64,000 nt of DNA from Otariodibacter sp. (GTDB taxonomy: Bacteria > Pseudomonadota > Gammaproteobacteria > Enterobacterales > Pasteurellaceae), in contig NZ_JARIDQ010000045.1 of the NCBI RefSeq assembly GCF_029256985.1, forward strand, positions 1-64,000, written 5' to 3'. A model generated the notes under the pieces. It had not been told where the DNA came from, did not search any database, and was given only the letters and a program-made list of their open reading frames with translations. The position numbers and the translations under genes are program-made. Shown here piece by piece: positions 1-64,000 of this stretch. Positions within the stretch are counted from its first letter, which is position 1, and each line of letters begins with the position of its first letter.

Positions 1-198
1 TGCTGATAATGCATCTAACAACAATATTGCCAACAATACAGACGCTAACAACAAAGCGCCTGCTGATAATGCATCTAACAACAATATTGCCAATAATACA
101 GACGCTAACAACAAAGCGCCTGCTGATAATGCATCTAACAACAATATTGCCAATAATACAGACGCTAACAACAAAGCGCCTGCTGATAATGCATCTAA
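1..198 (+). repeat. 60-bp tandem repeats inside the lipoprotein gene
   Basis: Three complete 60-bp units (1-60, 61-120, 121-180) and the first 18 bases of a fourth (181-198). Units 2 and 3 are identical by eye; unit 1 differs by a synonymous Asn codon change (aac for aat). The array probably continues upstream of the window. Because 60 is a multiple of three, gain or loss of units changes linker length without breaking the frame. Confidence 0.95.
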
Positions 199-838
199 TG
201 ATAAAGTTATTGATAATGCTGAAACTAAAAAAAATGAACTTAATGAGAATGCTTCATCCCACAACGAATCTACAGACAATAGTTTCTTAGATTTAACACA
301 ATTTAATGATTTAAAAGCTGACTATATAGCAAAAATAAATGAACAAGATCCAACCAAACAAACATCTTTGGTGCAAGATTTTGAATCTATGGTATATGCT
401 GCCTATTCTAGAGAAAAATTATCCAATGGAGATTATGGGTTCAATACTTTTAAAGCTGAAAAACCTAATATCAAAAAAGAAAGTATTGCAGGAACATTCA
501 ATGGTAAGTTTTCTTTAGATATAGACAATCAAAACGGATTATTTTCTTCTAAATCTGGAGATGTTTCACTTGTTGTTGACCAAAACTCCATTTCTGGGAT
601 GGGTACACTAGAAAATAACCCTACGGATAAGCTGATATTTGAGAAATCAAATATAAATGATGATCTAACTTTTAAAGGCAATTTTTCATACACAAATTCA
701 AATACAAATTTATCATCAGATTATAATGGTTCATTTGCAGGCCCGAATGCTGAAAATGTGGTGGGTAAGATTGAAAAAGGTACAGTAACACAAGGTACCC
801 AAATTTTAGGTGGTGCTTTTGTTGCAGAAAAACAATAA
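2..838 (+). CDS. Slam-dependent TbpB-like surface lipoprotein, 5' end outside window
   Basis: The frame is open from base 2 to the stop at 836-838, so the 156-aa ORF in the track is only its tail. The visible N-terminal part is an Asn/Ala-rich linker made of 20-aa repeats (ADNASNNNIANNTDANNKAP) followed by a Lys/Asn/Glu-rich stretch. The last ~115 residues look like the C-terminal eight-stranded barrel of TbpB/hemophilin-type surface lipoproteins: NGKFSLDIDNQNG, a later GSFAGPNAENVVGKIE and the ending GGAFVAEKQ. The signal peptide and lipobox would lie upstream and are not seen. The next gene encodes a Slam translocon, the usual genetic partner of such substrates, which supports export to the cell surface. 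The ligand (transferrin, haem, haemoglobin or complement factor) cannot be told from this fragment. Confidence 0.8.
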   Translation, partial: ADNASNNNIANNTDANNKAPADNASNNNIANNTDANNKAPADNASNNNIANNTDANNKAPADNASNDKVIDNAETKKNELNENASSHNESTDNSFLDLTQFNDLKADYIAKINEQDPTKQTSLVQDFESMVYAAYSREKLSNGDYGFNTFKAEKPNIKKESIAGTFNGKFSLDIDNQNGLFSSKSGDVSLVVDQNSISGMGTLENNPTDKLIFEKSNINDDLTFKGNFSYTNSNTNLSSDYNGSFAGPNAENVVGKIEKGTVTQGTQILGGAFVAEKQ

Positions 839-857
839 TTGTACATTCTATTAAAAT

Positions 858-881
858 ATGATGCCTCTGATGAGGCATCAT
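858..881 (+). terminator. Hairpin between lipoprotein gene and slam
   Basis: ATGATGCCTC-TGAT-GAGGCATCAT is a perfect 10-bp stem with a 4-base loop in the 60 bases between the lipoprotein stop and the Slam ATG. There is no strong T run after it, so it is more likely a partial terminator or an mRNA-stabilising element than a full terminator. It could make the lipoprotein more abundant than its exporter. Confidence 0.55.
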
Positions 882-898
882 TTACTCAATTACCTCTT

Positions 899-2353
899 AT
901 GAATAATTTTTTATTTATTTGTTTTGCTTTCCTTTCGGTATCTGCTTTTTCAATTGAGCTCACTGATTACAATACTATCGAATCATCACAATATAATTCT
1001 ATACAAAAAATGCCAGATACGCCTAATATTGGTGTTAATAAAAACAATATATCATCTATTCCTAATGATTTTTCTTATGATGATCTAAAAAATAATATTT
1101 ATCTTACAGAAAAAATATTGAAAACATTACTCTTACAAAACAATACTAAATTTATTCCATTACTAATCAAAATTTACGAAACATTTCCGAATAGAGATCC
1201 TATTCTGCTTGATTTTGCTAATGCACAAATGGCAAAATTAAACGGTAATTTTGAACAATCTATTAACCTATACAGAGAAATATTGGCAAGAAACCCTTCT
1301 CTATCATCTATTCGATTTGCATTAGCTATTACATTATTTGAAAACAAACAAAATAGCCTTGCTAAAGAGCAATTTGAAAAAGTAAGAAGTGATAATAAGT
1401 TACCTAATACTATCAAAGCTCAAGTAGAATCTTACCTCCAATCAATTGAAAAACAAAGTGATTGGAAGTTTAATGCAACCATATCTTATCTTAATGAAAA
1501 GAATGTGAATAATGCTTCGGATACAGCATATATACCGGAAATCTCTTTTTTGGGTATTCCATTGCAAAAATATAAGGAAATATTGCCTCAAAAAGCAAAA
1601 GGTATGAGTTATAGTATCAGTTTAAGTAAAGATTTTAATCTTCAAAAAAATCATTACATTACATTTGATCAACAATTTTATAGTAAAAATTATTGGACAA
1701 ATCACTCATTTGATGACACTAACTTACGTACCTCACTAGGCTATGCCTATAAAGATGCCTTAAGTATAATTAAAATTACACCATTCTATGCTTTACGCTG
1801 GTATGGTAATCATCGCTATTCTAAATCAGGTGGATTACATTTAAGTTACCGCAAATGGTTGACTTCTCATTTGCAGTATTCTGCCTCTGGAGAATACGCA
1901 CTTCAACGCTATAATGAAAACAAAGCTCTTAATGGTGTGAATTATCAACTCTCCTCTACTCTTCTTTGGCAAAAGGATCCGACCCAATTTAGTTATTTAG
2001 GGATTGATTATTATCGAGAGAATACGAGGGTAAAACAGTATAGTAATGATAGAAGTACGCTTCGTGTAGGCTGGGAAAAACATTGGAAACTAGCTGGATT
2101 ATCAAACCATATTTTCTTATCGGCAAGTTATAGAAAATATAAAGATAAAGCCAAAATCGGCGTATTTCCACTAGGTAAAACAAGAGCTGATAAAATTTAT
2201 ACAGCAACTCTCATGCTTTGGAAAAGAGATTGGCATTTGTGGTATATCACACCTAAAGTGGTTTTAAAATGGCACAAGCAATACAGTAATATTCCTAGCT
2301 TATATCAATACACTGATAAGAACATTAATATGATATTTGAAACCGAATTTTAA
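899..2353 (+). CDS. Slam (surface lipoprotein assembly modifier) outer-membrane protein
   Basis: The track ORF begins at a TTG right after the previous stop. The ATG at 899 is better because it opens a signal peptide, MNNFLFICFAFLSVSAFS, giving about 484 residues. The N-terminal half (roughly residues 60-200) is helical and TPR-like (LLDFANAQMAKLNGNFEQSINLYREILARNPS). The C-terminal ~290 residues alternate aromatic and polar residues like an outer-membrane barrel (DUF560), ending in a terminal Phe (MIFETEF). Slam proteins move specific lipoproteins across the outer membrane to the cell surface, and the gene sits directly after such a lipoprotein. Which Slam subtype it is cannot be judged from the sequence alone. 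Confidence 0.87.
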   Translation: MNNFLFICFAFLSVSAFSIELTDYNTIESSQYNSIQKMPDTPNIGVNKNNISSIPNDFSYDDLKNNIYLTEKILKTLLLQNNTKFIPLLIKIYETFPNRDPILLDFANAQMAKLNGNFEQSINLYREILARNPSLSSIRFALAITLFENKQNSLAKEQFEKVRSDNKLPNTIKAQVESYLQSIEKQSDWKFNATISYLNEKNVNNASDTAYIPEISFLGIPLQKYKEILPQKAKGMSYSISLSKDFNLQKNHYITFDQQFYSKNYWTNHSFDDTNLRTSLGYAYKDALSIIKITPFYALRWYGNHRYSKSGGLHLSYRKWLTSHLQYSASGEYALQRYNENKALNGVNYQLSSTLLWQKDPTQFSYLGIDYYRENTRVKQYSNDRSTLRVGWEKHWKLAGLSNHIFLSASYRKYKDKAKIGVFPLGKTRADKIYTATLMLWKRDWHLWYITPKVVLKWHKQYSNIPSLYQYTDKNINMIFETEF

Positions 2354-2538
2354 TTTTCATTAACCTAAAAAGTAACACTCTAAACAAATAGTTCAACTTG
2401 ATTAATTAAGAATACGTCTACCAATTGCAAAACTTTTGTTATAACGAACCGCTTATTTACATTTTTTCCTTGTAATTCTCGTGTTTTTTGCTAAATTCCT
2501 CAAGTTATTTTCCCAATTAAAAAAGAAAAGGCTAAACA

Positions 2539-3081
2539 ATGAACCCACAATTAGATTTAATAAAATCTTCTATCAAATCTATTCCTAACTATCCAAAAGA
2601 AGGAATTATCTTTCGTGATATCACATCTCTTCTAGAAGTTCCAGAAGCATTCCAAGCAAGTATTGATGCAATCGTGGCCGAATTTAAAGATAAAGGTATT
2701 ACAAAAGTAGTTGGAACAGAATCTCGTGGCTTTATTTTTGGTGCGCCAGTTGCATTAGCATTAGGTGTACCATTTGTATTGGTTCGTAAACCAAATAAAC
2801 TTCCTCGTGAAACAATCTCTCAATCTTACACATTAGAATATGGCGAAGATACATTAGAGATTCACACAGATTCAATTCAAGCTGGTGACAATGTATTGAT
2901 TATTGATGATCTACTTGCAACTGGTGGTACTGTTGAAGCGACTATAAAATTAATTCGTCGCTTAAATGGTGATGTTGCACACGCTGCATTTGTGATTTGG
3001 TTACCGGTATTAGGTGGTGCGGAGCGTTTAGAAAAAATGGGCGTTAAATCATTCTCACTTGTGAGTTTTGACGGTCATTAA
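2539..3081 (+). CDS. apt: Adenine phosphoribosyltransferase
   Basis: Converts adenine and PRPP to AMP in the cytosolic purine salvage pathway. At 180 residues it has the normal family length. The PRPP-binding loop [13 protein letters not shown] lies near residues 115-130, and the N-terminal FRDITSLLE and [10 protein letters not shown] segments are typical of Apt. The ATG at 2539 follows an AAAAGG ribosome-binding site. dnaX begins 37 bases downstream on the same strand, so the two are probably cotranscribed, the common apt-dnaX arrangement in gammaproteobacteria. Confidence 0.97.
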
Positions 3082-3118
3082 TCTTTCCTTTCATAAAGAA
3101 TAAATAGGATCAGTTAAT

Positions 3119-5188
3119 TTGTCTTCTTATCAAGTTCTTGCACGAAAATGGCGACCACAACGTTTTAGCGAGGTTGTGGGACAACAGCACGTATTAGCTG
3201 CCCTTGAAAATGGCTTAAGAGAAGGGCGGTTACATCACGCTTATCTTTTTTCTGGTACTCGAGGTGTAGGTAAAACTTCTATCGCTCGTCTATTTGCTAA
3301 AGGCTTGAACTGTGAAAAAGGCATTACGGCAGATCCTTGCGGAGAATGTGAAAACTGTAAAGCAATTGAAGAAGGTCGATTCATTGATCTTATTGAGATC
3401 GATGCGGCATCTCGTACAAAAGTAGAAGATACTCGCGAATTACTTGATAATGTACAATACAAACCTACGATGGGTCGATTCAAGGTCTACTTGATAGATG
3501 AAGTGCATATGCTCTCTCGCCACAGTTTTAATGCGTTGTTAAAAACATTGGAAGAACCGCCAGAGTATGTCAAATTTCTACTGGCTACAACTGATCCACA
3601 AAAACTACCTATTACGATCCTTTCCCGTTGTATTCAATTCCACTTGCGTGCATTGGAGCAACAGCAGATCCAAGATCATTTAAGTTTTATTCTGAAACAG
3701 GAAAATATTCCCTTTGAATTATTGGCATTAGAAAAACTCGCTAAAGCTGCTCAAGGGAGTATTCGAGATTCGTTGAGTTTGACTGATCAAGCAATTGCAA
3801 TGAGCAATGCCAATGTAACTGCTGATATTGTGAGCCAAATGCTTGGCTTGATTGATGATCATCAACCACTTGAACTTGTTCAAGCCCTTGCGCTAGCTGA
3901 TGGCGAAAAAGCAATGAATGTGATTCAATCCGTAGCGACCAAAGGTGTCGATTGGCAACAATTCCTATCGGATCTTGCAGAAACATTGCATAAAATAGCA
4001 ATGCTCCAGCTATTACCTAAACCAGTTCAGGAAGAAACGACCTTACATTTTCTGGCACGTCAAATTTCACCGGAAGATGTGCAATTCTTCTATCAGCTTG
4101 TTTTAACAGGCAAAAAGGAATTACCCTTTGCTCCTGATCAGCGTATTGGGGTAGAAATGACGATCTTAAGAGCTTTGGCATTTCATCCTAAATATATTGA
4201 AACATCATCGGCTACTGAGATCAAAGCAGTTCAAGCTCAACCTCAAGTACGTTCTCAACAAGCAGTGCCACAACAGTTTGAACAATTGCGAGAAAAGCTT
4301 CGCCAGAATCAACAAACTCAATCTGATGCACAAGTACCACAACAAGTACAGGCAAAAACACAACCGCAAGCGGTCAGTTCCGCTCAACAATCTGTAAATA
4401 ATGTAGCAGTAGCAGAAGTCAGTGAGCAAAATAGTGAAAATGATATTGTCGCCAATGCAACTTTAGCACTTAATGCATTAAAAAAACTGCAAGGTCAAAA
4501 TCAGGCTCAGGACGAAAAAAAAAAATCTGAAGTAATACCTAAAAAGACTAAACAATCTTCGGATTTAAGTATTCAAGAACGCTTTGCTAATTTAGCTAAA
4601 AAAGCGACACCAACAAATCAAACTAAAAATGTTCAGCCTAAACACAATCAAGCCATAAAAACTACTGATGAAGATTATCGTTGGACATGGCTTAATCCTG
4701 AATTAGAAATTGAAGAGTCATCACCTAAACCTTCAGATATTAAGCAAGCGATTCTACAAGAGAAAACACCAGAATTACTGAGAAAAACCATAGAACTTTC
4801 TTGCGAACAAGATGAATGGTGCAAAATTGTCGAGTCATTAGACTTACCCGGACTTGTTCGACAAGTGGCTTTAAATAGTTATCTCGCCAATCGAGAAGGA
4901 AATCATCTTAATCTGATTTTAAAATCATCGGTTGCACATTTAAATCATCCTGATAATCTAAAAAAACTGGCAGATGCTATGGCGATACAAGGATTAACCT
5001 ATGATTTAAGCCTTGGGGAAAGTAATGGCAGCCAAACACCTTTGGAATTACGCAGAATCATTTACGAGCAAATGACTGCTAATGCCAAACAAGCATTATT
5101 AACAGATCCTAAACTCAAACTATTGATGGATGCATTTAATGCACAACTAGATGAATCAACCATTAGAGCGGTGGTAATAGAAGAATGA
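3119..5188 (+). CDS. dnaX: DNA polymerase III subunit tau (and probably gamma)
   Basis: Clamp-loader ATPase of DNA polymerase III, 689 residues. It has Walker A GTRGVGKTS near residue 45, four Cys of the zinc module (CEKGITADPCGECENC), Walker B/DEVH box (LIDEVHMLS), a Gln-rich linker at about 355-480, and a C-terminal tau-specific region that binds the polymerase and helicase. Translation starts at TTG (3119) after an AGGAT motif; the protein start SSYQVLARKWRPQRF matches the family and leaves no better ATG. An 11-A run in the linker is a probable slippage site for a gamma form (separate entry). The stop overlaps the next start (ATGA). Confidence 0.97.
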   Translation: MSSYQVLARKWRPQRFSEVVGQQHVLAALENGLREGRLHHAYLFSGTRGVGKTSIARLFAKGLNCEKGITADPCGECENCKAIEEGRFIDLIEIDAASRTKVEDTRELLDNVQYKPTMGRFKVYLIDEVHMLSRHSFNALLKTLEEPPEYVKFLLATTDPQKLPITILSRCIQFHLRALEQQQIQDHLSFILKQENIPFELLALEKLAKAAQGSIRDSLSLTDQAIAMSNANVTADIVSQMLGLIDDHQPLELVQALALADGEKAMNVIQSVATKGVDWQQFLSDLAETLHKIAMLQLLPKPVQEETTLHFLARQISPEDVQFFYQLVLTGKKELPFAPDQRIGVEMTILRALAFHPKYIETSSATEIKAVQAQPQVRSQQAVPQQFEQLREKLRQNQQTQSDAQVPQQVQAKTQPQAVSSAQQSVNNVAVAEVSEQNSENDIVANATLALNALKKLQGQNQAQDEKKKSEVIPKKTKQSSDLSIQERFANLAKKATPTNQTKNVQPKHNQAIKTTDEDYRWTWLNPELEIEESSPKPSDIKQAILQEKTPELLRKTIELSCEQDEWCKIVESLDLPGLVRQVALNSYLANREGNHLNLILKSSVAHLNHPDNLKKLADAMAIQGLTYDLSLGESNGSQTPLELRRIIYEQMTANAKQALLTDPKLKLLMDAFNAQLDESTIRAVVIEE
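4515..4525 (+). other. A11 slippery run in dnaX, candidate tau/gamma switch
   Basis: Eleven consecutive A residues are read gaa aaa aaa aaa tct. Adding one A (or a -1 shift) gives atc tga, a stop after one extra codon. Losing one A gives aat ctg aag taa, also an early stop. Either event would produce a roughly 470-residue product ending after the ATPase and oligomerisation domains, comparable to gamma. A weak hairpin (CTGAAG with CTTCGG) lies downstream. Confidence 0.6.
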
Positions 5189-6081
5189 ATGCATTAGAAA
5201 TTAAAAATTTAGTCAAACAATATTCAACGGGTGTACAAGCAATTAAGGGGATCGATCTTACCGTTGCTCAAGGAGACTTTTACGCCCTACTCGGCCATAA
5301 TGGTGCGGGTAAATCCACTACAATTGGAATTATTAGCTCTTTAGTTAATAAAACCAGTGGTACAGTAAAAGTTTTTGGCTACGATTTAGATACCGAAAAA
5401 ACTAAGTTAAAACAACAAATTGGGCTTGTACCACAGGAATTTAATTTTAACCAATTTGAATCAGTTATCGATGTAATCATGAATCAAGCTGGATTTTATG
5501 GTGTACCTCATAAAGAGGCACTAAAACGAGCTGAATACTGGTTAAAAAAATTAGAATTATGGGATAAACGTAACCATCATACTCGTGAATTATCAGGCGG
5601 TATGAAACGCCGAGTAATGATTGCTCGTGCATTGATGCACAACCCTAAATTGCTTATTTTAGATGAACCAACGGCTGGGGTTGATATTGAGTTACGTCGT
5701 AGTATGTGGGAATTTTTAACTGAACTCAACGAACAAGGTACAACAATTATTTTAACCACTCACTATTTGGAAGAAGCAGAAAGTTTATGCCGTCATATTG
5801 GTATTATTCAACAAGGACAATTGATTGAAAATACCTCAATGAAATCATTACTGGCTAAGCTAGAAACTGAAACATTTTTGCTTGATTTAGCTGAAAACAA
5901 ACCGCTTGCAATTAATGACTACCCTGTTAGATGGGTCGATGATACGACCATTGAAGTTGATGTAAAACGTGAACAAGGGCTAAACAAACTCTTTCAACAA
6001 TTAAGTGAGCAACAGGTTGAAGTATTGAGTATGCGAAATAAATCAAATCGCTTAGAAGCCTTGTTTATGAGCTTAAAATAA
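5185..6081 (+). CDS. yadG: ABC-2 exporter ATP-binding protein (YadG-like)
   Basis: ATPase subunit of a two-gene ABC-2 type exporter, 298 residues. It has Walker A GHNGAGKST near residue 37, the signature LSGGMKRRVMIARAL near 136, Walker B LLILDEPTAGVD, and the switch His in ILTTHYLEEAE. The start codon overlaps the dnaX stop (ATGA), and the permease follows 11 bases after its stop, so translation of the three is probably coupled. The pair matches YadG/YadH of E. coli in size and order. The substrate of that exporter is not known, and nothing here reveals it. Confidence 0.88.
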   Translation: MNALEIKNLVKQYSTGVQAIKGIDLTVAQGDFYALLGHNGAGKSTTIGIISSLVNKTSGTVKVFGYDLDTEKTKLKQQIGLVPQEFNFNQFESVIDVIMNQAGFYGVPHKEALKRAEYWLKKLELWDKRNHHTRELSGGMKRRVMIARALMHNPKLLILDEPTAGVDIELRRSMWEFLTELNEQGTTIILTTHYLEEAESLCRHIGIIQQGQLIENTSMKSLLAKLETETFLLDLAENKPLAINDYPVRWVDDTTIEVDVKREQGLNKLFQQLSEQQVEVLSMRNKSNRLEALFMSLK

Positions 6082-6092
6082 AAGGATAATAT

Positions 6093-6848
6093 ATGATTGG
6101 TTTTTACACCTTAGTAATGAAAGAAATAAAACGAGTGTTGCGTATTTGGCGACAAACACTCGTACCACCGATTATTACCACAACCCTTTACTTCCTTATT
6201 TTTGGTACGTTAATTGGACGTCGCATTGGCGATATGAATGGTGTGGGTTATATGCAATTTATTGCACCCGGACTCATTATGATGTCTGCAATTACTGCAT
6301 CTTATACTAATACTGCCTCTTCATTTTTCTTAAGTAAATTTGTTCGCAATATCGAGGAATTATTAGTTTCGCCTCTTTCTACTCATACAATCATTTGGGG
6401 CTATGTGTTAGGTAGTGTGATTAGAGGTGTCTTAGTTGGTATTCTCGTGATGCTTGTTGCCTTATGTTTTATCTCTTTTGATATTCATTCGTGGACAGTC
6501 ATTATTCTAACCATATTGCTGACTACGATTGCCTTTGCATTGGGTGGAATTGCTAACGCAATTTTTGCCAACACCTTTGATGATGTAGGAATTATTCCAA
6601 CCTTTGTACTTACTCCTTTAACTTACTTAGGTGGCGTGTTCTACTCAATCAATCTTCTTCCTGAATTTTGGCAAGGTGTTTCTCGATTCAATCCGATAGT
6701 GTATATGATTAGCGGATTCCGCTACGGATTTTTAGGCATCAGCGATGTTTCACTCTATTACACTTTTGGTGTGCTTATCTTATTTGTCGTAGTGCTTTAT
6801 GCTTGGGTATATTCATTAATTAGCCGAGGGGTTGGGTTAAGAAGTTAA
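6093..6848 (+). CDS. yadH: ABC-2 exporter permease (YadH-like)
   Basis: Inner-membrane permease of 251 residues with about six hydrophobic segments and the ABC-2 membrane signature (LTYLGGVFYSINLLPEFWQ followed by NPIVYMISGFRYGFLG). It pairs with the ATPase gene just upstream. AGGATAA lies ahead of the ATG. The modA start lies 20 bases downstream, so transcription may continue into the molybdate genes even though the two systems are unrelated in function. Substrate unknown. Confidence 0.87.
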   Translation: MIGFYTLVMKEIKRVLRIWRQTLVPPIITTTLYFLIFGTLIGRRIGDMNGVGYMQFIAPGLIMMSAITASYTNTASSFFLSKFVRNIEELLVSPLSTHTIIWGYVLGSVIRGVLVGILVMLVALCFISFDIHSWTVIILTILLTTIAFALGGIANAIFANTFDDVGIIPTFVLTPLTYLGGVFYSINLLPEFWQGVSRFNPIVYMISGFRYGFLGISDVSLYYTFGVLILFVVVLYAWVYSLISRGVGLRS

Positions 6849-6868
6849 TTCTTAAAGAAGGAAATCCA

Positions 6869-7627
6869 ATGTTGAAAAAATCATATATCATCAGTTTATA
6901 TAGTTCATTACTCTTGGCTAATATTGCATTGGCTCAAAATATCACAGTATTTGCAGCAGCTTCGATGACAGATGTACTACAACAAATTGGTGATGAATAT
7001 AAGAAACAACATCCCGATGATGATCTTATTTTCTCATTTGCTGGGTCGTCCACTTTAGCAAAACAAATTGAACAAGATGCTCCAGCAGATATTTTTATCT
7101 CTGCTGATGAAAAATGGATGGATTATCTTTCAGAAAAACTACCTAAAAAAGTCCAAAACAGAACCGTTTTAGTGGAAAATGAGTTAGTGCTAATCGCCCC
7201 TAAATCAAGTTCCCTTGAGTTAATGGACATCAAACAAGTGCCATTTAAGAAACTCACTGAAGATAGTTATCTGGCTGTGGGCGATGATAATGTGCCTGTT
7301 GGGCGATATGCCAAAACCGCTCTAACCAATCTTAACTTATGGCATACGGTTGAATCTCGTCTATCTAAAGCAAAAGATGTGCGGGCTGTGCTAACTTATA
7401 TTGCTCGAGACGAATTACCATTAGGTATCGTCTATTCAACTGATGCAAAAATCAGTGATGATGTGAAAGTCGTTTCCGTCTTTCCACAAGAAAGCTACGG
7501 TAAAGTAGTGTATCCAGCGGCAACACTTACAGATAAAGCCGAAGCAAAATCTTTTCTCGATTTTCTATCCAGTAAAGAAGCTAAATCTTTCTTTAAATCT
7601 GCTGGATTTAAATCCGTTGAAAAATAA
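6869..7627 (+). CDS. modA: Molybdate ABC transporter substrate-binding protein
   Basis: Periplasmic molybdate (or tungstate) binding protein, 252 residues, with a Sec signal peptide ending near LANIALAQ. The family motifs FAAASMTDVLQQIG, FSFAGSSTLAKQIEQ and APADIFISAD supply the oxyanion-binding Ser residues. AAAGAAGGAAATCC gives a good ribosome-binding site. It is first in modABC. No ModE repressor gene or obvious ModE box is visible in the window, so how molybdate controls the operon is not evident. Confidence 0.95.
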   Translation: MLKKSYIISLYSSLLLANIALAQNITVFAAASMTDVLQQIGDEYKKQHPDDDLIFSFAGSSTLAKQIEQDAPADIFISADEKWMDYLSEKLPKKVQNRTVLVENELVLIAPKSSSLELMDIKQVPFKKLTEDSYLAVGDDNVPVGRYAKTALTNLNLWHTVESRLSKAKDVRAVLTYIARDELPLGIVYSTDAKISDDVKVVSVFPQESYGKVVYPAATLTDKAEAKSFLDFLSSKEAKSFFKSAGFKSVEK

Positions 7628-7697
7628 AAGTATGATGTAATAGCGGTCACTTTAGTCTGATATTTTGCAAATTTTAAAATAGGAATTCACACCACTA

Positions 7698-8393
7698 ATG
7701 AATCTGTTTTCTGCATTTTCTCCTCAAGAACTGACCGCTATTTTCTTAAGTCTTAAAATAGCCTCTGTTGCTGTTATTCTTGCTTTACCTTTTTCTATTG
7801 GCATTGCTTGGCTACTCGCCCGTAAAAACTTCTGGGGCAAGAATCTGCTCAATGGCATTATCCACTTACCTCTCGTTTTGCCTCCTGTGGTTATCGGATT
7901 TTTATTGCTGATCTCAATGGCAAAAAAAGGGCTCATTGGGCAATATTTATGGGATTGGTTTGGCATCTCACTCAGTTTTTCGTGGAAAGGAGCAGTCTTA
8001 GCCTCTATTGTGATGGCTTTTCCCCTTATGGTTCGCTCCATTCGTCTTGCCTTCGAAGCAATCGATCCTAAATTAGAACAAGCTGCCCGAACACTTGGCG
8101 CTAATCCAGTCAAAGTCTTTTTTACTCTTACCCTTCCCCTTTCTTTTTCGGGGATCATTGCTGGAGCGGTGCTTGGCTTTGCCCGATCATTAGGTGAGTT
8201 TGGTGCAACCATTACCTTTGTGTCTAATATTCCAAATGAAACACAAACTATTCCAGCCGCACTATACACATTTATTGAAACACCCAATGGAGAAATGGCT
8301 GCCGCTCGTTTATGCTTAGTCGCTATTGCTATTTCTCTAGTCGCTCTTTTTGCATCAGAATGGCTTGCTCAACGCCAACAAAAATATAGGTAA
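7698..8393 (+). CDS. modB: Molybdate ABC transporter permease
   Basis: Inner-membrane permease, 231 residues with about five transmembrane segments. The EAA loop that docks on the ATPase is visible as QAARTLGANPVKVFFTLTLP near residue 130, and LGEFGATITFVSN is a standard ModB/CysT motif. It lies 70 bases after modA; that gap contains a degenerate uptake-sequence core (AGCGGTCAC with TTTTGCAAA). modC starts 7 bases downstream. Confidence 0.95.
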   Translation: MNLFSAFSPQELTAIFLSLKIASVAVILALPFSIGIAWLLARKNFWGKNLLNGIIHLPLVLPPVVIGFLLLISMAKKGLIGQYLWDWFGISLSFSWKGAVLASIVMAFPLMVRSIRLAFEAIDPKLEQAARTLGANPVKVFFTLTLPLSFSGIIAGAVLGFARSLGEFGATITFVSNIPNETQTIPAALYTFIETPNGEMAAARLCLVAIAISLVALFASEWLAQRQQKYR

Positions 8394-8399
8394 ATCGAT

Positions 8400-9455
8400 A
8401 TGCTACACATTTCAATTCAACAAAAATTAGGTGATTTATTGCTAGATGTGAATGTCGATATTGCCAATCACGGCGTAACCGCTATTTTTGGACGTTCAGG
8501 AGCAGGCAAATCAAGTTTGATCAATCTAATAGCAGGCTTAAGCCAAGCAAGTAAAGGGCAAATTGTCCTTAACGATCGCATTCTTTTTGATTCATCACAG
8601 CGAATAAACTTACCGCCAGAAAAACGCAAAGTAGGCTATGTATTTCAAGAACCTCGATTATTTCCACATTATCGAGTAGAAGCGAATTTAAAGTACGGAT
8701 GCAAGCGGTCAGATCCCGATAATTTTTTACAACTTATTGAATTATTAGGCATTAAACATCTACTTGACCGTTACCCTAACAGTTTATCAGGGGGAGAGAA
8801 ACAACGTGTCGCAATCGGACGAGCATTGCTTTCTGAACCTGATATTTTACTAATGGATGAACCTTTATCCGCCTTGGATTTACCACGTAAAAATGAATTA
8901 TTAGACTATTTGAGCCAATTAGCCAAACAAATTTCAATCCCCATTCTCTATGTAAGTCATAGTTTAGATGAAGTTATTCGTTTAGCTGACAAGGTATTAC
9001 TTCTCGAACAAGGCAAGGTTATTGCCTATGATAGCACTATTAATGTTTGGCACAGTCCTAAGTTTTCCGAATGGCAACCTGATACGCAAAAAGTTAGCCT
9101 ACTTGAGTTGCCAATTTCAGATGAAAATCATCACTATCAAATGCAGAGTGTTTCATTAGGCACGCAACAAATTTGGTTTAACAAACACAGTCGCTATCAA
9201 CTAGGCGAAACATTACGTATTACTATTGCTAGCAAAGATGTGTCGATTACCTTAAATAAACCAAAACAAACCTCTATTCGTAATATTCTCCAAGGTAAAA
9301 TTTGCAAAATTCAGCCACAATCTGACCGCTTTGATATTAAAATTGATGTCGAAAACCATTTTATCTGGGCAAGTATCAGTCAATGGTCTGCAGAAGAATT
9401 ATCCTTAACACAAGGAAAAAACATTTATCTACAAATCAAATCGGTCTCGATTTAA
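8400..9455 (+). CDS. modC: Molybdate ABC transporter ATP-binding protein
   Basis: ATPase of the molybdate importer, 351 residues. Walker A is GRSGAGKSS near residue 31, the Q-loop VFQEPRLFPH, the signature LSGGEKQRVAIGRAL and Walker B ILLMDEPLSALD. The last ~65 residues (about 286-351, beginning SIRNILQGKI) resemble the regulatory MOP oxyanion-binding domain of ModC. It ends modABC. A near-exact uptake sequence (GCAAGCGGTCAG) lies inside the coding region near 8702. No strong terminator is visible before the tRNA. Confidence 0.95.
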   Translation: MLHISIQQKLGDLLLDVNVDIANHGVTAIFGRSGAGKSSLINLIAGLSQASKGQIVLNDRILFDSSQRINLPPEKRKVGYVFQEPRLFPHYRVEANLKYGCKRSDPDNFLQLIELLGIKHLLDRYPNSLSGGEKQRVAIGRALLSEPDILLMDEPLSALDLPRKNELLDYLSQLAKQISIPILYVSHSLDEVIRLADKVLLLEQGKVIAYDSTINVWHSPKFSEWQPDTQKVSLLELPISDENHHYQMQSVSLGTQQIWFNKHSRYQLGETLRITIASKDVSITLNKPKQTSIRNILQGKICKIQPQSDRFDIKIDVENHFIWASISQWSAEELSLTQGKNIYLQIKSVSI

Positions 9456-9559
9456 CACAAAAGCAGCCCAAATAGTCGTTTTTTTCAGCTTATGAATAGA
9501 ACACACTAGATTTTCATTATATTTATCTTTATAATGCACGCCGTTTTACACACTCTAAT

Positions 9560-9636
9560 CCCCCCGTAGCTCAGTTGGTTAGAGCAGTCGACTCATAATC
9601 GATTGGTCACTGGTTCAAGTCCGGTCGGGGGGACCA
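9560..9636 (+). tRNA. tRNA with CAT anticodon, probably tRNA-Ile2
   Basis: A full cloverleaf of 77 nt with encoded CCA: acceptor CCCCCCG/CGGGGGG, D stem GCTC/GAGC, anticodon stem GTCGA/TCGAT around CTCATAA, T arm ACTGG-TTCAAGT-CCGGT. The anticodon is CAT. The segment CTCATAATCG...TTGGTC followed by CTGGTTCAAGTCC resembles E. coli ileX (isoleucine tRNA with lysidine at position 34) more than the elongator methionine tRNA, so Ile2 is preferred by comparison from memory. Met cannot be excluded. Confidence 0.93.
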
Positions 9637-9725
9637 TTTCCCTTTCATAACTCTTCGTTACAATTTAAGAAGAACTTTAGTAATCAAGTTTGGCAATTAT
9701 ACATAGCGGTTTACCCTTTTTGCAC

Positions 9726-9745
9726 ATATTGATATGTATCAATAT
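9726..9745. promoter_or_regulatory. FNR box upstream of the iron-uptake operon
   Basis: ATATTGATA-TG-TATCAATAT is a perfect 20-bp palindrome that contains TTGAT-N4-ATCAA (9729-9742), the exact FNR consensus. Its centre is about 120 bases before the FTR1 start codon, upstream of the Fur-like box. This predicts activation under low oxygen, when ferrous iron is the available form. Confidence 0.7.
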
Positions 9746-9811
9746 AATAAGATCTTAATGCTTTCATTTTAAAATTTTAATTGGACATAAATGAACGAAC
9801 ACTCTACAATT

Positions 9812-9830
9812 AAACATAATAATCATTCTT
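9812..9830. promoter_or_regulatory. Fur-like box upstream of the iron-uptake operon
   Basis: AAACATAATAATCATTCTT matches the 19-bp Fur consensus GATAATGATAATCATTATC at about 13 positions, with the right half (ATCATT) nearly intact. It lies 26 bases before the ATG of the FTR1-type permease, where Fe-Fur could block transcription. The match is by eye. Confidence 0.55.
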
Positions 9831-9855
9831 AATTAGTAGCAGAGGTTTTGGTTTT

Positions 9856-11763
9856 ATGTTCCACTTACTACTACGCAATTGGCAACACTATGCTATTTTA
9901 CTATTTTCATTATTTTATAGTAGTCTGGCATTTTCAGACACGGACTATCATCAATGGGTACAAGATATTGAAAATCGACTTGATAAAACATTGTCTCTTT
10001 ATCAGCAGAATAATTCCGATGATGCTAGAACTGAAGTACAGATGGCTTATTTTGAGGTTTTTGAAAATTTAGAAGGACCTATTCGTATTAATTTTTCAGC
10101 TCAAAAAAGTTATAAAATGGAAGCGACTTTTGGTGAAATCCGCAAGATGATCGGTGAATCTAAACCTATTGCTGAAGTAGAAACTACAATAAACGGACTA
10201 AAAGCAGAACTAGAAGAAGTCTTACCATCTCTTATTAATGGTCACCAAATTAGTGCATCAGCCTCACATGAGGTTTATGATAATCCTGAAATTGAGCCTT
10301 ATTGGCAAGATAGTTTCAGGGTTATTGACGATCTATTAGCACAAGCAATTACAGCTTATCAAAAACAAGACTATCAAACAGCGAAGAAATTGATACAACA
10401 GGCACAGTATGATGGCTATAAAAATTCAGAAATGGAAATGTCCGTTCGCAAAAATCGTTCCGCAAGTATCTCGGCTAATATCAATCAACAGTTCTACGAT
10501 CTTATTCGATTAAGTGAAGAACCAGACCAAATTATCGCTATCGGTTATCAAGTTACAACGTTATTACAAGATATCGAAGAACTATTACCAAATCTCCCTA
10601 CAACTAGAGAAACGCAACAAGTAGCACAATCATTAGATAATGAAGCTGAATCACAAGATTGGGCTAAGATATCTCAAGATATCAATACTCGGATCCAACA
10701 AGCCATAAAAATGTACAATCAAGGTGAAGGCAAAAAAGCTATGTTGTTTGTCCAAGACACCTATTTTGATGTATTTGAAAATACAGGAATGGAAAATAAA
10801 ATTGGTTCAAGAGATAGCCAATTTAAAGCTGATCTCGAGGGTTATTTTACTCGTCTTGTTAGCTTAATTAAAGCTGAACAACCGAGTGAACAACTACAAG
10901 AGCAAGCTAAAGGCCTTCAAGATGGACTAGTTAAAGCTGTCGATATGTTAGATGAAGGCAACCAAAGCGATTGGTCAATGTTTATTTACAGCTTGATTAT
11001 TATTTTACGTGAAGGCTTAGAAGCATTACTTATTGTTGCTGCGATTATTGCCTATTTAGTCAAAAATAATCATAACGATAAATTGCCTGTTATCCGCCAA
11101 TCTGTTTATGTTGCACTAGTAGCAAGTGTGGTTACAGCAGTTATATTCCAATTTATATTCTCTAATTCAGGTGCTAACCGAGAACTATTAGAAGGGTTTA
11201 CTATGATCATTGCAGTCTTTATGCTGTTTATGATGAGTTATTGGTTATTATCTAAAGTTGAAGCACAAAATTGGAAACGTTATTTAGAAGGAAAATTAAC
11301 TTTAGCACTTAGTACCGGCTCATTGATGGGATTATGGTTCACTAGCTTCCTGGCTATTTATCGAGAAGGAGCTGAAACCGTACTATTCTATTATGCACTG
11401 GTTGGTGATGCAACAAGCTCAATGAGTTATTTGTATATGTTTGCTGGATTCATTGTAGGATGTATTCTCCTCGCTATTTGTTACTTCATAATGCGTTATA
11501 GTATTGTTAAATTGCCACTTAAACCATTCTTTCTATTTACTGGTTCGTTTATGTACCTGATGGCATTTATTTTTGCAGGAAAGAGTATTCTTGAACTTAT
11601 TGAAGGTAAATTATTTGAGCCTACATTGTTATCAGGTGTACCAGAAATTTCCTGGCTTGGTATTTATCCTTATGTAGAAACATTAATACCGCAACTAGTT
11701 TTACTAATTGCTGCAATTTTTGCCTTGTTCTATATGAAATATAAAAGTAAACAAACTATTTAA
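9856..11763 (+). CDS. FTR1-family iron permease (FetM / Cj1658 type)
   Basis: Inner-membrane iron permease, 635 residues. A signal peptide (LLFSLFYSSLAFS) is followed by a ~350-residue periplasmic region containing repeats (DNRLDKTLSLYQQN-like helices, three times AYFEVFEN / GYKNSEME / YFDVFENTGMEN), then about seven membrane segments. The two FTR1 iron-binding motifs are present: REGLEALLIV near residue 385 and REGAETVLFYY near 502. It heads an eight-gene operon in the same order as fetMP-fetA-F of pathogenic E. coli and Cj1658-Cj1665 of Campylobacter jejuni. In those systems the permease imports iron delivered by P19. AGAGG lies ten bases before the ATG. FNR and Fur sites are upstream. Confidence 0.9.
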   Translation: MFHLLLRNWQHYAILLFSLFYSSLAFSDTDYHQWVQDIENRLDKTLSLYQQNNSDDARTEVQMAYFEVFENLEGPIRINFSAQKSYKMEATFGEIRKMIGESKPIAEVETTINGLKAELEEVLPSLINGHQISASASHEVYDNPEIEPYWQDSFRVIDDLLAQAITAYQKQDYQTAKKLIQQAQYDGYKNSEMEMSVRKNRSASISANINQQFYDLIRLSEEPDQIIAIGYQVTTLLQDIEELLPNLPTTRETQQVAQSLDNEAESQDWAKISQDINTRIQQAIKMYNQGEGKKAMLFVQDTYFDVFENTGMENKIGSRDSQFKADLEGYFTRLVSLIKAEQPSEQLQEQAKGLQDGLVKAVDMLDEGNQSDWSMFIYSLIIILREGLEALLIVAAIIAYLVKNNHNDKLPVIRQSVYVALVASVVTAVIFQFIFSNSGANRELLEGFTMIIAVFMLFMMSYWLLSKVEAQNWKRYLEGKLTLALSTGSLMGLWFTSFLAIYREGAETVLFYYALVGDATSSMSYLYMFAGFIVGCILLAICYFIMRYSIVKLPLKPFFLFTGSFMYLMAFIFAGKSILELIEGKLFEPTLLSGVPEISWLGIYPYVETLIPQLVLLIAAIFALFYMKYKSKQTI

Positions 11764-11801
11764 TTATTATCAAGTTTTTAACCCCCAAAAAGGAAAATAT
11801 T

Positions 11802-12323
11802 ATGAAAAAAACTGTAATGGCGACTGCCTTATTATCAAGTATTTTAGCTGCTCCTAGTGCTTTTGCTTTTGAAGAATTTCCAATTGGCGAAGCAGTAACA
11901 ATGAATAATATGGAAATTGCTGCAGTATATTTACAACCAATTGATATGGAGCCAAGAGGCATGGGATTATCAGCTGCTCAATCAGACATTCACTTGGAAG
12001 CAGATATTCATGCAACCACTGGTAATACTAATGGATTTGGTGAAGGTGAATGGATGCCTTATCTTACAATAAATTATGTTTTGGTAAATAGTGATACTGG
12101 AGCAAAACAAGAAGGTACTTTTATGCCAATGGTTGCGAGCGATGGCCCTCACTATGGTGCCAATATCAAAATGATGGGAGTAGGTAACTATAAATTAACT
12201 TACCATATTGATCCTCCATCAAAAGCTGGTTTACACCGTCATACAGATAAGGATACTGGAGTTGAGCGTTGGTGGAAACCTTTTGATGTTAGCTATGAAT
12301 TTAAATTCACTGGATTAAAATAA
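11802..12323 (+). CDS. P19 / Tpd-type periplasmic iron-binding protein (FetP-like)
   Basis: Periplasmic protein of 173 residues with a clear signal peptide (MKKTVMATALLSSILAAPSAFAF). In C. jejuni and E. coli the family is a copper-dependent dimer that binds iron and passes it to the FTR1 permease. Motifs typical of the family are visible: EEFPIGEAVTMNNMEIAAVYLQPIDME, DIHLEADIHA, and the His-rich GLHRHTDKDTGVERWW; the His, Met and Glu residues there are the expected metal ligands. It lies 38 bases after the permease gene and is followed by a hairpin with a T run, so it may be made in excess of the later gene products. Confidence 0.92.
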   Translation: MKKTVMATALLSSILAAPSAFAFEEFPIGEAVTMNNMEIAAVYLQPIDMEPRGMGLSAAQSDIHLEADIHATTGNTNGFGEGEWMPYLTINYVLVNSDTGAKQEGTFMPMVASDGPHYGANIKMMGVGNYKLTYHIDPPSKAGLHRHTDKDTGVERWWKPFDVSYEFKFTGLK

Positions 12324-12345
12324 TTCATCAATAACTCTCGTTGAG

Positions 12346-12375
12346 AAAAACACCTTAAAAATTTAAGGTGTTTTT
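12346..12375 (+). terminator. Terminator or attenuator inside the iron operon
   Basis: AAAAACACCTTAAA and TTTAAGGTGTTTTT form a long hairpin ending in five T, 23 bases after the P19 stop. The next gene starts about 38 bases further on, on the same strand, with no convincing promoter between them. Partial termination would give high FTR1-P19 and lower accessory gene expression. Confidence 0.75.
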
Positions 12376-12412
12376 CCCATTCTTTACATTTCTTTTTATA
12401 GTTAGAGCCATT

Positions 12413-13816
12413 ATGAATTACTTTTTTGTTTTTTTATTACAGAGCGTTATGCCGTTTGCACTATTACTTGGTTGTATGTGGTCAAATTACTCAAAAGTAA
12501 AAATTCAATCACTTATCTGGAGTAGTATTTTTGCTATATTTATTGGTATAGCTATCTATCTAAATTTACCTCAAAACCAAACAACAGTACTCGTTTTAAC
12601 TGGTGCTATTGCTAGTCTGTTGTTTATTTTTTACCTAGTTCAATTCTTCTATTCTAAACGACTCGCTTATATTTTAAATTTTATCCTATGTTTAGTGGCT
12701 GGTATTATCTGGGCTAAAGATCCTAACATTACCTCTGTAACTAATACTGATGTTATCAATACTGATTTTATTTTAAATATCTGTGCCATCGTTCTGGGTT
12801 TCTTATTTTGTTTATTTATCGCTTGTTGGATCAATATCCTATTAAAACAAAAAGAACTCCAACAAAAATTTAGATTTATTCGATTATTTGTCATTACAGC
12901 GGTTACATTATTACTTCTTATTCCTATGTTAAGTGATATCTTATTGAGTTTGATGAAACTTCAAATTTTGGATCTCACTAAACTTCGCCTAACTATTGTG
13001 GCGAAATCAGGAAGTCTTACTAACTATTTTAACTATATAAATATGGTCGTACTTATCCTAGTATTGCTCGTATTTATACCTATCGTGTATATCCCACGTA
13101 AGAAATCTTCAATATCAGAAAATGATCTAATAGAAAAAAGACAAAAAACAGCAATATTCCTCGTTGCAAAAAGACTTTTTATTTCAGGTTTTGCAATCAT
13201 TTGTATTATTTTTTCAACTCAACTCTATTGGGATCAAGTCGCTTCACAAGCACCTAGATTATCAGAAGCAACACCTGTTACCCTTGATGAAAATAATCAA
13301 GTTAGAATTCCAATTGAAACCGTCAAGGATGGCAAATTACATAGATTTGTTTGGATCGCTGATGATGGAAAAGCAGTTAGATTCTTTATCATAAATAGAG
13401 TACAAGGAAAGGTAAGTTTAGGTGTAGTATTTGATGCTTGTCTATTATGTGGTGATCAAGGCTACATAATGGAAGGTGATCAAGTTATCTGTGTCGGTTG
13501 TGGTGTTCGTGTATTTATTCCATCAATCGGTAAACCTGGTGGTTGTAACCCTGTACCAATTGATGACTGGGAACAAACAGAAGACAGTGTGGTAATAAGT
13601 AAAGCAAGTTTAGAAGCAGGGAAAACGTACTTCTCTACCGTTGTTGAACTAGAAGTAACCGATCCTGTAGATCACAGTAAAGTCATCAATACAAAAACGG
13701 AATACAGATACACTTATAACGATAAAACTTATTTCTTTGCAACCGAAGAAAATATGAGTTTATTCCGTGATAATCCTGAAAAATATGTACAGGATGATGC
13801 AACCAAGGGGGAATAA
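12413..13816 (+). CDS. DUF2318 Fe-S membrane protein of the P19/Fet iron system
   Basis: The track ORF begins at a GTG inside the preceding hairpin; the ATG at 12413 (MNYFFVFLLQSVMPFALLLG) is the likelier start and gives 467 residues. The first ~270 residues carry several hydrophobic helices. The C-terminal part is the DUF2318 domain with conserved cysteines (CLLCGDQGYIMEGDQVICVG, then a CGVR and GGCNP segment), probably a metal or Fe-S centre outside the membrane. It corresponds in position to Cj1660 and FetA. A role in redox handling of imported iron is an inference from the operon. Its stop abuts the next start. Confidence 0.87.
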   Translation: MNYFFVFLLQSVMPFALLLGCMWSNYSKVKIQSLIWSSIFAIFIGIAIYLNLPQNQTTVLVLTGAIASLLFIFYLVQFFYSKRLAYILNFILCLVAGIIWAKDPNITSVTNTDVINTDFILNICAIVLGFLFCLFIACWINILLKQKELQQKFRFIRLFVITAVTLLLLIPMLSDILLSLMKLQILDLTKLRLTIVAKSGSLTNYFNYINMVVLILVLLVFIPIVYIPRKKSSISENDLIEKRQKTAIFLVAKRLFISGFAIICIIFSTQLYWDQVASQAPRLSEATPVTLDENNQVRIPIETVKDGKLHRFVWIADDGKAVRFFIINRVQGKVSLGVVFDACLLCGDQGYIMEGDQVICVGCGVRVFIPSIGKPGGCNPVPIDDWEQTEDSVVISKASLEAGKTYFSTVVELEVTDPVDHSKVINTKTEYRYTYNDKTYFFATEENMSLFRDNPEKYVQDDATKGE

Positions 13817-15136
13817 ATGTTATTTAGAATGCTATTTCAATCTTGGCGGTATGGATTAAAAAGAAAACTCCTCGCTATTACTACGATATTCTTAGCAGCT
13901 GGATTAGTCTCTGCATTACTTGCAGTTTCTATCGATATCGGTGATAAGATGTCGAGAGAATTGAAATCTTATGGGGCAAATATTCTTATTGCACCAGCAA
14001 GTAGTGCTACTTTGCCTGATGAAATGAATATTAATAGTTCACTTTCTACCCAAGATTTCTTAGATGAATCAGAATTACCAAATATCAAAGATATCTTTTG
14101 GCGTAACAATATTGTCGGCTTTGCACCTTTATTAAAAGCACAAGTCACTGCAATATCGGGTAACGCATCAAATGAGATTGAAATATTGGGTACATTTTTC
14201 GATCATCAAATAGCTGTTCCTGATGAAGATGACTATCATACAGGTCAAAAAATTATTAGCCCTTTTTGGAAGGTTGAAGGCAAATGGGTCGATGATTCAA
14301 CTAACCAATTTACTGGGCCAATACCAGCATTACTTGGTAAAACATTATCTCAGCAATATAATTGGCAAGTTAATGACGTAATCCAGTTAGAATATATTGA
14401 TGAAAAGCAAACAAAACATTCGGTTGATGTGACTATCACAGGTATTCTATCAACTGGTGGAGCTGAAGAAAATCAGATCGTTATGCCTTTAAGTGAGGTT
14501 CAAAATCTACTTGGATTAGAAGGGAAAGTACAAGAAATCAAAGTTTCTGCACTTACTGTACCTGAAAATGCATTATCTCGTAAGGCTAGAGCAAATCCCG
14601 ATGCTTTAACTGCTGAAGAATATGATCTATGGTATTGTACAGCTTATGTATCCTCTATTTCACTTCAACTGGAAGAAGCTATTTCTGGAGCAGTAGTTCG
14701 TCCAATTTGGCAAGTTGCTGCATCAGAAGGTGCGGTAATTGAAAAAATACAATTATTGCTTGGTGTAGTGACTTTCGCTGCTTTAATTGCTGCGGCAATG
14801 GGGATTGCTTCCCTAATGACCTCAACCATCATTGAACGTAGTAAAGAAATTGGGCTAATGAAAGCATTAGGCGCATACCAATGGCAAATTATTCTACTCT
14901 TCTATTGTGAAGCAACAGTAAGTGGGCTTATTGGTGGAGTTCTAGGATGTATTGCAGGTTGGGGACTGGCTCAATTTATCGGAACGGCTCTTTTTGGTTC
15001 ACTATTAAGCTTTGCTTGGATTGTTATCCCTTGTGTAATGGTATTATCAGTATTAATTGCAATAATAGGTACTTGGATACCTGCACATAGAATCTCTCAA
15101 CTCTATCCTGTAGAGGTTTTATATGGCCGTCAGTAG
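13817..15136 (+). CDS. FtsX/MacB-type ABC permease, iron operon (first)
   Basis: Permease of 439 residues with one N-terminal membrane helix, a ~250-residue periplasmic domain and three C-terminal helices, the FtsX/MacB layout. The C-terminal motif IIERSKEIGLMKALGAYQWQI is typical. It begins directly after the DUF2318 stop (TAAATG) with a GGGGG ribosome-binding site in the preceding gene, and overlaps the next gene by 14 bases. It corresponds to Cj1661/FetB. With its partner and the ATPase it probably forms a mechanotransmitting ABC complex acting in the periplasm rather than a classical importer; what it moves is unknown. Confidence 0.87.
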   Translation: MLFRMLFQSWRYGLKRKLLAITTIFLAAGLVSALLAVSIDIGDKMSRELKSYGANILIAPASSATLPDEMNINSSLSTQDFLDESELPNIKDIFWRNNIVGFAPLLKAQVTAISGNASNEIEILGTFFDHQIAVPDEDDYHTGQKIISPFWKVEGKWVDDSTNQFTGPIPALLGKTLSQQYNWQVNDVIQLEYIDEKQTKHSVDVTITGILSTGGAEENQIVMPLSEVQNLLGLEGKVQEIKVSALTVPENALSRKARANPDALTAEEYDLWYCTAYVSSISLQLEEAISGAVVRPIWQVAASEGAVIEKIQLLLGVVTFAALIAAAMGIASLMTSTIIERSKEIGLMKALGAYQWQIILLFYCEATVSGLIGGVLGCIAGWGLAQFIGTALFGSLLSFAWIVIPCVMVLSVLIAIIGTWIPAHRISQLYPVEVLYGRQ

Positions 15137-16262
15137 CTCGAACAACATGTTTTGGAGAATCGTCTTTAGAGCATTACGGTTACGGTTGCAAAGAGTATTA
15201 ATTATTTTCTCTGCATTGACCGTAGGAGCAAGTATTGTTACTGCAATGTCTGCTGTGTATTTTGATATCAATACTAAGATGAGCCAAGAACTTAGAACAT
15301 TTGGTGCTAATTTTTATATCGGTTCACTACAAAATGGATTCATGTCTGAATCAAAACTTGAACAAATAATTAAAGAAGCACCAGCTAATTTAATTACTGC
15401 AGCAAGCCCTTATTTATATGGTATTGCACGGAGTGAATTGGAAAAAGTCGTACTCATGGGAGTTTGGTTTAGCGACATTAAAACACTTGCCCCTTATTGG
15501 CAAATTACGGGTAGCGCTATTGGTGTTAATTTTGATGATCGCAATGCAATGATTGGAAAAGCCCTTGCTGAAAGACTCAATCTAAGCATTGGTGATCAAA
15601 TAACATTAATCAAAGATGCCTCGAATAAGCATAGCTTTAAAATTAAAGGTATTGTTGAAGCTGGTGATGCAACAGACAATATGCTTATCGTAAGCTTAGA
15701 ATTTGCACAGAAATGGCTTGATAAATCAGGACTCGCCACAAATGCTTTTTTGAATGTTAAGAATGATCAAGGTCAAGTGGAACAATTTGCTCAAAAATTA
15801 GAACAAGAATATCCTGATTTAGATATCCGTCCAATTCGAAAAGTATCAGCATCTGAAGGGCAAATACTCGATAAAATTAAAGGACTAATGGGACTAATCT
15901 CTTTAGTTATATTACTGTTGGCAACACTTTGTGTTAATACTACCCTCATCGCCATAGTGGGTGAACGTTCTAAAGAATTTGCCTTACAAAAAGCGTTAGG
16001 TGCAAAACGAACTGATATTATTAAACAAATTATGACTGAAACTCTTATCATTGCTATTTTTGCAATTATTGTGGGACTAATTTTAGGCTATGTTCTAGCT
16101 CAAGTGTTAGGGATAACTGTATTTAAAGCCTATATAGATATGCGTTTACCTGTTATTCCTATTACTATTATACTTTCGTTATGTGTGGCTTTAATTGCAG
16201 TAATTGTTCCAACACGTAGAGCGTTAGAAATTCAAACTGCAAATGTATTAAAAGGTGAATAG
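15123..16262 (+). CDS. FtsX/MacB-type ABC permease, iron operon (second)
   Basis: Second permease of the pair, 379 residues, with the same layout: N-terminal helix (VLIIFSALTVGASIVTAMSA), periplasmic domain, then three helices with VGERSKEFALQKALGAKRTDI. It overlaps the preceding gene, which suggests translational coupling and a heterodimeric permease. It corresponds to Cj1662/FetC. The ATPase follows immediately. Confidence 0.87.
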   Translation: MAVSSSNNMFWRIVFRALRLRLQRVLIIFSALTVGASIVTAMSAVYFDINTKMSQELRTFGANFYIGSLQNGFMSESKLEQIIKEAPANLITAASPYLYGIARSELEKVVLMGVWFSDIKTLAPYWQITGSAIGVNFDDRNAMIGKALAERLNLSIGDQITLIKDASNKHSFKIKGIVEAGDATDNMLIVSLEFAQKWLDKSGLATNAFLNVKNDQGQVEQFAQKLEQEYPDLDIRPIRKVSASEGQILDKIKGLMGLISLVILLLATLCVNTTLIAIVGERSKEFALQKALGAKRTDIIKQIMTETLIIAIFAIIVGLILGYVLAQVLGITVFKAYIDMRLPVIPITIILSLCVALIAVIVPTRRALEIQTANVLKGE

Positions 16263-16263
16263 A

Positions 16264-16929
16264 ATGGCTAACAATATTATAGAAACAATAGGGTTATACA
16301 AAAGATTCGATCAAGTTACCGCATTAGCAGACATCAATATTACAATCAAAGAAGGTGAATTTATTGCAATAATGGGGGCTTCTGGCTCTGGAAAAACAAC
16401 GCTAATGAATATTCTGACTGGATTAGATACGGCTACAGAAGGAAAAGTCATCATTGATGGTATAGATACCGCACAGTTAGATGAAGTAGGCCGCCAACGA
16501 TTCAGAGCCGAAAGAATTGGTTTAGTTTTCCAACAATTCCATTTAATACCCTACTTAACTGCATTGGAAAATATTATGCTTGCTCAGCATTATCATAGTG
16601 TTGTCGATGAAGAGTCTGCCAAAGTAGCACTTGAAAAAGTAGGTCTTGGACATCGTATCAATCATAGACCTAGCCAACTTTCTGGTGGAGAACAACAACG
16701 TGTTTGTATTGCTAGAGCATTAGTTAATCAACCACCAGTAATATTTGCTGATGAACCTACTGGTAATTTAGATGAAAAAAATGAAGAATTGGTGCTAAAT
16801 CTATTAACTGAACTCAACAAACAAGGGCGAACCATTGTTATGGTTACTCATAACCCAGAACTAACAAAGCTTACAAATAGAACCATATTTTTACAACATG
16901 GAAAATTTTTACGTGAAGAAATTAACTAA
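16264..16929 (+). CDS. LolD/MacB-type ABC ATPase, iron operon
   Basis: ATPase of 221 residues from the ATG at 16264. The track uses an upstream GTG (16255), but AAAGGTG there is better read as the ribosome-binding site for the ATG. Walker A is GASGSGKTT, the signature LSGGEQQRVCIARAL and Walker B VIFADEPTGNLDEKN, with the TGNLD sequence typical of the LolD/MacB group. It corresponds to Cj1663/FetD and should power the two FtsX-like permeases. It lies one base after the stop of the second permease. Confidence 0.9.
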   Translation: MANNIIETIGLYKRFDQVTALADINITIKEGEFIAIMGASGSGKTTLMNILTGLDTATEGKVIIDGIDTAQLDEVGRQRFRAERIGLVFQQFHLIPYLTALENIMLAQHYHSVVDEESAKVALEKVGLGHRINHRPSQLSGGEQQRVCIARALVNQPPVIFADEPTGNLDEKNEELVLNLLTELNKQGRTIVMVTHNPELTKLTNRTIFLQHGKFLREEIN

Positions 16930-16939
16930 GGAAATTACT

Positions 16940-17431
16940 ATGTCATCTCGTATTTTTAAAATGATTAACACTGCCTTACTTTCCGTTGCTTGCATCACCC
17001 TTGTTGCTTGTAAAGATGAAGTTGCTACAGTTGGAGGAACCGCTCCAGATTTAGCCACATTTGACTTACAAGGGAATCCAGTGAGCTTACAAGAAAAACA
17101 AGGCAAACCATTGCTACTCACTTTTTGGTCAGGATCTTGTGGTATCTGTGCAGAAGAATTAATTGAGTTCCAAGAATTACAAAGTAAATATCCAAATAAT
17201 ATGCAAGTTCTTGCGGTTAATATTGATGGTGAAAATGCTGATACTCAAAGTGTAGTAAATAAAAGAAATTTAGTTTTACCCGTAGTTAAAGATCAATTAA
17301 ATATTACAGCTGAACGTTATCAATTAAAAGGAACACCTACTTCTTTTGTCATTAATGCAGAAGGAAAAATCCTTAATAAATATGAAGGGTTAATCCCAGA
17401 AGAAGAATTAGAGGGTTTATTTAAGGGATAA
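16940..17431 (+). CDS. TlpA-like thioredoxin-fold lipoprotein, iron operon
   Basis: The ATG at 16940 follows AAGGAAATT and is preferred over the ORF start at 16898, which lies inside the previous gene. The 163-residue product has a lipoprotein signal (LLSVACITLVAC) and a thioredoxin fold with the active-site motif SGSCGICAEE and cis-Pro segment LKGTPTSFVIN. It is likely an envelope-anchored thiol reductase or disulfide carrier. Campylobacter and E. coli versions of this operon end with two such proteins (Cj1664, Cj1665); here there is one, followed by a cytochrome c. Confidence 0.85.
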   Translation: MSSRIFKMINTALLSVACITLVACKDEVATVGGTAPDLATFDLQGNPVSLQEKQGKPLLLTFWSGSCGICAEELIEFQELQSKYPNNMQVLAVNIDGENADTQSVVNKRNLVLPVVKDQLNITAERYQLKGTPTSFVINAEGKILNKYEGLIPEEELEGLFKG

Positions 17432-17435
17432 TGCA

Positions 17436-17753
17436 ATGAAAATTATTTATTCAGTAATCCTATTGATTGCAAGTGCTAATCTATTTGCAAATACTGATTC
17501 TCCAGCCGATGCTGAAAAAGGTGCAAAATTGTTTAAACAAACTTGTGCCACTTGCCATGGAAAAACTGGCGAAAAATCAGCGATGAACCAATCTAAAATA
17601 ATTAATCAGCTAAATGCAGATGAAATTGTTTTAGCATTACAAAATAGAAAAACTGGTACAATTTCAATTTCTAAAGCAGGAAATAGAATTAAATCTAAAT
17701 TATCTGAACAAGATATGAAGGATATTGCAGAGTTTCTGCAAAAAATAGAATAG
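17436..17753 (+). CDS. Small periplasmic c-type cytochrome, last gene of the iron operon
   Basis: A 105-residue protein with a signal peptide (MKIIYSVILLIASANLFAN) and one haem-attachment motif, CATCH, near residue 33, matching class I single-haem cytochromes (AEKGAKLFKQTCATCHGKTG, later EQDMKDIAEFLQKIE). It starts 4 bases after the thioredoxin-like gene and is followed by a strong terminator, so it belongs to the operon. A c-type cytochrome here suggests electron transfer linked to iron oxidation or reduction in the periplasm, perhaps with the DUF2318 protein. That role is inference. Confidence 0.87.
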   Translation: MKIIYSVILLIASANLFANTDSPADAEKGAKLFKQTCATCHGKTGEKSAMNQSKIINQLNADEIVLALQNRKTGTISISKAGNRIKSKLSEQDMKDIAEFLQKIE

Positions 17754-17760
17754 CTTTTTG

Positions 17761-17802
17761 AATTAGCCCAAGCATATAAAAAATAGTATACTTGGGCTAA
17801 TT
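17761..17802. terminator. Bidirectional terminator between iron operon and tgt
   Basis: AATTAGCCCAAG and CTTGGGCTAATT form a perfect 12-bp stem with an 18-base AT-rich loop. T-rich sequence flanks it on both strands, so it can end the iron operon and the convergent tgt gene. Confidence 0.9.
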
Positions 17803-17808
17803 TTAAAC

Positions 17809-18948
<1,140 letters not shown>

Positions 18949-19254
18949 TTAATTCTCCTACGAAGAAACAGTTCGTAAATAAAGTTACTAAACCTAATGA
19001 GGTGAAATGTATTATACCTTAAACATCAATAAAACAACCTGAAAATAATACTATGCATATATTGGTTGATAAATTATAAACAAAATTTTGATAAATCATT
19101 ACTTTATGCTAAAATAAACAGGAGATAAGGGAATTTCATCTATTTTTTTAAAATTTCCCTTATTTTATTTTACACTTCAAACTTTATATGTTTTGTCTCA
19201 ACAACATCATAATTTTTTTACCAAATATATTTTGTAACAAAATAGGAGTATATT
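18949..19254. other. 306-bp intergenic region between tgt and the first BCCT gene
   Basis: AT-rich divergent promoter region with no ORF of note. It must hold the tgt promoter on the minus strand and the transporter promoter on the plus strand. The only structure I see is the hairpin at 19125-19163. Confidence 0.6.
19125..19163 (+). terminator. Hairpin in the leader of the first BCCT gene
   Basis: ATAAGGGAATTT pairs with AAATTTCCCTTAT (one bulge) and is followed by TTTATTTTA. It looks like a rho-independent terminator but lies downstream of no plus-strand gene, about 90 bases before the transporter start. It may be a leader attenuator. Confidence 0.45.
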
Positions 19255-21285
19255 TTGTTTTTGTCTAAATTGATTAATGATCGATCTTCATTTAATCCTT
19301 TCGTTATATCTATAACACTGTTATTAGTGTTAATGCTTGTTGCTTTAACACTTATTTTACCTGAACAAAGTCAAGAGGTACTAAATTGGGCTAAAGCTAC
19401 TATTTTTGTAGACTTTAGTTGGTTTTATATCCTTTCTTTCTCAATATTTTTATTTTTCTTACTTATTTTATCTGTCAGCAGCTTAGGAAATATAAAATTA
19501 GGTTCAAATGAAGAAGAACCGGAATTTTCATTTATTTCATGGTTAGCTATGTTATTTGCTGCAGGTATGGGGGTTGGATTAATGTTCTTTGGCGTAGCTG
19601 AACCATTAACTCACTTCACCTCATCGATTACTACTGGTTCATTAGAACATAAACAACAAGAAGCATTGTTACATACATTCTTTCACTGGGGGATTCATGC
19701 TTGGGCTTGTTATGCAGTCATAGCTCTAGCATTAGCTTACTTCGGATTCCGCTATAAATTACCTCTGGCTTTACGCTCATGTTTTTATCCTTTATTAAAA
19801 GATCGTATTAACGGTAAAATTGGTGATATTATTGATATTGTTGCTTTAATTGCAACTCTTTTTGGTATTATCACTACTCTTGGATATGGCGCATCACAGC
19901 TTGGTGCAGGCTTAGAGCAGATTGGAATACTTAATGAAAGTAACTTTTCAGTTCAAGTTATTGTTATACTTGTCGTAATGACACTTGCGGTAATCTCTGC
20001 CATATCAGGTGTTGGTAAAGGTGTTAAAATGCTGAGTGAAATCAATTTAGGATTAGCATTTTCACTTATGCTATTTGTATTAATTGTAGGTCCTACTCTT
20101 TACTTATTATCATCATTCAGTGATAACTTAGGTAGTTATTTAAGTGGGGTTATCCAATTAAGCTTTAAAACCTATATCTATGAATCAGAAAATACAGGAT
20201 GGTTTACTGGATGGACAGTTCTATATTGGGCATGGTGGTGTTCTTGGGCGCCATTTGTAGGATTATTTATTGCACGTATCTCTCGTGGACGTACGATTCG
20301 TGAGTTTATCTTTGGTGTATTAGCAATCCCATCACTTTTCTGTGTTTTATGGTTTACAATTTTCGGTAATAGTGCAATTTGGTTAGATACTAATGTTGCA
20401 GATGGTGCATTAAGTGCATTAATATCTTCACCAGAAACACTATTATTTAAGTTTTTAGATTATTTGCCTTTATCAACTATTACTGGAATAGTTGCTCTTG
20501 TTATTATTTCATTATTCTTTATTACATCTGCGGACTCAGGTATCTATGTATTAAATAATATCTCATCTCGCGATAAGAGTATGTCATCTCCAAGTTGGCA
20601 AGCAATTATGTGGGGAATCTTAATGTCTGTTGTAGCCATCGTATTAATGAAAGATGGCGGCTTAGGTACCTTACAAACTATGACGCTAATATTTGCCCTT
20701 CCATTCGCAATTCTTATGCTCATTATGTGCATAAGTTTATGGAAAGGTGTGACTGCTGACAAGAAATACTTTGAAGCGAAAGTAACACCAACAAGCGTAT
20801 TCTGGAATGGTGATAAATGGAAAGAACGTCTTGGCCAAATGCTTGTTCAAACACAAGAAAGTGATATTATCAAATTCTTAAAACGTACTGCGTTACCAGC
20901 AATGCGTGAATTACGTCAAGAATTAATTGGAGTTCATAATCTTAATGTTGAAGTAATTCAAGATCTTGAAGATCCTGAAGAACCAAGTGTAGAAATTATT
21001 ATTCATAAAGAAGCAATGCGTGATTTCAAATATGGAATTAGATGTACAAGCCACGAAACTGCTGAACAATTAATCAGTGATGATGGCTTACCTCATATCC
21101 AACATACAAAAACTTATCAACCTATTACTTATTTCTTTGATGGAAGAACAGGTTATGATGTACAATACATGACACGCAATGAACTTATTGTTGATATTCT
21201 AAAACAATATGAACGTTATATGACACTACTCGATAATGTCGGTCAAGAATTAATGGCTCATGAACAAACTGAATTAGCAGAATAG
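19255..21285 (+). CDS. BCCT-family choline/betaine transporter (BetT-like)
   Basis: Secondary transporter of 676 residues with 12 predicted helices and a ~170-residue cytoplasmic C-terminal domain, as in BetT. The substrate motif WAWWCSWAPF (aromatic box), AAGMGVGLMFFGVAEP and FFITSADSG are canonical. BCCT proteins import trimethylammonium compounds such as choline, glycine betaine or carnitine. The start is TTG (19255) after AGGAG. A second BCCT gene follows 66 bases downstream. No betaine synthesis genes are nearby, so the role could be osmoprotection or choline supply; the sequence does not decide. Confidence 0.92.
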   Translation: MFLSKLINDRSSFNPFVISITLLLVLMLVALTLILPEQSQEVLNWAKATIFVDFSWFYILSFSIFLFFLLILSVSSLGNIKLGSNEEEPEFSFISWLAMLFAAGMGVGLMFFGVAEPLTHFTSSITTGSLEHKQQEALLHTFFHWGIHAWACYAVIALALAYFGFRYKLPLALRSCFYPLLKDRINGKIGDIIDIVALIATLFGIITTLGYGASQLGAGLEQIGILNESNFSVQVIVILVVMTLAVISAISGVGKGVKMLSEINLGLAFSLMLFVLIVGPTLYLLSSFSDNLGSYLSGVIQLSFKTYIYESENTGWFTGWTVLYWAWWCSWAPFVGLFIARISRGRTIREFIFGVLAIPSLFCVLWFTIFGNSAIWLDTNVADGALSALISSPETLLFKFLDYLPLSTITGIVALVIISLFFITSADSGIYVLNNISSRDKSMSSPSWQAIMWGILMSVVAIVLMKDGGLGTLQTMTLIFALPFAILMLIMCISLWKGVTADKKYFEAKVTPTSVFWNGDKWKERLGQMLVQTQESDIIKFLKRTALPAMRELRQELIGVHNLNVEVIQDLEDPEEPSVEIIIHKEAMRDFKYGIRCTSHETAEQLISDDGLPHIQHTKTYQPITYFFDGRTGYDVQYMTRNELIVDILKQYERYMTLLDNVGQELMAHEQTELAE

Positions 21286-21315
21286 TTCTATCCATTATTT
21301 CATAAAAATAATCAA

Positions 21316-21347
21316 GGGGGCGTTTATCGCCCCCTAGTTCAATCTAG
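21316..21347 (+). promoter_or_regulatory. Paired hairpins between the two BCCT genes
   Basis: GGGGGCG-TTTAT-CGCCCCC is a 7-bp GC stem, unusual in this AT-rich DNA. It is followed by CCTAG-TTCAAT-CTAGG, whose 3' arm carries the only AGG before the ATG at 21352. The first may be a terminator lacking a T run; the second could mask the ribosome-binding site of the downstream gene. Confidence 0.5.
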
Positions 21348-21351
21348 GCTT

Positions 21352-23262
21352 ATGTTTCCATTTAAATTTAATTCTACATTTAATAAGAAAGTCGTTTTTA
21401 GTAGTTTAATTCTTTGTAGCATAATTATCGGTTTTGTTATTTTCAAACCAGAATGGTCTCTCTCTCACCTTTATTCAATCAAACGAATTATCTTTAAGGA
21501 ATTTAGCTGGTTTTATATTCTAACTAGTGCGTTCTTTATCTTTTTTTTAGGCTTTTTATCATTAAGTCGATATGGTGATATAAAACTAGGGATGGATGAA
21601 GAAGAACCTGAATTTAGTCAAGGAGCTTGGTTTTCACTACTTTTTACTGCCGGTATGGGAATAGGTATTATCTTTCTGGGTATAGCTGAACCTCTTTCAC
21701 ACGTAGTATCTCCACTTTCAGATCAATACGTGGAGCGAGAAGCATTATTTCAAAGTATTTTTCACTGGAGTATTAATGCTTGGGCTATTTATGGTGTGAT
21801 TGCACTTGCTATCGCTTACTTCGGCTTTAGGTATAAATTACCATTGTCTCTTCGCTCCTGCTTTTATCCCATACTTAAACAAAAAATTGATGGTGTACTA
21901 GGTGATATTATTGATATATTAGGATTATGTACAACTCTTTTTGGATTAGTTACAACACTTGCATATAGTGCTATTCGTCTAACCAATGCTTTTGCTAACT
22001 ACCGAATTTCAATCCAAATTATTTTGGGTGGTATTTTTATTGTTGCAATTATGCTTTCAATGAGAAAATTAGCTCATGGACTAAAAATCATCAGCCAGAT
22101 CAATTTAACTTTATCTATTGTATTACTTATTTTTGTATTAATTACAGGCCCTACAGCTTACTTAATGTCAGCATTTACTGAAAATATAGGTTACTACTTA
22201 AGTGGATTTATTAATACGGGCTTTCGGACTTATGTTTACGAGCCTGAGAAAACAAAATGGTTTACTGATTGGACGATTTTGTATTGGGCTTGGTGGTTCT
22301 CTTGGGCTCCTTCTTTTGGGATCTTTATTGCTCGTATTTCCAGAGGAAGAAGTATCAGAGAGTTTATTTTTGGTATTCTTATAGTACCAAGTATATTTTT
22401 TATTATTTGGTTTACTGTTTTTGGTAATAGTGCAATTTGGATCAATGATTATCTCGCTGATGGCAAATTAAATGAATTAATTAGCCAAGCAGGAAAATTA
22501 CTTTTTGCTTTTTTGGATTATTTGCCATTTTCATCTATTTCCTACTATGTAACAGTAGCAATTATCTTGCTTTTTTTTATTACCACCATTGATTTTGGTA
22601 TCTACATTTTAAATAACATCTCATCTCGAGATAAAAGTATTGTTTCACCTAATTGGCAAGCGATTATGTGGGGAGGATTATTAGCGGGTATAACATTTAT
22701 CCTTTTTCGATCTGGTGGCTTAGATGCGCTACATTCTACCATGCTAATTTTCTCACTACCTTTTGTATTTCTGATGTTAGGAATGGCGTATAGTTTAATC
22801 AAAGGGTTAAAATTTGACTATTACTATTACAATACAGAATTGAATAATCAAGCATGGGATAATAAAGAATGGCGTGATCAATTAACTGAATTGCTCACAA
22901 CTCATGATAAAAAAGAAATGCTTTTCTATTTAAAACATACCGTGTTGACTGCTATGCGTGAATTACGCCAAGAACTAATTGGGATTTATGATCTTGATGT
23001 CCATTTAGAAACAGAATTTGAACACTCGCTACCTAAAGTCCTATTTACTATCGAAACTCCAAATAAACATTTGTTTAGCTATGTGCTTGAAGCACAATTA
23101 CAAATTACGGAAAATACTGAACTGAATGATGAAATCGAAAAAACTTATCCCTTACAAGTTACTATTAACGAGGGAGAATTTAGCTATGAAATTCAGCATA
23201 TCGGAAAAAAAGAATTGATTGTTGATATTCTGCAACAATATGAACAGCATTTACAAAATTAA
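21352..23262 (+). CDS. Second BCCT-family transporter, divergent paralogue
   Basis: 636 residues, clearly homologous to its neighbour along the whole length, including a ~130-residue C-terminal cytoplasmic domain ending in a matching ELIVDILQQYEQ segment. It keeps the aromatic box WAWWFSWAPS and TAGMGIGIIFLGIAEP. It differs at the conserved helix motif: FFITTIDFG in place of FFITSADSG. In BetP this Thr-Ser pair forms part of the second sodium site, so coupling or substrate preference may have changed; the Ser-to-Thr change keeps a hydroxyl. Likely a tandem duplication followed by divergence. Confidence 0.9.
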   Translation: MFPFKFNSTFNKKVVFSSLILCSIIIGFVIFKPEWSLSHLYSIKRIIFKEFSWFYILTSAFFIFFLGFLSLSRYGDIKLGMDEEEPEFSQGAWFSLLFTAGMGIGIIFLGIAEPLSHVVSPLSDQYVEREALFQSIFHWSINAWAIYGVIALAIAYFGFRYKLPLSLRSCFYPILKQKIDGVLGDIIDILGLCTTLFGLVTTLAYSAIRLTNAFANYRISIQIILGGIFIVAIMLSMRKLAHGLKIISQINLTLSIVLLIFVLITGPTAYLMSAFTENIGYYLSGFINTGFRTYVYEPEKTKWFTDWTILYWAWWFSWAPSFGIFIARISRGRSIREFIFGILIVPSIFFIIWFTVFGNSAIWINDYLADGKLNELISQAGKLLFAFLDYLPFSSISYYVTVAIILLFFITTIDFGIYILNNISSRDKSIVSPNWQAIMWGGLLAGITFILFRSGGLDALHSTMLIFSLPFVFLMLGMAYSLIKGLKFDYYYYNTELNNQAWDNKEWRDQLTELLTTHDKKEMLFYLKHTVLTAMRELRQELIGIYDLDVHLETEFEHSLPKVLFTIETPNKHLFSYVLEAQLQITENTELNDEIEKTYPLQVTINEGEFSYEIQHIGKKELIVDILQQYEQHLQN

Positions 23263-23293
23263 AACTCCAATCTTTTTAAATACTACCTATATT

Positions 23294-23309
23294 AAGCAAT
23301 CGTTTGCTT
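23294..23309. promoter_or_regulatory. PurR-type operator before the purine permease gene
   Basis: AAGCAATCGTTTGCTT matches the PurR consensus ACGCAAACGTTTGCGT at 13 of 16 positions, including the central CG and both GC-AA/TT-GC arms. It sits inside a 9-bp perfect inverted repeat (23291-23312), about 62 bases before the permease start. Purine-responsive repression is predicted. Confidence 0.7.
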
Positions 23310-23370
23310 AATGAAAAATGCTTGTGTAGAATGCTCGCCTAATTTTTTTATAACTATCTTGAGGCCTATC

Positions 23371-24684
23371 ATGTCGGTTCAATCTCTCTTTCAACTAAAA
23401 GAACGAGGCTCCAACATTAGACAAGAAATCATCGCTGGTTTAACTACTTTCCTTGCTATGGTTTATTCTGTCATCGTTGTTCCAAATATGTTAAGTGCAG
23501 CAGGTTTCCCTGCTGATTCTGTTTTTATTGCCACCTGTTTAGTTGCAGGTTTAGGATCTATTTTAATCGGCTTATGGGCTAATGTGCCAATGGCTATTGG
23601 TTGTGCGATTTCACTTACTGCATTTACCGCTTTTAGCTTAGTTCTAGGCCAAGGAATTAGTGTACCTGTTGCATTAGGTGCAATATTTTTAATGGGTGTA
23701 GTTTTCACACTTGTGTCAGTAACAGGAATCCGTGGTTGGATTTTGCGTAATCTACCTTCAAGTATTGCCCATGGTGCAGGGATTGGAATTGGCTTATTTT
23801 TACTTTTAATCGCAACAAATGGTGTTGGTTTAGTAGTCGGAAATAATGCTGGTTTACCTGTAAAAATGGGCGAATTTACTTCATTCCCTGTTATTATGAC
23901 ATTAATTGGATTAGCTACAATTATTGGCTTAGAACGCTTACAAGTAAAAGGTTCTATCCTATGGGTAATTATCGCTATTACAGTTATCGGTTTAATTATC
24001 GATCCAAATGTTAAATTTGAAGGTAATGTTTTTAAACTGCCAAGCTTTGGTGAAAACTCTCAATTATTTAATTTAGATATTATGGGGGCATTAAATACCG
24101 CTATCCTTCCTGTAGTATTTGCACTAGTGATGACTGCAATTTTTGATGCTACAGGTACAATACGAGCAGTAGCAGGCCAAGCGAATCTACTTGATAAACA
24201 AGGTCAAATTATCAATGGTGGTAAAGCCCTTACTTCTGACTCAATGAGTAGTATTCTTTCTGGTTTATTCGGTACTGCACCCGCTGCTGTTTATATTGAA
24301 TCTGCTGCCGGTACAGCTGTGGGTGGAAAAACAGGTCTAACTGCAATCGTTGTTGGTATTCTTTTCCTACTAATGCTTTTCTTCCAACCTCTTGCATTTT
24401 TAGTACCGGGATACGCAACTGCACCAGCACTAATGTATGTTGGACTTTTAATGTTAAGCAACGTATCTAAATTAGACTTTGATGATTTCGTTGGGGCTAT
24501 GTCAGGTTTAATTTGTGCAGTATTTATCGTGCTTACTGCTAATATTGTTACAGGTATCATGCTTGGATTTGCAAGCTTAGTACTTGGCCGTATTATTTCA
24601 GGTGAAGTTAAAAGACTTAATATTGGTACAGTAATTATTGCTATTGTCCTCGTTGCATTCTATGCACTAGGCTATGCAATTTAA
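23371..24684 (+). CDS. NCS2 family purine permease (AzgA-like)
   Basis: Inner-membrane purine:proton symporter, about 437 residues from the ATG at 23371, which follows TTGAGG; the upstream ATG at 23311 has no ribosome-binding site. The start [40 protein letters not shown] is typical of the AzgA group (hypoxanthine/guanine or adenine permeases). [18 protein letters not shown] and [29 protein letters not shown] are the conserved helix 8 and helix 10 motifs. The PurR-like operator upstream supports a purine substrate. Adenine versus guanine/hypoxanthine cannot be decided. Confidence 0.92.
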
Positions 24685-24702
24685 TTTTCTAACACGATAA
24701 AA

Positions 24703-24732
24703 TTAAGGGCTAAGTAATGACTTAGCCCTTAA
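24703..24732. terminator. Bidirectional terminator after the purine permease
   Basis: TTAAGGGCTAAGT-AATG-ACTTAGCCCTTAA is a perfect 13-bp stem with a 4-base loop, followed by AAATTCTTTTCT on the plus strand and preceded by A-rich sequence that gives a T run on the minus strand. It serves the permease and the convergent small lipoprotein gene. Confidence 0.9.
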
Positions 24733-24757
24733 AATTCTTTTCTAACAAATCAATCGG

Positions 24758-24958
24758 TTATTTTGTTTCTTGTATCTTGTGATTCTCAAATTGAATTGTT
24801 TGGGTTTCCATCTTTTTCAACTTACCCTCTTTAACTAAACGCTCAAATTCTGCATCTCCATAAATGAAACGTGCTGAACGTTCATCTTTATAATAATCTA
24901 TCGATTCACACCCAAATAAGCCAATTAAACATAACGACATCAAGACCGATTTTTTCAC
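24758..24958 (-). CDS. Small predicted lipoprotein
   Basis: 66 residues with a lipoprotein signal (MKKSVLMSLCLIGLFGC, cleavage before Cys17) and a short charged mature part (YYKDERSARFIYGDAEFERL). I do not recognise a family. The lipobox, an AAGGAGAAG ribosome-binding site and placement between terminators support it as a real gene. Probably envelope-anchored, with unknown function. Confidence 0.72.
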   Translation of the reverse strand: MKKSVLMSLCLIGLFGCESIDYYKDERSARFIYGDAEFERLVKEGKLKKMETQTIQFENHKIQETK

Positions 24959-24982
24959 TTCTTCTCCTTATTCTAGCTAAAT

Positions 24983-24991
24983 ACAAGCGGT
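24983..24991 (+). repeat. DNA uptake signal, exact core
   Basis: ACAAGCGGT, followed by TAGTTC and, about 20 bases on, ATTTTGCAAAA, the extended motif of the A. pleuropneumoniae-type signal. Intergenic. Confidence 0.9.
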
Positions 24992-25053
24992 TAGTTCATT
25001 TTAATATTTTGCAAAATTATATATAACCATATAACTTCTCACACAAACAAAAA

Positions 25054-25099
25054 TACGGTCAATCAGAATAGAATTTTTATTAAACTCAGATTGACCGTA
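25054..25099 (-). terminator. Terminator of the SDR gene
   Basis: TACGGTCAATC and GATTGACCGTA form an 11-bp stem. On the minus strand it is followed by TATTTTTGTTTG, so it ends transcription of the oxidoreductase gene. Confidence 0.85.
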
Positions 25100-25126
25100 T
25101 AGTTATAGCTAAGAATTCAGGATCAC

Positions 25127-25882
25127 TTAACGCATTTCTCTATGCACATTCAATGGCGCAAAAGTTTGTGCGGTTGGCATCACCTCAACACGATTGATGT
25201 TTACATGAGGAGGTTGTTGATTAAGCCATAATACAATATTTGCAATATCTTCTGGTGTGATAGATTGTACGTTTTCATAGACTTTAGCAGCTTTTTCATC
25301 ATCACCTTTAAAACGAACGTTAGAAAACTCAGTTCCGCCACTTAAACCCGGTTCTACATTACTTACACGTATTGCTGTACCCGCTAAATCTGCTCGTAAA
25401 TTTAAGCTAAATTGTTTAACAAAGGCTTTGGTTGCTCCATAAACATTACCACCCGGATATGGATAAGTACCCGCAATTGAGCCAAGATTAATGATATGCC
25501 CCGAGTTTTTTTCTACCATTTCAGGTAGAACAAGATGAGTAACGGTAACAAGCCCTTTGATATTCGTATCAATCATTTGATACCAATCTTGCAAATCCAC
25601 TTTATGAGCTGGTTCAAGCCCAAGAGCTAACCCTGCATTATTCACGAGTAGATCGATAGATTGCCAACCTTCTGGACGATTAGATAATGCTTCCTTTGTT
25701 TGTTGAGTATCACTCACATCAAAGGCTAATGGGAGAAAATTATCACCTAGTTCTGTTTTGATTTCAGCTAAACGTTCTGCTCGTCGCCCTGTTCCAATCA
25801 CTTTATACCCTGTAGCAATCAAACTTTTGCAAATGGCTAAGCCAAAACCTGCAGTAGCTCCTGTTACTAATGCTGTTTTCAT
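25127..25882 (-). CDS. ydfG: NADP-dependent short-chain dehydrogenase (YdfG-like)
   Basis: 251 residues from the ATG at 25882, which follows GGGAGAAAACA; the longer track start lacks a ribosome-binding site. Rossmann motif GATAGFG near residue 7, NNAG, catalytic Ser in LGSIAGTYPYPGG and YGATKAF (Tyr and Lys) define a classical SDR. Sequence and size match YdfG, which oxidises L-allo-threonine and serine and reduces malonic semialdehyde. It is monocistronic, with its own terminator. Confidence 0.88.
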   Translation of the reverse strand: MKTALVTGATAGFGLAICKSLIATGYKVIGTGRRAERLAEIKTELGDNFLPLAFDVSDTQQTKEALSNRPEGWQSIDLLVNNAGLALGLEPAHKVDLQDWYQMIDTNIKGLVTVTHLVLPEMVEKNSGHIINLGSIAGTYPYPGGNVYGATKAFVKQFSLNLRADLAGTAIRVSNVEPGLSGGTEFSNVRFKGDDEKAAKVYENVQSITPEDIANIVLWLNQQPPHVNINRVEVMPTAQTFAPLNVHREMR

Positions 25883-25944
25883 TGTTTTCTCCCTATATGC
25901 TCTATTTATTATGATTAAATTTTGCAAAATTATTGAACAATCTT

Positions 25945-25953
25945 ACCGCTTGT
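25945..25953 (-). repeat. DNA uptake signal, exact core
   Basis: ACCGCTTGT (complement of ACAAGCGGT), with AAATTTTGCAAAATT about 20 bases upstream on the plus strand. It abuts the 3' end of the YcgN-family gene. Confidence 0.9.
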
Positions 25954-26406
25954 TTAGACTTCATCAATAATAAACTCAAACCAATCTATCACATCTTTTT
26001 CGTGAATACCGTTTTTAATGAGAATATCCGCATTTTTTACTGAATTTGGATCTTGTGAAATAAGTGGATGCCAATCGAATAACGGTTTACCTTCATACAA
26101 TAAACGATATGCACAAGTTTTAGGTAGCCAGTGAAAATCAGGTAAATTTCGTTTAGTTAATTTTGTGCAATCGTGTTCAATTTCAAAGCGATTGAGATAA
26201 TTGCTACATTTGCCCGATTCCACATCTAACAAATTACAGGCAACGGAAGTATAGAAAAGACGCTCTCTTTTGCCTCTACCTTCAAGATATTTACGATAGC
26301 AACATTTACCACAGCCATCACATAAAGCTTCCCATTCTGCTTCATTCATCTCCAGTAATGACTTTTTCTTCCAAAAGAAAGGCGTGATCTCTTGCTCTTT
26401 ATTCAT
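25954..26406 (-). CDS. YcgN-family cysteine-cluster protein
   Basis: 150 residues. The N-terminal PFFWKKKSLLEMNEAEWEALC and the cluster CDGCGKCCYRKYLEGRGK, with later Cys residues (YTSVACNLLD, CSNYL, CTKL, TCAYR), mark the UPF0260/YcgN family, thought to bind zinc or an Fe-S centre. Function is not established. Its start overlaps the stop of the upstream YbjQ-like gene, forming a tight operon rdgB-ybjQ-ycgN on the minus strand. Confidence 0.87.
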   Translation of the reverse strand: MNKEQEITPFFWKKKSLLEMNEAEWEALCDGCGKCCYRKYLEGRGKRERLFYTSVACNLLDVESGKCSNYLNRFEIEHDCTKLTKRNLPDFHWLPKTCAYRLLYEGKPLFDWHPLISQDPNSVKNADILIKNGIHEKDVIDWFEFIIDEV

Positions 26407-26726
26407 TAGCGTACAACTACCGCTGTCCCTGTAGCCACAACGATAAACATTCCCTTATCACCACCCATTGATTGATATTCAAAGGAAACACCAACAACTG
26501 CATTAGCACCTAACCTTTTTGCTTCTTGTTCTAATTCAGTCAAAGCATTTCGGCGGGATTGATTTAATTTACTCTCATAAGCTCCAGAGCGTCCACCAAG
26601 GAAATCAGTAACACCAGCAAATAAATCACGTAAAAAATTAGCACCAGCAACTACTTCACCAAAAACTAATCCTTTATATTCAATAATTTCTTTACCTTCA
26701 AATGAAGGCGTAGTTGTAATTAACAC
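26406..26726 (-). CDS. YbjQ-family (UPF0145) protein
   Basis: 106 residues. The TTTPSFEGKEIIEYKGLVFGEVVAGANFLRDLFAG opening and the LTELEQEAKRLGANAVVGVSFEYQS helix-strand segment are diagnostic of the pentameric UPF0145 family, sometimes called heavy-metal-binding by fold similarity. Real function is unknown. It overlaps its neighbours by one base on each side, so translation is coupled with rdgB and the YcgN-like gene. Confidence 0.88.
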   Translation of the reverse strand: MLITTTPSFEGKEIIEYKGLVFGEVVAGANFLRDLFAGVTDFLGGRSGAYESKLNQSRRNALTELEQEAKRLGANAVVGVSFEYQSMGGDKGMFIVVATGTAVVVR

Positions 26727-27340
26727 TAGTATTCCTCTTCTAATTGTTGTTTAAGTGATTTCAATGCAACCGCTCTATGCGAAATTTTCTTTTTTTCTGC
26801 CGTTTCCAATTCAGCAAAAGTAGATTGTTTTGGCGGATAGAAAAAGAGAGAATCGTACCCAAAACCATTATTACCTTTCTCTTCACGTAAAATTGTGCCA
26901 AAACATTCACCCAATGCAATTTTGGGGGTTGGGTCTTTTTCATGCTTGAGAAACACAATACAACTGACAAATTTAGCTCTGCGATGTTCATCTTCCACCG
27001 CATCTAATTCTTTTAATAATTTTCGACGATTTGCTGCATCATCCCCATCTATACCAGCATAACGTGCAGAATATAATCCCGGTGCGCCACCTAGTGCCTC
27101 AACCGATAATCCTGAATCATCTGCAATAGCAGGTAATCCCGTCATTTGAGAAGCATAACGTGCTTTTAATAATGCATTCTCAACGAAAGTTAAACCGGTT
27201 TCTTCTGGACTACTCAAACCAAACTCACTTTGTGCAACCACATCAAAACCATATTCGCTCAGTACATCCGCCATTTCTTTAACTTTCCCCGCATTACCTG
27301 TTGCAAGTACAACTTTTATTTTTTCCACTTTATTCTCCAT
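26726..27340 (-). CDS. rdgB: Non-canonical purine NTP pyrophosphatase
   Basis: Hydrolyses dITP, dXTP and ITP to monophosphates and so keeps deaminated purines out of DNA and RNA. 204 residues; motifs [42 protein letters not shown] and [10 protein letters not shown], plus SHRAVALK near the C-terminus, are complete. First gene of a three-gene minus-strand cluster. An uptake signal lies just upstream. Confidence 0.95.
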
Positions 27341-27364
27341 TTTGCAAATCTTTTATCTAAACTA

Positions 27365-27373
27365 ACCGCTTGT
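27365..27373 (-). repeat. DNA uptake signal, exact core
   Basis: ACCGCTTGT with TTTTGCAAATC about 20 bases before it on the plus strand; lies between lpxL and rdgB. Confidence 0.9.
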
Positions 27374-27382
27374 ACGTATAAC

Positions 27383-28318
27383 TTAATCATACAAACTAGG
27401 ATCACCTTTATTCGGACGTGTTTTAAAACGACGATGTAACCACATATATTGTGATTGAGCCCTCATAATTTCCTTTTCAACCAACTTATTCATTTTGGTT
27501 GCAATCACAACCTCATCTTCATCAGCATAAATATCAGCTGGTGGGCTAATTTTTACTGTATAACCTGAAAAATCATCATGACGAATTGGTGAAAATGGTA
27601 CCACAAGACTATTTGGAGCAGATTTTAGCAATATTGCTGTGCCTGTTGTAGTACAAGCATCTTTAACCGCAAAGAATGGTACAAACACACTTTTTCTCCG
27701 CCCATAATCATGATCTGGCGCATACCACATAGCATTACCATCCAATAATGCCTTTATCATTCCTCGCACATCTTTTCGATCTAACATCGCTTTATTCGAT
27801 CTCACTCGACCTCTAAACTGGAACCAATCAAAAAGTGGATTATCATTAGGGCGGTAAACTCCCACACCTTGATAATGTAATCCAACAATTCTAGCACCTA
27901 ATTCTAAAGTCAGGAAATGAACTCCAATAAACAGCACACCTTTTTCACCACTATTGCGTAGATGTTCAATGCCCTCAATCTTAGACCATTTTAACACTCG
28001 CTTATCTGACCAAAACCATGCCATCCCGGTTTCAATAATCGCCATTCCTACGGACTCTAGGTTCTTAGCTAGAATCTTATTGATTTGTTGTTCCGTATAA
28101 TCAGGGAAGCATAGTTCAAGGTTACGACGTGCAATTCGCATTCTTCGTTTGCCAAATCCTAATGATGCAAATAATTTGCCTAGTCCTTTTCCAATACGAA
28201 CTAAGACAGGATAAGGTAAACACAAGATAAGACGAAATACGCCAAAACCAATCCACAATCCCCAATATTTGGGATGCAGAAAATGCCATTGAAATGGTGG
28301 TAACTGCTTTTGATTCAT
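27383..28318 (-). CDS. lpxL: Lipid A late acyltransferase (LpxL/HtrB family)
   Basis: Inner-membrane enzyme of 311 residues that adds a secondary acyl chain to Kdo2-lipid IVA. One N-terminal hydrophobic segment (WGLWIGFGVFRLILCLPYPVLV) is followed by the catalytic H-X4-E motif in GVHFLTLELGAR near residue 133, then GVYRPNDNPLFDWFQFRGR and MWYAPDHDYGRRKSVFVPFF. LpxL, LpxM and LpxP are close relatives, so the chain added is not certain; LpxL is the best fit. Confidence 0.9.
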   Translation of the reverse strand: MNQKQLPPFQWHFLHPKYWGLWIGFGVFRLILCLPYPVLVRIGKGLGKLFASLGFGKRRMRIARRNLELCFPDYTEQQINKILAKNLESVGMAIIETGMAWFWSDKRVLKWSKIEGIEHLRNSGEKGVLFIGVHFLTLELGARIVGLHYQGVGVYRPNDNPLFDWFQFRGRVRSNKAMLDRKDVRGMIKALLDGNAMWYAPDHDYGRRKSVFVPFFAVKDACTTTGTAILLKSAPNSLVVPFSPIRHDDFSGYTVKISPPADIYADEDEVVIATKMNKLVEKEIMRAQSQYMWLHRRFKTRPNKGDPSLYD

Positions 28319-28550
28319 ATTGTTCTCTTTTTATAAAAAACTAATTATTTTATTTAGTAATGTTCAATTCATTTAATTACCAAGCTGAGATTATAGTCGA
28401 AAACACATTAAAAGTGTTAAGTAGATCAAATTTTGAGATTTTACTTTTGAGTAGGTATTGAAATTCAATCAAGAAACACATAACTTTAACTTAACCAATA
28501 AATAATTATATTTATTTGGTTATAGATGTTTTAATTATGAGGAAAATGCT

Positions 28551-28880
28551 ATGACAATCAATATTTCAAGCAAACAAATGGATGTTACCCCAGCAATTCG
28601 CTCTCACATTGAAGAGCGTTTAGCAAAATTAAATAAATGGAAAATACAACTCATCAGTCCGCATTTTATGATCCACAAACTACCTAACGGTTATGAAGTT
28701 GAAGCTTCAATTGGTACTCCTGCTGGAGAGTTGTTTGCAAAAGCTCAAGATGAGGATTTATACAAGGCTATTAACGACGTCGAAACAAAACTTGAAACAC
28801 AACTCAATAAACAAAAACAAAAAGAGGAAGCTCGCCGTACTGATGATAGCTTAAAAAACTTAAATGAGGTTGTTGAATAA
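28551..28880 (+). CDS. Short ribosome-associated translation inhibitor / hibernation factor
   Basis: 109 residues, the short YfiA/HPF type without the dimerisation tail of long HPF. The fold signature MTINISSKQMDVTPAIRSHIEERLAKLNKW and IGTPAGELFAKAQDEDLYKAINDVETKLETQLNKQK are typical. It binds the 30S decoding region and silences ribosomes in stationary phase or cold. The C-terminal tail (RRTDDSLKNLNEVVE) resembles RaiA more than the 95-residue HPF. GAGGAAAATGCT precedes the ATG; a terminator follows. Confidence 0.92.
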   Translation: MTINISSKQMDVTPAIRSHIEERLAKLNKWKIQLISPHFMIHKLPNGYEVEASIGTPAGELFAKAQDEDLYKAINDVETKLETQLNKQKQKEEARRTDDSLKNLNEVVE

Positions 28881-28921
28881 CTTTAAATCATAAAACTAGT
28901 TAGCAAAAAAATAAGATAATG

Positions 28922-28947
28922 AGCCGAACACTATGTTTGGCTTTTTT
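28922..28947 (+). terminator. Terminator of the ribosome hibernation gene
   Basis: AGCCGAAC-ACTAT-GTTTGGCT with one G-U pair, followed by TTTTTT. The T run touches the 3' end of the convergent truA gene. Confidence 0.85.
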
Positions 28948-29732
28948 TAATCATTTAAAAACAAGGGGCCTAAACGTCCCTTAGGCAAATTGAAATGTTC
29001 GGGATAATGCACATCAACTAAATATAATCCCTCTGCTTTTGCAGTCGGAGCAGCTAACTTTCTGTCTTTTTGCTCCAGTAACCACTTAATCCATTCTATC
29101 GGTTGTTTACCTTGCCCAACTTCAATTAAGCTACCGACAATATTACGCACCATATGATGCACAAACGCATTCGCTTGAATATCGACGATAATGTAATCTT
29201 GCTGACGGGTTACTTTTAAATGATGGACATTTCGCCAAGGGGATTTAGATTGGCATTGAGCTGCACGAAATGAGCTAAAATCATTTTCACCAAGTAAAAA
29301 CTGCCCTGCTTCGTGCATTTTTTCGTGATCAAGTGGTGGATGATAAAGGGAAACACCAAATGGCAAAATTGCAGGACGTAATTTTTGATTATAAATAATA
29401 TAACGATAACGACGAGCTGTTGCACTAAAACGAGCGTGAAAATCATTGCTCACTTCAACTGCCCATTTCACTGCAATATCAGAAGGTAAATGCACATTGG
29501 TACCAAAACACCAACTTTTTAAAGGGCGATCCGCTTCTGTATCAAAATGAACAACTTGCCCTGTACCATGTACACCAGAATCAGTTCTACCTGCACAAAA
29601 TACTTCACAAGGTAAATTTGCAACTATTGATAACGCTTCTTCCAGTTTTTGTTGGACTGAATCTAAATGTTGTTGTCGTTGCCAACCGTAATAACGGCTT
29701 CCATCATACTCAATCCCTAATGCGACTCTCAT
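28947..29732 (-). CDS. truA: tRNA pseudouridine(38-40) synthase
   Basis: Isomerises U38-U40 in the anticodon arm of many tRNAs. The ATG at 29732 ([18 protein letters not shown]) is preferred over the track's upstream TTG; it gives 261 residues. The catalytic Asp is in [18 protein letters not shown] near residue 51, and [21 protein letters not shown] is the conserved C-terminal motif. folE lies upstream on the same strand, separated by an uptake signal. Confidence 0.96.
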
Positions 29733-29755
29733 TTGCAAATTTTTCCTTTTATCTT

Positions 29756-29764
29756 ACCGCTTGT
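29756..29764 (-). repeat. DNA uptake signal, exact core
   Basis: ACCGCTTGT with ATTTGCAAATTTTT upstream on the plus strand, between truA and folE. Confidence 0.9.
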
Positions 29765-29772
29765 ATTTTTTC

Positions 29773-30429
29773 TTATCGGGTAATAAGCGATAAAAACTCT
29801 TTACGAGTTTCTCTATCTTTTAAGAATACACCGCCGAATGCAGATGTCATTGTTTGACTATTAGTATCTTTTACACCACGACATTTCACACAAAAGTGTG
29901 TTGCTTTCACATATACTGCTACGTCTTCTGTTTCTAAAATAGTTTGAAATGCGGTTAATATTTGTTCCGTAAAACGTTCTTGAACTTGCGGACGTTGCGC
30001 AAAAAATTGCACCACGCGGTTAATTTTAGATAATCCAATCACCCAATCTTTGGGATAATAAGCAACAGCGACCGAACCATCAATGGTTACAAAATGATGC
30101 TCACAAGTACTGGTTAAGGTAATATCATCAACGATCACCATCTCGCTAACTTTCATCTGATTACGAATCTTCGTAATTTTAGGAAAAGTTTGATAATCCA
30201 GCCCACTAAAGATTTCATCCACATACATTTTTGCTAAACGGTGCGGAGTCTCTTCTAAACTATCATCTCGTAAATCTAACCCAAGTAATTCGAGTACCGC
30301 TCGTATATGCTGTTGAATTTCCGCTCGACGATCATCTTTATCTTTTTGGTGGGGAATGGTTGGCGTTTCAATACCTTTAGCCAGCAACGCCTCTCTAACA
30401 CTCTGTGCTTCTGGAGAAATGGTGTTCAT
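29773..30429 (-). CDS. folE: GTP cyclohydrolase I
   Basis: Makes 7,8-dihydroneopterin triphosphate, first step of folate (and queuosine precursor) synthesis. 218 residues; zinc ligands in [12 protein letters not shown] and [22 protein letters not shown], and [28 protein letters not shown] is the conserved core helix. The ATG follows AGAGGATATTCA. Homodecameric in characterised relatives. Confidence 0.96.
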
Positions 30430-30582
30430 TGAATATCCTCTAAAATTTCAAGCCAAAGATTCTATCAAATTACTTTAAAAAAACAATGTAGGGCAACGAA
30501 AAGTCAATAAAAATACAATAAAAAAAGATTAAAATTGTGTAAAATGAGTAGTAATTATTCTCAATTAATTAACTAGTAGGTT

Positions 30583-31302
30583 ATGACATATTATCATTTT
30601 AATTCTGATTTTGTATCCGACTCTCAACAGTCTTTTGTAAAAGACTTACTAAATTGTAAAGATTTCTCACAATCTGACCGCTTACTTGGTTCATCAACAG
30701 GTAGAGGAATTACGTGGTTTCTGGACACAAAATCTGAATTATCAATAAATAGTGTGTTACGCCATTACTATCGAGGAGGGTTATTTGGTAAATTAATTAA
30801 AGATAGCTATTTATTCAATGGTATCAAAAACACTCGTGCCTATCAGGAATTTAAACTTCTTGAGAAATTAACCCAATGGAATATTCCTGCCCCCTACCCA
30901 CTTGCTTTAAAAATTCATCGATTCTTATGCTTTTATCAAGCTGATATTTTACTGGGAAGAATCGACAACACACAAGATCTCAGTCAATTTTTACAGGCTT
31001 CAGCTTTAACTGATGGACAATATCACGCAATCGGACAGCTAATTCGTCAATTACATAATCATCAAGTTCATCACTCTGATCTCAATATTCATAATATTTT
31101 AATCGGCAAAAATGACGGCAAATTTTGGCTAATTGATTTTGACAAGTGTAAAATTCAGTCTGGCGAAGATTGGAAACAAGCTAACTTATCACGCTTAAAA
31201 CGCTCATTTTATAAAGAAAAAGAACGCCTCAATATTCATTTTTCTGAAAAGAATTGGGAGGCTTTATTGGCGGGTTATAAAACATTAGCTTCTAATGAAT
31301 AA
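30583..31302 (+). CDS. kdkA: 3-deoxy-D-manno-octulosonic acid (Kdo) kinase
   Basis: Phosphorylates the single Kdo residue of lipid A precursors, a feature of Pasteurellaceae lipooligosaccharide. 239 residues with a protein-kinase-like fold: HHSDLNIHNILIG (catalytic loop) near residue 163 and FWLIDFDKCKI (DFD metal-binding motif) near 184. The N-terminal GRGITWFLDTKSELSINSVLRHYYRGGLFGKL is typical of KdkA. TAGGTT lies before the ATG; a strong terminator follows. Confidence 0.93.
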   Translation: MTYYHFNSDFVSDSQQSFVKDLLNCKDFSQSDRLLGSSTGRGITWFLDTKSELSINSVLRHYYRGGLFGKLIKDSYLFNGIKNTRAYQEFKLLEKLTQWNIPAPYPLALKIHRFLCFYQADILLGRIDNTQDLSQFLQASALTDGQYHAIGQLIRQLHNHQVHHSDLNIHNILIGKNDGKFWLIDFDKCKIQSGEDWKQANLSRLKRSFYKEKERLNIHFSEKNWEALLAGYKTLASNE

Positions 31303-31349
31303 ATATGTTTTAGCTATCAAATTAGAAAAGATATCAGCTTAAAACGACA

Positions 31350-31388
31350 AAAACCGTGAATAGTCTTAAATAACCACATCACGGTTTT
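31350..31388. terminator. Bidirectional terminator between kdkA and the D-lactate dehydrogenase gene
   Basis: AAAACCGTGA and TCACGGTTTT form a 10-bp stem with a 19-base loop, followed by TT on the plus strand and TTTGTCG on the minus strand. It lies between convergent genes. Confidence 0.85.
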
Positions 31389-31402
31389 TTAATTTCTTCT
31401 TG

Positions 31403-32410
31403 CTAATCTAATTTCAATTCCTCTTTAATCTCTTCACCTTGGAGAATACGTCTAACACCATCTATTGCTATATGTACAAGATTTTCTATCGCTGTGTATG
31501 TATGGAAAGCAACGTGAGGAGAATAAAGCACTCTATCATGTTTCAATAATCTCAAAAATACCTTGTCAGTAACCTCTTCAAGATTGACCCTTCTATTCAT
31601 GTAAGGACCTTCAAATTCATAGGTATCAATAGCTGCTGCTCTTATTTGGTTGTTATCAATCGCATCTAATAGCGCTTCTGTATCAACTAAACTTCCTCTT
31701 GCTGCATTGATGAAAATAGGTTTCTTTTTGGCTAGATCAAAGAGTTTTTTATTAAACATGTGATAATTTTCTTCCGATGCTGGAATATGCAGTGAAATAA
31801 TATCTGATTGTTCTACTAACTCCTCAGTACTTGAGACATAAGTTAAAATATTTTCTAATGCTTTATTTGGTACAATATCATAAGCAATAACTTTAGCTCC
31901 TGTATTGCTAAACAGCTTAGCTATTTGGCTTCCTATGTTACCTGTACCTATAATACCTACGGTTTTATGTCTAATTTCTGTACTGGTATTCTCATCAGTG
32001 AAAAGAAAATTACCGACTTTGTTATTTTTCTGGATAACATCAATATCTCTCGAAAAATACATAGCATTTGTAAATGCAAATTCTGCAATAGCAAATGGGG
32101 AATAAACAGGAACCCTAGTGAAACGAATGCCTAATTCTTTGAGTAATTTTAAATTATACATATCAAAACCAGCTGATCTTGTTGCAAAAACTTTAATGCC
32201 TGCTTCTTTCATCAAATGGTAAGCTTCCTCAGGAATCGCTGGCACTTGACTAGCAATAAGGCCATCATAACCTTTCTTTATATAAGACATTGTTTCTTCT
32301 GTAATGTGATCGGTATAGACATCTAATTCAATTTCTGGATGATTTTTTTGATAAGAGGCGATAGCTTCTTTTTCATCTTCTCTAGCGCTAAATAAAATAA
32401 ATTTCATCAT
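31403..32410 (-). CDS. D-lactate dehydrogenase (NAD-dependent 2-hydroxyacid dehydrogenase)
   Basis: 335 residues (334 if the second of two adjacent ATGs, better spaced from AAGGAG, is used). NAD-binding motif GIIGTGNIGSQIAKLF near residue 151; catalytic Arg in INAARGSLVDTEALLDA, Glu in IDTYEFEGPY and His in LYSPHVAFHT. It should reduce pyruvate to D-lactate in fermentation. Its sequence reads more like lactic-acid-bacterial D-LDH than E. coli LdhA, which I give only as an impression. A palindrome that may be an operator lies 36 bases upstream. Confidence 0.85.
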   Translation of the reverse strand: MMKFILFSAREDEKEAIASYQKNHPEIELDVYTDHITEETMSYIKKGYDGLIASQVPAIPEEAYHLMKEAGIKVFATRSAGFDMYNLKLLKELGIRFTRVPVYSPFAIAEFAFTNAMYFSRDIDVIQKNNKVGNFLFTDENTSTEIRHKTVGIIGTGNIGSQIAKLFSNTGAKVIAYDIVPNKALENILTYVSSTEELVEQSDIISLHIPASEENYHMFNKKLFDLAKKKPIFINAARGSLVDTEALLDAIDNNQIRAAAIDTYEFEGPYMNRRVNLEEVTDKVFLRLLKHDRVLYSPHVAFHTYTAIENLVHIAIDGVRRILQGEEIKEELKLD

Positions 32411-32445
32411 TATTCTCCTTTTTATTAGTTTCTGAACTCAAAAAT

Positions 32446-32461
32446 ATGATAACCCTATCAT
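32446..32461. promoter_or_regulatory. Palindrome upstream of the D-lactate dehydrogenase gene
   Basis: ATGATA-ACCC-TATCAT has perfect 6-base arms and a 4-base spacer, 36-51 bases before the start codon. The arm spacing fits neither FNR nor CRP. Candidate operator for an unidentified regulator. Confidence 0.35.
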
Positions 32462-32538
32462 TTAGCTACTGTAGTTACTATAAAATAAAAATCCTTGATA
32501 TGACGTATACTTTCTATTCTACTATAAATTCTATATAT

Positions 32539-32838
32539 TCACTTCTTCTGTTGTTCCGCTCTCTTTCTACGAATTTCTTTTGGATCAGCAATCAGAGGAC
32601 GGTAGATTTCAATACGGTCACCATCTTCAACTAAATCAGTGAGTTTTGCAGGGCGACTAAAGATTCCAATTTTATTTTCTCTCAAATCAATTTCTGTATA
32701 TTTTTCCAATACTCCTGATTGCAGAATCACATTTTGAATAGAAAGGGGCTTATCTAAAGATAACTTTTTCAAAAAATATTTTTCTGGATAGGCGTAAACA
32801 ACTTCTACAATAATTTTTTCAGCTTGTTCAGACACCAT
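32539..32838 (-). CDS. rnfH: RnfH-family ubiquitin-like protein
   Basis: 99 residues with a beta-grasp fold: [34 protein letters not shown], then [41 protein letters not shown], the conserved RnfH tail. Its role is not known; in E. coli it lies beside ratA as here, with overlapping ends (11 bases), so the pair is cotranscribed. Confidence 0.9.
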
Positions 32839-33262
32839 ATACCTCCTTCGCTCTTATCTTAAAAGCATTAACCATTTTAATAGTAAGCTCATTAAAAATT
32901 TTACCGAATGCCATCGCAATTAACGCATTAGAAAATTCAAAATCTAATTGAAAAGAAATTCTACAACTTTGTTCATCAAATGGTTCAAATATCCAAGCAC
33001 CTGTTAGGTAGCGGAAAGGTCCATTTAATAATTCCATCGAAATTTTTCGGTTAGGGATCATGGTATTGTGAGTACTAAATCGCTGACTAATACCCAACTT
33101 CTGGATTACTAATTCAGCACTCAATTCAGTTTCACCAATACTTATCGTGTTTGTTGCAATACAACCTGATAAGAATTCTGGATATTTTTCATAATCATTC
33201 ACGAGTTGATACATTTGCTCCGCACTATACGGAACTAAAGCAGATTGATTGATTGATGGCAT
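32828..33262 (-). CDS. ratA: RatA-family START-like protein
   Basis: The family begins [34 protein letters not shown], so the ATG at 33262 is preferred over the track's 33286; neither has a good ribosome-binding site. About 144 residues of the START/polyketide-cyclase fold, with [40 protein letters not shown]. Homologues include the coenzyme Q-binding Coq10 proteins; RatA was also described as a ribosome-association inhibitor. The ubiquinone-binding role is the safer inference. Confidence 0.88.
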
Positions 33263-33312
33263 AATTTTTTTATAGTTTACATTCATTGTGATCGCATTTT
33301 ATCACATTCATT

Positions 33313-33321
33313 ACAAGCGGT
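33313..33321 (+). repeat. DNA uptake signal, exact core
   Basis: ACAAGCGGT followed by CAGTTG and TTTTTT, between the divergent ratA and selD genes. Confidence 0.9.
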
Positions 33322-33388
33322 CAGTTGCTGTCAATTTTTTTAAAAAGGAGTACAATCCGATAAATTTATTGACTATTGAGGGGCAACA

Positions 33389-34432
33389 ATGCAACTAGAC
33401 TCCATTCGTTTAACTCAATACAGCCACGGTGCAGGATGTGGTTGTAAAATCTCACCCAAAACACTCGAGCAAATACTTCACACCGAACAAGCTAAATTTA
33501 TCGATCCGCATTTGTTAGTCGGCAATGAAACAAAAGATGATGCTGCTGTTTATGATATTGGCAATGGCGTAGGCATTATTAGCACTACCGATTTCTTTAT
33601 GCCGATTGTTGATGATCCATTTGATTTCGGACGAATTGCAGCGACGAATGCTATCAGTGATATTTTTGCTATGGGTGGAAAACCAATTATGGCCATTGCG
33701 ATTTTAGGCTTTCCAATTAATGTGCTTCCGCCAGAGGTAGCACAAAAGATAGTCGATGGTGGACGTTTCGCTTGCCAGCAAGCAGGTATTGCTCTAGCAG
33801 GTGGACACTCTATTGATTCTCCTGAACCGATTTTTGGTTTAGCGGTAACAGGGATTATTTCAACTGATCAGGTGAAGAAAAATGCCTCTGCTCAAGCAGA
33901 TTGTGAACTTTTCCTCACTAAACCATTGGGAATCGGTGTACTCACGACCGCAGAAAAACAAGGAAAATTGAAGGATGAGCATAAAAATCTTGCCCGTGAT
34001 GTGATGTGTCAAATGAATTTAGCGGGAGCTGAATTTGCTAAATTACCGGAAGTCACTGCGATGACGGATGTAACAGGCTTTGGATTATTAGGTCATTTAA
34101 GTGAAATTTGTCAAGGCTCAAATCTTCGGGCAGAAGTTTATGTTGATCAGATTAAAGCCTTAGACGGCGTTAAAGATTATATTGCACAAGGAGCTGTACC
34201 AGGTGGTACACAACGTAACTTTGATAGCTACGGGCATTTAATTTCACCAATGACAGATGAACAAAAAGCCATTCTTTGCGATCCGCAAACATCAGGTGGT
34301 TTACTGATTGCAGTAAAACCACAAGCGGTCAGTTCAGTGCAACAAATTGCAAAAACAATGAATATTGATCTCTATCCAGTGGGCAAATTATTGGTTCAAG
34401 ATGATAGTAAAGCGTTAATTGAGGTAAAGTAA
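33389..34432 (+). CDS. selD: Selenide, water dikinase (selenophosphate synthetase), Cys form
   Basis: Makes selenophosphate from selenide and ATP for selenocysteine and selenouridine. 347 residues. The active-site region is [10 protein letters not shown], with TGT GGT TGT codons, so the catalytic position is Cys; H. influenzae SelD has selenocysteine there. [39 protein letters not shown] and [15 protein letters not shown] are complete. GAGGGG lies before the ATG. The stop abuts the ubiH start. No selA, selB or tRNA-Sec gene is in the window. Confidence 0.96.
34321..34329 (+). repeat. DNA uptake signal inside selD
   Basis: ACAAGCGGT followed by CAGTTCAG, in the coding sequence near the selD 3' end (encoding QAVSSV). 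Confidence 0.9.
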
Positions 34433-35629
34433 ATGGCTGAACAATTTGATATTGCGATTGTAGGAGGAGCAATTACAGGCTCTATATTATCCCTCGCATT
34501 AAGCTCTGCCACATCACATAAAATGCGTATTGCGATTATTGAAAAATCTGTGCCTAATTTTGCAGAACAAGGGGGATTCGATGCCCGTTCTATCGCCCTT
34601 GCTTATGGTAGTTTGCAAAAGTTAGCCAAGATCCAACCGCTTGTTGGGTTAAATTTAGCTGATTTAATTGCTCAAATCTCAACGCCTATCCATAAAATTC
34701 ATGTTTCAGATCAAGGACATTTTGGTAAAACACATATTGAGGCAGAAGAATTACATTTGCCACAATTAGGGGCTGTGGTTGAATTAGCTAAACTTGGCGA
34801 AAAGCTTAATAATATCATCGCTCAGCATCAAAACATCACATTCTTTTGCCCAAATACTGTAGAGAAAATTGAACGTTCTGCAACACACAGTACCCTGACC
34901 TTAGCTAATGATGAAGTCATTGAGTGTAAGCTATTAGTGGCAGCAGATGGGATTCAATCTCAAATCGCTCAACAGTGTGGAATCGAAACCGTATTAGTCA
35001 AAGAATACAACCAATCCGCTATTATTGCTAATGTTGAACTTAGTGAATTACATCAAAATCAAGCCTTTGAGCGATTTACTACACAAGGTCCATTTGCCTT
35101 ATTACCACTCACTGAAAAAACAATGTCGTTAGTCTGGTGTATGAATGATACCACTAAAGTAATGACTTATTCAGATGATGAATTTTTGGATGCCATTCAG
35201 CAACAATTTGGCTGGAAATTAGGTAAATTCTTGCGTGTAAGTAAGCGGTTTGTTTATCCTCTTTCTTTGCGAAAAAGCCAATCACACATTCATCATCGTC
35301 TAGCTATTGTCGGTAATGCCTCACAATTACTTCACCCTGTTGCAGGGCAAGGTTTTAACTTGGGAATGCGAGATCTATTTGAATTAACAACATTAGTGAG
35401 TAAAGCATTTAATCAGCAGCAAGATATTGGCGATCAAACATTATTAAATACCTTTGATCAAAACCGCCAAGCTGATCAAGAAAGAATTATGCGATCTACA
35501 AGCGGTCTGATCTCGATCTTTTGTTGCGAATTTTTACCAGCTCAAGCTCTTAGAAATTTAGGTCTAGCGGCATTAAATCTACTCACTTTTGCTCGTCATA
35601 AAGTAGCACATAGAGCATTGGGGTGGTAA
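34433..35629 (+). CDS. ubiH: 2-octaprenyl-6-methoxyphenol hydroxylase
   Basis: Flavoprotein monooxygenase of ubiquinone synthesis, 398 residues. FAD-binding IAIVGGAITGSILSLAL at the N-terminus, the DG motif VAADGIQSQIA near 175 and the second FAD motif VGNASQLLHPVAGQGFNLGMRD near 305. The GN-A-Q-LHP wording is that of UbiH, not UbiF, where GDAAH is usual. It starts directly after the selD stop. Two exact uptake signals lie in the coding sequence. Confidence 0.92.
   Translation: MAEQFDIAIVGGAITGSILSLALSSATSHKMRIAIIEKSVPNFAEQGGFDARSIALAYGSLQKLAKIQPLVGLNLADLIAQISTPIHKIHVSDQGHFGKTHIEAEELHLPQLGAVVELAKLGEKLNNIIAQHQNITFFCPNTVEKIERSATHSTLTLANDEVIECKLLVAADGIQSQIAQQCGIETVLVKEYNQSAIIANVELSELHQNQAFERFTTQGPFALLPLTEKTMSLVWCMNDTTKVMTYSDDEFLDAIQQQFGWKLGKFLRVSKRFVYPLSLRKSQSHIHHRLAIVGNASQLLHPVAGQGFNLGMRDLFELTTLVSKAFNQQQDIGDQTLLNTFDQNRQADQERIMRSTSGLISIFCCEFLPAQALRNLGLAALNLLTFARHKVAHRALGW
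34636..34644 (-). repeat. DNA uptake signal inside ubiH
   Basis: ACCGCTTGT within the coding sequence (encoding QPLVG). Confidence 0.88.
35498..35506 (+). repeat. DNA uptake signal inside ubiH
   Basis: ACAAGCGGT with CTGATCTCGATCTTTTGTTGCGAA downstream, near the 3' end of the gene (encoding TSGLIS). Confidence 0.88.
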
Positions 35630-35644
35630 CTGATACTTATAAAA

Positions 35645-35670
35645 AAACTAGCCTAAATACAGGCTAGTTT
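35645..35670. terminator. Terminator after ubiH
   Basis: AAACTAGCCT-AAATAC-AGGCTAGTTT, a perfect 10-bp stem with 6-base loop and T run on both strands; lies between ubiH and the convergent DUF945 gene. Confidence 0.9.
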
Positions 35671-35701
35671 TATGGTTCAATCTGTACATTTTAAAGATCG
35701 A

Positions 35702-37108
35702 TTAAAGCATCCCCAATCCAAGAATCAAAGCAAATATCATACCTTGAACTTCACTATTAGATAGTGGATTACCATTTAGTATTAGCTTACCTTCATCTAT
35801 TTCAGCATTCAATTTGATATTATTTTTATCTACTACAAAATAATGACTACTTTTAACTTCATTAACCAAACGATTAATAGTATTTTTTGCTTGATTTAAT
35901 GCTTCATCTTCCGATACATCATCCAATATCATTACTTGTGATATTAATTTTTTAGCTGAATTAATATCAATATTCAAATTAAATTTAGAATTAACTAGAG
36001 ATTGGAATAATTCTAGTAAATTAATATTTTTTTTATCAAAATCAACATCTTCAGTTTGGAGGTTCATTATCCATTTGATATTATTTTTACCCTCACTATT
36101 TTTAATAGATAATTCATTAATATGCAGTTGAGGATTCTTTCTAAATAATTTGATAGCAACATTATTTGCCTCTTGTGAATCTATCTTATCTGGTTGAGTT
36201 AAATAATACATATATTCCTCTAAAGAAGGTGCATCTAATTGAAATCCACCATCAAGTTTTAAATGTCCAAGTTCTTGCTCCTTTCCATTTTTTGTTACGA
36301 TAAGATTAAAATTAGCCTGAGTTTTCTCATCAAATCTATCATTATTTAGTGATGTACTGGCATCTACTTTTAGTTCATTTAATTTAATAAACCTATCATC
36401 TTGATGTTGATTATGCATAACGAAAGAATCTATTTTTAATAAACTGTCACCTGTTGTTAAAAAATTATAACTTTTATTATATTTAAAATTTATCGTGTAA
36501 TTTAAATTCTGAATATCAAGTAATCCTTTTTTTGCATTATCTACCTTAAATAAGGGAAGTTGAATAGATAAATCAGTTTTACCTGATTTATCAACAGCAA
36601 AATCAACATCAACTGCTGAAACATTACCATGTGCATCATCAAAAGAGAACTGTTGGGTAGTAATAGAACCAGAAATATCACCGCCATAGCTTATAGTACT
36701 TATCCCAGATAATAATTCATCTTTAGTAAAATACTGTCTTAATTCTGTTGGTATAGTAATATGACTTTCTATACTTGCCATTGCTGGTACTATATTACCA
36801 CTCAATAGTCGATTGAGAGGAAAAGGACCATGATTTAATTTATCCTGACCTTTAAAAATATAAGTTTCACCGTCTACTTTAGCTTCAATATTATAGGTTG
36901 TATCAGAGCTAAAAAAATGACGTTTCAGATTCATATCTTTAATTTCAGCTTGAATACCATAGAGTTCTAATTTTTTTAATACTCCATTGCCTTGACTAAC
37001 CCATTCTTGATAATGCTCTTCAACTTGCTTACCCGAATACCAACTCCCCCCTGTCGCAGCAATACCTAATACAACTATTGTAGAAATTGCAATAGTAGAT
37101 ATTTTCAT
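35702..37108 (-). CDS. DUF945 (YdgA-like) envelope protein
   Basis: 468 residues with a single N-terminal hydrophobic segment (ISTIAISTIVVLGIAATGGSWYSG) that could be a signal anchor. The body is rich in beta-strand-like Asp/Asn/Lys repeats, and KQVEEHYQEWVSQGN after the anchor is typical of the YdgA/DUF945 family. The final 15 residues are hydrophobic and Gly-rich (IFALILGLGML), unusual for a soluble domain. Function unknown; probably periplasmic. Separated from fadJ by 34 bases on the same strand. Confidence 0.8.
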   Translation of the reverse strand: MKISTIAISTIVVLGIAATGGSWYSGKQVEEHYQEWVSQGNGVLKKLELYGIQAEIKDMNLKRHFFSSDTTYNIEAKVDGETYIFKGQDKLNHGPFPLNRLLSGNIVPAMASIESHITIPTELRQYFTKDELLSGISTISYGGDISGSITTQQFSFDDAHGNVSAVDVDFAVDKSGKTDLSIQLPLFKVDNAKKGLLDIQNLNYTINFKYNKSYNFLTTGDSLLKIDSFVMHNQHQDDRFIKLNELKVDASTSLNNDRFDEKTQANFNLIVTKNGKEQELGHLKLDGGFQLDAPSLEEYMYYLTQPDKIDSQEANNVAIKLFRKNPQLHINELSIKNSEGKNNIKWIMNLQTEDVDFDKKNINLLELFQSLVNSKFNLNIDINSAKKLISQVMILDDVSEDEALNQAKNTINRLVNEVKSSHYFVVDKNNIKLNAEIDEGKLILNGNPLSNSEVQGMIFALILGLGML

Positions 37109-37142
37109 TTTTTATCCTCTTTGGTTGTTGTATGTAATATAT

Positions 37143-39263
37143 TTAATTTAATCCAGCTTGTTGAAGAAGCCAATCACATGGATGAAAACGATCACCATAT
37201 AAAGCAGCGTGCCTTCTAAGTTGTTTTACAATTTCTTTGGCTCCAATCTCCTCGATATAGGCATAAATACCTCCTCTAAAATCAGGAAAATCTACACCTA
37301 ATACGGATGCAACATTCCCTTCTTCTTTTGAAGTGATTACATTATCTTGTAAGCACCAACATGCTTCATTGATCATTCTCAAAATACAACGACGGGCAAT
37401 ATCTTGTGACTCCATATTATTTCGCATGATTGTTTCCATTACCTGATAAATACTTTTATCTTCTTGAGTGCGATTTCCTTTTGTATCATATAAATAAAAT
37501 CCTCTTTTATTTTTACGCCCTTTCCGTTCATTCATAATTAACAATTGAATGCCTTCAGGTAAAGAAAAGCGCTTACCTAATTTATTCACCATTGCTGCAT
37601 TAGATTTAACAATAACATCCAATCCCATATCATCAATCATCGCAAGTGGACCTGTTCTAAAACCAAACTCTTCCAATGATTGATCGATAAATTCTATACC
37701 TTCTCCATCAATTAAACATTGTATTGCTTCAAGCAAAAATGGTGTCAATATTCGGTTGATAAAAAATCCTTCTTGATCAGCGACTACAATCGGTAATTTA
37801 CCTTGTTTTAATGCAAAATAAATAGCTTTAGAAATCGTTTTCTCACTTGTTTGAGCATGAGGAACAATTTCTATCATTTTACGTTTAGTTACAGGACTAA
37901 AATAATGAAATCCAACAATATTTTCAGGACGTTTCGCAACTGAGGCAATTTCACTAATCGAGAAAGTTGAAGTATTACTTGCAAAGATTGTATCTTCACT
38001 ATAATAACCTTCACTTTCCTCAACCATCTGTTGCTTTAATGATAAATTTTCATAAACAGCTTCCACGATAAAATCGGTATCTTTCACCGCTATCAATCTA
38101 TCACCACCAGTAATTAAATTCATGCGTTGGATCATTTCACCGTGAGAAAGTATCTTGCGATCAACCTCTTTTTTCATCAATTCATAACTATTCTGCAATG
38201 CTCTTTGAATTTCAGTTGGATGAATATCTTTAATTCGTACTGGTAATTTTGCATTATTCGCTGTTAAATAAGCTATTCCAGCCCCCATATAACCGCTACC
38301 TAGAATACTTACTTGTTTTATATGCGATCCTGAAGCGGTTGCTTGATAGCGATACCGCATAGATTGTTCTGATTTTTTTAAATTAACCAAAACTTGAGAT
38401 TGTTCTGTGAAAAATAATTCCACAAATGCTTGCTGTTCTAACGCTAGACCTGCTTTAAAATGAGGTTCTTTTAATACAGAAAGAATTTTAGGCATAGCTG
38501 GATAATTATCAAATGATCTATTCCACAAACGATTTTCTACAAAATTAAGATAATATTCACGAAATACTGGATTACCTAATAAATTCTTTTTCCATTTTCT
38601 TATGCGAGTAAGTGAATTTTTATAATCTACTTTAGCAACTTCATCATTTAAAAGTAATTGATAGGCAATTTCAAAAGCGTTGCTTGAAGGAATCAAACGA
38701 TCGACTAAACCCAATTGTAATGCTCTTTCAACATTAATTTTATTGCCCGATATGAGTAATGAAGCTGCATTAGCTAAACCAATTAAACGAGGTAAACGTT
38801 GTGTTCCTCCAGCAAAAGGTAAAATTCCCGATCTAACTTGAGGCATTGCAAATTGTGTATAGTGTTCTTCGCTTGCAATACGATAATCACAAGCCAAAGC
38901 AAGCTCCAATCCTAATCCAAAACAAGCACCATCAATCACAGCAATAACCGGCATTTTTAACGTATTAATTTCTCTCATAACTGCCTGTGCATCTTGGGTT
39001 AATGCCAACAATTGAGCTTCCGTTTTATCTTGTAATTTACTTAAGTTATACCCTTGAATAAAGCATTTAGGCTTTGTTGATCTAAAAATTACACCTTTAG
39101 CTCGTTGATAAATAATTTCACCTATTACATCACGTAAATCTGATATAAAACTTTCTGATAACCAATTATCCTGCTCATCGAGTACATGAATACTTACTAT
39201 AGCAATTTGGTTATGATCGATCTCGACACTGAAAGGGGAAATATTTTGTGATTCTTGTTGCAT
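37143..39263 (-). CDS. fadJ: FadJ-like fatty acid oxidation complex alpha subunit, altered hydratase site
   Basis: The ATG at 39263 follows a perfect AGGAGG and gives 706 residues. The N-terminal enoyl-CoA hydratase domain keeps Glu120 (GACFGLGLELALACDYR) but has Gln142 in MPQVRSGILPFAGGTQR where catalytic Glu is expected; the oxyanion segment reads FIQGYN rather than the usual IAGAD. The dehydrogenase domain looks intact: GSGYMGAGIAYLTANN, catalytic His in VGFHYFSPVTKRKMIEIVPH, and DQEGFFINRIL. It is downstream of fadI with 10 bases between. It may act as a 3-hydroxyacyl-CoA dehydrogenase with weak or no hydratase activity. Confidence 0.85.
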   Translation of the reverse strand: MQQESQNISPFSVEIDHNQIAIVSIHVLDEQDNWLSESFISDLRDVIGEIIYQRAKGVIFRSTKPKCFIQGYNLSKLQDKTEAQLLALTQDAQAVMREINTLKMPVIAVIDGACFGLGLELALACDYRIASEEHYTQFAMPQVRSGILPFAGGTQRLPRLIGLANAASLLISGNKINVERALQLGLVDRLIPSSNAFEIAYQLLLNDEVAKVDYKNSLTRIRKWKKNLLGNPVFREYYLNFVENRLWNRSFDNYPAMPKILSVLKEPHFKAGLALEQQAFVELFFTEQSQVLVNLKKSEQSMRYRYQATASGSHIKQVSILGSGYMGAGIAYLTANNAKLPVRIKDIHPTEIQRALQNSYELMKKEVDRKILSHGEMIQRMNLITGGDRLIAVKDTDFIVEAVYENLSLKQQMVEESEGYYSEDTIFASNTSTFSISEIASVAKRPENIVGFHYFSPVTKRKMIEIVPHAQTSEKTISKAIYFALKQGKLPIVVADQEGFFINRILTPFLLEAIQCLIDGEGIEFIDQSLEEFGFRTGPLAMIDDMGLDVIVKSNAAMVNKLGKRFSLPEGIQLLIMNERKGRKNKRGFYLYDTKGNRTQEDKSIYQVMETIMRNNMESQDIARRCILRMINEACWCLQDNVITSKEEGNVASVLGVDFPDFRGGIYAYIEEIGAKEIVKQLRRHAALYGDRFHPCDWLLQQAGLN

Positions 39264-39273
39264 ATTATCCTCC

Positions 39274-40578
39274 TTATTCACTTTCAAGTACCATTGCTGC
39301 ACCTAACCCACCTAACCCACTTGATGCTATAAGAGATAAACCACCTCCTTTTCGCTTTAACGCATTTAGTGATTGAATCAAAATACGTAAACTTGTTGCA
39401 GCGCGAGGATTACCAAATGCAATTGAACCACCTAGATGATTTAGTTTATCTTGATCTATTTCACCAAGACAAGCGGTTCGATTGAGTTGATTTTTTGCAA
39501 ATTCATCTGATTCAAATAACCGTAAATTAACTAACATTTGGCTTGCTGAGGTTTCGTGAATATCAATATAATCCATATCCTGCAAACTGACTCTAGCTCT
39601 ATCAAGAGCTTGACTACTTGCCACAGTCGCACCCATAAACATATTATGCCAAATATCATTACCAATAATTGAGTAACTACGAATATAGCCGAGAGGGGTT
39701 AAACCTAATTCTTTTGCGCGATTTTCTCTCATTAACATTACAGCAGCAGCGCCATCAACTGGTCTAGGCATATTAGCTTCAGTTACCGTTGCATAGGATT
39801 TTCCTACAATTGTCGAAAATCTATTGTAATACTTCATCTTATTGGCCGAAGGAATAATTGTATCTGACACAACAGCATCAGTGTAAGGTAAAGGAAATGA
39901 AGGCATTACCTCACCTTTTAAAAGCCCCAGTTTCCATGCATTGACAGCCTTCTCATGAGAATATCGAGCAAACTCATCCTGCTCTTGACGACTCAAATGA
40001 TATTCTTGAGCCATTTGTTCTGAAATTTCAGCCACAGACATTTGAGTCATATAATCTTTTAAATTAACTCCATGAGGTTTTAAATCACGCCAAGAGAACT
40101 CACGAAAAAGCTTAAATTTCTTTTCAATCGTTGGTACCTTAAAAATAGCTTTTAATTTATGTACAACTCTTGGACTAATACTAAAAGGTGCATTAGAAAT
40201 AGAATCCGCTCCTCCTGCAATCCCCGCAGAAATGGATCCACTAAGAATACTTCCCACAATATTTACTACTGCCTGTAAACCTGATAAACACGAGCTACTC
40301 AACGTATAAGACTGTAAATATGGCATATTTAATGCTAGAGCAATTTCCCTTGCTGGATTTGGAATATCTGGCTGCTGGATTACCTGACCAAATACTAGCT
40401 GCTCTATATGATGACGTTCAATTTCAACATGACTCAATAATTCATTTGTTACCATAGTGCCAAGATCGGTCGCATAGGAAGACTTAAATGCGCCATCTCT
40501 TTGTACAAAAGGTGTTCTCAGCCCTGAAACGATTGCAATCCGTTCCCCTTGGGCATTAAAAAGATTTTGTGTCGCCAT
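39274..40578 (-). CDS. fadI: FadI-like thiolase lacking two catalytic residues
   Basis: 434 residues, full length for FadI. The nucleophile Cys97 is present (TLSSSCLSGLQAV). The usual GHP His is Asn390 (GGSIAFGNPRAATS), and the C-terminal acid/base Cys is Ser420 (LIASSGLGGLGAAMVLESE, where E. coli has TACAAGG). A working degradative thiolase needs all three, so thiolysis is unlikely or much changed. The codons (AAT and a Ser codon) are clear in the DNA and the frame is intact, so this is not simple decay. Pairs with fadJ in an operon; AAAAGGAGC precedes the ATG. Confidence 0.86.
   Translation of the reverse strand: MATQNLFNAQGERIAIVSGLRTPFVQRDGAFKSSYATDLGTMVTNELLSHVEIERHHIEQLVFGQVIQQPDIPNPAREIALALNMPYLQSYTLSSSCLSGLQAVVNIVGSILSGSISAGIAGGADSISNAPFSISPRVVHKLKAIFKVPTIEKKFKLFREFSWRDLKPHGVNLKDYMTQMSVAEISEQMAQEYHLSRQEQDEFARYSHEKAVNAWKLGLLKGEVMPSFPLPYTDAVVSDTIIPSANKMKYYNRFSTIVGKSYATVTEANMPRPVDGAAAVMLMRENRAKELGLTPLGYIRSYSIIGNDIWHNMFMGATVASSQALDRARVSLQDMDYIDIHETSASQMLVNLRLFESDEFAKNQLNRTACLGEIDQDKLNHLGGSIAFGNPRAATSLRILIQSLNALKRKGGGLSLIASSGLGGLGAAMVLESE
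39469..39477 (+). repeat. DNA uptake signal inside fadI
   Basis: ACAAGCGGT with TCGATTGAGTTGATTTTTTGCAAATTC after it, the complete extended motif, inside the thiolase coding sequence (opposite strand to the gene). Confidence 0.9.
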
Positions 40579-40722
40579 AATGGCTCCTTTTACATCTATT
40601 CGTCTTTAATTAAAAATTTTATCATTCTATCATGTTGATTTGGAATTCGAGGAGATAAACCAATAAAAGCGGTCAGATTTTTTCATTTTTTTGCAAAAAG
40701 TTTTAGAATGCTAATAATTTAA

Positions 40723-41366
<644 letters not shown>

Positions 41367-41367
<1 letters not shown>

Positions 41368-41549
41368 TGACAATTGTAAATTGCCCAACATGCAATAAAG
41401 AAGTGGTTTGGTCTCCAGAAAGTAAATTTAGACCATTTTGTAGTAAACGTTGCCGCCTTATTGACCTTGGTGAATGGGCTGATGAGAAAAAATATATTGC
41501 AGGAACAAGCGAAGGATTTCATCTTACTGAAGACGAGCTTGATTACTAA
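41367..41549 (+). CDS. yacG: DNA gyrase inhibitor / zinc protein YacG
   Basis: 60 residues with a four-Cys zinc site (CPTCNK near residue 6 and [13 protein letters not shown] near 25). The short acidic tail [13 protein letters not shown] matches the family. E. coli YacG binds GyrB and inhibits gyrase. Overlaps the coaE stop by one base. Confidence 0.93.
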
Positions 41550-41581
41550 CTTCGCTAACAATTGTATAAAACTATACAAAT

Positions 41582-42001
41582 TTACCTACAATCAGTATCT
41601 AATTTGAGTTTGCGAATTAAATCTGTGTTTGCAGGAGGAAATTGCCCTTCTTCTAGTGAGGATTGCTCAATCCAGAACCCCTCCTGCCCTTCCCTACCAA
41701 AAGGCTCTCCCGCCCACTCTTCCACTAAATAAAAGAAAAATTCGATGATCTTATTTGGGTAATCAAAAGAAAAATGTTCATAAGGAAAGGCACTTAAGGT
41801 AACTATCCCAACCTCTTCTTCTAGTTCTCTCTTTAGTGCTTCCTCAGGAGTTTCATTTTCTTCAACTTTTCCTCCAGGAAACTCCAAAGATTGAGCGAAA
41901 TCCTGCCCTTCTAGTCTTTGAGTTAAATAAATTTGACCAAATTCATTACGAATAATGCCTGCCGCTACACGCACAGTAGGCTTTGAATTATGTTCTTCCA
42001 T
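41582..42001 (-). CDS. mutT: 8-oxo-dGTP diphosphatase
   Basis: Removes 8-oxo-dGTP from the nucleotide pool. 139 residues with a complete Nudix box, GGKVEENETPEEALKRELEEEVGI, at about 43-66. FSFDYPNKIIEFFFYLVEEW and GFWIEQSSLEEGQFPPANTDLI match MutT. Directly downstream of secA in the same orientation but separated by a terminator; in many gammaproteobacteria mutT follows secA. Confidence 0.93.
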   Translation of the reverse strand: MEEHNSKPTVRVAAGIIRNEFGQIYLTQRLEGQDFAQSLEFPGGKVEENETPEEALKRELEEEVGIVTLSAFPYEHFSFDYPNKIIEFFFYLVEEWAGEPFGREGQEGFWIEQSSLEEGQFPPANTDLIRKLKLDTDCR

Positions 42002-42114
42002 TATTTTTATTTTTTTACCTTTTTATTAAATTTATACAAAATAGTACCACGTATACACTATCAAATTCTCATATAAAAACCAAATTTCTGTACAAAAATC
42101 AACACTAGAAAAAA

Positions 42115-42150
42115 CGGTAAGATTTGCATTTTGATCTGCTCATCTTACCG
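42115..42150 (-). terminator. Terminator of secA built from an inverted uptake-like core
   Basis: CGGTAAGAT and ATCTTACCG form a 9-bp stem. On the minus strand it reads ...ATCTTACCGTTTTTTC, a standard rho-independent terminator 26 bases after the secA stop. The arm GCGGTAAGAT is a partial uptake sequence. Confidence 0.85.
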
Positions 42151-42175
42151 CTTATTATTTATCTAAACACTCTAC

Positions 42176-44878
42176 CTAAGCATATTTTGCTTTATTTCCA
42201 TGACAGTGTTTATATTTTTTACCTGAGCCACAAGGACAAAGTTCATTTCGACCAATTTTTAGATTTGCTAACTCTTCATCAGTTAAAGTCTTCTCTTCAG
42301 CCCCCTCTTCCTCATACTGCATAGCTTCTTCTTCAGCATTCTCTATACGTTCTTTTTCAGCTTGTTCAACCTCTTCAGGATTGCGTACTTGAATACGACT
42401 AAGAATACTTATTACATTTGCTTTCAATAGATCCAACATATTGGTGAACATTTCGAAAGATTCTTTCTTATATTCTTGTTTCGGATCTTTCTGTGCATAG
42501 CCACGTAAATGAATTCCTTTACGTAAATAATCCATTGCTGCTAAATGTTCTTTCCACAGCTCATCTAAATTCTGTAACATTACACCTTTTTCAAAGTTAC
42601 GCATAATTTCAGAACCGACTATTGATTCTTTTTCTTCATACTGTTGTTTTGCAATATCAACAATACGCTCACGAATAATTTCTTCATGAATATCAGGTTC
42701 ATCATCTAACCATTGTGCAATTGGAAGATCTAAAGAAAATTCTTGTTTCAAGCGATTTTCAAGACCTTCAATATCCCACATTTCTTCGATAGATTGGGGT
42801 GGAATATATTGGTCGATCACTGCATTAAATACATCAACACGAATAGTGTTAATCATTGGCGAGATATCATCAGTTTCTAATAAATGATTACGCTGTTCAT
42901 AAATCGCTTTACGTTGCTCATTTGCTACATCATCATATTGTAAAAGTTGTTTACGCCCATCAAAGTTATGGGCTTCCACTTTCGCTTGGGCAGATGCAAT
43001 CACTTTTGTTAGTAATTTAGACTCCATCGCCTCGCCTTCTTCAGTGAAGGCTTTACGCATCATATTTAGTTTACCTTCATTTAGGTAAATACGCATAAGT
43101 GCATCATCTAACGATAGATAAAAACGTGATGAACCAGGGTCCCCTTGACGACCTGAACGACCACGTAACTGGTTATCAATACGGCGAGATTCATGTCGCT
43201 CTGTACCGATAATATGTAAACCGCCCGCTTTCATTACGATGTCGTGGCGTTCTTCCCATGCTTTTTTGATTGCTTCAATTTGTTCTTCCGTTGGATTGTC
43301 TAATTTTGCAACTTCAGCTTTCCAGTTACCACCTAGCACAATATCAGTACCACGCCCAGCCATATTGGTTGCAATAGTTACAGCTCCTGGATAGCCTGCA
43401 TCTGCTACAATTTCTGCTTCGTGCGCATGGAATTTAGCATTCAATACTTTATGTGGAATACCAGCTTTAGTTAAAGCCTCTGAAAGCGCTTCTGATTTTT
43501 CAATTGAAATTGTACCCACTAACACAGGCTGTTGGCGAGCAATGCAATCTTGGATATCTTTGATAACCGCTTGGAATTTTTCAGGTTCACTCTTAAACAT
43601 TAAATCCGTTCTATCATCACGGATCATTGGGCGATTTGTTGGAATAACCACAGTATCCAAGCCATAAATTTGTTGGAACTCAAACGCCTCAGTATCTGCT
43701 GTACCCGTCATCCCCGCTAATTTTTCATATAAACGGAAATAGTTTTGATAGGTAATTGAGGCAACAGTTTGGTTTTCACCCTGAATATTCACTTTTTCTT
43801 TTGCTTCAATTGCTTGGTGTAAACCATCAGACCAACGACGACCAGCCATTGTTCGACCCGTATGTTCGTCGATAATAACAACTTCCCCATCTTTCACAAT
43901 GTAATCTACATTGACTTCAAATAATTTATGCGCTCTTAATGCTGCATAAACGTGGTGCAATAAACCGATTCTTGCTGGTGAATAAAGGCTTTCATTTTCA
44001 GCCATTAAACCCATTTTAGTTAAAAGTTCTTCGACCTTAATCATTCCTCGTTCAGTTAAATGCGCCTGTTTATTTTTAAGATCTAAGGTAAAGTCACCAT
44101 CACCTGTATACTCCTCAGAATCCTCTTTATCTTGGGCGATTAAATGAGGGATAACTTGATCAATCGCTTGATAAATTTGAGTTGCATCTTCCGCTGGACC
44201 AGAAATAATTAATGGTGTACGCGCTTCATCAATTAAGATTGAATCTACTTCATCGACCAATGCATAGTGCAGAGGACGTTGAAAACGATCTTCTTTGCTA
44301 TGAGCCAAATTATCACGCAAATAGTCAAAGCCTAATTCGCTATTCGTTGCGTAAGTAATGTCTGCCGCATAAGCAGCTCGCTTTTCATCAGGCTGTAACC
44401 CCGGCACATTAACTGCAACTGTCAGTCCTAAAAATTCAAATAATGGACGGTTAGTTTCTGCATCACGACGAGCTAAGTAATCATTTACAGTAACAACGTG
44501 AACTCCTTTACCTGTTAACGCATTAAGATAACAAGGTAACGTTGCTGTTAAGGTTTTCCCTTCCCCTGTACGCATTTCTGCAATATTGCGATCAGTTAAG
44601 ACCATCCCACCGATCATCTGCACATCAAAATGTCTCATGTGCATGACACGTTTACTAGCTTCTCTCACTACCGCAAAAGCTTCATGTAATAAGCTATCTA
44701 ATGATGCACCATCTGCTAGACGTTGTCTAAATTCAGTCGTTTTGGCTTTTAATTCATCATCAGTTAATTTTTCAAATTCAGGTTCTAGTTTGTTGATTTG
44801 TACAACACGTTTGTTTAAACGGCGTAAAGTACGGTCGTTACTACTCCCAAAAATAGAAGTCATTAATTTAGTTAGCAT
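42176..44878 (-). CDS. secA: Preprotein translocase ATPase SecA
   Basis: Motor of Sec protein export, 900 residues. Walker [10 protein letters not shown] near residue 102, [19 protein letters not shown], the helicase II motif [25 protein letters not shown], and the C-terminal zinc tail [14 protein letters not shown] that binds SecB. AGGAAAGGA precedes the ATG. A SecM-type gene lies 91 bases upstream on the same strand, so secA translation is probably raised when SecM stalls during secretion stress. Confidence 0.98.
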
Positions 44879-44969
44879 AAAATCCTTTCCTAATTAGTTT
44901 TATTTTTCAAAAATTGATAGACATAAATTTAAATCCTTATATCTATTTTTACTTAAATATAACAATAAA

Positions 44970-45299
44970 TTAACGAAGAAATGGACCAGCACGAATAGGA
45001 GGAACTTCACTTGTGATAAAGCGGTAAGATCTTGCAAAAAATTTGCCAAAAGTAACCGCTTGTCGTACATTGAAAGTTGTTGGAATGTGATTATTTAATA
45101 AATGGATATGTTGATGAACAACACTCTTGACAGAAGCGTGTTCGCTTAACGCTTCCGCAATAATTTGTTGATTAATTTCAGCATTTGTTGCATTTTCTCG
45201 TAAAATTGCTTGTGTTTCTGGTAACACCAAAATCGCAACAAACCCCAAGAGTAATTGCGACCAAAAAGGTGAACGATGTAATTGACGAAAAAATCCCAT
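44970..45299 (-). CDS. secM: SecM secretion monitor (ribosome arrest peptide)
   Basis: 109 residues directly upstream of secA. A hydrophobic export signal (FWSQLLLGFVAILVLPETQA) lies at residues 12-31. The protein ends FITSEVPPIRAGPFLR: Ile102-Arg103-Ala104-Gly105-Pro106 is the E. coli SecM arrest core (GIRAGP), with the stop three codons after the Pro as in E. coli. The residue before Ile is Pro, not Gly, and it is preceded by a second Pro; the spacing to the upstream aromatic (Phe94) differs by one from FxxxxWIxxxxGIRAGP. TTCCT near its 3' end could pair with AGGAA of the secA ribosome-binding site. Identification rests on position, signal and motif together. Confidence 0.88.
   Translation of the reverse strand: MGFFRQLHRSPFWSQLLLGFVAILVLPETQAILRENATNAEINQQIIAEALSEHASVKSVVHQHIHLLNNHIPTTFNVRQAVTFGKFFARSYRFITSEVPPIRAGPFLR
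45019..45061. repeat. Inverted pair of uptake-signal cores inside secM
   Basis: AAGCGGT (45019-45025) and ACCGCTT (45055-45061) face each other within secM, with TTGCAAAAAATTTGCCAAAAG between. They could form a 7-bp hairpin in the mRNA just before the arrest codons. Confidence 0.7.
45055..45063 (-). repeat. DNA uptake signal inside secM
   Basis: ACCGCTTGT, exact core, encoding the RQAV segment of SecM on the opposite strand. Confidence 0.88.
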
Positions 45300-45354
45300 T
45301 AATTTAATAGTATGCCATTTAAAAAGTATTGAGTTGATTATACGATACTTTTCA

Positions 45355-45383
45355 TAGAATATCTCAATAATTAAGATATTCTA
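45355..45383. repeat. Inverted repeat between secM and the dciA-like gene
   Basis: TAGAATATCT-CAATAATTA-AGATATTCTA, a perfect 10-bp inverted repeat in the 115-base divergent promoter region. Could be an operator or a hairpin at the 5' end of either transcript. Confidence 0.6.
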
Positions 45384-45414
45384 TCCAGAAATTAGCCTAG
45401 GGTATGATAAAAAG

Positions 45415-45723
45415 ATGAAAATTCAGTCAGTAAAAAATATTATAGACATCTTAGAAAATTCGAGTCTATCAAAAATTGTGCAAAAGAGTAATCAGATTAA
45501 TACGCTCAATGAACATCTTAAGTATCAATTACCAGAGCAATATAAGCCTCTATTTAGAGTAACAAACATCCATCATAAATCAGTCACTATTGATGTGAAA
45601 AATGCTTCTGTCCACCAAGGTTTCTTGCTACAACGTGCATTTTTACTTAAACTGATACAAACAGAATTTCCTCATATCACACAATTAGAGTTGAGAGTTA
45701 ATCCTGATTTTAAATCTATTTAG
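45415..45723 (+). CDS. DUF721 / DciA-like replicative helicase operator
   Basis: 102 residues of the DUF721 type (SVKNIIDILENSSLSKIVQKSNQINTLNEHLKYQLPEQYKPLFRV then VKNASVHQGFLLQRAFLLKLIQ). In bacteria without DnaC, DciA binds DnaB and helps load it. In Pseudomonas and others a DUF721 gene lies divergently beside secM/secA, as here, which strengthens the assignment. It is a minimal single-domain version. The assignment as DciA is from memory of family and synteny. Confidence 0.75.
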   Translation: MKIQSVKNIIDILENSSLSKIVQKSNQINTLNEHLKYQLPEQYKPLFRVTNIHHKSVTIDVKNASVHQGFLLQRAFLLKLIQTEFPHITQLELRVNPDFKSI

Positions 45724-45754
45724 AATTGCTATTCCTATCGAGAGGACATTATCT

Positions 45755-46138
45755 ATGAATATGAAAACATTAGCAGTATTTGGTATCACAGCACTATTAA
45801 GCGCTTGCTCATTGCTACCAGAAAAAACCGTTTCAGGAACTTATAAAGGAACATTACCTTGTGCCGACTGCGAGAAAATTGAAGCGAATATCATATTGAA
45901 TAATGATAAAACTTATCAATATAATGCTGTATTCTTCAAAAATAAAGAACAATATCCATTTATTGAAAAAGGTACTTACGAATGGTATCCAGAGAAAACA
46001 GATGTGCTTAAATTAAGTGACTCTAGAAACCTCACATTACATATTACTGATAGTTATATCGAATTATATGATGCAGAAGGCAATGCGCCAGAAAGCGGAT
46101 TAAGCTATAAACTTGAAAAAGTAACACTAAATAAATAA
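45755..46138 (+). CDS. NlpE-like lipoprotein (N-terminal domain only)
   Basis: 127 residues with a lipoprotein signal (MKTLAVFGITALLSAC). After it comes the NlpE N-terminal signature SGTYKGTLPCADCEKIEANIILNNDKTYQY, including the CADC motif. E. coli NlpE (~236 aa) has a second OB-fold domain, absent here. NlpE reports copper, redox or lipoprotein trafficking stress to Cpx; whether this short form signals is unknown. GAGAGGACATT precedes the start. It lies 31 bases after the DUF721 gene. Confidence 0.82.
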   Translation: MNMKTLAVFGITALLSACSLLPEKTVSGTYKGTLPCADCEKIEANIILNNDKTYQYNAVFFKNKEQYPFIEKGTYEWYPEKTDVLKLSDSRNLTLHITDSYIELYDAEGNAPESGLSYKLEKVTLNK

Positions 46139-46664
46139 ATTGATATTAGAATTATAGTATATTACGCAAATAAAAGTAGTTATTTTGATGGATTACCTCG
46201 AACCGTACTGCTCTTATTAGAATGCTTATATTAACCGATTTAATTACTATTATCGGACAGAGGTTCTAAACTATCATCTTTTCAACGGATTAAATGAGGT
46301 CAATTAGCTAATAGAAAAATCGATTAGAATTTGTAACACAGAGAGATCTCATGATTCACTAAATAATATGATACCCTTAAATATGGACAGGATAGAATTC
46401 TACGCCACTACACCTGTACCTGCTATCTTTTATTTGTTAAATATAAGCATATCTTTTTGATATCCTCTGGATATTATTGTAATTTTTTAGGTAACTCAAC
46501 TCCATGGCTTAATCATAGATATTCTAAATCCTAGCTCTTCTAAATAAGTAGAAAACGTTTAGATAACATAGCTACTTAGTTATAAAAAATCTGCTCCTTA
46601 ATTAGTTAGATTTTCGTCCAATTTTTTAGGAGCAGATCATATTTTATGAGATATTTAAATGATT
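46139..46664. other. 526-bp stretch without a recognisable gene
   Basis: No ORF above the track threshold and stops in every frame I read. Base composition is similar to the flanks. The only clear structure is the secDF terminator near its right end. It could hold a decayed gene or an unannotated RNA; I see no diagnostic motif for either. Confidence 0.6.
46589..46637 (-). terminator. Terminator of yajC-secD-secF
   Basis: ATCTGCTCC and GGAGCAGAT form a 9-bp stem with a 31-base AT-rich loop. On the minus strand it continues GGAGCAGATTTTTTATAAC, giving a six-T run 28 bases after secF. Confidence 0.82.
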
Positions 46665-47636
46665 TTATTGATTAATAAATGATTGCTGATCTTCACCTTC
46701 TTTTTCTACAACAGGCTGAATCATATGTTCTCGTTTTAATCCTAACTGTAACGCTAAGCCAATTGCAACATAGATAGATGAGTAAGTACCAAATCCAATT
46801 CCGATCAATAATGCTAGAGAGAAGCTATGTAATGTAGGACCACCTAACCAATATAGTGCAAGTACAACCACTAATGTGGTCAATGAAGTCATTAATGTTC
46901 TTGATAAGGTTTGACTTAATGAAACATTAATTACTTCAGCTGATGTTGCTCGACGAATTTTTGGGAAATTTTCTCTCACACGGTCAAATACGACAATACT
47001 ATCATTTAGTGAATATCCTACCACTGATAAAATTGCAGCAACAAAGGTAAGATCTATTTCAATTTGTAGAAATGAAAAAAGTCCCACTGTTACTAGCACA
47101 TCATGAAATAATGCAACAATACCACCGACAGCAAGCCTCCATTCAAATCGGATTCCAACATAAACAAGTAACATGCCTAATGTTGCTAAAGTCGCATAAA
47201 TAGCCCCTTGGGTTAATTCTTCTCCAACATTTGGACCAACAAACTCAATGCTTTGTATTCGAGCATTTGAATCTACTTGTTGATGAATAAGTGACATCAC
47301 ATTGGTGCCCACATTCATATCGCCTTCTGACGAAGGTAATCGAATCATAACATCTCGTTGCCCACCAAAAGTTTGGACTAAGGCACTAGGATAGCCATTC
47401 TTATCTAATATACTACGTATTTGATTTAAATCAGCTGGTTGAGAAAAATTGGTCTCAATTACTGTACCTCCTGTAAAATCTAACCCCCAGTTGAATCCTT
47501 TAGTTACGATACTAAAAATACAAAATACTAAAACTGCAATTGAAAAAGTATATGCAATAAGCCGATATTTCATAAAGGGAATCAATTTGTATGGAAGTTT
47601 AATTTCCCCTACATTTTTTTCTATTTTTCTAGCCAT
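46665..47636 (-). CDS. secF: Protein translocase subunit SecF
   Basis: 323 residues with six helices and a large periplasmic loop after the first. GLDFTGGTVIETNF, the VVGYSLNDSIVVFDRVRENF segment (helix 4) and LSRTLMTSLTTLVVVLALYWLGG are conserved. With SecD it uses the proton motive force to complete export. Separated from secD by 9 bases. Confidence 0.97.
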   Translation of the reverse strand: MARKIEKNVGEIKLPYKLIPFMKYRLIAYTFSIAVLVFCIFSIVTKGFNWGLDFTGGTVIETNFSQPADLNQIRSILDKNGYPSALVQTFGGQRDVMIRLPSSEGDMNVGTNVMSLIHQQVDSNARIQSIEFVGPNVGEELTQGAIYATLATLGMLLVYVGIRFEWRLAVGGIVALFHDVLVTVGLFSFLQIEIDLTFVAAILSVVGYSLNDSIVVFDRVRENFPKIRRATSAEVINVSLSQTLSRTLMTSLTTLVVVLALYWLGGPTLHSFSLALLIGIGFGTYSSIYVAIGLALQLGLKREHMIQPVVEKEGEDQQSFINQ

Positions 47637-47645
47637 TTGTTCCCC

Positions 47646-49490
47646 TTAAATCCAAAGTTTTTTCACGCGTTTTCCACCATAAGTCCAGTTCACGAGCATA
47701 CGTGTACCTGTTATAGCAGTAAACATTGATATTAATACTCCTAGAGCCAAAGTTATTGCGAAACCTTTAATTGGCCCTGTTCCGATGGAGTAAAGGATAA
47801 GTGCAACGAGGATAGTTGTTAAGTTAGAATCGAAGATACTAGTAAATGCACCACTATAACCTTCATGAATCGCTTGTTGAATAGAACGTCCGTTACGAAT
47901 TTCTTCTTTAATCCGTTCATAAATAAGTACGTTAGCATCAACTGACATTCCTACAGAAAGTACAATACCGGCAATACCTGGCATCGTTAGTGTTGCACCA
48001 ATCATTGACATAAGTCCAATAGTCAAAATTAAATTCACTATTAAGGCTAGAGAAGCAAATACTCCAAAGACTTTATAATAGACTAAGCAGAATATGATTG
48101 TTAAAGCTAATCCTAACAAGCTTGCATCCATCCCTTGGGCAACATTGTCAGCACCAAGAGAGGCACCGATAGTACGCTCTTCTACAATAACAATAGGAGC
48201 GATAAGTGCACCAGAGCGGAGTAACACAGCAAGATTTTGAGCTTCCGCTGCGCTATTAAGACCAGTAATTTGAAATTGACTACCTAAACGAGAGTTAATC
48301 GTTGCAACATTGATCACCTCTTCATGTTTTTCAAGAATAACTTTTCCTTGGCTATCTTTACGCCCACTATCCTTATATTCACTATATAGTGTAGCCATTG
48401 GTTTACCTACAGCACTCTTAGTGGCATTTCCCATTAAATCCCCACCCGCACCATCTAGGTTTATACTAACTTGTGGTAAACCTCTTTCATCAAGACCTGA
48501 ACTAGCATTAATAATGTGTTCACCACCAAGTACTGCTCGGCGAAATAATACGACTGGCTGACCATCTTGAGTAAATTTAACTTCTGAATCTGCTGGTACA
48601 ATTCCTCTAGCTGCAGATTCTGGACTTGCTGTTGTATTAACCAAACGAAACTCTAAAGTAGCAGTAGCACCTAGGATTTCTTTTGCCCTCGCAGTATCTT
48701 GAACACCCGGTAATTCAACAACAATACGATCAGCTCCTTGACGTTGAATAGTCGGTTCAGATACACCAAGCTCTTCTACACGTTTGCGTAAGATTGATAA
48801 ATTTTGCTCAATCGCTGTATCTCTAGCTTCAGATAATCCATCTTCTGACGGAGCAAATGAAACGGTCGTTGGATTTAAATAAGTTGGTGTTAAATTAGTG
48901 TGTGTTCTGCGAATATAGCGCACAGCTTTATCTGCGATATCAGCATCATTAAACTCAATTTCGTTAGCAAAATTATCTACTTTTTTTATCGATTTATATT
49001 GCAATTTTTCGGTACGAAATTCATGTCTTAAGCTATCTTGAAGTTGTTCTTGTTGCTTTAACAAAGCAGTGTTCATATCAACTTCCATTAGGAAACGTAC
49101 ACCACCAAGTAAGTCAAGACCTTGTTTCATTGGTGAACCACCAATGGATGAAAGCCATTTAGGGGTTGCTGCTGCTAAATTTAATGCAACAGAAAAATTA
49201 TCACCTAACTCGTCGGCAATTTTTTCCTTTACAGGAAGTTGTTGCTCGGCTTTAGATAAGCGAACAAGAATAGAACCCTTATTAAGGCTAACAGCCTTTG
49301 GAGTAATATTCATTGATTGTAGTACATCTTGTACTTGAGTAAGAGTTTCAGTTGAGGCTTGTTGACCACGAGTTCCTGAAATTTGAACGGAAGGGTCATC
49401 ACCATATAAATTTGGAAGGGCGTATAAAGCACCAATGGCGATCAAAATGATCACCATCAGATTCTTCCATAGAGGGAAACGATTTAACAC
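47646..49490 (-). CDS. secD: Protein translocase subunit SecD
   Basis: 614 residues, matching the ~615 of E. coli. One N-terminal helix, the periplasmic P1 domain (GLDLLGGVRFLMEVDMNTALL), then five helices with GMSVDANVLIYERIKEEIRNGRS near residue 515 and FDSNLTTILVALILYSIGTGPIKGFAITL. The Asp in VDANVLIYERI is implicated in proton coupling. Part of yajC-secD-secF. Confidence 0.98.
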   Translation of the reverse strand: MLNRFPLWKNLMVIILIAIGALYALPNLYGDDPSVQISGTRGQQASTETLTQVQDVLQSMNITPKAVSLNKGSILVRLSKAEQQLPVKEKIADELGDNFSVALNLAAATPKWLSSIGGSPMKQGLDLLGGVRFLMEVDMNTALLKQQEQLQDSLRHEFRTEKLQYKSIKKVDNFANEIEFNDADIADKAVRYIRRTHTNLTPTYLNPTTVSFAPSEDGLSEARDTAIEQNLSILRKRVEELGVSEPTIQRQGADRIVVELPGVQDTARAKEILGATATLEFRLVNTTASPESAARGIVPADSEVKFTQDGQPVVLFRRAVLGGEHIINASSGLDERGLPQVSINLDGAGGDLMGNATKSAVGKPMATLYSEYKDSGRKDSQGKVILEKHEEVINVATINSRLGSQFQITGLNSAAEAQNLAVLLRSGALIAPIVIVEERTIGASLGADNVAQGMDASLLGLALTIIFCLVYYKVFGVFASLALIVNLILTIGLMSMIGATLTMPGIAGIVLSVGMSVDANVLIYERIKEEIRNGRSIQQAIHEGYSGAFTSIFDSNLTTILVALILYSIGTGPIKGFAITLALGVLISMFTAITGTRMLVNWTYGGKRVKKLWI

Positions 49491-49518
49491 AATAAATCCC
49501 CATGTCTAAAGGAAAAAA

Positions 49519-49812
49519 TTAAAGCGATTTTAATGAGCCTTTTGGTAATACAGCTACAACAAAATCACGTTTGATTGTTACTTCAACAGTGTCGTTTAGT
49601 GCAATAACAATGTTTTCATTTTCAGCAGATACTTTGGTAATTTTACCAATTAAGCCACCGCTTGTTAAGACTTCATCACCTTTTGCTAAGCCAGATAAAA
49701 GCTCACGTTGTTGTTTTTGACGTTTTGCTTGTGGACGGTACATCATAAAGTAGAAAATAAGACCGAAAATAACCAAAATAAAGATCATTTCCATTCCGCC
49801 GCTTTGCTGCAT
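49519..49812 (-). CDS. yajC: Sec translocon accessory protein YajC
   Basis: 97 residues with one membrane helix (MEMIFILVIFGLIFYFMMYRPQAKRQK) and a soluble tail containing LAKGDEVLTSGGLIGKITKVSAENENIVIAL. Associates with SecDF. AAGGAGCTTTAT precedes the ATG. First gene of the operon. Confidence 0.96.
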   Translation of the reverse strand: MQQSGGMEMIFILVIFGLIFYFMMYRPQAKRQKQQRELLSGLAKGDEVLTSGGLIGKITKVSAENENIVIALNDTVEVTIKRDFVVAVLPKGSLKSL

Positions 49813-50010
49813 ATAAAGCTCCTTAAAATCAATAAGTTAATAGTATAATAGAGCCTAAAAGACTCTACAAAAAGACGCTATAGAATAGCATAGTCTGACA
49901 AATTAAACGATAGAAAATTCATTTTCAAACACAGATCAGCTCTCTTTATTCGGTATTTTATACTAGAATGTTCAAAGATTAATTTTTTCTATAGATTTTT
50001 AGAGGACAAC

Positions 50011-50571
50011 GTGAAAAAAAATTACTTATTTTTTGCTGTAGTGGGATTATTTTCATCTTCAATTTTTGCTCATAACATTACATTGAATCACTCACTTCCC
50101 ACAGTTAGTGTTCAGAATGATGGAGAAATTGTAATGAAAGGGAATAAGATTGCTTATCAGCCTTGGTCATCAACTAAGTTAGCTGGAAAGGTAAGAGTTA
50201 TACAGCATATTGCAGGAAGAAGCAGTGCAAAAGAAAAAAATGAAGGATTGATAGAAGCAATCAGAAAAGCAAATTTTGATCGTGCCAAATATCAAACTAC
50301 AACAATTGTTAATGCCGATGATGCAATTATTGCAACGGGATCTTTTGTTAAAAGTAGTGCGGAAGATGGTAAAAGGAAGAATAGTCATAGCCAAGTTATT
50401 TTAGATCAAGCTAGTAACGTAAAAGATAAATGGCAACTTAAGGCAAAAGATAGTGCTATTATAGTCTTAGATAAGAATAGCAAGGTACAGTTTGTTTCTG
50501 AAGGTAAGCTTTCTCCAAGCCAAATAAACCAAATAATTACATTAGTTAATCATTTAATTACTGAGGGTTAA
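50011..50571 (+). CDS. ytfJ: YtfJ-family periplasmic protein
   Basis: 186 residues with a signal peptide (KKNYLFFAVVGLFSSSIFAHN) and the YtfJ body: SLPTVSVQNDGEIVMKGNKIAYQPWSSTKLAGKVRVIQHIAGRSSAKEKNEGLIEAIR. It has a thioredoxin-like fold in structure predictions of the family but no CxxC here, so redox activity is unlikely. The start is GTG after AGAGGA. A terminator follows. Confidence 0.88.
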   Translation: MKKNYLFFAVVGLFSSSIFAHNITLNHSLPTVSVQNDGEIVMKGNKIAYQPWSSTKLAGKVRVIQHIAGRSSAKEKNEGLIEAIRKANFDRAKYQTTTIVNADDAIIATGSFVKSSAEDGKRKNSHSQVILDQASNVKDKWQLKAKDSAIIVLDKNSKVQFVSEGKLSPSQINQIITLVNHLITEG

Positions 50572-50591
50572 TTAGCGAGTTACAATGAAAT

Positions 50592-50617
50592 AAAAGGCAA
50601 TATTTGTATTGCCTTTT
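50592..50617. terminator. Terminator after ytfJ
   Basis: AAAAGGCAATA-TTTG-TATTGCCTTTT, an 11-bp stem ending in a T run on the plus strand and on the minus strand, between ytfJ and the convergent ruvX. Confidence 0.92.
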
Positions 50618-50637
50618 TACTTTAAAATAATTTGATA

Positions 50638-51051
50638 TTAATTATTTTCAAACCAGCTTTCTAAAATTAGACAAGCAGAGATCGAATCTACTTTATCTTT
50701 TTTTAACGCTTTAAATCCTCCTCTCGAAAAAATCTCATAGCGAGCCTCAACTGTTGTTAAGCGTTCATCTTGTAATTCTACAGGTAAATTAAATCGTCCT
50801 TGTAAGCGATTAGCGAATTTTTTTGCTCGTTGAGTCAATGGTTGTTCTGTACCATCCATATTAAGAGGTAAGCCAACGATTAATTTATTGGGTTTCCATT
50901 CATTCAGTATTTTTTCAATTATATTCCAGTTAGGAATGCCATCTTTAGCTTTAAAAGCAGATAAAGGTTGTGCTGTACTCGTAATACTTTGTCCTACAGC
51001 ACAACCAATACTATTAGTTCCAAAGTCAAAGGCGAGTAAAGTTTGATTCAT
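50638..51051 (-). CDS. ruvX: RuvX/YqgF RNase H-fold nuclease
   Basis: 137 residues. [14 protein letters not shown] (first catalytic Asp), [34 protein letters not shown] and the Asp in [13 protein letters not shown] define YqgF. It has been linked to 16S rRNA 5' processing and Holliday-junction-like resolution. Its start overlaps the yqgE stop by one base; rsmE-yqgE-ruvX form one operon. Confidence 0.92.
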
Positions 51052-51608
51052 TAGGCATTACCTGCTTTTGATAAGATCCCATTAATCCCTAAGCTATTGT
51101 ATGCTTCATTCCATCTATCCAGATATCCTGCTTCAAATAAAATGTATTCATTAGCAGGAGCGGTAATCCAGTAATTTTGAGCGATTTCTTGTTCTAATTG
51201 CTCTGCTTTCCATGTACAACAGCCTAGACAAACAACAAATTTTTCTGGGGATTCTGGTCTTCCAAATGTTTCTAAAATATCACCTGAAGTAGTCATCCAA
51301 ATATCGTCATCCACTTTATAGGTATGCAATAGAGGAGTATCAGTTTTTGTATGTAAAATAAATCCACTATCTTGATTTATGGGACCTCCACTCAAAACAA
51401 GTTGATCTTTTTTGTACTCTCGCTCATTAGCCATCATAAAATCCATTTTAGCCAGTAATTCTAGAACTGAAAGATCGGTTGGAGAATTAATCATCAATCC
51501 AATTGCGCCTTGATCATTATGTTCGCAGATATATATAACTGAACGATCAAAGTAATCATCATTCATATCGGGTGTGGCTATCAATAATTGCCCTTGTAAA
51601 TTTTTCAT
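51051..51608 (-). CDS. yqgE: YqgE / AlgH family protein
   Basis: 185 residues, UPF0301. Signature [39 protein letters not shown] and [22 protein letters not shown]-like segment (here [18 protein letters not shown]). Biochemical function is unsettled. One base separates it from the rsmE stop, so it is cotranscribed with rsmE and ruvX. Confidence 0.92.
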
Positions 51609-51609
51609 C

Positions 51610-52344
51610 TTAGCTTAAATCCCCGTATAACACTTGCAAGGCTGTAATTGTTGCTAGCGATGCTGTTTCTGTACGCAATACTCTTTTTCCAAGCAATACT
51701 TCAGTAAATCCTTCTTGCTCTGTCATTACAATTTCTTCTGGTGAAAGACCGCCTTCTGGACCAATTAATAATCGAACACCTGATTTTGGCGGAGTAGGTA
51801 ACAATTTTATAGTATAACTCGCTCTAGGGTGTAAATTTAATTTAAGCATTTGATCTTGTTCCTTACACCAGTCTGTTAATTTCATAATTGGGCGGATTTG
51901 TGGGATAACATTACGTCCACATTGTTCGCAAGCGGCAATAGCAATTTTTTGCCATTGCTGAATTTTTTTCTCTTGGCGTTCACCTTCTAATTTTACACCA
52001 CAACGTTCAGACCAAAGTGGAGTAATAATATTTACCCCTAGCTCTACGGACTTTTGAATAGTAAATTCCATTCTATCGCCTCTTGAGATAACTTGCCCTA
52101 AATGAATCGGTAGAGATGATTCTCGATCATCAAATACATTTGAATCAATCGTTACTTCAATTTGTTTTTTTGAAACATGATGGATTGTTGCATTAAATAC
52201 GTGATTAGAACCATCAAAAAGGATAATTTTTTCTCCTTCATTCATTCGTAGAACTCGTCCAATATGATTGGTCGCATCTTCACTAAGAAAGCAATGATCT
52301 TTTCCAAGTAATCTTTCAGGATGATAAACTCTAGGGATTCTCAT
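51610..52344 (-). CDS. rsmE: 16S rRNA m3U1498 methyltransferase
   Basis: 244 residues; SPOUT-class enzyme acting on the small subunit. N-terminal PUA-like domain ([21 protein letters not shown]), then [22 protein letters not shown], and the SAM knot [23 protein letters not shown] with [16 protein letters not shown]. First gene of rsmE-yqgE-ruvX. Confidence 0.95.
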
Positions 52345-52416
52345 GATAATAAATAGTCCGTGAATGCTTAAAAAGCAAAGGTAATATATAAAGATGTATT
52401 TGTTTATTATAAAAAC

Positions 52417-52472
52417 TAAGCGGTCAGATCATGATGATTTTTTGCAAAAAATTTACAGGATCTAACCGCTTA
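52417..52472 (-). terminator. Terminator of yajG built from paired uptake-like sequences
   Basis: TAAGCGGTCAGATC and GATCTAACCGCTTA pair with one mismatch around a loop containing TTTTTTGCAAAAAATTT. On the minus strand it is followed by AGTTTTTATAATAA. It lies 7 bases after the yajG stop. Confidence 0.8.
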
Positions 52473-52478
52473 TCAATC

Positions 52479-53066
52479 TTATTTTAATTGATTAATTGTA
52501 TTGCTAATTTCATTATCATTATAAATGGATTGAATGATATCTGTATAAGCTTGGTTTAATACCTTTTGAATAGATTCATGATCTGCTCCAAACGCACCTT
52601 CATAAGAGCGACTAGTGTTGAAGTTTTTGCTAAAATTTCCTTTAGTTGCTTGCACTAATACTTCAACTTGAATATCTGCATCTACTTTATAACGAAGGTT
52701 ACCTTGTTCAACATTAGCGAAGAATTTTTTAACATTAGTAATAACATTCGCATTAGCTGCACCTTGCACTACTGTAAATCCTTTGCTATTTAGATTTTGT
52801 TGCATCGCTTGTTGAAATAGATGAGTCACATCAGGGATTGCGCTTAAACGATGATTTTCACTTCTTGAAGTATAATTAGCCACTTCAGCTGAAGTACGTT
52901 GATCTTGAGTTGATACATTAACCAATGTATTTTGATTTGCTGTATTAAATGCAGTATTTGGCGCTGGCGTTACAAAAGTCACAGTATTTGATTGGCTTTG
53001 ACAACCCGCAAGTACAAATAAACTTACTGTACTAAGAATGAATAATAATTTTTTTGATAGTTTCAT
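52479..53066 (-). CDS. yajG: YajG-family lipoprotein
   Basis: 195 residues with a lipoprotein signal (LFILSTVSLFVLAGC). The body VDADIQVEVLVQATKGNFSKNFNTSRSYEGAFGADHESIQKVLNQAYTDIIQSIYND is the YajG (DUF in LPP20/YajG group) signature. Function unknown. bolA diverges from it 78 bases away, a conserved yajG-bolA neighbourhood in enterics. Confidence 0.87.
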   Translation of the reverse strand: MKLSKKLLFILSTVSLFVLAGCQSQSNTVTFVTPAPNTAFNTANQNTLVNVSTQDQRTSAEVANYTSRSENHRLSAIPDVTHLFQQAMQQNLNSKGFTVVQGAANANVITNVKKFFANVEQGNLRYKVDADIQVEVLVQATKGNFSKNFNTSRSYEGAFGADHESIQKVLNQAYTDIIQSIYNDNEISNTINQLK

Positions 53067-53144
53067 AAAATCTTCCTTTTTGATGGGTGAAATTAATTAA
53101 AGTATAGTATGATTTGCACCAATTTTTCAAATAAGGGATAAAAA

Positions 53145-53456
53145 ATGTCTATTGAAAATTCAATAATTACAAAATTAACTGAAAATTTTAATCCAATTCT
53201 GCTTCATGTCGAAAATGAAAGCCATTACCATCATTCAGGAAAAGGCGCGGAATCTCATTTTAAAGTCACTTTAGTATCATCTATTTTTAATTCAATGAGA
53301 ACGATTGCAAGACATCGTGCTATCTATTCTTGTTTGACTGATGAGCTAAATGCTGGTGTACATGCACTAGCCTTACATACTTATACCGAACAAGAATGGC
53401 AAAATATGGGCGAAGTTGCACCTAAATCACCAAATTGTATGGGACATGGTCAGTAA
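53145..53456 (+). CDS. bolA: BolA-family protein
   Basis: 103 residues. LHVENESHYHHSGKGAESHFKVTLVSSIFNSMRTIARHRAIYSCLTDEL and IHALALHTYTEQEW-like ending (VHALALHTYTEQEWQ) are classical BolA. The family works with monothiol glutaredoxins in Fe-S trafficking and affects envelope genes. The His residues that share the Fe-S cluster are present. GGGATAAAAA precedes the ATG. Confidence 0.94.
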   Translation: MSIENSIITKLTENFNPILLHVENESHYHHSGKGAESHFKVTLVSSIFNSMRTIARHRAIYSCLTDELNAGVHALALHTYTEQEWQNMGEVAPKSPNCMGHGQ

Positions 53457-53577
53457 TTAGTAAATAGACATAGTTCGTCCATAAATAGCTTGCGTCGCAT
53501 TACATTTTTTTGTATAGTTCGCCGAGTATTAAAAGTGTGCATAGATATGCACATTTTTTATTTATTTCATATTAACG

Positions 53578-53666
53578 GTGAGATGTCCGAGTGGTTGAAG
53601 GAGCACGCCTGGAAAGCGTGTATACGGGAAACTGTATCGAGGGTTCGAATCCCTCTCTCACCGCCA
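53578..53666 (+). tRNA. tRNA-Ser (GGA)
   Basis: Acceptor GGTGAGA/TCTCACC, discriminator G, encoded CCA; anticodon loop CTGGAAA in the stem ACGC/GCGT gives anticodon GGA; a class II variable arm (TATACGGGAAACTGTATC) and T arm GAGGG-TTCGAAT-CCCTC. 89 nt. The 61-aa ORF in the track over this region is an artefact. Confidence 0.97.
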
Positions 53667-53775
53667 TTCTTTTGATTGAGTAATTGCATTCAAAAACTAT
53701 CAACTAAAAACGAAAAACCTCCTACACTTTTTGCCTCTATTTTGCCCCTACGTCAATTTTTTATGCAGAAATTAA

Positions 53776-53820
53776 AAAAGTGGGTTAAAGCCTTGTGCTA
53801 TAGCAACCTCTCCCACTTTT
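53776..53820 (-). terminator. Terminator of prlC
   Basis: AAAAGTGGG and CCCACTTTT pair around a 27-base loop. On the minus strand CCCACTTTTTTAATTT follows, 30 bases after the prlC stop. Confidence 0.8.
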
Positions 53821-53849
53821 GTCTACTATGCCGATAATTTCAAATTAAA

Positions 53850-55886
53850 TTAGTTGTTTATAATCCCTTTATGACGCAACAAAGCATCCAAAGTTGGTTT
53901 TCTTCCACGGAAACGTTCAAATAACACCATCGGTTCTTCTGAACCACCACGAGTTAAAATATTTTGTAGAAAAGATTTACCTACATCACGACTTAAAATT
54001 CCTTCTTCTTCAAAACGAGAGAAAGCATCCGCAGATAATACTTCTGCCCACAAATAGCTATAATAGCCTGCTGCATATCCTCCTGCAAAAATATGAGCAA
54101 AACTATGAGGAGTTCGCACATAGGTTGGAATTTCAATAACAGCAATCTGTTTTTTTACATCTTTTAGTGTATCCAATACTAAATTCTCTCTCGGTTTACT
54201 CATGTGCAAGCGAAAATCAAAAATACCAAATTCTAACTGACGTAGCATAAACATAGCAGCTTGGTAATTTTTTGCTTTTAATAATTGTGTTAATTTATCT
54301 TTTGGTAATGGCTCACCTGTTTCATAATGTCCAGAAATAAAGGCAAGGGATTCTTCTTGCCAACACCAATTTTCAAGGAATTGGCTAGGTAATTCTACTG
54401 CATCCCATGGTACTCCATTAAGTCCAGATACATCCCCTACATCAATTTCTGTAAGCATATGATGTATACCATGTCCAAATTCATGGAAAAGCGTAGTAAC
54501 TTCATCATGTGTAAATAGTGCCGGTTTGTTACCAATAGGTTTATTAAAGTTACAGGTTAAATAAGCCACTGGTTTTTGCAATGAACCATCAGTCAAACGT
54601 CTTTGACTGATACAGTCATCCATCCATGCGCCACCACGTTTATTCTCACGTGCGTATAAATCTAAATAAAATGAGCCTCGTAAGCAATCAGTTTCATCAT
54701 AAATATTGAAGAAACGTACACTCTCGTCGTATACATTAATATCTTTTTGCTCAACTACTTTCATTCCAAAAATACGATTAATTAGCTCAAATAAACCAGA
54801 TAAGACTCGATTTTCAGGAAAATATGGACGAAGTTCCTCGTCATTAATTGCATATAAGGCTTGCTTTTGTTTTTCACTATAAAAAGCAATATCCCACGGC
54901 TGCAACTTATTCACATTATATTCTTTTGCTGCAAATGCATTTAGTTCAGCAAGTTCCGCTTGTCCCTGATCCTTAGCTCGATTAGCTAGATCTTCTAAGA
55001 AATCCATTACTTGTTTTGAACTTTCTGCCATTTTAGTTGCTAATGAATAATCGGCATAGGTTTCAAAGCCAAGTAAATTAGCTAACTCTAAACGTAATTT
55101 TAAGATTTCATTAATAATGGCTGAATTATCCCATTTACCTGCATTAGGACCTTGATCCGATGCTCGGGTATTAAATGCCTCATACATTTTTTGGCGTAAT
55201 TCCCGATTTTCACAATAAGTCATAACTGGTAGGTAGCTCGGAAATTCAAGAGTAAAACGATATCCATCTTTTCCTTTACTTTGAGCTGATAATTTGGCCG
55301 ACTCTAATGCTGACTCAGGTAATCCCTTTAGATCGTTTGTATTATCAATGATAATTTCCCACCCCATAGTAGCATCAAGTACATTATTACTAAATTGAGA
55401 ACTCAATTCAGATAAACGCATAGAAATTTCACCATAACGTTTTTGTTTTTCAGCTGGCAAAGAAATACCTGATAATTCAAAATCACGTAGACTATTTTCA
55501 ATCGCTTTCTTTTGTGCAATTGAATAAGTTTTAAATTCCGGACTATTTTTTAATTTTACATAGCCTTGATATAGTCCTTGATGTTGACCTATCCAAGTAC
55601 TGTATTCAGACAATAATGGTAAACATGCTTGATAAGCTTCACGCAATTCTGGACTATTTTTTACGGCATTTAAATGCCCAACAGGTGACCATGCTCGAGA
55701 AAGTTTATCACCTGCAATTGCTTGTGGCTGATAAAAATTTTCCCATGTCGGCTGTTCAATCTTAGATACTATTTCAATAGTTTGGCGACACTCTTCGATA
55801 AGTTGGGATATGGCTGGTTGAATATGTTCTGGTTTAATTGCTGAAAATTGAGGTAATCCTGTTGTTGTTAATAATGGATTTGACAT
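53850..55886 (-). CDS. prlC: Oligopeptidase A (M3 metallopeptidase)
   Basis: 678 residues. Zinc motif HEFGHGIHHML near residue 469 (FHEFGHG = HExxH), with the downstream Glu in WDAVELPSQFLENW. It degrades cytosolic oligopeptides such as cleaved signal peptides. GAYxxGYYSYLW-like ending (AGGYAAGYYSYLWAEVLSAD) is typical of the family. Monocistronic with its own terminator. Confidence 0.96.
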   Translation of the reverse strand: MSNPLLTTTGLPQFSAIKPEHIQPAISQLIEECRQTIEIVSKIEQPTWENFYQPQAIAGDKLSRAWSPVGHLNAVKNSPELREAYQACLPLLSEYSTWIGQHQGLYQGYVKLKNSPEFKTYSIAQKKAIENSLRDFELSGISLPAEKQKRYGEISMRLSELSSQFSNNVLDATMGWEIIIDNTNDLKGLPESALESAKLSAQSKGKDGYRFTLEFPSYLPVMTYCENRELRQKMYEAFNTRASDQGPNAGKWDNSAIINEILKLRLELANLLGFETYADYSLATKMAESSKQVMDFLEDLANRAKDQGQAELAELNAFAAKEYNVNKLQPWDIAFYSEKQKQALYAINDEELRPYFPENRVLSGLFELINRIFGMKVVEQKDINVYDESVRFFNIYDETDCLRGSFYLDLYARENKRGGAWMDDCISQRRLTDGSLQKPVAYLTCNFNKPIGNKPALFTHDEVTTLFHEFGHGIHHMLTEIDVGDVSGLNGVPWDAVELPSQFLENWCWQEESLAFISGHYETGEPLPKDKLTQLLKAKNYQAAMFMLRQLEFGIFDFRLHMSKPRENLVLDTLKDVKKQIAVIEIPTYVRTPHSFAHIFAGGYAAGYYSYLWAEVLSADAFSRFEEEGILSRDVGKSFLQNILTRGGSEEPMVLFERFRGRKPTLDALLRHKGIINN

Positions 55887-55997
55887 TTTTATTCCTTTTA
55901 TATTCTTTAAAAACGTTCCGATAATGTGGAGGATTTTTGAAAAATATCAAGGGTAATTTATACAAATTAGATAGACTATTGCTTAACTTTAATAAAA

Positions 55998-56030
55998 AAT
56001 ACTAGATAATCCATCAAATTATCTAGTATT
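55998..56030 (-). terminator. Terminator of the DoxX gene
   Basis: AATACTAGATAAT-CCATCAA-ATTATCTAGTATT, a perfect 13-bp stem with a 7-base loop, followed by TTTTTATT on the minus strand. Confidence 0.92.
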
Positions 56031-56075
56031 TTATAGTTGCAATGTCAATAAAACTTCTCTCATATTAACTAACTT

Positions 56076-56465
56076 TTATTTAGATAAATTTCTTTTATAA
56101 CGATTACCTAATGACCATACACCACCATCGAATAGTGTAATAAACATTAATACAAAACTATATAACATAGCGGCTTCACCATCTTTCGCTACAGGGAAAA
56201 ATGAAAAGTGGGCAATAAAATAAGCAGCTGCCATCAAACCAGATAAAATAAATGCTGTTGGGCGAGTTGCAATACCTAGAATTAATAAAATACCACCTAC
56301 TAATTCAAGAGCAGTAGCTATACCATCTAAAGACGCCCAAGATGTAAGTAAATTAGTCATATCTACTGGTACACCAAATATTTTAGACATAGGATGTATC
56401 AAAATAGAATAAGCAGTCATAATACGTAATAATGCGACAATATAAACTTTATAATCTTTTTCCAT
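56076..56465 (-). CDS. DoxX-family membrane protein
   Basis: The ATG at 56465 follows GATGAGG and gives 129 residues; the longer track start has no ribosome-binding site. Four hydrophobic helices: VALLRIMTAYSILIHPMSKIFG, GIATALELVGGILLILGIATR, AFILSGLMAAAYFIAHF and MLYSFVLMFITLFDGG, the DoxX layout (compare YphA). Function in bacteria is unclear, with links to thiol or sulfur redox. Monocistronic. Confidence 0.85.
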   Translation of the reverse strand: MEKDYKVYIVALLRIMTAYSILIHPMSKIFGVPVDMTNLLTSWASLDGIATALELVGGILLILGIATRPTAFILSGLMAAAYFIAHFSFFPVAKDGEAAMLYSFVLMFITLFDGGVWSLGNRYKRNLSK

Positions 56466-56605
56466 ATTAATTACCTCATCATAATTTAAACACCATGGAT
56501 ACATTATAAACACTTATAGGTTATCTTATCTACTACTTTTATGTGTATATACTATTTAAAAAAAAGAAATAATATAGAATAAATTTAGTTTATTAAAATA
56601 AAAAA

Positions 56606-56632
56606 CGGCAAAATGTTTACCCATCTTACCGC
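56606..56632 (-). terminator. Terminator of pyrG
   Basis: On the minus strand GCGGTAA...TTGCCGT pairs over 6-7 bp (one G-U) and is followed by TTTTTATTTT, 22 bases after the pyrG stop. One arm is a partial uptake core. Confidence 0.55.
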
Positions 56633-56653
56633 TTATTTGAGCATACTATTAAA

Positions 56654-58390
<1,737 letters not shown>

Positions 58391-58399
58391 CTAGTCAAA

Positions 58400-58408
58400 A
58401 CAAGCGGT
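58400..58408 (+). repeat. DNA uptake signal, exact core
   Basis: ACAAGCGGT-CAGTTCAGCAAG-ATTTTTTGCAAAA, the full extended motif, between pyrG and the HAD gene. Confidence 0.95.
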
Positions 58409-58454
58409 CAGTTCAGCAAGATTTTTTGCAAAAATTTGCGAAAAACTCACCGCT
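58403..58454 (-). terminator. Terminator of the HAD gene built from uptake-like sequences
   Basis: AGCGGTCAGTT (part of an exact uptake signal) and AACTCACCGCT pair with one mismatch around a loop containing TTTTTTGCAAAAATTTGCG. It lies 11 bases after the HAD-gene stop. Confidence 0.65.
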
Positions 58455-58465
58455 CAACATTAAAA

Positions 58466-59275
58466 TTAAATCACACCTAGCTTTTCTAAAGCAACTAATA
58501 CACCATCTTGTTCAATAGGTAATGTAACATAATCCGCCAATTCTTTAATACTTGGCTCTGCATTCCCCATTGCTACACCATAACCTACTGTTGAAAGCAT
58601 TTCCACATCATTTAATCCATCACCAAATGCCATGGAATTTTCAATGCCGATCCCGAGGTGAGCTAACACATCTTTGATCCCTTTAGCTTTTGAATTGTGC
58701 TTATTGAGTAAATCAACCGAATATTGATGCCAACGTACTTCTTTTAAATCATCTTCTAATACATTCAAATTTTGAATATCATCTTCTTGATCTTCTTTAT
58801 AAAATGCTAATAATTGAAACACTTCATGACTCAAATGATAATCTGGATCCACAATATAATCTGCTTTAATCGGACGTAAAGAAACCTCAACCTGATCGGT
58901 GTTTTTAGAGACAGCAATTTCATCTGTTGTCACTACTGCATACTCGATATTCAATTGCTTAAGCTTATCAATAACACGCTCAACTCTTTCTGTACTTAAA
59001 GAATACTTAGTAATCACCTTATCTTTATATATATTGTATTGTCCATTGATCGTTACAAAAAGCTCAAATCCATCTTTATTCATCAATGGTTTCAATGCTT
59101 CTGGAAAAGCACCGTAAGTTCGCCCAGTCGAAATCGCTGGAATAATCCCTTTAGCTTTTAAACGAGGTAAAACTTGCTCAATAATTGATGTGGGTATACG
59201 TGTTTCCTTTTTATAATATAGCGTTTCATCAATATCAAAAAAAATTACTTTAATTGGATTAGTTAATGTTTTCAT
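58466..59275 (-). CDS. Cof-type HAD-IIB phosphatase
   Basis: 269 residues. Motif I FFDIDETLYYKKET (nucleophile Asp, with DxDxT-like DIDET), motif II AISTGRT, and motif III/IV AFGDGLNDVEMLSTVGYGVAMGNAEPSIKELAD place it with Cof/YbiV/YidA sugar and cofactor phosphatases. The substrate is not evident. AGGAGAAATT precedes the ATG. Monocistronic. Confidence 0.88.
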   Translation of the reverse strand: MKTLTNPIKVIFFDIDETLYYKKETRIPTSIIEQVLPRLKAKGIIPAISTGRTYGAFPEALKPLMNKDGFELFVTINGQYNIYKDKVITKYSLSTERVERVIDKLKQLNIEYAVVTTDEIAVSKNTDQVEVSLRPIKADYIVDPDYHLSHEVFQLLAFYKEDQEDDIQNLNVLEDDLKEVRWHQYSVDLLNKHNSKAKGIKDVLAHLGIGIENSMAFGDGLNDVEMLSTVGYGVAMGNAEPSIKELADYVTLPIEQDGVLVALEKLGVI

Positions 59276-59308
59276 AATTTCTCCTTTAAAATCATGGCAA
59301 TTTTATCT

Positions 59309-59330
59309 GTTTTCGATCCGTATCACAAAA
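59309..59330 (+). promoter_or_regulatory. CRP-S (Sxy-dependent) site before comF
   Basis: GTTTTCGATCCGTATCACAAAA matches the competence CRP-S consensus TTTTGCGATCCGCATCGCAAAA strongly (core CGATCCG exact; 13 of the central 16 bases). Its 3' end lies 60 bases before the comF ATG. This predicts induction with the competence regulon. Confidence 0.75.
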
Positions 59331-59390
59331 ATTCTCTGAAATTAATCTAAAAAAATTGATAAAGTACAATAAAAAACATCATCTATCTCT

Positions 59391-60068
59391 ATGAATTTTT
59401 TTGCCTTTTGCTGTTTTAATTGTCACCACCCCTTAGCTATCGAGCATCATGGCTTTTGTTCACAATGCTATAAGCAAATCAAAAAACAGCCTTATTGTGG
59501 ATGCTGTGGCTCAAAATTATTGGATTATCATAATGGTTGTGGAAAATGTATTAAGCTCAACTATAAATGGCATCGCATTGTTCAAGTTAGTGAATACAGT
59601 CCATTGTTAGCAGAATGGATCCATCAGTTTAAATTTCACAAAGCCTATCATTTAGATCAAGCCCTCGCTCGATTATTGCTGCTAGCAGTAAAAAATGCTC
59701 AGAGAGAATTATTTCTCTCCTTACCCGAAATTATCATCCCTGTGCCACTTCATTGGCAACGATATTGGTCAAGAGGCTATAACCAATCAGAATTAATTGC
59801 TATTCATCTTTCCAGATGGTTCAATATTCCGTTAGATATTGATAGTTTATCAAGAATAAGAGCAACCTCACCTCAGCGAGAACTATCCGCCAAAGAGAGA
59901 AAAAGAAATTTAACTCGAGCTTTCAAATATCACCCAAAAAAATATTATAAGCGAGTTGCTATTGTCGATGATGTTGTCACCACGGGTTCAACAATGAATG
60001 CAATTTGTCAGGAATTATTAAAAAATGGAGTAGAGGAAATTCAAGTATGGACATTAGCTAGAGCCTAG
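59391..60068 (+). CDS. comF: ComF-family competence protein
   Basis: 225 residues. An N-terminal four-pair Cys zinc module (CCFNCHHPL, CSQCYKQI, CGCCGSKL, CGKC) is followed by a phosphoribosyltransferase-like domain ending in VAIVDDVVTTGSTMNAICQELL. In H. influenzae comF (com101A) is needed for transformation, probably for moving the incoming strand into the cytosol. The CRP-S site upstream agrees. The stop is 16 bases from the convergent nuclease gene. Confidence 0.92.
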   Translation: MNFFAFCCFNCHHPLAIEHHGFCSQCYKQIKKQPYCGCCGSKLLDYHNGCGKCIKLNYKWHRIVQVSEYSPLLAEWIHQFKFHKAYHLDQALARLLLLAVKNAQRELFLSLPEIIIPVPLHWQRYWSRGYNQSELIAIHLSRWFNIPLDIDSLSRIRATSPQRELSAKERKRNLTRAFKYHPKKYYKRVAIVDDVVTTGSTMNAICQELLKNGVEEIQVWTLARA

Positions 60069-60084
60069 TTTTAACTCTAGTACT

Positions 60085-60879
60085 CTAGTCTAACCAAAAT
60101 AACTTTTCACTTGTTTGCCAAATTACATCGGTAATCTGCTCTGGTGTTTCTGTTCTTAGCTCACACAAGGCTTGGAAACTGACATTTATTCGTTCAGGGC
60201 GATTGGGTTCCCCCTGATAGCCAAAAACTGGCATATCTGGTGAATCAGTTTCTAGCACTAAACTGTTTAACGGCAATTTCCGAATCGTTTCTCTGGTTTT
60301 ATTGGCTCTTGAATAGGTAATTATACCTCCTATCCCAATTTTGTAGCCTAAATCAACAAAGCGTTTTGCTTGCTCATAGCTACCCGAAAAACCGTGTATT
60401 ACACCACATTGGGACAACTGTGCTTTTTTAAGAAAAGGAAATAAAACATCGTGAGTTTTACGAGAATGCAAATTAATTGGCAAATCTAACCGCTTAGCAA
60501 AAGATAATTGAGCTTCTAAAAACTCACACTGTTTTTTCCACAAGTCTGGGGTACAAATTTCAGCAACACCTTTATCTAATCCAATTTCTGCAATAGCCGT
60601 ACAATGTGGATCTCTCTCTAATAATCGTCTTTCTAAAATATCTAAATCAGTATACTGATGAGAAGCGATATATAATGGATGCAATCCCAATCCATAAACA
60701 ATATGTTCAGGATCTGCTTGACTACAAGCGGTCACTTTATCAAAATTTTTTGCATCTACCGATACCACCAATAGCCGTTCGACATTACCTTGCTTGGCTG
60801 CTTGGACTAACTGAGAAATAGATAAGCTAAGGTCTTGAGCGACAAAATCAAGATGAGTGTGTGTATCAAAAAATGCCAT
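60085..60879 (-). CDS. TatD-family metal-dependent hydrolase (YjjV-like)
   Basis: 264 residues. DTHTHLDF (metal-binding His-x-His) at residue 5, AIAEIGLDKG (Glu), PINLHSRKTHDVLF (His), GVIHGFSG (His) and LETDSPDMP (Asp) are the complete TatD metal centre. The DTHTHLDFVAQDLSLS opening resembles YjjV. Members act as 3'-5' exonucleases or deoxyribonucleases; the true substrate here is unproven. Confidence 0.9.
   Translation of the reverse strand: MAFFDTHTHLDFVAQDLSLSISQLVQAAKQGNVERLLVVSVDAKNFDKVTACSQADPEHIVYGLGLHPLYIASHQYTDLDILERRLLERDPHCTAIAEIGLDKGVAEICTPDLWKKQCEFLEAQLSFAKRLDLPINLHSRKTHDVLFPFLKKAQLSQCGVIHGFSGSYEQAKRFVDLGYKIGIGGIITYSRANKTRETIRKLPLNSLVLETDSPDMPVFGYQGEPNRPERINVSFQALCELRTETPEQITDVIWQTSEKLFWLD
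60724..60732 (+). repeat. DNA uptake signal inside the TatD-family gene
   Basis: ACAAGCGGT-CACTTTATCAAAATTTTTTGCAT, extended motif, inside the coding sequence. Confidence 0.92.
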
Positions 60880-61101
60880 AAATTCCTTATTGATAAATAG
60901 CTAAAATAAAATGATTAGTAAATATATTTTTAATGATTAGAATAACATCAAAACTCAAAGTAATAAAATTATAAAACGCCTAAAAAATAGACTTTTATTC
61001 TATTTTTCAGAACCTTAAAATTTTTCACCTGTCTTATTAGGCACAATAGCTATATATTGGTCAAAAATTTAAACTATATTTAGAACATCAAGGAAAATAA
61101 A

Positions 61102-62487
61102 ATGAAAAAATTAATGAAAAAATCTGTGATTACCTCTTTAATCTTAGGATTAAGTGTATTAAGTGTTCCAACAGTTTCACAAGCATCTTTACCAACAGCT
61201 GTAGATGGACAAAATATACCCAGCTTAGCACCAATGTTAGAAAAAGTACGTCCTGCAGTGGTGAGTATTATTGTGGAAGGTAAAAAAGAAATGCGTTCAT
61301 CTCGTGCTGATATACCTGATGAATTTGAATTTTTCTTTGGACCAAATGGATTTAATGATAGCAGAGTAGCACCTCGAGCATTCAAAGGCGAAGGTTCAGG
61401 TGCGATTATCAATGCTCAAAAAGGTTATGTGGTAACCAATAACCATGTAATTGATAGTGCGGATAAAATCACTGTTAAACTTGATGATGGTCGTGAATTT
61501 AAGGCTAAATTAATTGGTACAGATCCACTTTCTGATGTCGCTTTAATTCAAATCGAAAATCCTAAAGATTTAGTTGAAATCAAAATTGCAGATTCAGATA
61601 AATTACGTGTAGGTGATTTTACTGTGGCAATTGGTAACCCATTCGGTTTAGGCCAAACAGTTACATCAGGAATTGTATCTGCACTAGGTAGATCAACAGG
61701 TAATAGTGACGAAGGCTATGAAAGCTATATCCAAACAGATGCAGCAGTAAACCGTGGTAATTCAGGTGGCCCTCTTATCAACTTACAAGGTGAATTAATC
61801 GGAATTAATACAGCAATTATCTCACCAAACGGTGGAAATGCGGGTATTGCCTTTGCTATTCCAAGTAATATGGCAAATAATCTAGTACAACAAATTATCG
61901 AATTTGGTGAAGTAAAACGTGGCTTACTTGGTATTAAAGGTGGAGAACTTAATGCCGACTTAGCGAAAGCATTCAATATTAGTGCACAACAGGGTGCTTT
62001 CGTGAGTGAAGTGTTAGAAGATTCTGCTGCTGCCAAAGCAGGCTTAAAAGCTGGTGATGTAATCATTGCTTTAAATGGCCAAAAAATCCGTAGCTTTGCC
62101 GAATTAAGAGCAAAAGTTGCGACTACTGGTGCAGGTAAAGAAATCGAAGTCACTTACCTAAGAGACGGTAAACAAGAAAAAGCGAAAGTAACGCTACAAT
62201 CTGATGAATTGACTAAGACAAGTGCTAGCACATTATTACCAGCCTTAAAAGGTGCAGAATTTAATAATTACAATGATAAAGACATAAAAGGTGTTGAAAT
62301 TTCTAATGTAGAAAAAGGCTCTCTAGCAGAATTAAGAAACTTCAAGAAAGGCGATATTATCATCGGTGTAAACCGTAAAAAAGTAGAAAATATTGGTGAT
62401 TTACGTAAAATTCTTGACTCAAAACCTTCAGTAACCGCCTTTAATATTTTAAGAGGTAACGCTGAAATCTATATCATTATTCAATAA
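61102..62487 (+). CDS. degQ: DegP/DegQ-type periplasmic serine protease
   Basis: 461 residues with a signal peptide (VITSLILGLSVLSVPTVSQAS). Trypsin-like domain with His in VVTNNHVIDS, Asp in DPLSDVALIQI and Ser in NRGNSGGPLINLQGE; then two PDZ domains (GAFVSEVLEDSAAAKAGLKAGDVIIALNGQ and VEISNVEKGSLAELRNFKKGDIIIGVNRKKV). Degrades or chaperones misfolded envelope proteins. The absence of a long loop LA suggests DegQ rather than DegP. AAGGAAAATAAA precedes the ATG. Confidence 0.93.
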   Translation: MKKLMKKSVITSLILGLSVLSVPTVSQASLPTAVDGQNIPSLAPMLEKVRPAVVSIIVEGKKEMRSSRADIPDEFEFFFGPNGFNDSRVAPRAFKGEGSGAIINAQKGYVVTNNHVIDSADKITVKLDDGREFKAKLIGTDPLSDVALIQIENPKDLVEIKIADSDKLRVGDFTVAIGNPFGLGQTVTSGIVSALGRSTGNSDEGYESYIQTDAAVNRGNSGGPLINLQGELIGINTAIISPNGGNAGIAFAIPSNMANNLVQQIIEFGEVKRGLLGIKGGELNADLAKAFNISAQQGAFVSEVLEDSAAAKAGLKAGDVIIALNGQKIRSFAELRAKVATTGAGKEIEVTYLRDGKQEKAKVTLQSDELTKTSASTLLPALKGAEFNNYNDKDIKGVEISNVEKGSLAELRNFKKGDIIIGVNRKKVENIGDLRKILDSKPSVTAFNILRGNAEIYIIIQ

Positions 62488-62497
62488 TACCTATAAA

Positions 62498-62524
62498 AAT
62501 GCGGAAGATATTTTCTTCCGCATT
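62498..62524. terminator. Bidirectional terminator after degQ
   Basis: AATGCGGAAGA-TATTT-TCTTCCGCATT, an 11-bp stem with 5-base loop, flanked by A-rich and T-rich sequence, between degQ and the convergent XRE gene. Confidence 0.9.
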
Positions 62525-62532
62525 TATTGTAG

Positions 62533-62880
62533 TTATTTATCCAATTTTTTCCAATCTATCATCTTCTCTACTAATAAGAGTAATTCTGTCCGCTCACATT
62601 CATTTAATTGTAATAACATTTTTTCTAAACTTCTCGCCTGATCAATTGAGCGATTGCTCCCATCTGTAATTAAATCCGCTACTTCACATTTAAAAATTTC
62701 AGCTAATTCAAATAAACGTAATACTGTCAGTACAGTTGTACCCCGTTCCATTCTTGAAACAGCATCATTACCAATGCCTAATATTTCAGCAAGTTGAGCT
62801 TGTGTTAGCCCAACTGCTTGGCGGTATTTTGCTATAGCCTGACCAATTGTTTGCATTATCTGTCGATTTTTATCTATCAC
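62533..62880 (-). CDS. XRE-family transcriptional regulator
   Basis: The GTG at 62880 follows AGAGGTGAGAG and gives about 115 residues; an ATG at 62856 (MQTIGQAIAKYRQ) is the alternative, and the track start at 62943 lies in the operator. Helix-turn-helix at the N-terminus: IGQAIAKYRQAVGLTQAQLAEILGIGNDAVSRMERGTTVLTVLRLFELAEIFKC. The C-terminal half is a charged Leu-rich helix (LEKMLLQLNECERTELLLLVEKMIDW), perhaps for dimerisation. Targets unknown; autoregulation is likely from the operator upstream. Confidence 0.82.
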   Translation of the reverse strand: MIDKNRQIMQTIGQAIAKYRQAVGLTQAQLAEILGIGNDAVSRMERGTTVLTVLRLFELAEIFKCEVADLITDGSNRSIDQARSLEKMLLQLNECERTELLLLVEKMIDWKKLDK

Positions 62881-62942
62881 ACTCTCACCTCTTTTGTTGA
62901 GGATGAATAATAGATATTGACTTTTTTTGATAAAGAGTTTCA

Positions 62943-62970
62943 TATACTTATGTTATACTTTATAAGTATA
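62943..62970. promoter_or_regulatory. Palindromic operator upstream of the XRE gene
   Basis: TATACTT-TAT-AAGTATA is a perfect palindrome (62954-62970), with an extra TATACTTA copy at 62943-62950. It lies 63-90 bases before the GTG, the typical place for an autorepressor site. Confidence 0.65.
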
Positions 62971-62982
62971 AAAAATAAAATT

Positions 62983-62998
62983 TGTGAAAAAGATCACA
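62983..62998. promoter_or_regulatory. Perfect CRP site between the XRE and WYL regulators
   Basis: TGTGA-AAAAGA-TCACA matches the CRP consensus TGTGA-N6-TCACA exactly, with T and A flanks on either side. It is about 100 bases from each divergent start, so cAMP-CRP may act on either promoter. Confidence 0.75.
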
Positions 62999-63096
62999 AA
63001 ATTTAATAAATTTTAAAATTTTTTTGAAATACGACACCACCTGTCAAACCAGTATGATAGGATTCTGCTCAGTAAATAAATGGACAGATTAACCCA

Positions 63097-63987
63097 ATGA
63101 AAAAGAATCAATTATTAGCTTCAAGACTAAGTGAAATTCTGACTATACTTAATAGTGGTGAACGTATTGATATTCATAAACTGGCAGAAAAATTTGAAGT
63201 GTCTATCCGAACAATTCAACGTGACTTATTTGAACGCTTATCCCTACTTGAATGGAAAGAAGCAGGTCCCCGTTATTTCCAATTAGATCGCTCCAAACTT
63301 GGTATCTTTGATAAAGAAGATATTGCCCGTTTTGCCAACTTTGCGAGCATCGCAGACCTTTTTCCTAAAATAGATCGTGAATTTTTTCAAAATAAATTAT
63401 GCGAAAGTATTAAAGTCAAAGGCTTTGAATATGAAGACATTAGCAAATTAGAAAAAGAGTTTAACCAACTTAAAACGGCTATTAGTACGCATAATTATGT
63501 TCACTTCAACTATACCAAAAGCGGTGAGATCACAGGAAAGTTTTACAAAATTGCTCCTTATGCACTCATCAATAAAAATGGTATTTGGTATCTTATCGGA
63601 ACAGATAAGGACAAACAAAAGACCTTCTGTTTTACCCAAATTTCACTACTTAAAATAGAAGAAGAAACGTTTGAGCCAAACCTGAAATTTATTGAAGAAA
63701 TTAAAACTAACGACAGCATTTCACACGGTAATCAAATTCCCGAAGTCATTGTGCAAGTCAGTAAAACTGCCGCTCCATATTTTTTAAGACGCGCATTACT
63801 CCCGAATCAACAACTTCTCCATAAGCAAGAAGATGGTGGACTACTACTCTCTTGTAAAGACATTAACGAAATGGAAATTGTCCCCCTTGTGCAATATTGG
63901 ATCCCCCATTTAAGAATTGTTAGCCCCGAAAAGCTACAACACAAAATGATAGAAAAAATTCAACAATATTTAGTGAATGATCGATAG
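63097..63987 (+). CDS. WYL-domain DeoR-like transcriptional regulator
   Basis: 296 residues. An N-terminal winged helix (ASRLSEILTILNSGERIDIHKLAEKFEVSIRTIQRDLFERL) is followed by a WYL domain, here YALINKNGIWYLIGTDKDKQKTFCFTQISLLKIEEETF at about residues 148-185, and a WCX-like C-terminal segment. WYL proteins sense ligands such as nucleic acids and often sit beside defence systems or toxin modules. What follows is outside the window, so the target cannot be told. It diverges from the XRE regulator around a CRP site. Confidence 0.87.
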   Translation: MKKNQLLASRLSEILTILNSGERIDIHKLAEKFEVSIRTIQRDLFERLSLLEWKEAGPRYFQLDRSKLGIFDKEDIARFANFASIADLFPKIDREFFQNKLCESIKVKGFEYEDISKLEKEFNQLKTAISTHNYVHFNYTKSGEITGKFYKIAPYALINKNGIWYLIGTDKDKQKTFCFTQISLLKIEEETFEPNLKFIEEIKTNDSISHGNQIPEVIVQVSKTAAPYFLRRALLPNQQLLHKQEDGGLLLSCKDINEMEIVPLVQYWIPHLRIVSPEKLQHKMIEKIQQYLVNDR

Positions 63988-64000
63988 GAAATAGAAAGAT

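Follow-up and report, generated by a model that had tools for sequence, protein, structure and literature searches.

The short SecM of Otariodibacter: a di-proline arrest core recurrent in Pasteurellaceae and a DNA-uptake word within the coding sequence

Mannheimia succiniciproducens SecM (NF038363/PF10818) ends in the arrest sequence HAPIRGSP, and the engineered peptide HPPIRGSP, designated SecM(Ms-Sup1), is strongly stalling (PMC4571824). Both sequences, named in a first-pass annotation of the DNA described here, are real peptides, and the strength given there for the engineered form was accurate. In short-class SecM proteins, the distance between signal sequence and arrest point has a median of 71 residues (PMC10987492). 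When Escherichia coli SecM (PF06558; FSTPVWISQAQGIRAGP) arrests translation, Gly165 occupies the P site and Pro166-tRNA the A site (PMC10951299), and SecM(Ec-Sup1), FSTPVWISQAPPIRAGP, stands at the top of three arrest peptides ordered by increasing strength and is termed strong (PMC7886326). The RAPP-type peptides ApdA and ApdP are reported to adopt the same conformation as SecM near the peptidyl-transferase center (PMC12992588, PMC10951233).

The window, a 64,000-nucleotide stretch of contig NZ_JARIDQ010000045.1 from Otariodibacter sp. (assembly GCF_029256985.1), contains on its minus strand an ATG-initiated ORF of 109 residues (45299..44970) that corresponds to SecM_small, the short Pasteurellaceae type. 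In profile searches, this ORF scored 80.9 bits against NF038363 SecM_small (cut-off 45) and 72.6 bits against PF10818 (cut-off 26.1), while the long-SecM profile PF06558 had no match in the Otariodibacter genome. PF10818 is present in 139 of 140 Pasteurellaceae genomes, so that this secM is a typical representative of an established family. The regulated gene, secA, encodes 900 residues (42176..44878, minus strand; NF009538, 1263.8 bits; TIGR00963, 1100.5 bits) and starts 91 nt after the secM stop codon on the same strand, with no terminator-like site in the gap; at each of the 139 family loci read, secM immediately precedes secA. No Rfam match was obtained within 44700-45500, and no match to phage records was found. 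The stretch first flagged (44970-45030) encodes the C-terminal 20 residues of the protein, and its identification as SecM was correct: both short-type profiles score above their cut-offs, secA follows, and the PPIRAGP ending was verified. Several neighboring ORFs were also recorded. A short DciA-like protein (45415-45723, plus strand; 24.2 bits, just above the cut-off) diverges from secM and is followed by a lipoprotein with only an NlpE N-terminal domain (45755-46138, plus strand); secF-like and secD-like ORFs (46665-49490, minus strand) share the strand of secM-secA and precede it by a few genes.

The N-terminal export signal is predicted, from its basic start and hydrophobic core, to span residues 1-32, MGFFRQLHRSPFWSQLLLGFVAILVLPETQAI (45204..45299, minus strand). 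Its hydrophobic core covers residues 12-26, with a mean Kyte-Doolittle value of up to 2.25, and F12, S14, A22, L26 and P27 are invariant in an alignment (A1). At the other end, the protein terminates in EVPPIRAGPFLR; its C-terminus, RFITSEVPPIRAGPFLR, is followed directly by the stop codon and comprises EVPPIRAGP and the tail FLR. The arrest core P100-P101-I-R-A-G-P106 occupies 44982..45002 of the minus strand, as delimited by family conservation and by the stall geometry of E. coli SecM (PMC10951299). Within it, P100-P101 are encoded by CCT CCT (45002..44997) and I102-R103-A104-G105-P106 by 44996..44982; the FLR tail (44981..44973) and the stop codon (44972..44970) complete the ORF. The predicted spacer between signal and arrest point, from residue 32 to P106, is 74 residues long. 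Across all six-frame open frames of at least 60 residues, RAGP occurs once in the window, in secM. An RGPP sequence in a minus-strand frame at 61725..62153 was disregarded, as that ORF is antisense to a larger plus-strand ORF.

These features place the Otariodibacter protein closest to the Mannheimia succiniciproducens SecM, with which it shares length, signal, a spacer of approximately 71-74 residues, position before secA, and a core comprising Pro at -5 (counted back from the arrest proline) and IR..P. IRAGP followed by FLR matches the SecM_small pattern of I-R-[AG]-[GS]-P and a short tail. The two proteins differ in their endings, APIRGSP in Mannheimia and PPIRAGP here, and in the preceding segment: the window SecM, a member of the Apl-USS clade, has QAVxFxxFFAxSYR there, whereas the Mannheimia type carries PHF. 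With E. coli SecM, the protein has in common the IRAGP core, the function before secA and the predicted stall geometry, but E. coli SecM is about 60 residues longer, and long SecMs carry Gly at -5 (32 of 32 read) where the window SecM carries Pro. The long-SecM pattern FxxxxWIxxxxGIRAGP is accordingly absent, with Pro replacing Gly and no F, W or I at -16, -11 and -10. The laboratory peptides likewise differ upstream, Ec-Sup1 and Ms-Sup1 retaining the E. coli segment FSTPVWISQ where the window SecM has FFARSYRFITSEV. An Arg-Ala-x-Pro ending is shared with ApdA and ApdP, yet these peptides have consecutive prolines at the stall codons themselves, whereas the window SecM reads R-A-G-P there and places Pro-Pro four codons earlier.

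The reading that we favor, at a probability of roughly 85%, is that the ORF is a working short-type Pasteurellaceae SecM whose stalling unmasks the secA Shine-Dalgarno region until export pulls on the nascent chain. In this mechanism, the SecM signal sequence would engage the Sec machinery during synthesis, and the stalled ribosome would sit on the arrest and tail codons, which would otherwise mask the secA Shine-Dalgarno region; SecA synthesis would then climb until export freed the nascent chain. Pro at -5 would act as the near-fixed family counterpart of E. coli Gly161, with Pro at -6 as a recurrent variant. This reading is supported by the sequence and its family assignment, by conservation and the fixed register, by the comparative pairing of secM ends with secA ribosome-binding sites, and by the presence in the genome of the uL22 tunnel loop (MKRVMPRAKGRADRILKR), EF-P and EpmA, while the displacement of the upstream residues from the E. 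coli FxxxxWI register counts against it. The absence of an evident strong ribosome-binding site before the secM ATG might suggest that the gene is a decayed or nonfunctional remnant. This is very improbable, given that the frame is open and is 85% identical to the secM of the sister species, that signal and arrest core are intact in both, and that the core Ile, Arg and final Pro are invariant in all 139 SecMs of the family.

The predicted masking helix was identified by MFE folding and duplex computation. Its 5' arm comprises the GGU CCA arrest codons, the FLR codons and the stop (44970..44988, minus strand), and its 3' arm is the secA Shine-Dalgarno region (44880..44897, minus strand), with AGGAAAGGA at 44891..44883. 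The computed duplex between the secM end and the secA ribosome-binding site has an energy of -10.9 kcal/mol in the window. The predicted unpaired fraction of this site increases from 0.12 in the free transcript to 0.49 with a ribosome stalled at P106, and a rise of this size was not reached in any of 60 shuffled versions of the upstream sequence; across 43 genera, the predicted stall-dependent opening is modest (p = 0.024 versus shuffles). Two results weigh against the favored reading. In the sister species, the fold model predicts no opening, with unpaired fractions of 0.30 before and 0.24 after stalling, although the direct duplex is stronger, at -12.2. The window leader as a whole folds no more stably than shuffled sequences (z -0.51).

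Comparative support was obtained from a cognate test, in which the duplex energy of each genus's own secM end and secA ribosome-binding site was compared by permutation with that of mismatched combinations. Cognate duplexes were stronger in the clade of the window (permutation 0.0005) and across all genera (0.0015), but the test was negative in the other clade (0.24), which likewise counts against the favored reading. The signal was confined to the arrest-codon and tail segments, being absent for segments from -172 to -32 and in the spacer; segment -212 gave a nominal 0.03, which was attributed to noise given that 33 tests were run. Cognate pairing of this kind in the window's clade is what a release of secA masking by a stalled ribosome would predict, and the modeled masking scheme would agree with that of E. 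coli (PMC10987492).

The survey of the arrest core covered secM-secA junctions from 139 Pasteurellaceae genomes in 43 genera, 42 genomes (17 genera) belonging to the window's clade (A) and 97 to the other clade (B). Pro occupies position -5, that of E. coli Gly161, in 132 of the 139 SecMs. Position -6 is more variable, with Ala in 67, Pro in 31, His in 11, Thr in 9, Tyr in 8 and other residues in the remainder. Pro-Pro is thus found in 31 genomes distributed over 17 of the 43 genera, as PPIRAGP in 30 and as PPIRGSP in one. Named records among these 31 include Haemophilus ducreyi, Pasteurella canis and Bisgaard taxon 45, and the sister species (G104) ends in IPPIRAGPFFS. All 42 clade A genomes have Pro at -5, and the genus-weighted frequency of Pro at -6 in this clade is 71%. 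On a tree built from the first 600 nt of secA, Pro-Pro requires eight changes by parsimony, at least six of them forced by well-supported branches. The natural di-proline form is therefore not special to this organism, and its restriction to the Otariodibacter lineage was ruled out by the 17 genera that carry it. The window SecM is an ordinary family SecM whose strong-looking core is common in the family, and its di-proline is not new in kind; an ending built in laboratories as a strong arrest peptide has been used repeatedly in nature.

The codons of the di-proline bear on a further explanation, in which CCTCCT would be conserved because its RNA pairs with the secA Shine-Dalgarno sequence and not because it encodes Pro-Pro. 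CCUCCU is indeed complementary to AGGAGG-like sites, and the secA Shine-Dalgarno sequence is AGGAAAGGA. The 31 Pro-Pro genomes nevertheless use 11 of the 16 possible codon pairs, CCTCCT being unique to Otariodibacter, which argues for selection on the peptide, not on the bases; moreover, the predicted helix is built from GGU CCA and the tail. We rejected this pairing, which the codon table largely refutes by showing that the proline codons vary freely, and its chance of being correct is minimal.

With respect to arrest strength, the PPIRAGP of the window SecM is identical over seven residues to the ending of Ec-Sup1, and Ms-Sup1 is matched by the natural PPIRGSP of one genome of the survey (G030, locus L088), in which the Hin uptake word has also moved by one codon (-55). 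The seven-residue identity makes a strong arrest plausible in the window SecM, and Pro at -6 probably strengthens it, by analogy with Ec-Sup1. From the sequence and its relatives, we infer that this SecM stalls, with what strength it does so, and that export releases it. Arrest peptides generally operate within the ribosomal tunnel as chains with little folding.

By analogy with E. coli SecM, the predicted stall of the window SecM would have G105 at the P site and P106-tRNA at the A site. The first-pass annotation had also proposed that Pro-Pro might render stalling sensitive to EF-P, and a developed form of this idea holds that ribosomes pause at V-P-P|I and that the EF-P level tunes SecM stalling and SecA. 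PPX motifs are able to pause in efp mutants, although detectable pausing occurs in only 2.8% of them (PMC4140641), and the Otariodibacter genome encodes both EF-P and its modifier EpmA. The final stall itself is unlikely to be sensitive, because the P site would hold Gly-tRNA instead of Pro-tRNA (PMC10951299), with the Pro-Pro bond four codons behind. Furthermore, the related RAPP arrests persist in the presence of EF-P (PMC12992588), and Ec-Sup1 is described as strong in work on living E. coli, an organism that has EF-P (PMC7886326). We consequently regard EF-P tuning of SecM and SecA as improbable.

Upstream of the arrest core, secM contains an extended Apl-type uptake signal on the minus strand (45031..45063), composed of an exact 9-mer core, ACAAGCGGT (45063..45055), and AT tracts, and translated as (R)QAVTFGKFFAR, residues 79-90. 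The core has 311 exact copies in the genome, compared with 28 for a reversed control. Scored with an extended motif derived from 44 sites of the Otariodibacter genome, the secM copy reaches 17.8, while the other signals of the genome average 12.3 and random positions -16.2. The copy shares with the known Pasteurellaceae Hin- and Apl-USS the exact 9-mer, the extended AT tracts and a dialect that follows the clade; it differs in that most genomes of a clade have one copy at an unchanging codon position within a single short regulatory gene. Across the loci examined (L001-L144), 33 of the 42 genomes of the window's clade have an exact ACAAGCGGT at one and the same nucleotide (-79 relative to the arrest Pro codon), where it encodes QAV...FF. 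Of the 97 genomes of the other clade, 67 have the reversed Hin-type word ACCGCACTT at -52, translated as the conserved P-H-F. In the first 600 nt of secA at the same loci, no genome contained the exact uptake word.

The stretch at residues -27 to -16 relative to the arrest point thus represents an uptake signal in translation, and its codon choice points to maintenance at the DNA level. Within the same genes, Ala is encoded by GCG in 38 of 39 cases in uptake words and in 5 of 42 in the arrest core, Arg by CGC in 27 of 28 versus 1 of 42, and Pro by CCG in 71 of 74 versus 24 of 90, with p-values for this bias overstated because the genomes are related. Near-fixed codons in the words alongside mixed codons in the arrest core indicate a DNA-level constraint.

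This weakens a protein-level account in which QAVxFxxFFAKSYR in clade A and PHF in clade B are tunnel contacts and the match to uptake signals is secondary. Consistent with such contacts, residues -27 to -16 (RQAVTFGKFFAR in the window) are conserved at a fixed distance from the arrest point in the window's clade, with the register fixed from -24 to 0, and E. coli SecM requires Phe150 at -16 (PMC10951299). The uptake dialect nonetheless switches with the clade, and in the 30 genomes (15 genera) without the Hin word, Pro is present in only 9 and His in 10, whereas IR..P is retained in all 30; Phe at -15 persists in 12, which is the outcome more in keeping with a tunnel contact. Overall, we consider tunnel contacts an unlikely primary cause, albeit one that retains some weight.

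The uptake core is accompanied by an inverted partner, ACCGCTTT, at codons Y92-R93-F94 (45018..45025, minus strand), which is complementary to CAAGCGGT at seven of eight positions. Core and inverted half-copy (45018-45063, minus strand) form a predicted mRNA stem-loop of -14.1 kcal/mol (local fold z -2.0), lying between 79 and 33 nt before the arrest Pro codon. At least seven of eight pairs are possible in 28 of 42 clade A genomes, and covariation in this clade was limited to one two-sided, compensatory change (G084), which is not convincing. It has been considered that a selfishly maintained uptake signal supplies the tunnel-lining residues next to the arrest core, that its partner forms the stem-loop, and that a stronger stall due to Pro-Pro makes up for a word that is lost or out of register. 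Within the PHF clade, the in-register word is missing in 12 of 13 Pro-Pro SecMs and in 18 of 84 others (Fisher 1e-6, ignoring relatedness); among five independent pairs, two to three agree and none disagree. With only these five pairs, compensation for the lost word in that clade is not established, and we hold the combined proposal to be doubtful.

A search of mostly open-access literature returned no description of an uptake signal inside secM. In a 2025 search for the USS receptor, SecM belongs to the proteins whose correlation with USS dialect is highest, and the correlation is attributed to Sec-dependent pilin export; intragenic signals are noted for TrmO but, in the sections consulted, not for SecM (PMC12616744). 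Because secM itself carries a word in the dialect of its clade, the embedded signal offers a simpler explanation of the reported "coevolution" of SecM and USS. Conserved SecM residues taken as ribosome contacts may thus owe their presence to DNA, making secM a clear test case of uptake bias shaping a regulatory peptide, and the embedded word a more surprising point than the di-proline.

The survey also yielded arrest endings that depart from the common pattern. In seven SecMs (G013, G026, G051-G053, G058 and G097; loci L141, L123, L144, L142, L140, L045 and L139), Leu, Ser or Ile replaces Pro at -5, as in ILIRAGP and YSIRAGP, providing a natural substitution series. Together, dozens of natural variants, with Pro, Ala, His, Tyr, Thr or Asn at -6 and RAGP, RGSP or RASP endings, are available for force-sensor calibration. 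Finally, SecM-like GIRAGP endings occur in three further members of the order (G148, G172 and G143; loci L182, L183 and L181) that fall outside the main PF06558 family and come from families coded f10 and f5, two of the three with weak or below-cut-off family scores.
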